Assembly (NCBI GenBank): GCA_036939755.1
Contig: JALLAZ010000529.1
Coordinates: 1-22,332 of the forward strand
Direction of reading: 5' to 3'
Source: Stephanodiscus triporus
Taxonomy: Eukaryota; Bacillariophyta; Thalassiosirophyceae; Thalassiosirales; Thalassiosiraceae
Length of the DNA stretch: 22,332 nt
This document shows positions 1 through 22,332 of this stretch, piece by piece. Numbering within the stretch: the first letter of the stretch is position 1; each line of letters starts with the position of its first letter. Both the position numbers and the translations under genes were made by a program. The notes under the pieces are model-generated. The model was not told the DNA's origin and searched no databases. It saw only the letters and a list, made by a program, of their open reading frames with translations.

Positions 1-211
1 TCTTCTAGGAAGTCTTCTAGCTCGAAAAATGTCAGTTGTTACCGGACTCGTAGTATCGCTCTCAAGATAGAGAGAGAGTATGGTGTAGAGAGATTACTTA
101 CGTACCACCAAGTGGCCACATTAATACTTCTTACTCTCTACTTATCTGCCTCTCACTCACGGGCGCGACAGCAAACTACTCTTAAATTGATAAGATATAT
201 TATCATAATCA
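1..211 (+). promoter_or_regulatory. Promoter and 5' leader of the ZIP gene
   Basis: This non-coding stretch lies before the ZIP start codon. It contains a GA-rich run (about 66-78) and a TACGTACC motif at 99-106, roughly 105 bases before the ATG. Related CGTAC motifs lie upstream of other host genes in the window. No TATA box is convincing. The regulatory role is inference from position and recurrence. Confidence 0.4.
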
Positions 212-1512
212 ATGTCCACAGTCGAGGGCAACGTAGGCATAGCCCTCGGCCTAGTTTGCGGCGCTGGCGCTGCCACCGCCATAGGCGCCTCGGTGGTATT
301 CTTCCCCTCCCTCGTCAAACTCGCCTCGAGACGAGTCTTGGCGGCATCTTTGGGACTTTCGGCGGGCGTTATGACATACGTGTCATTTGTTGAGATATTT
401 GCAAAGAGCGTGGGAGGGTTTGAGGTGTCGATGGTAAACGAAGATATGTCCGAGGAAGAAGCTTTGGAAAAGGCGAATTTGGCCTACATATATGCCACCT
501 TGAGTTTCTTTGGAGGAGTCCTTGTGATGTTGGTGAGTCTCATCGGGGCATGCCATAGTATTGTCAGATGTTTCGTAGTCATTCTGTGGTTTCTCTCACA
601 TTTCATTTATGTGACTTTTCCTTCTGTATTAAATCGTAGATTGTCGACGTCTTAGTCAGATGTCTCAGTGGCGAGCACCATCATCACCACGAGGATATTC
701 AGAACACAACGAGTAAAAATGGGACTAAATTCAAGAATGAATGCGATGAGCAAGAAGTAGTCGCCCCCCATTGCGTTGGTTGTTCTGGTGATCCAGTTGG
801 GGAATTGAATGAATGGCAACTAAGGGCTCAAGAGGAGCTTCACGGAAGGGGGGACACTAATACAAGGACATCGGCAACATGCACATCCCACGAAATAGGG
901 ATATTTTGTGATGATTACAGCGGGTCCACACCAAGAGACCCTGATAATGATGGAAATAATAGTGATTCATACAAAGACATCCAGGAGCCTAAGGGAAGGA
1001 ACGAAAATATAGTTGTGGTAGAGAATGCACCAAAGAGTGCCGAATACGAGCAGAGAAAGCTTGTTAAAATGGGCTTGAGCACTGCGGTTGCAATTGCCTT
1101 ACATAATTTCCCGGAAGGCCTAGCAACTTTTGTCGCAGCTCTCAATGATCCTAATGTGGGGGCAGTCCTTGCCGTGGCCATCGGCATACATAACATCCCC
1201 GAGGGTTTATGTGTCGCCCTTCCCATTTATTACGCCACCGGCAACCGCTGGAAAGCATTCATGTGGGGATGCCTGTCAGGTTTGTCAGAACCGGTTGCGG
1301 CCTTGTTGGGTTGGGCAGTATTGGCCCGGGTCATGTCGGATGAGGCTTATGGGATATTGTTCGGATTAGTAAGCGGGATGATGGTTATAATTTCTTTGAA
1401 GGAATTGATACCGACGGCGCATAGATACGACCCAGAAGATAGCGTGGTGACATATTCTTTAATTGCCGGCATGGCCATCATTTCACTATCACTTGTGCTG
1501 TTCAAACTTTGA
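212..1512 (+). CDS. ZIP-family (ZupT-like) metal transporter, two exons
   Basis: This is a ZIP-family transporter that probably moves Zn2+ or Fe2+ into the cytoplasm. Exon 1 is 212-532. A 107-bp intron (533-639, GTGAGT...TAG, phase 0) follows, then exon 2 is 640-1512, giving 397 aa. Hydrophobic helices lie at about 9-31, 42-64 and 91-113. A long acidic loop follows and opens with five His (about 120-124), as expected for the metal-binding loop between TM3 and TM4. The two ZIP signatures are intact: HNFPEG (262-267, TM4) and HNIPEG (291-296, TM5). SGLSEP in TM6 and a KELIP motif near the end also fit. The ATG at 212 gives an immediate membrane helix. A continuous read through the intron stops at 653-655, so splicing is needed. 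An AATAAA lies 108 bp after the stop. Family is sure; the metal and membrane are not. Confidence 0.95.
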
Positions 1513-1620
1513 GCGAGACAGAGGGTTTCATTGATTGAAATGGGGTGCACAACAATGTCTGCTATCTGATAGGGCAGAAGCACAATCTGCTGATGAACTG
1601 TAGCTACTGAGCAGATTCAA

Positions 1621-1626
1621 AATAAA
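1621..1626 (+). terminator. Possible polyadenylation signal of the ZIP gene
   Basis: An AATAAA hexamer sits about 108 bases after the ZIP stop codon in an A-rich stretch. Use as a poly(A) signal is inferred from position only. Confidence 0.4.
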
Positions 1627-1835
1627 ATAGATTTCAGGCTTTGTTGACCTTGAAGTTATGTCCGTGGATGACCTACATTAAACCGACTCAAAGTACAATG
1701 ATAACTAACCTTCTCCTCTTTTCTAGGAGAGGGGCTCGATACCGGCGGGCGAAAGGACGGACAGACGGATGCGCATTTCGGATTTCGGGCCTGCTCTCTA
1801 GAGCCGCACACGCCCGGCCCCTACCAGAGAGGGCG

Positions 1836-2345
1836 ATGACTTTCGATTCAGATGATGATGAGTTTTATGGCAAACAATCGTCAGAATCGGACGCCAGCAC
1901 CGATGGAAACAGATGCAGCACCACTGACGACGTGACGCCATCGGATCCCTTTGGAAACGTTGCCACTCATGAATATCGATCGCGTGAGAGATCTATTAAA
2001 ACCTTATCCTACCTCGACGGGTACGACGAAACGAAAGAAGAGAAATTGCAAGATGGATTTTCACATGGCTATCGGCAATCGTTCAATGATGCATTTCGAA
2101 TCGGTCGTAAATTAGGTTCTCTCTGTGCCAAAGCCGCTCTGTACGAATCTTCGACATTTGGGACGCCAAATATTGGCGCTATGGGGAATTTAGGGCACAA
2201 CTATACAATAAATATAGAAGGTCCTGCATCCTTAGTGAGGAAGTTCTTGAGAGACGAAATTCTTGTTGGTAGAATTGAAAATAACAAAGCACTCGAGGAG
2301 GCATTATCAAAGCTCGGTGATCAACTGAGTCAAGTAAGCATATGA
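1836..2345 (+). CDS. YAE1-domain protein (deca-GX3 family), 169 aa
   Basis: This looks like a YAE1/LTO1-type adaptor. In yeast and humans these proteins link the cytosolic iron-sulfur assembly machinery to the ABCE1/Rli1 apoprotein. The protein has an acidic Ser/Asp-rich N-terminus (1-35). The family hallmark, Gly at about every fourth residue, follows at about 60-95: DGYDETKEEKLQDGFSHGY, then GRKLGSL. This matches the LQQGFNQGY...GRLRGTLSAL pattern of YAE1. The C-terminal half (about 100-169) is not recognised. The ATG at 1836 was chosen because the acidic segment starts there. The frame stays open upstream to 1641, but that part is basic and repeat-poor and looks like leader, with an acceptor-like TTTTCTAG near 1725. 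The gene converges with the WD40 gene, leaving 80 bp between stops. Whether it acts as YAE1 or LTO1 cannot be told. Confidence 0.75.
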   Translation: MTFDSDDDEFYGKQSSESDASTDGNRCSTTDDVTPSDPFGNVATHEYRSRERSIKTLSYLDGYDETKEEKLQDGFSHGYRQSFNDAFRIGRKLGSLCAKAALYESSTFGTPNIGAMGNLGHNYTINIEGPASLVRKFLRDEILVGRIENNKALEEALSKLGDQLSQVSI

Positions 2346-2425
2346 AAAGAATATTACAATATTTAATCCGATGTACAATATCTGTTTCAACTTTGATAGA
2401 TGAAAGCCATCCGCTTTGTTTTCAT

Positions 2426-4498
2426 TCAAAATTTCCATAAATGAAGCATGTGATCAGAACCAGTGACAAAACGCTCATTGCTTAAGCGCGCGACTGCCAA
2501 GGATACTCGTGGTGTCTCGTATGATTTCACGCACTTCCCTGTGTGAATATTATACACCTTGATATTATTCCCGCCGCATGATAGGAAAAATCCTTCACAT
2601 ACATGGATAACCGAAAACACCAAGGCATTCTTTGACCCGAATTCACGTATGCACCTGCCACTGTCTACATTCCAAAGTCGTATCGTTTTGTCATCTGATC
2701 CCGAAATGAGCTCGTGTTCCGAAATAGCAGCGAGGGTTTTGATCCTTCCTGTGTGCCCAACGAGGGTTCGCGCACATGTTGCCGAGGAAACATTCCAAAG
2801 TTTAACATTGCGATCATGCGATCCCGAAGCAAACCTATCTGAGCCCAAGGAAACTATTGCCGAAATGACATCAGTATGGCCCTGAAATGTTTGCAGGCAA
2901 TCGCCTGTGGACACCGAGAATAGTTTGACTGTACGATCCCTGCTTCCGCTCAGGAATCTGTCGCTGTCAATGGGCGCCATAGACTTCACAAAACTGGAAT
3001 GCCCGGTAAACGTACGAATACACTCTTCTTTATCAAAGTTCCACATCTTTACAGATCGATCATCTGACCCAGATATGAAATGTTTGCTATCCAGTACCGA
3101 TATGTCAGTTACCCAATCGCCATGTCCACGAAACGTGCGTATGCATTCTCCTGTATCAGCATCCCACAAACGGACTGTTGTATCCCATGAGGATGAAAGG
3201 AAACGGTTCTGATCTACTGTTACAACTTGTGTGATGGGGGATGTGTGTCCTTTTAAATGTCTCGTGGGTTCAATCAAAGAAGTGGCCACCAAAGAATCGT
3301 GGTCGGCAGAAGCAAATGGTTGGGGAGGCAACAGAATATCAGATTGTGAAAAATTTTCCTGAACAGAATGATCTCCGGCCCTAATGTCACTTCTCTGTTC
3401 CCTCAATTCAGATGGGAACAAGTGGGTATCAGATTTTTTTCCAGTTGATAGAGAATGATTGGCGACAGTCGAGCGCCTCGTCTCGTGGCTCACTGCGCAT
3501 GCTCCGACAATAGGCAATGCTCTGCTCATGTTAATCGTGAAAGGATCGTTTTCTTTCGTTAAACCACTGGGTACGCTTTTCACGCGTCGCAAGAACTCCC
3601 AAGCCTCCTCTGCTTGCGCATTCGCCTCTTCGAGTTCCAAATTGGCACGCTGGATATCTTTGGCAGCAAGATCGCTCACTTCCTTCACTTTCTTCGCAGC
3701 CCCTTCCGCCCTAGCTGCTGCGACCTCGGCTTCAATTTGAGTTTTTCGTGCAACGGCTAGCGCTCGATTGGAATCTCCCATTAAGTCTCTGAGAGTGGTG
3801 GATATTTGAGCCGTCGCAGTCATGGCCGCCTTGGCGGCGGCTTGTCGCTTTGAGGCATGAGCTACGCATTGAAGAGCGGTTCTTTGGGCGACGGAATCCG
3901 AGTCCTCTGGCGTCTTGTTAATCCCGTTAGTTTGAGATCTTCGGAAATCCCAGTAATCTGGCCTCTTATCCGCAGGTGGAGGGACATTATTGACATTACT
4001 TTGGGATCTTCGGAGATTGGTTTTGGATTGAGTGTGGCGTTGCTGCTGAGGATTTGTGTTGGCGACGGGTGGTGTGCCCGGAGATGCCAGCGAGGGTAGA
4101 TCCAAAGGGCGACTAAGCTGCCGTTTCGTTTTGGGAGAGCTCAGATGCTCAAAATCTGAAATCCATCGCTTTGCGGCTGCTTCACGGGCATTATTTCCCC
4201 CCCTTGCCATCTGCGACATGATCCGCGCGTCACCCTTTTTCTCTGCGTGGCCGCTGCGCGGCTTTCCGCCATCGACATGACGATTCAGTTGAAATGAATG
4301 CGGGGCTTCTGTCGGCAGTGCCCATGCTGCTGTAGGCGCCGGGGTGACTTCCCGGTCCATCATTTTCCATGTTTTTGAATGAGTGCTGCATGCTTGCTTG
4401 ACTTGCCGGGGCAGGACTTCCCCCCTTGGCAAAGTCTCTTCGCCAAAGCCCGAAAAACAGAGACTGTCGGAAACAGTCTGGCCGCCCCTCCCCCCCAT
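2426..4498 (-). CDS. WD40-repeat protein with coiled-coil N-terminal half, 690 aa
   Basis: This is a single-exon gene. Residues 412-690 form seven WD40 blades (starting near 412, 453, 495, 536, 577, 617 and 657), with GH...LW and SGSxD motifs in each of the central blades. They make a complete seven-bladed propeller, so the likely role is as a protein-interaction scaffold. Residues about 205-308 are Ala/Glu/Lys-rich and predicted coiled coil. Residues 160-195 carry two RRSQ[ST]N motifs. The first 90 residues are poorly conserved-looking; the true start may be an internal Met at 46/47, 94 or 97, since the first Met lies only 9 bp from the palindrome at 4507-4524. The last blade ends at the stop codon, so the ring probably closes with the N-terminal strand. 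No domain reveals a specific pathway. Confidence 0.92.
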   Translation of the reverse strand: MGGRGGQTVSDSLCFSGFGEETLPRGEVLPRQVKQACSTHSKTWKMMDREVTPAPTAAWALPTEAPHSFQLNRHVDGGKPRSGHAEKKGDARIMSQMARGGNNAREAAAKRWISDFEHLSSPKTKRQLSRPLDLPSLASPGTPPVANTNPQQQRHTQSKTNLRRSQSNVNNVPPPADKRPDYWDFRRSQTNGINKTPEDSDSVAQRTALQCVAHASKRQAAAKAAMTATAQISTTLRDLMGDSNRALAVARKTQIEAEVAAARAEGAAKKVKEVSDLAAKDIQRANLELEEANAQAEEAWEFLRRVKSVPSGLTKENDPFTINMSRALPIVGACAVSHETRRSTVANHSLSTGKKSDTHLFPSELREQRSDIRAGDHSVQENFSQSDILLPPQPFASADHDSLVATSLIEPTRHLKGHTSPITQVVTVDQNRFLSSSWDTTVRLWDADTGECIRTFRGHGDWVTDISVLDSKHFISGSDDRSVKMWNFDKEECIRTFTGHSSFVKSMAPIDSDRFLSGSRDRTVKLFSVSTGDCLQTFQGHTDVISAIVSLGSDRFASGSHDRNVKLWNVSSATCARTLVGHTGRIKTLAAISEHELISGSDDKTIRLWNVDSGRCIREFGSKNALVFSVIHVCEGFFLSCGGNNIKVYNIHTGKCVKSYETPRVSLAVARLSNERFVTGSDHMLHLWKF

Positions 4499-4761
4499 TT
4501 GGCATTGGTACGTAAGTACGTACCATACTACTCTACTTATTACTCCTCTGTCTCACAATTAGGGGTTGACTATGCACAAGCGATGAATTTGTACCATCTC
4601 TTTTTCCGGATGGTGTTCTTCGGTATCTGGTATTCATTTCTACTTGTTCCCTCTAACCTGGGCACAAGGGGGCTGTTTTTTTTATGACTTAGCGGTATTT
4701 TTGAAAGCACCTAATATTATTTTGATACGAATTCGTACTTTATGATATTCCTCGCCAATTT
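4499..4761. promoter_or_regulatory. Divergent intergenic region between WD40 and Ala-rich genes
   Basis: This 263-bp gap separates two divergently transcribed genes. At its WD40 end lies the near-palindrome GGTACGTAAGTACGTACC (4507-4524), which holds two TACGTA copies. At its other end lies the perfect 12-bp palindrome TACGAATTCGTA (4726-4737). The same 12-mer opens the array in the downstream gene's predicted intron. A shared promoter is inferred from gene orientation. Confidence 0.45.
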
Positions 4762-4918
4762 TTGATTCTCCGGTCATTGTTCTGTCACAATGGCAGCGAA
4801 TCTGACATCACCATCTGTCTCACTTCCCAAACTTTGTATTTTCATCAGAAGTTCTTTTCTGATTCTGATGTGCGTCACCACCCAATTCAGATGGCCCTTC
4901 CTCCATTCTCTCTGTGGC

Positions 4919-4951
4919 GTGAATTCACTCCAAAAATTAATGTGAATTCAC
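4919..4951. repeat. Pair of GTGAATTCAC palindromes
   Basis: Two identical perfect 10-bp palindromes (4919-4928 and 4942-4951) lie 23 bp apart, just before the favoured ATG at 4988. They share the GAATTC centre of the TACGAATTCGTA family. They may be binding sites in the 5' leader; function unknown. Confidence 0.6.
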
Positions 4952-4987
4952 ATCACAAGCCATCACTTGACCACTCCACCACCGACC

Positions 4988-6073
4988 ATGGCAAAGAGCA
5001 GCAAGCGGAAATCTTCCTCTCCCAGCAAGGGCGCCCCCCCCCCCCTGTTGTTCGGCCTTCATCCACCCCACAGAAGGCAGCCCCCGCCATCCCAGATGGT
5101 GGAGTTCCCACCCCCAGGCGGTCTCAGCGGCCCAGAAAATCGACAATCATTGAATCTGCAGTGGGTGCAGCTCCTCGTCATCATGTTGCCACCACCATTG
5201 CCACTGTGGCTGTTGGTGCCACTGCCAGTACTGCCATTGCTGGCGCTGGTGCCGCCGCTGGTGCCGCCACCGCCGCCGCCACCGTTTCCGCCTCCCCCAC
5301 AACAGCCACCACCATGAAAAGGCAGGGCGGGGGGAAGGCTGCGGTTTCTGCTGCCATTGTGGATGCACCAATTGATGTGTCTGAGGCAGTCCCCACCAAT
5401 GCCTCAGCCACTGGGAAGTCTCGCACAAGACATGGCGCCGCGGCAGCAGCTACCACTGCCTCCACAACCACCACCAACAACAACAAGAAGGCTCGTGGAA
5501 AGAAGCAGGCTGAGCCAGCCATCCCCGCCGCCATTGCTGTAGCAGCTCCTGTCCCTCCTGCCGCTGCCACAGTCTCCACAAAAGGGAGGGGAGTGGCCTT
5601 GAGGCTGCCTACCAGGAAAAGTGCTCGAAGTGGTCATGCTCATCGCATTGTTGTTCAAGTTCAAGGGAGTGGCAATGATGATGAGGCCCAGTAAGTCAAC
5701 TACGAATTCGTACTGTTTTTTGGATGTAATTCGTATGATACGACTTCGTACTTTGTCCTGTGAAGTACGAAGTCGTACTTTTGTTGAGACAGTACAAATT
5801 CATACTGTTGAATGACTTGGTATGAACTCGTACATTTGAATCTGAGCATACCAATTTGTACTTCTAATTCTGTCCATACCAATTTGTACTGCTTAACACA
5901 ATCATACGAACTCATACTGTTCACCGACGATACCAATTCGTATGTCCATCTCCCCACCCTATGAAATCTTAAGGGGCGATGACGATCCGGACTATGTTGA
6001 ATTGGAGGAAAAGGATGACGAAGACATCAATGAAGAGGAGGAAGCTAACGATGTGGATGAGAAAATTGACTGA
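4988..6073 (+). CDS. Ala-rich basic protein with acidic tail, two exons, frame disputed at a poly-C run
   Basis: The gene is not recognised. The favoured start is the ATG at 4988 (context CCGACCATGG), which gives MAKSSKRKSSSPSK, a nuclear-type basic N-terminus. That frame leaves the rest at a run of 12 C (5034-5045). The frame that continues to 5690 is open from 4762, so either the start is upstream (4762 or 4891) or the C run carries an indel. The body is Ala/Thr/Pro low complexity with basic patches (RRSQRPRK, KKARGKK, RKSAR), resembling AT-hook or linker-histone-like tails. Exon 1 ends at 5690 before GTAAGT. Exon 2 starts at 5974 after TTAAG and restores a Gln codon in phase. It adds an acidic tail rich in Asp/Glu that ends at 6073. 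A DNA- or chromatin-binding role is inference. Confidence 0.5.
5691..5973 (+). other. Predicted 283-bp intron carrying a palindrome array
   Basis: The donor GTAAGT is at 5691-5696 and the acceptor AG at 5972-5973, after a pyrimidine-rich stretch (5946-5960). No AG occurs in the last ~125 bases before the acceptor, a clean exclusion zone. Splicing joins two acidic segments in phase 2. Without splicing, translation stops at 5692-5694. Not confirmed by transcript data. Confidence 0.6.
5701..5942. repeat. Array of nine 12-bp palindromic repeats, period about 28 bp
   Basis: Palindromic 12-mers of the form TAC(G/C)AATTCGTA start at 5701, 5739, 5766, 5793, 5821, 5849, 5877, 5905 and 5931. The first is perfect; others vary (for example TACGAAGTCGTA, TACCAATTTGTA). 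A degenerate half copy lies at 5725. Intervals after the first are 27, 27, 28, 28, 28, 28 and 26 bp. Spacers of 14-16 bp mostly begin CT and are otherwise different from one another, so this is not a plain minisatellite. The array fills most of the predicted intron. Function unknown. Confidence 0.85.
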
Positions 6074-6186
6074 AGCCTCGGATCATTTGAGTGTCACGGC
6101 GAAATCCCAGTGTCTTGATGCAGTCTCCTTGCTCCAAACTATCATCCTCCATTGTCTCTCATCTGTAAGTATTAACGTATGTATTT
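6074..6186 (+). other. Region after the acidic exon, ending in a strong donor-like site
   Basis: After the stop at 6073 another frame stays open and reads like protein (SDHLSVTAKSQCLDAV...). It reaches GTAAGTATT at 6165-6173, a near-ideal splice donor, about 20 bp before the mobile element begins. This may be a further exon after an indel near 6070, with the element sitting in the next intron, or chance. Confidence 0.3.
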
Positions 6187-6338
6187 ATGTACGGGGTTTA
6201 GGCAATTTTTTTGACCTAACCCTAAGTGGGTACATAAGTGGGTACATAGTCGCTACGTGACTGGAAAACGCTCCAGTCACGTAGATGTAGAATCTCCTCC
6301 ATGCGCGCGAGTGCGAAAAAAACTCGAAGTCATAGAAA
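6187..6338 (+). repeat. Left-end repeat H, copy 1
   Basis: This is about 150 bp, shared with 7762-7906. It begins TATGTACGGGGTTT, holds a doubled GTGGGTACATA motif (about 6226-6249), a perfect hairpin (6253-6284) and a distal shared block ending AAGTCATAGAAA. It also contains CCTAACCCTAA, which resembles two TTAGGG telomere units on the other strand; the second copy lacks this. Confidence 0.8.
6253..6284. repeat. Perfect 13-bp hairpin in H copy 1
   Basis: CTACGTGACTGGA (6253-6265) is followed after 6 bases by its exact complement TCCAGTCACGTAG (6272-6284). The same stem with a different 5-base loop occurs in copy 2. It may be a subterminal transposase-binding or folding site. Confidence 0.85.
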
Positions 6339-6378
6339 TCTTCCACCGCCCCCCTAAAATAATAATCCCGCCGAGATC

Positions 6379-7567
6379 ATGTCGTCGTCCTCGTCCTCCT
6401 CGCGAGGAGGCGGTCCAGGAGGACGAGCGGCTGCTCTTCCTCTCGACGCGCGACTTTCCCCCCCCCTACCCCTCCCACTCCAACGACGACGACGACGACG
6501 ACGACGACGACGTCAACATCGAGCACATGCTCGTGGTCGTTCGCGCGCCCCGATCGTCGAGCGCGGGGGGGGGTGGGAGGAGGACGACGACATCGACGAC
6601 CGTCGTCGTGTTCGTGTTCGTGTTCGTGTTGTTTTGTTCGGAGGTGACGCTCGTGACGAATATCGCGAGTTCCCTCCTCGACTCTACGCCGTCGTCGTCG
6701 TCGTCTACGAAGGACGACGACGTCACGATGGGATTGACGAGGATGAACGCATCGTTGATGAATATGACGGAGGGGTATCATTATCATCGTCGTCGTCGTC
6801 GTATCATCATCATCACGAGGAGGGGGGGAATAATTCGACGTCGTCGTCGTCCTCGTTGTTGTTATCGGGAGAAAGAGGAGGGGGGGGAGGAGGGGGGGAC
6901 GAAGAAGATGACTGCGAAGACCACGCGGGATCGTCGTCGTCCGCGACGACGATAATAACGTGGATGGAGGGGACGTTCGTCGGCCCGTCCACGATACGAT
7001 TCTTCGTCGGCCTTCGTCGTCGCGTCGTGCGCGGTCGTCGTCGATCCGGGAAGGAGGACAACGATGACGAAGACAAAAATGTTGAATACGACGACAACGA
7101 AGACAAAGGAGGAGGAGGAGGAGGAGCGTACGAGGACGTCGCATCGGTATGGGACCACGACGTTACCACGAATACGACGAGGGTCGTAATCGACGACCTA
7201 GGGAGGGAAATCGCGCCGCGAGGAAGAATTATGATTGGGAACGTCGACGGCGGCGGAAACGAAGACGACGACGACGAAAACGAAGACGACGTTCGCGTCG
7301 ACCTGGTCGGGCTGGGGATGGACGACAACACGTCGCGACGACGACGACGATCCCAGGCGGACGACGGCGGACGACGGTACCTCCTGGCGAAGTCGTCGAC
7401 GTTCGTCGTCGGCGGGGGGGGGCGGCGGCGGCGGAGGTACCGCGTCAAGGAGGAAGAATGACGATACGACGTCGCTGCTATGGATCGACGCGAGGGATCT
7501 CCGCGTCGCGGGCGCGTGCCGTTTGCCGTCGGACGTCGTCTCCGTGACGTCCGTCGTTCCGGTATTG
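6379..7567 (+). pseudogene. Captured coding-like segment 1: Asp/Ser-rich protein with one membrane helix, several frame breaks
   Basis: This is GC-rich DNA built of GAC, GTC, CGA and GGA triplets, open in many frames, so no single frame is trustworthy. Protein-like stretches move between + frames. First comes EEAVQEDERLLFLSTRDF, then an Asp run, then a hydrophobic helix (about 6615-6690), read in the frame open from 6257. Next come Ser/His/Gly runs and Asp-rich text in the frame of ATG 6379 (to 7461). Last is LLWIDARDLRVAG, in a third frame before 7567. The shifts fall at (TCG)n and poly-G runs, so slippage or base-calling errors could explain them. It resembles a fragment of a single-pass membrane protein captured by the element. 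The family is not recognised. Confidence 0.4.
6483..6512. repeat. (ACG)n microsatellite
   Basis: About ten ACG units encode the Asp run of the captured segment in one frame. Similar GAC/GTC runs recur throughout 6370-7440. Confidence 0.9.
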
Positions 7568-7568
7568 N
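7568..7568. other. Ambiguous base (n) at the captured-segment/R1 junction
   Basis: The only ambiguous base in the window lies directly before repeat R1 begins at 7569. It may mark an assembly join, so the tandem arrangement should be checked. Confidence 0.95.
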
Positions 7569-7756
7569 GAATTAAATACTTATTCGTTAGGTAAAAAAAA
7601 ATGCCTAAACCCCTAAATATCTTTTTGGAGTAAAAATTACCGCGAGGCCTACTAGCTTTAAGAGCGCTAGTACAATTGAATATTTGGGAAATAGGCATTT
7701 TATTCTGCCTAATCTACCTGTAGGAACTCATAAAATTGCCTATACCCAGGTTATGT
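7569..7756 (+). repeat. Right-end repeat R, copy 1
   Basis: This 188-bp AT-rich block is almost identical to 8873-9059, with roughly ten or fewer differences by eye. It contains several GCCTAA motifs, a short dyad CTAGC...GCTAG, and ends TGCCTATACCCAGGTTATGT. The inverted-repeat core is mutated here compared with copy 2. Confidence 0.9.
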
Positions 7757-7761
7757 ATAAT

Positions 7762-7906
7762 TATGTACGGGGTTTTGGTAGGCAAAATTCTTTACTTATG
7801 CAAAAGTGGGTACATAGAGTGGGTACATAGTCTCTACGTGACTGGAAGCACTCCAGTCACGTAGAATCTCCGTGCGAGTGCGAAAAAAAACTCCAAGTCA
7901 TAGAAA
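7762..7906 (+). repeat. Left-end repeat H, copy 2
   Basis: This 145-bp block is homologous to 6187-6338. It keeps the doubled GTGGGTACATA motif, the hairpin (7834-7864) and the distal AAGTCATAGAAA. Its inverted-repeat core has a small insertion (GGGTTTTGGTAGGCA). Confidence 0.8.
7834..7864. repeat. Perfect 13-bp hairpin in H copy 2
   Basis: The stem CTACGTGACTGGA (7834-7846) and its complement (7852-7864) are identical to copy 1, while the loop differs in length and sequence. Conservation of stem but not loop suggests the structure or the paired sites matter. Confidence 0.85.
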
Positions 7907-7935
7907 CTAAAAAACTACATAGTTATTTGCCCGCC

Positions 7936-8565
7936 TCAATCGGATCTACCGTCCTCCTCCTCCCCGTCATCGTGCGCGCAGGCCCTGTCTACGTTGACGA
8001 CATCGCCCTCCCCCCCCGGGCGGAAGAAGGCCGGCAACGATGCGACCCAGTCGTCGTAGTTATAGTCGCAGTCGTCGGGATGCTCGTCCATGGCTGGCCC
8101 GGGCGCCTCTGTCGTCGTCGCGACGACGGTCGTCGGACCTCTACCGCCCCCATTCGCATCGTCTTCCCCATCGTCTCCCTCCCTCTCCCCCTCCTCCTCC
8201 TTGACGTCGTCGTCGTTGTCGTCGAGCGGGATCTTGTCCGCATCGTCCCATCCGTCGCCCATGACCCTGCCGTCCTCGTCGTCATCTTTGTTGTTTCCGC
8301 GATCGCGATCTTTGTCATAGTCATCGTTCCCGAAATCCAGGCCCCCTTCATCGAGTTCCAATCCTCCCGTCGCGGTCGTCGCCGACGGCCGGGTGATGGC
8401 CACTGCCGCCCCGTCCGAGAAGAAGTCTTCGTCCTCGTCTTCGTGGTTGGTCTTCATCGTCATCGTCGTCCCATCCGCCTTCAGCCCCACGGAATCGTCA
8501 AGCTGTCTATTGATCCTGGCCACTGTCTCCTGGGCCTTGGCGGCGAGGGCGGACAGGTTCCACAT
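7936..8565 (-). CDS. Captured segment 2: acidic protein with golgin-like N-terminus, 209 aa
   Basis: This is an intact frame inside element unit 2, on the strand opposite to segment 1. From the Met at 8565 it begins MWNLSALAAKAQETVARINR and then QLDDSVG. This resembles the start of golgin/TMF-type coiled-coil proteins (a short amphipathic helix ending in L(D/N)(D/E)S(V/I)G). The frame is open further to a Met at 8622. The rest is very rich in Asp/Glu/Gly and has no coiled coil or domain. The stop at 7936 lies only about 30 bp from H2, so the protein probably ends artificially at the capture point. GC-rich GAC-type codon use contrasts with the AT-rich ends. The golgin resemblance is weak evidence; an unknown acidic protein is the alternative. 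Confidence 0.4.
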   Translation of the reverse strand: MWNLSALAAKAQETVARINRQLDDSVGLKADGTTMTMKTNHEDEDEDFFSDGAAVAITRPSATTATGGLELDEGGLDFGNDDYDKDRDRGNNKDDDEDGRVMGDGWDDADKIPLDDNDDDVKEEEGEREGDDGEDDANGGGRGPTTVVATTTEAPGPAMDEHPDDCDYNYDDWVASLPAFFRPGGEGDVVNVDRACAHDDGEEEDGRSD

Positions 8566-8622
8566 ATCGTCGAGTTCGCTTTTATATTCAGCTTTCGTCC
8601 CCCCCCCTCCTCGCTGATCCAA

Positions 8623-8872
8623 TGTCGCCTCGCGCAGGGCTCATCCGCTTTAGGGGGGTGCAGTGGAGGTGGGGGGAGACGCTTGGGTGCGTTGGGGGTG
8701 GTGTTTGGCGTTGGGGGAGGATGACAAAGATGGCGGCGGCAGCGTCGTTCGATCGATATTTTTTAATTTTTTTATTTTGCTGCTCCCCCAACCAGGCTGG
8801 TTGTTGGTGAGGGGGCGGCTAGACGCGTGCGCACGCCTTTTTCTATCCATGCGAATATGTCTACCTACGTAG
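8623..8872. other. Interior of unit 2 with no clear gene
   Basis: This is G-rich, then A/T-rich sequence between the acidic frame and R2. If segment 2 was captured with its upstream DNA, this would be its former 5' leader or promoter. Nothing else was recognised. Confidence 0.4.
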
Positions 8873-9059
8873 GAATTAATACTTATTCCTTAGGTAAAAA
8901 AAAATGCCTAAACCCCTAAATATTTTCTTGGAGTAAAAATTACCGCGAGGCCTACTAGCTTTAAGAGCGCTAGTACAATTGCATATTTGGGAAATAGGCA
9001 TTTTATTCTGCCTAATCTACCTGTAGGAACTCGTAAAAATGCCTAAACCCAGGTTATGT
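8873..9059 (+). repeat. Right-end repeat R, copy 2
   Basis: This 187-bp block ends TGCCTAAACCCAGGTTATGT. Its TGCCTAAACCC (9040-9050) is the exact reverse complement of GGGTTTAGGCA at 6194-6204. That makes it the better-preserved partner of the outer left end. Confidence 0.9.
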
Positions 9060-9303
9060 GAAAATTATTCACGTATGAGAGCAGCGTAATTTGTTATAAA
9101 ACCAGAAACAGACTTGTATTTACTCAAAATTAGCACATAATTTAAAAAAATTAGTACCATAAAGATTGCTCATGTTCAAATTTCTCTAAGTCTAAGATTA
9201 TCGTAGTAACATTATTAAGTGTGCAATCAAACTTCAAACTTATTAACAAATATGACAGCAGTTATTGTTACAATACACAATTTTGAGCAATATATCTTTT
9301 AAA
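9060..9303. other. AT-rich non-coding stretch 3' of the transposase
   Basis: No gene is seen. It is presumably the 3' end of the Harbinger-like element, since it follows the transposase stop codon on the minus strand. No terminal inverted repeat matching the far side (13049-13380) was found by eye. Confidence 0.4.
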
Positions 9304-10777
9304 TTAATATTGTACTTGAAACAAAGGGTTAGCCCTAAAAGAGAGTTGGGTGAGCACAGCAATAGCACCAAAAACTGATTGGTGTTCCGTTAATGCATGA
9401 CGGTATGTACCGCACAAAATAGCCCAATTCTTGAACCGCTCATTTACGGTCTCCTGGCGGCTTCGTACCCGCTGCTGTATTCCAGCAGTAGCAGGATTCG
9501 CCTCCACACCGCCAGGGCATTTCACGTAGTATGGGGCGGCGCCTTGGTACCCCCGATCCGTCTCGCACCTCTCCCCTGGCTGCAGCATATAAACCAAACC
9601 ATCCCAGAAGATAGCCATGTCATTCCATTTTCCGGGCGCGTATGGCCCACTCCACCAGCAAATGCTCCCAGTTTGGATGCAGAGCCCTACCTCGTACCGC
9701 AGCCCGCTTTTCTTAAATTTGTAGCTCCAGAAGGGCTTAGAATAGCCCTTCGCAATCCGAAAGTCAGTCCCATCGACCGACAACAAACAATCCTTCCCGA
9801 CATCACCAACCAGTCTGTTCTCAAACTTTATCTGCTGGGACAGTGAATGAAAGATGAGTTGCAGCGGTTTAACAAATAAAAAAACACAGCAACAATAAAC
9901 TTGCCACTTCTTCATTCAATTCGAAAAGTGAATGAATAAAAGGCCAAATATTCTTATATATTGTCTTGGGGTCTTTCCCCTCCAACAACGCAGAGAGAGT
10001 GGTATCATTGGGAGGGTAAGCTCGCATGAATGCGAGCGCCCACAAATAATGACGGAAATCGGGTTTAGGCGGGAGGCAGCCATGGTCAGCCATCATCCCC
10101 CACGCCTCGGCTGCAACTTCGGCGGAAACGCCGAAGAAAGCACGAAAGCGTAGGTCTTCCGGCGACCCCACGAGCAACTTCCCAAGCGTGTGGCCCGCCC
10201 GACCCATCACCTTCTGTCCGTAGACGTAGGCTTCATAGACGGTCACCTGTTTGCGGTTACAACAACGTAAAAAACAAAAAAACTGTGAAAGATTAAGACG
10301 CCTGAAGACACACGACAATGGGCCCCGACCTCGTTCGCCAACGCAGCTCCTGTCCACGACGGCGCGTCGGGCGACCGCCCCCTTGGCCTTTCGGCCGAGG
10401 GGACCGTCCGCCCGCGGGCATCTGACGGTGGAACGATTCGTTTGACCGTAGGGATGCCCCCTCGGCGGCGGGCCGGAGGACGACGACGTCAGGGGGATGG
10501 GCCCTGACCTCGTCGTTGTGGCCGACGCAGCTCCTGTCCACGACGGCGCGTCGGGCGACCGCCCCCTGGCCTTTCGGCCGAGGGGACCGTCCGCCCGCGG
10601 GCATCTGATGGCGGAACGATCGGTTCGACCGTCGGGGATGCCCCCTCGGCGGCGGTGCCGGAGGACGACGACGTCAGGGGGATGGGCCCTGACCTCGTCG
10701 TTGTGGGACGCAGCTCCTGTCTGCGACGGTGCGTCCGGCGACCGCCCCCTTGGCTTTTCAGCCGAGCAACTCACCAT
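9304..10777 (-). CDS. PIF/Harbinger-like DDE transposase, spliced
   Basis: This is a DDE_Tnp_4-type nuclease that would cut and join the transposon's ends. The proposed exons are an ATG at 10777-10775 directly before a GTGAGT donor (intron 10774-10247), exon 10246-9908, a short intron (9907-9835), and exon 9834-9304, giving about 290 aa. The middle exon carries an N-terminal helical region. The last exon holds the catalytic set: Asp in LLSVDGTDFRI, Asp in GKWNDMAIF, and Glu in RSRQETVNERFKNW. SYKFKKSGLRYEV and the final LFQVQY are features I associate with diatom copies, so the C-terminus looks complete. Acceptor TTTGTTTTTTACG...CAAACAG before 10246 is strong. Exon 1 is uncertain: the coding start could lie elsewhere, and about 290 aa is shorter than many Harbinger transposases. 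Confidence 0.85.
10318..10767. repeat. GC-rich 183-bp minisatellite, about 2.5 copies
   Basis: Copies begin near 10318, 10498 and 10681. The marker CCTTTCGGCC or its variant recurs at 10387, 10570 and 10754, giving periods of 183 and 184 bp. The last copy is truncated at 10767, next to the transposase donor site. The array lies wholly inside the proposed 5' intron and contrasts sharply in base composition with the transposase exons. It is also open as a reading frame from the same ATG, so an unspliced product with a long basic N-terminus is conceivable. Confidence 0.85.
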
Positions 10778-10935
10778 AACGCAGTGTGGCAGCAGCAGGG
10801 ATAGGGATGACAGCGGCGGCTGGTGGAGGTGGAGTGGTGGCGGCTGATAGCAGCCGGTGCCTGACGTGTGTGTGATGTGTGATGTGTTTGCTCCTTGTTT
10901 TAATGGGTTTCCCCGGCAGTCTGCAACAGCAATTT

Positions 10936-11044
10936 ACAGCCATCTGACTTGGTGAGAAGATTACAGACAGCCATCCCCAAAAATGTTGGTAATATTATGA
11001 TGAATGATGACAGCCATCTCGCTAGGTGAGAAGACAGCCATCCC
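10936..11044. repeat. Duplicated ACAGCCATC block in the divergent control region
   Basis: ACAGCCATC occurs at 10936, 10967, 11010 and 11034. Each pair brackets a GGTGAGAAGA segment, so a ~40-bp block is duplicated (10936-10977 and 11010-11044). These may be transposase or Myb-protein binding sites; function is inferred from position. Confidence 0.6.
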
Positions 11045-11046
11045 AA

Positions 11047-11054
11047 TGACGTCA
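11047..11054. promoter_or_regulatory. TGACGTCA palindrome (CRE/bZIP-type site)
   Basis: A perfect CRE octamer lies between the two divergent transposon genes. TGACGT-type sites are bound by bZIP factors, and diatom CO2/cAMP-responsive promoters use them. Relevance here is inference. Confidence 0.5.
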
Positions 11055-11075
11055 GCTGATGAACTTACAAAGAGC

Positions 11076-11204
11076 AAAAGCATAAAAGCAGAATAGAAGC
11101 ATAAAAGCGGAATAAAAGCATAAACATCCACGTAGGAATAGTACTAGAGAAGCACAGAATAATAAAGTTGACATAAAAGCATAAACTTAAAGTAAAAGCA
11201 TAAA
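11076..11204. repeat. Five iterated AAAAGCATAAA motifs
   Basis: The 11-mer AAAAGCATAAA, or AGAAGCATAAA in one case, occurs at 11076, 11095, 11114, 11175 and 11194. The first three are exactly 19 bp apart, and the last two are also 19 bp apart. They lie 230-360 bp upstream of the Myb-like start codon. A regulatory or transposase-binding role is inference. Confidence 0.7.
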
Positions 11205-11431
11205 CTTGGAGTACTCCTAAAAGTTTCAACTTCAACTGAGAAAAGAAGCTGTGATAATACGTGTGTCGCTTGATGGAAATAGAAAGGGCGGGAATGAAAA
11301 CTTTTAGTACTCTCCCTCTTTGAATCGTGTTAAATCCCCACGTTACTGTGGGAAAAGAAAAGTCTCGTGATGGAGGACGTTTTTCTTTTTTTCCTCTCTT
11401 CTGGCAATGTACACAAAATAATCATAACACC

Positions 11432-13048
11432 ATGCCTGCCAACAAACGCACTAACGGCAACTGGACCAGAAAGCAAAACAGAAGGCTTGGCGACCTAATT
11501 CGTGCAAACGTCATCGACCACAAAGAGAGAAGACCAGCGGAGCTTTTTAGGATCACTCAACAGCACTTTCCTGATTACATTTCTCCAGGGCCCGATGGTA
11601 GGAAAGCTGCCATTCAGCGTATGCGAAACAAGCTTATCAATTACGAAGTAGACCTGGAAAACGAACGTAGTGGTCGTGAGTTTGGAGTGGAACATGTGTG
11701 TCTTTATTTTTTGATAAACGCGAAACTCAATGCGCACCTTCTGTTCTCACAAAAAGTTGGCGACGAAGAAAACAACATGCCTGCTGGTGTAACCGCCCCC
11801 CCGCCCGCCGCGCCCTCCCCTGCCCCCCCAATGGCCCTCCCGACAGCCCCTGCAACTGTCCACGTGGAGCCTCCTGCGCCAGCTGACGATGACGCAGCTG
11901 ACCTTCAAGAGTTGATGGGATTGGTGTCTCTTGGAGAAGATGGTCAGACTGCTGGTGCAATCGACTTGGAGGAGCGCTATCCAAGAATTCCCACCGAAAC
12001 AGGGTGGTGCAAGGATGGGCGGAAGCGCCTCATCATCGACTTCCGAGTCCCAAGCCAGCATATGAGCAACTTTAAGGTGACGATGCCAACTGACACCTCC
12101 TTCCTGCTCCAAAGTCGTCTTCCCAGCTACTTCCTCGACGCCACCGCCCGTGCATTTACGGAGTTCGATGAAGCAGACCCCGACACGTATGTTTTCATCG
12201 CAGGAATCCGCTCCACCGTCGACAACATCGCGGACATCTACGGGTCCGACTTTGACAACATGTGGTCGATGGGGAATCTCTACGAACTCCCATTCAAGTG
12301 CAACCCCAACCCATGGCAGGGGATCATTTGGCACACTGGTTGCGAGAGGCTACTTCACACGAGGCAGCGCAGCTCGACGGTTGCTGCGGATGCGGTCCAC
12401 CAGCAAATGCCAATCCTGCGCCTGATATTCACGTCGCAGGAGATGCAGCGCTCGGCTGCGATCGTTTCGGCCGACACCATCATCAACCACTCTCCTGTGC
12501 GTAACATGATGGGCGCGGGCGCCCCACCACCACGACCTCCAAGCAGCAGCCATGTTTCTCGCGGTGGTGGCGGCGGCGGTGGTGGATACGGCGGCGGTGG
12601 ATACGGCGGTGGCGGTTATGGCGGGGGCGGTTATGGCGGCGGCGGTTACTACGGCGGTTACGGCAGCGGCGGTTATGGAGGTGGCAGCGGTGGCGGTGGC
12701 GGTGGGGGTGGCGGTAGCAGCCCCGGTGGTGGTGGTGGTGGCGGCGACTGGTACAACAGTGCGGCAGCGAGTGCGGCAGCAAGTGCTGCAGCGGGCTCTT
12801 CTTCTCCTCCGCAGAACCAGCAGAAGAAGAGAACCTTTAAAGGCCAACGAAAGTCACCGGTACCGCTGGGCGAGGATGGTGCTTACGCTTTGCAGCATCA
12901 GCAGCAACATGTTCCATCTGGGCTTTATGCGGAGCAGGTTCGCCGAAATTCGCGCGAGAAAGAGAGGGTAAACAGAGCGGCGGATACGACGATGGACGAA
13001 ACGGGACTTGTGGCTTATTCGGACCCCGATACGGACGATGAACTATGA
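11432..13048 (+). CDS. Myb/SANT-like transposon accessory protein with Gly-Tyr-rich region
   Basis: This is the probable DNA-binding partner of the divergent transposase. With the ATG at 11432 (context AACACCATGC) it is 538 aa unspliced. Residues 11-72 (NWTRKQNRRLGDLIRANVID ... MRNKLINYEVD) look like a Myb/SANT-type trihelix. A putative 81-bp intron (11676-11756, GTGAGT...AAAAAG) keeps the frame; its removal gives 511 aa. A Pro/Ala linker follows. Then comes a conserved-looking domain (RLIIDFRVPSQHMSNFKV ... IIWHTGCERLL) that I do not recognise beyond a sense that diatom transposon proteins carry it. A run of GGGGY units (about 12560-12750), an Ala/Ser run, a Gln/His stretch and an acidic C-terminus complete it. 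An in-frame ATG at 11327 is possible but adds no conserved sequence. Confidence 0.75.
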   Translation: MPANKRTNGNWTRKQNRRLGDLIRANVIDHKERRPAELFRITQQHFPDYISPGPDGRKAAIQRMRNKLINYEVDLENERSGREFGVEHVCLYFLINAKLNAHLLFSQKVGDEENNMPAGVTAPPPAAPSPAPPMALPTAPATVHVEPPAPADDDAADLQELMGLVSLGEDGQTAGAIDLEERYPRIPTETGWCKDGRKRLIIDFRVPSQHMSNFKVTMPTDTSFLLQSRLPSYFLDATARAFTEFDEADPDTYVFIAGIRSTVDNIADIYGSDFDNMWSMGNLYELPFKCNPNPWQGIIWHTGCERLLHTRQRSSTVAADAVHQQMPILRLIFTSQEMQRSAAIVSADTIINHSPVRNMMGAGAPPPRPPSSSHVSRGGGGGGGGYGGGGYGGGGYGGGGYGGGGYYGGYGSGGYGGGSGGGGGGGGGSSPGGGGGGGDWYNSAAASAAASAAAGSSSPPQNQQKKRTFKGQRKSPVPLGEDGAYALQHQQQHVPSGLYAEQVRRNSREKERVNRAADTTMDETGLVAYSDPDTDDEL

Positions 13049-13380
13049 AGATGGGGCGATGGGGCAGAGGGCGGGGGTGAAGGTGGTGAAAGGGACGGGG
13101 GTTCATAATGAATGGGCATAGCCTGCTTCGATTACATAAAAAGTACGTTGTTACATCTTTTAGACTCTAGTGTTACACAATCTTACAATTCCGGTAGTCT
13201 CTCACAAATTGCCGCAACCTTTCACGGTCTGTCCGGTTTGATGTTTTGCTCCCGCCTAAACACTCAATGTCACGTTTTAGGTTTACCAGTCTTAAACCGT
13301 GTCTGGTGAGTCTCATGTGAAAGATCGCTACGCGCAACTGGGCAATTGTAAACTTTTTCCTCTGGAGACCTCTCACGCAA
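13049..13380. other. Gap between transposon and WRKY19-like gene
   Basis: No confident gene is seen. The right border of the Harbinger-like element should lie here. The stretch includes GTTTTAGGTTT (about 13273-13283), but no match to the left flank was found by eye. Confidence 0.35.
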
Positions 13381-14478
13381 ATGAATGGGGCTGTCAGTTT
13401 AACTTGCTTAGAAGAGGACTCGTACTGCTCCGTTGCCGGCGTCGAGGTAGCCGCGGCGGAACAACACGGCGACGTTACCGCTCTCCGCGGTGGCGACCTC
13501 GCCGCTGCCTCCTCTTGTTCATCCAAACCACAGGTGGGTCATCCCCGTAAGAAGAAGCGCATTTGCAAATTCCCCAGATGCTCGAGAACCGTCAAGGCTC
13601 AAGGCCACTGCCAAAAGCACGGCGCAAAAATCAAGCGATGCAAGGCGCTCGGCTGCACCAGCCAAGCGCAGGGCTCTCACGAGGGGTACTGCAAGCGCCA
13701 CTGGCGTGAACTTCTCGCTCCGATGGATCATCGCAAGAAGCCACAGAAGGAGGAAAAGGGAGATCAGATGGCGTGCGAGCCCGTTGGCTCGAGTGTGTAC
13801 GATTATATTTTGCCGGCGTCGTTTGCGTGGAAATCAGAAGTGGGTGGCGGAGTTAAGTCCCCCCAAAAGGAGCATGCGTTGGAGGGGAGAGGTGTGACAG
13901 ATCGGGAGGATAAGCAGATGGAACTCATTCCCATACTGAAGCACCTCGTTGAAAATCAGTCACTCGACCCTGGATGGCACCGCACGAACGAACGCCTCGC
14001 TCGTGGCATCCGCCCATCAAAATCATTGTCAACTCAGCTCGAATCGTGGGAAAAGCAGCTCGCTGTATTGGAAATGGCCCTTATCGCAGGAACGGATACG
14101 TCGAGATGTCTAACTCAGCACATGACGTCAAAAGTCCTCGCTCATGCCTGGGGAAGGGAGAAGGGATTTCACAAAATCATGATTGAGAAGCATTGCTCAC
14201 GCAGGGGGGAGTTGGAGCGTAAGAAACGAGTGGATGCCGGCGTGCCCACGATTCCGGAGAAGAGGGTCGCGTATAAAACAAATCGCGATGCGACAAAGGC
14301 AGCAAAGAAGAGAAAGTTAGAGGAACTATCGCATGAGCAACTTGCGCATGGGATAACGGACAGTTACGGAGTTGCAGCGTTGCCTGTCCCCGGTGGCGAA
14401 GTACCCATGTCAGTGGTGATATGTGATGGTCATAATACAAGTGACACGTCGTATTCACACGCTCCTTGTCTCAGATGA
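13381..14478 (+). CDS. WRKY19-like zinc-knuckle protein, 365 aa
   Basis: Residues 56-108 carry a basic KKKR followed by two C-x4-C...GxC-x2-H units (CKFPRCSRTVKAQGHCQKH and CKALGCTSQAQ...YCKRHW). This repeated Cys/His knuckle is widespread in stramenopile proteins often annotated as WRKY19-like. It is presumed to bind zinc and possibly nucleic acid. The rest (110-365) is Lys/Glu-rich. It has a segment around 215-265 with predicted helices (LESWEKQLAVLEMALIAGTD), a pattern I associate with diatom members of this family. The first 50 residues are low-confidence and the true start may differ. It is a single exon. Function is not established; a transcription-factor role is inference. Confidence 0.8.
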   Translation: MNGAVSLTCLEEDSYCSVAGVEVAAAEQHGDVTALRGGDLAAASSCSSKPQVGHPRKKKRICKFPRCSRTVKAQGHCQKHGAKIKRCKALGCTSQAQGSHEGYCKRHWRELLAPMDHRKKPQKEEKGDQMACEPVGSSVYDYILPASFAWKSEVGGGVKSPQKEHALEGRGVTDREDKQMELIPILKHLVENQSLDPGWHRTNERLARGIRPSKSLSTQLESWEKQLAVLEMALIAGTDTSRCLTQHMTSKVLAHAWGREKGFHKIMIEKHCSRRGELERKKRVDAGVPTIPEKRVAYKTNRDATKAAKKRKLEELSHEQLAHGITDSYGVAALPVPGGEVPMSVVICDGHNTSDTSYSHAPCLR

Positions 14479-14590
14479 CAGCCTGCTATCGACGCCATGG
14501 GGAAACGGTGACTAAATTGTAGCGTGGTAAAAATACTTAACATTCAGCCGTACTTGTTTATGGCACTAGTAGAATTCAAAAAATGCAGTT

Positions 14591-15887
14591 CTACCTAACT
14601 TGCCCTTCACTCTCTTCATTTGTTTTCAGAACATCAAGCTCACGCAGTTGAATCACCGCAAGCGGACCCCCGAACAAACCTTTTACGCCCCAGACAAAGG
14701 AAGATCTTCGGCGGGGCGGGGCAAGAGCCGTACTGTTGACTACAGCAGATCCGAGACCAGCAACAATCAATGTCAACGCTATTATCTTGAACAAGGTTAA
14801 ATCATTCGATGCCAATCCGATCATGTCCAATGCTTTTGGCGTGGAATTTCCAAAAGAGCAACTGACAATGACAGCCGCAAAAATACTGTACAGGCGAAGT
14901 TGACCTTCCACTGCCAATACCTCAAAAGGATCTTTCTTCAATGCCCCCATTCGTGCTTTACGTGCCCACGCTTGGGCCTCCCCTGCCTTCCTCCCAGCAT
15001 CATCCAGCTTTTCGGGCGTCCATAGAGGCGTTTGTCTCGGACCTTTATTGGTGTTGTCTATTTCAAAAAAACGTCGTTTAAAGGAAGGATTTATTGAAGC
15101 TGACGCTATACCGCCCATAACATGAAAGTCACTCACCTGCATACGGCATGACATAATCTTCTTCTACCAAACGTTTCCTCAAACTCTTCCCCTCCCTCAC
15201 TTTCCTAGCCGCTTCTTCCAAGGCCTTACCCATAGCGTCGTCGTCCAGAGCTTGCGACATCTTTAGGCCAGAATATCTCGCCTCGTCCGTCTCGCCCGTT
15301 CGATCAATCACTAATTTCGGCGAGCTGTTCTTCCTCGTGACTCGCTTTGGAGTAGCTGGCTCGGGTAGGTCCATCAGTTGATACATCGCCCTTCTCCCCC
15401 CATTTTCCATTATGGGGGTCACGAGGTGCGCAAAGCCATATTTGATCAATTCATCATAGTCGAAGATCTCGGGCGCATCCTCCTGTATTCTTTGCTTGTT
15501 TGGGGCGCCGGAAATGTACTCGAGGACGATATTTCCACGAGTACCACCGATCACCTTGCCGACTTCCCTGTGTCACGTTTATGACGTTTGGATGTCATGA
15601 AATAATAATAAGCGCGGCACTATCGAGAGACAGATCGCGCGATGCACTGAAGGAAGAAAAACTCACGACTTTGCTGAATCATCTGCATTCACTTCTTCCC
15701 GTTTCTTCAAATAATCAGATAGTTCTGCCTTCAGTTCGTCAGCACTCGACGCACGCAAAGAAGTGACGAAGGACGAAGGGGAGACACCACGCCATCGTCG
15801 AGACGTCAACGTGCGACGAAAAACCGGCTGAAAAGTCAATGCACTCCGAAGCAAAGCCAACGCGAAGCAATGCTGAAGCCTCCGCAT
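14591..15887 (-). CDS. Plastid-targeted membrane protein, three exons, 372 aa
   Basis: The exons are 15887-15667, 15567-15137 and 15057-14591. Introns are 99 bp (GTGAGT...CACAG, phase 2) and 79 bp (GTGAGT...AATAG, phase 1), and all junctions keep one frame. Residues 1-18 form a signal peptide that ends SALT before F19-Q-P, an ASAFAP-like motif, followed by an Arg/Ser-rich transit-type stretch. This is the bipartite signal for secondary plastids. Conserved-looking parts are ELKAELSDYLKKREEVNADD, then VGKVIGGTRGNIVLEYISGA. Two membrane helices follow (about 271-288 and 304-325). Last comes FVWGVKGLFGGPLAVIQLR near the C-terminus, a pattern I associate with plant and algal plastid proteins. The function is not recognised. 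The gene is divergent from the Lifeguard-like gene. Confidence 0.85.
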
Positions 15888-16205
15888 AATACCGTAATAA
15901 TTATCGGAGTAAGTTTAGGTGAGAGGGAGTTATCAACTCTTCACGAACACCGCGTAACGGGGTATCGTATCGTACCATGGATATCGTACTATCACTCGTA
16001 CTAGGTATGTACTACTCTACTCAGTTGTTAGAGTCAGTAGCCTTTTAAGTGGTTTGATTCCTATGTATGACTGGTTGAGTGATGTGTACGATAGTTCAAC
16101 TTTACACCCACGAAAAAAAGAAAAACCTCCGTCCTCTCGCTCCCGCTCTCTCTTCTCTCGCCGCCGCTTTTCCTGGTGCTGCTGCCCAATCCCGCAGCAA
16201 TTATA
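15888..16205. promoter_or_regulatory. Bidirectional promoter region with CGTAC motif cluster
   Basis: This 318-bp gap separates divergent host genes. CGTAC-type octamers occur at 15969 (ATCGTACC), 15983 (ATCGTACT) and 15995 (CTCGTACT), plus TATGTACT at 16007. A polypyrimidine region (16128-16165) lies just before the + gene. Promoter function is inferred from gene orientation. Confidence 0.45.
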
Positions 16206-17415
16206 ATGGTTTGTATTAAGTCGCTTCTTTTCGTTGCATTCTTGACGGCACAGCACTCAGTTGAAGCTGACGCATCGCATGGGATCAGGCTTTCCAAATG
16301 TTGGTCTTCGTCGCCGAAGCATATTATTTCTTTTCGAGGTGGATCGTCTGAGTCCGTGTCTTCGTGGAGCACAGGATCAAGGTATGACTACCGAACCACT
16401 AGTCCGTCACCACAGACGAGAAATTATCAGACCTCTTCACCCTACACTCCACGCCAACAATCAAAACTGGAAACAAAGGAGGTGTTTGCTGAAGCATTTC
16501 TTCGACGAGAGGATAGAAATAGATTCATAGGTGCGCCGAATATTATTTGTCTGTTTGATTTATAATCGCTTCGTACCGTGGCAACGATCTAAATGAGACC
16601 AGCTCCCCTACGCAGCGAGAGTTTATGCGATTTTGACGGGGCAACTTCTCTTCACAGCTGGCACAATACATGCATTTCACATGAACCCGAACATACGAGA
16701 TTGGATGATTTGGAATCCTTCTGGGAGGAAAGGCAAGTCTGTAAATAGTAATGAAGTGAATCTTTCTTCGTTGAACTCAAAGTAAGATTGTTCATCTCTT
16801 TTGTTGTTTGTTGGTGCAGTCCCGCTGATTGGGCTTTTTATTTCATCACTTGCTTGGTGGATCACATTATCATCTGAAAACATTCGTCAGTCATCACTCA
16901 TGAGATGGCCTCTTCTTACAGCATTTACTATTGGAGAATCAATTGCGGTTGGATTTATCTCCAGCGTTTACGCCTATGGTTCTGTGATAAAAGCAATGGT
17001 TGCAACTGGCGCGGCTACACTCTCTGTGACGCTCTATACGTTACTGCAGAAAAATCCCCAATACGACCTCTCGCAGTGGGGTCGCGCGCTCTCGGGATTC
17101 GGGGTGGTTTTTTTGCTTTATGGACTGATGCGCGTATTGGAGCTCTTCGGAATCCTTCCTTATGGGTTTTTGCCATATTCTGAAGCAATGTACTGCATAT
17201 TGGGGGCAGGATTGTTCAGCTTGTATCTTGCGCATCACACACGACTCATTGTGGCAGGAAAGTCTTCGAAGTATCAGATGAACGAAAAAGACTATATCCT
17301 AGGTGCAATGTCTGTGTACAGCGATATCATAAACATCTTTTTGTATATCCTGAGGCTTTTGGGGGAACTCGAGGATGAAGATAACGATAGAGGGAACAGG
17401 CGAAGACGACGCTGA
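16206..17415 (+). CDS. Lifeguard/Bax inhibitor-1 family (TMBIM) membrane protein, three exons, 345 aa
   Basis: This is a seven-helix protein of the TMBIM family, which regulates Ca2+ leak and stress responses in internal membranes. The exons are 16206-16530, 16616-16732 and 16820-17415. Intron 1 is GT-AG; intron 2 is GC-AG (AAAG|GCAAGT), phase 1. The N-terminus has a signal-like segment (1-17), unusual for the family, then a Ser/Thr-rich stretch. Helix 1 is RVYAILTGQLLFTAGTIHAF. Other marks are PLLTAFTIGESIAVGFISSV (178-197) and YILGAMSVYSDIINIFLYIL (306-325). The sensor Asp in helix 7 (D316) is present. The partner Asp, normally in a YDTQ motif, is replaced by His (AHHTR, H287). The C-terminus is acidic, then ends in five Arg. 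Family assignment is strong; subcellular site unknown. Confidence 0.9.
16733..16819 (+). other. GC-AG intron in the TMBIM gene
   Basis: The 87-bp intron begins GCAAGT after AAAG and ends GTGCAG. Only this choice joins exon 2 to exon 3 in phase 1. The nearest GT (16737) gives the wrong phase. Introns with GC donors are a known minor class and usually follow AG, as here. Confidence 0.7.
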
Positions 17416-17739
17416 AGCAATGTGCATCATCTTGGGTTCAGGTTGTTTTGCTAGTAATTACGTGTCACAGGATCTACATTGGTTGAAAAAGCGACGAGAA
17501 CTGTGTCGGTGTGCAGTGTTCAAAAAACACAAAGGAAAGTGCAGGCTAAAGGCAGCATAGCCGAATCGATTTAATTATTATAATACGTAAGCCTTCAATC
17601 ACTGCTTTCTTAAACGTGATAGAAACTAGACAGATGCACGGCTTACTGGTGCTCGTGAAAACTCAGATGCGTATTTCATCGAAAATGGTAAGTTGTTGTG
17701 AGAAGTTCTACATCCACAGAATTACGACGTTGCCCATCA
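17416..17739. other. Intergenic stretch between convergent genes
   Basis: No supported gene is seen between the TMBIM stop and the AP-3 sigma stop. It is AT-rich around 17570-17620 and presumably holds both 3' untranslated regions. Confidence 0.5.
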
Positions 17740-18264
17740 CTAATTCCTCCCGGCACCAAGTTTGGTTGATATTGCATCCACAGAATCACTCGGCCCCGCC
17801 TTTTTCATTGATTCTTTATACATCCTCTCCTGATCATTTATCGCCTGTAAGATAGAATTGATATTCGTCTCCAACACCATACCGCCCATGACTATTTCAT
17901 CTAGAATGTAGTGAACTCGATCCGAATGAAATATCAAGTCTAATTCACATACATTCTCAAACCGCTTGTCCAGCGCCTCAACGAATACTTGGATCAGATC
18001 AAGGATGCCGAGATCTGACTCTTGGGCATCCACTGCGAATACAAAGTAGAGAGTGGCATAATGCCGATATATCAGTTTGATGTTGTTCCCCCACTCCGGA
18101 ACGGATCCCTCGAGATAATTGCAGAAGGAGTCGGGGCGATTGGACACCTGTTGGAAGACCCGACGGATGACAGATTGTTGGCGTTCTTCCCCGGACACGC
18201 TCTGGTAAAATTTGACGAGGCGTGGCTTGCCGCTGTTGTTCACGATGACGATGCCCTTGATCAT
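17740..18264 (-). CDS. AP3S: AP-3 complex subunit sigma, 174 aa
   Basis: This is the small adaptin of the AP-3 coat, which sorts cargo from the Golgi/endosome to vacuole- or lysosome-type organelles. The longin-like domain is complete: GKPRLVKFYQ near the start, CNYLEG, NIKLIYRHYATLYFVFAVDA, LGILDLIQVFVEALD, FENVCELDLIFH and EIVMGGMVLETN. AP-3-type features include the C-N-(F/Y)-L-E-G insert and the ELDLIFH...ILDE motif. It is a single exon and is slightly shorter than animal AP-3 sigma (193 aa), lacking most of the poorly conserved C-terminal tail. The start at 18264 matches the family (MIK...). CGTAC motifs lie 74-90 bp upstream. Confidence 0.96.
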   Translation of the reverse strand: MIKGIVIVNNSGKPRLVKFYQSVSGEERQQSVIRRVFQQVSNRPDSFCNYLEGSVPEWGNNIKLIYRHYATLYFVFAVDAQESDLGILDLIQVFVEALDKRFENVCELDLIFHSDRVHYILDEIVMGGMVLETNINSILQAINDQERMYKESMKKAGPSDSVDAISTKLGAGRN

Positions 18265-18593
18265 TTGTTATCAAGACGCTGATACGAGGTATGGTACGAG
18301 ACAGTCGACGAAGTATCCGCAAAATCTGTATGGAGTGTTCGTACCGTATCGTACTATCGTATTTCGCCCGTCCTGTCCGTCCATGCGCGCCATCCCCGGA
18401 ACTTCCTGGATTCATTATTCCCGCATCTTCTTCTTTTATCCCCCCACGAAAAAAAGAGTTGACACCTCCTCTCGTACTTGCACTTTCTAAGACTTCCTGG
18501 TCATTAGGTAGGCCCTTTTATCCAATCCACTCTTATTTATCTTATGAGAGGCTCGCTCCAATTGGTTATTATATATATATATAGTTTAGGAAG
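18265..18593 (-). promoter_or_regulatory. Upstream region of AP-3 sigma
   Basis: TTCGTACC (18338-18345) and ATCGTACT (18348-18355) form a pair, with GGTACGA at 18293 nearer the start. A TA microsatellite (about 18571-18583) lies at the retroelement end. Promoter role inferred. Confidence 0.4.
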
Positions 18594-20330
18594 CTACATA
18601 CTTACGGGGTAGGTATCTTCAGGGGTGAGGAATGAATAGAGGTCATCAAAGGTAGAGGCCGTTGCTGGTAAGCTGAACGTACGGGTTGCGGAGCAGAGGA
18701 GTGAGCTAAAGGTTTTTGAGATGTCGAGGCCAATGAGTTGTATTGTGTGGATACTTGGAGTAGGGGCGGTGTAAGAGTTGCCAAAGAAGGTTTTATGGTT
18801 AGGTGAAGCAGAATTGCTCCAGTTTACATCGGCAGAAGTGAGTATGCCAAGTGGGCATGGTGGTGTAGAAGCTTGGGAGTACATGAGATTTGCATTCATT
18901 CGGCCGATGGTATTTGTTGTTGTGGTTTGTGATGCATCAGGGTTTCTGGGGTGTGTGACTTGTGATAGTGAGGAAGGCCTGTAGCATGGGTCCAAAACGT
19001 CCATGTGGATCGATGGCGAAGGGGATAAGGATCATATTTTTGTTGCAGAGTTCACCAATGGCATTGTCACCATAGATGAATGGGGAGGTATTATTGGATG
19101 GTCTGTGCATATGCCCAAGTTTGTTCCATTCATGACACTGAAGGTTGTTGTCTGCATTGGCAGTGATTGTGTTTAGGATATCTTCAGTGTTGACGGTCCT
19201 GGGTGGAGGAGGTGGGCCAGTAATGTTTATGTCTGCCCCAATGGTTGTGTAAGGGCGAGCATGTGAGGAGGTTAGATCTGGTAAGAAGGAAATGTCAAAT
19301 TGGCATGCTGTGGGTTCAGAATGAAGGTGGAATTGAGGTTCGATGGTGAGTGGAGTGTTGGGATAAATGTATCCAGCCTGTGCCACCAAAGCAGGTGCTG
19401 ACAGGGCAAGAGCAAAATCAGGGGTGATGATGTTGTGTGCACGTTTTTTGCTTCCTCAATTGCAGCAGAAGGCATGTCCCCAAAGATGTCATGTATGTGG
19501 TGGCCACAGATGCAAGGTGTGTTTGTGAGGTATATAGGGAGTCTGAGTTTGCGGCGGAAGCAGAGAAGGAATGACAATGGTGTGAGGCGATTCTTGACAG
19601 GGCATCTTGACATTGTGATTAGGGGGTATAATGTGGTGAGAGAGAGGATGCTTGGTAGGAGGTGGAAGTGTCCAGGGTCATGTTGAAAGATGTGATTATA
19701 GAGTTTGGCATGAACAATTGTTGTGGTGTGTTTCTTCAGGCGGCAGCGGGCACTGTGTGGGGAGAGGGTGGTAAGGAAGTATTGTGCGAGGTCTGTTCTG
19801 GGCGTGGTGGGTGGGCATGTGGTGGCAGTAATTTGTGGGAGAATGTAGTGGTAGCAATTCAAAATGAGGGAGTGTGGGTTGGATTGAGTGGAATAAGGTA
19901 GAGATTGTGTGGTGCAGGGGGGCGTTTTTGAGGTGTTTGTTGAGGTGGATCCCATTGGTGGCATGTCTTGTGGATGTAGTAAAAATAAGCATAAAATCCG
20001 GTATAGCAAGGGAGTGGGGGTCAATGACGCCAAGACCACCCACCTGTAAGTTCAGTTGTTTGATAAGTAGGGCGTGGTGGGGTAGGACTGCAATGCTGAT
20101 GAGGTCTGAAACACATTGGCGATGATGTGGTTGGTGGCGGATGTTAGAGAGGGCCATTCCAGTCAGTCCAGGTGGGGGAGAGTTGTTGATGTTGTAGTGG
20201 TAGTGGTAGAGGACGACACAACCTAGGAGATGAGGTAATTTTTGGATGAGGCATTGGGAGAATAGGCATAATTTGGTGTGTGGGTCAGTGATTGTTGTTG
20301 ATATTAGGCATTGTCCATACGCAGAAGAGA
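18594..20330 (-). mobile_element. 5'-truncated, frameshifted LINE-type retroelement remnant
   Basis: Minus-strand fragments follow one another in the order expected for the C-terminal part of a diatom LINE-like protein. First is the reverse-transcriptase thumb (TDPHTKLCLFSQCLIQKLPH, from about 20310, then GGLGVIDPHSLAIPDF). Next is a linker (ISPHSAR-like LSPHSARCRLKK, HLLPSILS) in a second frame (20039-19272). A Cys-rich knuckle CICG...DIFGDM follows, where the usual His is Met. Then comes FDISF...YTTIGADINITG (19389-18937), resembling a restriction-like endonuclease core. Last is a C-terminal segment (19004-18594). At least three frameshifts separate these pieces, and no polymerase catalytic motif is included, so the copy is dead. 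A TA microsatellite follows its 3' end. Confidence 0.7.
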
Positions 20331-20681
20331 AAGATCAGAGTTTCTAGACTTTTCTGACGTCTGATCTTTTTTTTGCTTATTTCGGGGCTGCTTGTATAGG
20401 CAGAAAAGAAGCCAAAAAGTTTGGACCTGAAAATATCAGACCTCGTACCACTACCATATAACACGCGGCATAAGGACCCCAAAAAAACATTTTCAGAAAG
20501 CAGGTACTCTAGAAGGATTGGCTGGCGTGCAATTTGGCTTGTTGTATTATTCCTACCCTTTTTTGTCTTTGTACCACACTGGGGGGGTCCGATGTTTTTT
20601 AGGTGGATGTTTGTGCCGCATCCACTCTGATCTTTTTTCTGGAAAGCACGGATGACAGCAAGATGGCAAATCAGAGTTTCT
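20330..20681. repeat. Foldback-like repeat modules
   Basis: AAAGATCAGA (20330-20339) pairs perfectly with TCTGATCTTT (20360-20369) across 20 bases. The 13-mer TCTGATCTTTTTT recurs at 20360 and 20626. GATCAGAGTTTCT (20333) recurs as AATCAGAGTTTCT at 20669. The modules are in mirrored order (a-b ... b-a), as in foldback or MITE-like debris. The element type is unknown. Confidence 0.5.
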
Positions 20682-21189
20682 GCCAAAAAAAAGGGTCGGA
20701 AAAGTTTGATCTTTCCTCAACTCGGATGTTGTTTTTTCTGCGTACGAGTTTAGACAGCCTTTTGGGTCGGCCAAAATGTTTAAATTTTTTTTAGGTAGAT
20801 AACTATTTTGTGAGACCATTATTAAAGCCCCATTATCTTGGCGAGGCTATGGCATTGGAGGTCAAACGAACACTCTATCCGACCCTCCCCTCCATGTGAA
20901 TCACAACTATGCTAATAGCATTGTGCGCCAAATAGGGTAGGTGTGGCTTCTCTACCGTAGCACATTTATTTTAGAAATTCATTTTTCGCGTCTCAATTTC
21001 TTTACTCAATTGAAACACCGGGGCCTATAGTGCCGCAGAGCATTATTTACCAACTCAGACTGTCGGGGATCTATTCCTCACAGTCTTGTGACGTGGGGCC
21101 TATAGTGGTGCTTTACCGTGATCTTTTCCCTTTCTTCAGTCCTGTAGTTCGTGCGAGCCACCATTTTCTCTCGATTCTGGCTGATGTCT
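20682..21189. other. Non-coding stretch
   Basis: No gene is seen. The 13-mer GGGGCCTATAGTG occurs twice (21020-21032 and 21095-21107), 75 bp apart. The rest has several T and A runs and no recognised feature. Confidence 0.45.
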
Positions 21190-22030
21190 ATGAAAAGGAA
21201 GGAATACAAGGTTGATGCCTGCGCGAGGAAGGCGGCCCTCTTCTTCTTGGCCTGTGAGCCAAACCCTGTCACAACAACAATGACAGTGACTATGACTTTG
21301 GTGCTCACCCAACGACTAGGAATGGGCTGATGAGGGGCGTAGTCGTGAGGAGGGCCGCGTCCGTCCCCGAATCGAGGGCGGCAAGGGCGACGCCAGGGCG
21401 GCAACGAGCGACGAGTCCATCGTCGCTCGGCTTGACGAATCTTCCAACAACAACGACAACAACAACAACGAGGTACATTACGACACGACTCCCTCAGGGT
21501 CGCACTGTCCTTGCCGTGAGCGCAAGGCACTGACAATCCAAAGAATGAGCAATGTGGTGAGCAAGGACATGCAAAGCAAGAGGGAGGCGTTGGGGAAATG
21601 TTAAAGGATGACGACAAGGAATGGTTGGAGAATAGCGATGGGGACAACGACAATGATGACGATGATGCCGACAATGGTGGCTGCCCAGGGAGGACTGGCG
21701 TTGTGGCAAGGGGAGCCTAATTGAAGAAGGGAGGAGGTGCAGAGAGATTCGAGGAATTGTCAACAGAAGAAACTCTTTGAGGATGACGACGACAAGGACT
21801 ACGATGAGGATGCCCCAAGCGACGCGTGCAACGATAGCAACGATGACAACAAAGATGCGGTCGGAGAGGACGGTGATGATGATGATCTTGTCATATCCAA
21901 ATGACGGTCGGGTCACCCGAGGAAGCCATCTGAGGGACCGTCCTACATGGACGTGGACAAGGACGAGGACGAGGAGGAAATAAGCCCCGCCGACGAAGAC
22001 AGCGATGATGAGGACACCGCCCCAAGATAA
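21190..22030 (+). pseudogene. Broken acidic Asp/Asn-rich coding region
   Basis: Protein-like text on the + strand switches frame several times. An ATG at 21190 begins MKRKEYKVDACARKAALFF. Another frame (about 21317-21603) gives ESIVARLDESS...RMSNVVSKDMQSKREALG. A third (to 21720) gives MLKDDDKEWLENSDGD and more Asp. A fourth (about 21724-21903) is Asp-rich, followed after one in-frame TGA (21901-21903) by more acidic sequence to 22030. Introns could explain some shifts, but no convincing donor-acceptor pairs were seen, and the in-frame TGA is unexplained. It is best read as a decayed gene of unknown family. GAC-rich codons resemble the captured segments at 6379-8565. Confidence 0.4.
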
Positions 22031-22190
22031 TGAATCCCCTCCGCTCACCCCTACCCCCATATAGATAATGTCAAATAATAGTCACAAATCGCTTTTTCTA
22101 TTATTCCTACGTGTTTATATTGATCTATGCATGCATCCATTGTGCCGGGAGGCAGAATTTTCAAATGTTTCAATTTTGTCTTGCTCAAAA

Positions 22191-22332
22191 ATGGTACCAG
22201 TGCTCGCCACAGAGGGCGAATCGCACCAAACCGAGACGTGCGCTCGTTGCCAACAGTATGTTGAGGCTAATGGTGCGGGGGGGGGGAGCATTCATCGACG
22301 GGAAGCAGTCGAACGATGGTGCGATCGGGCGG
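22191..22332 (+). CDS. Partial reading frame running off the window
   Basis: The ATG at 22191 opens a frame (MVPVLATEGESHQTETCARC, then a Gly run) that is open to the window edge, 47 codons. It includes a C-x2-C pair. An alternative frame over the same bases is also open. The family is not recognised; it may be a gene start or chance. Confidence 0.25.
   Translation, partial: MVPVLATEGESHQTETCARCQQYVEANGAGGGSIHRREAVERWCDRA

Follow-up and report, generated by a model that had tools for sequence, protein, structure and literature searches.

A near-palindromic site array in a predicted intron of a decayed Mutator-like transposon gene of the diatom Stephanodiscus: candidate docking sites for a DNA-binding protein

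Accessory gene, predicted intron and array in the window

The stretch of DNA analysed here (the window, 22,332 bases) is a complete contig, C525, of the Stephanodiscus triporus assembly, which amounts to 21.65 Mb in 1,324 contigs. Its main features, collected in Table 1, are an element end region, exons of an accessory gene (gene 2) and an array of short sites in the predicted intron between them. The end region is matched 22 times in the genome, counting the window itself, and 14 of these matches start at its first two bases. Exon 1 of the gene 2 copy on contig C111 is open over 869 bases, unlike that of the window. The right-hand break at about 6180, together with the frame mismatch in exon 1, indicates that the window copy is a truncated and decayed relic; only one element end was found when terminal inverted repeats were sought in the window. 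An open frame is kept across the predicted 5691-5973 junction both in the window and in its C111 paralog, and the splice words are present in both, so that the intron predicted by the earlier note is plausible. The gene that holds it, however, is a decayed transposon accessory gene and not an ordinary host gene.

Among the 7,996 best candidates, a homologue search with the joined exons of the window gene found none at E 0.001, but this weighs little, since the query was the stop-free frame, which differs from the ATG frame. Rfam gave no match at gathering scores. Elsewhere in the window, a repeat at 6178-6338, which is 79% like positions 7752-7906, abuts the truncated element; a 183-bp tandem repeat (2.3 copies, 92% matches) at 10337-10766 overlaps a long minus-strand frame, and a Bax1-I protein, coded at 16801-17415, shares 99% identity with one of S. 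triporus.

Table 1. Positions of the truncated element copy and of the array units in the window
Feature	Position	Strand	Sequence or remark
Element end region	4561-4745	+	begins AGGGGTTGACT; similarity to other elements starts here
Lone perfect TACGAATTCGTA	4726-4737	none	upstream of accessory gene; C111 counterpart is TACAAATTCGTA
Exon 1, accessory gene 2	4988-5690	+	relic; ATG frame differs from splice-donor frame
Predicted intron	5691-5973	+	GTAAGT at 5691, AAG at 5971-5973; filled by the array
Unit 1	5701-5712	none	TACGAATTCGTA, perfect palindrome
Degenerate extra unit	5724-5735	none	ATGTAATTCGTA; inside the first (38) interval
Unit 2	5739-5750	none	TACGACTTCGTA
Unit 3	5766-5777	none	TACGAAGTCGTA
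Unit 4	5793-5804	none	TACAAATTCATA
Unit 5	5821-5832	none	TATGAACTCGTA
Unit 6	5849-5860	none	TACCAATTTGTA
Unit 7	5877-5888	none	TACCAATTTGTA, as unit 6
Unit 8	5905-5916	none	TACGAACTCATA
Unit 9	5931-5942	none	TACCAATTCGTA
Exon 2	5974-6073	+	acidic tail; stop at 6071-6073
Continued homology to the C111 element	6074-6180	+	ends at about 6180, where another repeat begins (about 6178)

The predicted intron of 283 bp is filled by nine near-palindromic 12-mers of the TACNAATTNGTA type at 5701-5942. A unit was scored when it agreed with at least 8 of the 10 fixed positions of TACNAATTNGTA; 2,000 dinucleotide shuffles of the intron held 0.28 such units on average and three at most. The units start 38, 27, 27, 28, 28, 28, 28 and 26 bp apart. 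Thus the count, positions and rhythm of the nine palindromic 12-mers reported earlier were recovered, but the perfect 12-bp palindrome is found in unit 1 only, and the other eight units have one or two of their six pairs broken.

The spacers are less uniform than the units. The units are 80% alike, whereas the seven spacers between units 2 and 9, aligned from their 5' ends, share 42% identity against 26% when shuffled (0 of 2,000 shuffles). Without their first two bases the same spacers share 36% against 25% (p = 0.0015), and aligned from their 3' ends 33% (p = 0.012). Tandem Repeats Finder (TRF) calls a 28-bp period over 5830-5907. Because of this residual identity the spacers look like diverged 28-bp repeats, to which tandem duplication contributed. 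The earlier note had read the variable spacers as selection on the sites and not as simple tandem duplication; the spacers are indeed far less alike than the units, but duplication has had its share.

Array sites recur elsewhere in the genome, as the proposed genome search for the motif was to find out: matches of TACSAATTCGTA number 53 forward and 55 reverse, compared with three and two for the reversed pattern. For TACGAACTCGTA an enrichment was not clear genome-wide (0 forward and 3 reverse matches; control 1 and 1). In 15 of the 29 listed contigs of the genome the exact site lies within 250 bases of a contig end; such arrays therefore probably break the assembly and are undercounted. The exact 12-mer also gave a match in a paper on nucleosomes, in the part of the literature that was accessible.

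The transposon family and the paralogous intron

To judge by its sequence relatives, the window intron lies in an accessory gene, now decayed, of a Mutator-like (MULE-type) transposon family in Stephanodiscus. On C111, gene 2 lies on the minus strand and runs towards a transposase-like gene on the plus strand, which matches genes on C881 and C1097 exon by exon; the later exons of these match C284. The SWIM zinc finger PF04434 scores above cut-off in C284 and C1097, but it is also known in other proteins and is thus not decisive for MULE membership. A profile scan of the C284, C881 and C1097 exons gave no PF10551 match and weak PF21056 matches (E 0.006 and 0.03). Among 89 metagenome homologues, precomputed annotations assign PF10551 and/or PF21056 to three: PF10551 to P0156 and P0173 (which share 76% and 67% identity with the query across 39% of its length) and PF21056 to P0143 and P0156. 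A PF10551 search of the genome found 11 other places, nine of them over cut-off and five in open frames 684-1,037 aa long, and none at C111, C284, C525, C881 or C1097. PF10551 matches on C1180, C695, C176, C623 and C1186 lie in long uninterrupted frames, in contrast to the intron-rich family described here. A close search of IMG/VR and GTDB contigs gave no relative of the transposase exon.

Terminal inverted repeats occur in relatives of the window copy: locus L035 carries the end region on both sides, inverted, with a MITE-like array between the two ends. Ten element ends were compared, four of which (the window included) read AGGGGTTGACT, two read a variant and four lack it. A target-site duplication of 8-11 bp is a trait of MULEs; the element copies examined are partial or damaged, and none was resolved with two clean ends. 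In the pieces of gene 2 that were scanned (window, C111 and C284) neither DUF1985 nor another recognised Pfam domain was found. The downstream exon of gene 2 (C111, L026:785-1446, minus strand; C284, L012:3815-4323, plus strand) has two overlapping frames, both of them alike between the copies, which a frameshift common to both, an overlooked intron or a recoding site would explain.

The window intron with its exon edges has a single other match in the genome, by a search that skips very common words. This paralog (C111:3587-3974, minus strand) shares 84% identity across exon edges and intron and has identical splice words. The nine units and the degenerate unit align one for one between the two copies, and an additional scoring site lies close to the acceptor of the C111 intron. 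Across the ten aligned units, 21 of 120 positions in the 12-mers and 17 of 122 in the spacers have changed (p = 0.48), so that the dyads, claimed earlier to be conserved, have in fact changed as much as the spacers. In the nine good units, changes affect 2 of 54 bases at positions 1, 2, 5, 8, 11 and 12, and 17 of 54 at the other six (p = 0.0002); against the spacers (19 of 134) the core comparison gives p = 0.04, with a split picked after seeing the data. Only these six core positions look constrained under this post hoc split, and CpG decay may contribute to the pattern at positions 3-4 and 9-10.

Location of the sites and shifting introns

In five element copies we delimited 12 introns and tallied sites at 8 of 10 fixed positions; the tally omits the C1097 B/C intron (which has sites), the site-free C1097 D/E gap and a short A/B gap. 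The introns hold 42 sites in 1,783 bases, the exons 4 in 9,161 bases. At least one site is present in 11 of the 12 introns and at least two in nine; the site-free one is C881 D/E, and the C881 introns are generally poor in sites (1, 2, 1 and 0). The enrichment in introns about which the earlier note had wondered is thus seen within these transposon copies, the loci having been chosen by motif. In the orthologous C/D intron, sites occur both in C881 (26 apart, in an intron of 150 bp) and, at another spacing, in C1097. Sites also lie outside introns: seven units, 22-31 apart, precede the ATG of the C111 transposase-like gene (L069:1652-1828), whose intron has four further units, two of which pass a stricter score.

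MITE-like relatives carry arrays at other spacings, 14-15 or 23/30, so that the sites recur with different spacers and spacings (14-15, 23/30 and 26-28) in separate MITEs and introns. Of 34 clusters of at least two units in the scanned loci, 22 have known MITE or end sequence no more than 700 bases away, ten of the other 12 sit inside transposon genes or between them, and the last two (L009 and L060) have uncertain settings; these loci were picked by motif, and the settings say nothing of host introns generally.

In 85 of the 89 metagenome homologues (four own-like ones were left out), 26 peptide signatures of the site occur in 2,227 residues outside the homology, against a shuffle mean of 2.8 and a maximum of 11 in 500 shuffles; 19 occur in 11,499 residues inside it. 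Of the 44 proteins that have 15 or more residues outside the homology, only 17 show a signature, and the site peptides recognised by eye in P0130 and P0166 yielded none in the automatic count outside the homology. In IMG/VR, the 14-mer ATACGAATTCGTAT is found in at least 120 stretches; among the 80 listed and scanned, L076 alone has three units inside 100 bases, and none resembles the MITE or element end. On one IMG/VR contig, two TGATACGAATTCGTATCA palindromes lie 40 bases from each other (L135:12269 and 12309), and the same 18-mer is found in the L018 MITE array, probably by coincidence.

Within about 20 codons of the transposase (NNTS-RSLLMITEG-TDERIADIQK-ASQREL), site-bearing introns stand at differing positions and are missing in other copies. 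The intron of C1097 at ITTG|TD (123 bp, GC-AG, four sites) lies ten codons before that of C284 at K|ASQ (127 bp, four sites); C881 has neither and reads straight through. The intron frames were checked by computational splicing. The E/F intron, which measures 120 bp in C881 and 101 bp in C284, is missing from C1097, and the D/E intron, present in C881 and C1097, is free of sites. When the 89 metagenome homologues were inspected by eye, 23 read through the stretch, ten become intron-like after ITxG (the own-like P0116-P0118 being excluded from this count), three become intron-like after NNTR with four more ending there, and six turn off near LDQA; the remainder fall short of the stretch or are unclear. 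Many homologues are closely related, and the turn-offs are therefore not independent events. Metagenome ORFs that run on into intron-like stretches with site peptides suggest a third intron position, within NNTS (P0166, P0138), and the ITxG position (P0128, P0130). The pattern suggests repeated intron gain in the transposase, and gain is preferred because the three genome copies require two gains, compared with three losses and an ancestral exon of 30 bases.

Candidate docking sites and their alternatives

In our judgement the array probably represents docking sites: clustered recognition sites of a DNA-binding protein, probably a dimer, that comes from the MULE-type family of this diatom or acts on it. 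The family has these sites in its non-coding parts: near the ends, upstream of genes and in introns. The protein would bind the dyads and may be encoded by the element itself, as its transposase or by an accessory gene, and clustered binding would keep the element active or mobile, as the binding of VANC does for the VANDAL elements of Arabidopsis. What the sequence itself shows is kinship with the element, enrichment in introns, sites ahead of the transposase ATG, recurrence next to MITE-like relatives and related copies whose introns bear sites. It is favoured by the C111 locus, where gene 2 with its paralogous intron stands beside a transposase-like gene with sites upstream and in its own intron, by the related transposase copies on C284, C881 and C1097, by sites far denser in introns than in exons, by the excess of peptide signatures outside the homology of metagenome relatives, and by a layout that matches the VANC targets (rapidly diverging tandem repeats in introns and upstream regions) in the accessible text of PMC5735166. 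Against it stand the absence of DUF1985 or another recognised domain from the gene 2 pieces scanned, 12-mers whose overall rate of change is no lower than that of the spacers and a core chosen post hoc, as well as the imperfect dyads of most units, the few sites in C881 introns, folding better than shuffles in some array introns and the partial or damaged state of the copies. Among the options named in the earlier note, an array on which a mobile or regulatory factor lands comes closest to this evidence.

The array may have another role. Repeat blocks that insert or expand in the coding sequence of the element could be spliced out and so make introns, with binding secondary or absent; we regard this as possible, though tentative. 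GTATGT and TACTAAT are consensus-like splice words of donor and branch site, and the units supply both. The differing positions in C1097 and C284, the intron-free C881 and 23 metagenome ORFs, the third position within NNTS, the E/F intron missing from C1097 and the site-free D/E intron all weigh on this side. However, the copies are few and loss of introns is conceivable, the third position is known from proteins and not from DNA, the signatures of P0166 and P0130 were seen by eye only, and sites also occur upstream of genes and in MITEs, where introns need not arise. The two roles need not compete: docking arrays might double as intron makers that land in the element's own coding sequence and are spliced at ever new positions, a combination that we would put forward with similar reserve. 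A 28-bp satellite-like repeat that spread with the element and decayed neutrally, without function, is unlikely. It agrees with the residual identity of the spacers and with the equal divergence of 12-mers and spacers between the paralogs, but not with the much greater likeness of the units, the near absence of sites from exons, or their recurrence with other spacers and spacings.

The possibility of a structured intron, in which unit-unit pairing folds the pre-mRNA and aids or regulates splicing, had also been raised. The window intron folds far better than its shuffles (z -6.05 and, in a second run, -6.3), and z is -2 or lower in five of 11 array introns (the window; two of C284, -6.0 and -3.4; C1097 F/G, -2.3; C881 E/F, -2.1), compared with +0.8 in the site-free D/E intron and +0.5 to +1.5 in three exon controls. 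However, palindromes raise folding anyway, z is -1.5 in the paralogous C111 intron and -0.7 to +0.4 in the five other array introns, and of the 88 pairs of the window fold 65 are unchanged in the paralog, 9 are changed on one side, only 2 on both, and 12 are broken. A shared RNA structure is not supported. Since the strong fold is not kept in the paralogous intron, recognition in DNA is favoured, and we consider the structured intron improbable. Still less credible is an intronic enhancer of a host gene, read by a dimeric host factor and later taken up by transposons: the near-dyad form would suit it and host factors could read the same site, but nearly all clusters, in loci chosen by motif, lie near MITE or end sequence or among transposon genes. 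Docking sites of the transposon family thus remain our preferred reading.

Subterminal arrays of binding sites of about 12 bp are found in DNA transposons such as En/Spm, where TNPA binds. The diatom array is similar in the size of its sites and in their clustering in non-coding element DNA, and differs in that its sites are near-dyads and extend into the introns of the element's genes. The literature searched (titles and abstract openings, with subscription papers mostly outside) gave no report of such arrays. The closest known counterpart is that of the VANDAL elements of Arabidopsis. According to the accessible text of Hosaka 2017 (PMC5735166), VANC21 binds YAGTATTAY, a motif dense in the introns, intergenic and terminal parts of VANDAL21; the motif regions are fast-changing tandem repeats, located in the VANC21 and VANB21 introns and upstream of VANA21, and VANC genes vary in exon-intron layout. 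VANDAL/VANC arrays are also the subject of Sasaki 2023 (PMC10398659), as far as its accessible text goes. The earlier statement that no described system matches is therefore too strong. With these sources (PMC5735166, PMC10398659) as the guide, the diatom family shares with VANDAL a probable MULE-type element, the dense short motif in accessory-gene introns and upstream of the transposase, the quickly diverging tandem repeats and accessory genes of varying exon-intron layout. In contrast to YAGTATTAY, which in the accessible text stands in one orientation, the diatom motif is near-palindromic; its spacing is 26-28 here and 14-15 elsewhere, its arrays also occur on MITE-like relatives, and its host is a diatom and not a plant. 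Since no DUF1985 was found in the gene 2 pieces, we do not file the element as a VANDAL; the likeness is one of layout, and the VANDAL/VANC system is further marked by a loss of DNA methylation that the element's protein brings about (anti-silencing). Introners, as far as the accessible parts of Gozashti 2022 (PMC9860276) and of a study of Micromonas (PMC3879977) describe them, also bring introns to new positions through a mobile element. The diatom introns differ in lying within the transposon's own genes, and the many near-identical introns across host genes that mark introners were not seen for the window intron, which matches one other place in the genome (common words skipped).

If the docking reading is right, the binding-site-array strategy of one plant transposon group would be paralleled in distant diatoms, with a clear and testable motif. 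If the arrays are also intron makers, the element would gather binding sites in non-coding DNA with its transposase unharmed, and selfish accumulation of binding sites would be linked to the birth of introns. The gene family, in whose copies an intron is present, missing or displaced, would also offer a compact case of intron gain that bears on the origins of spliceosomal introns.
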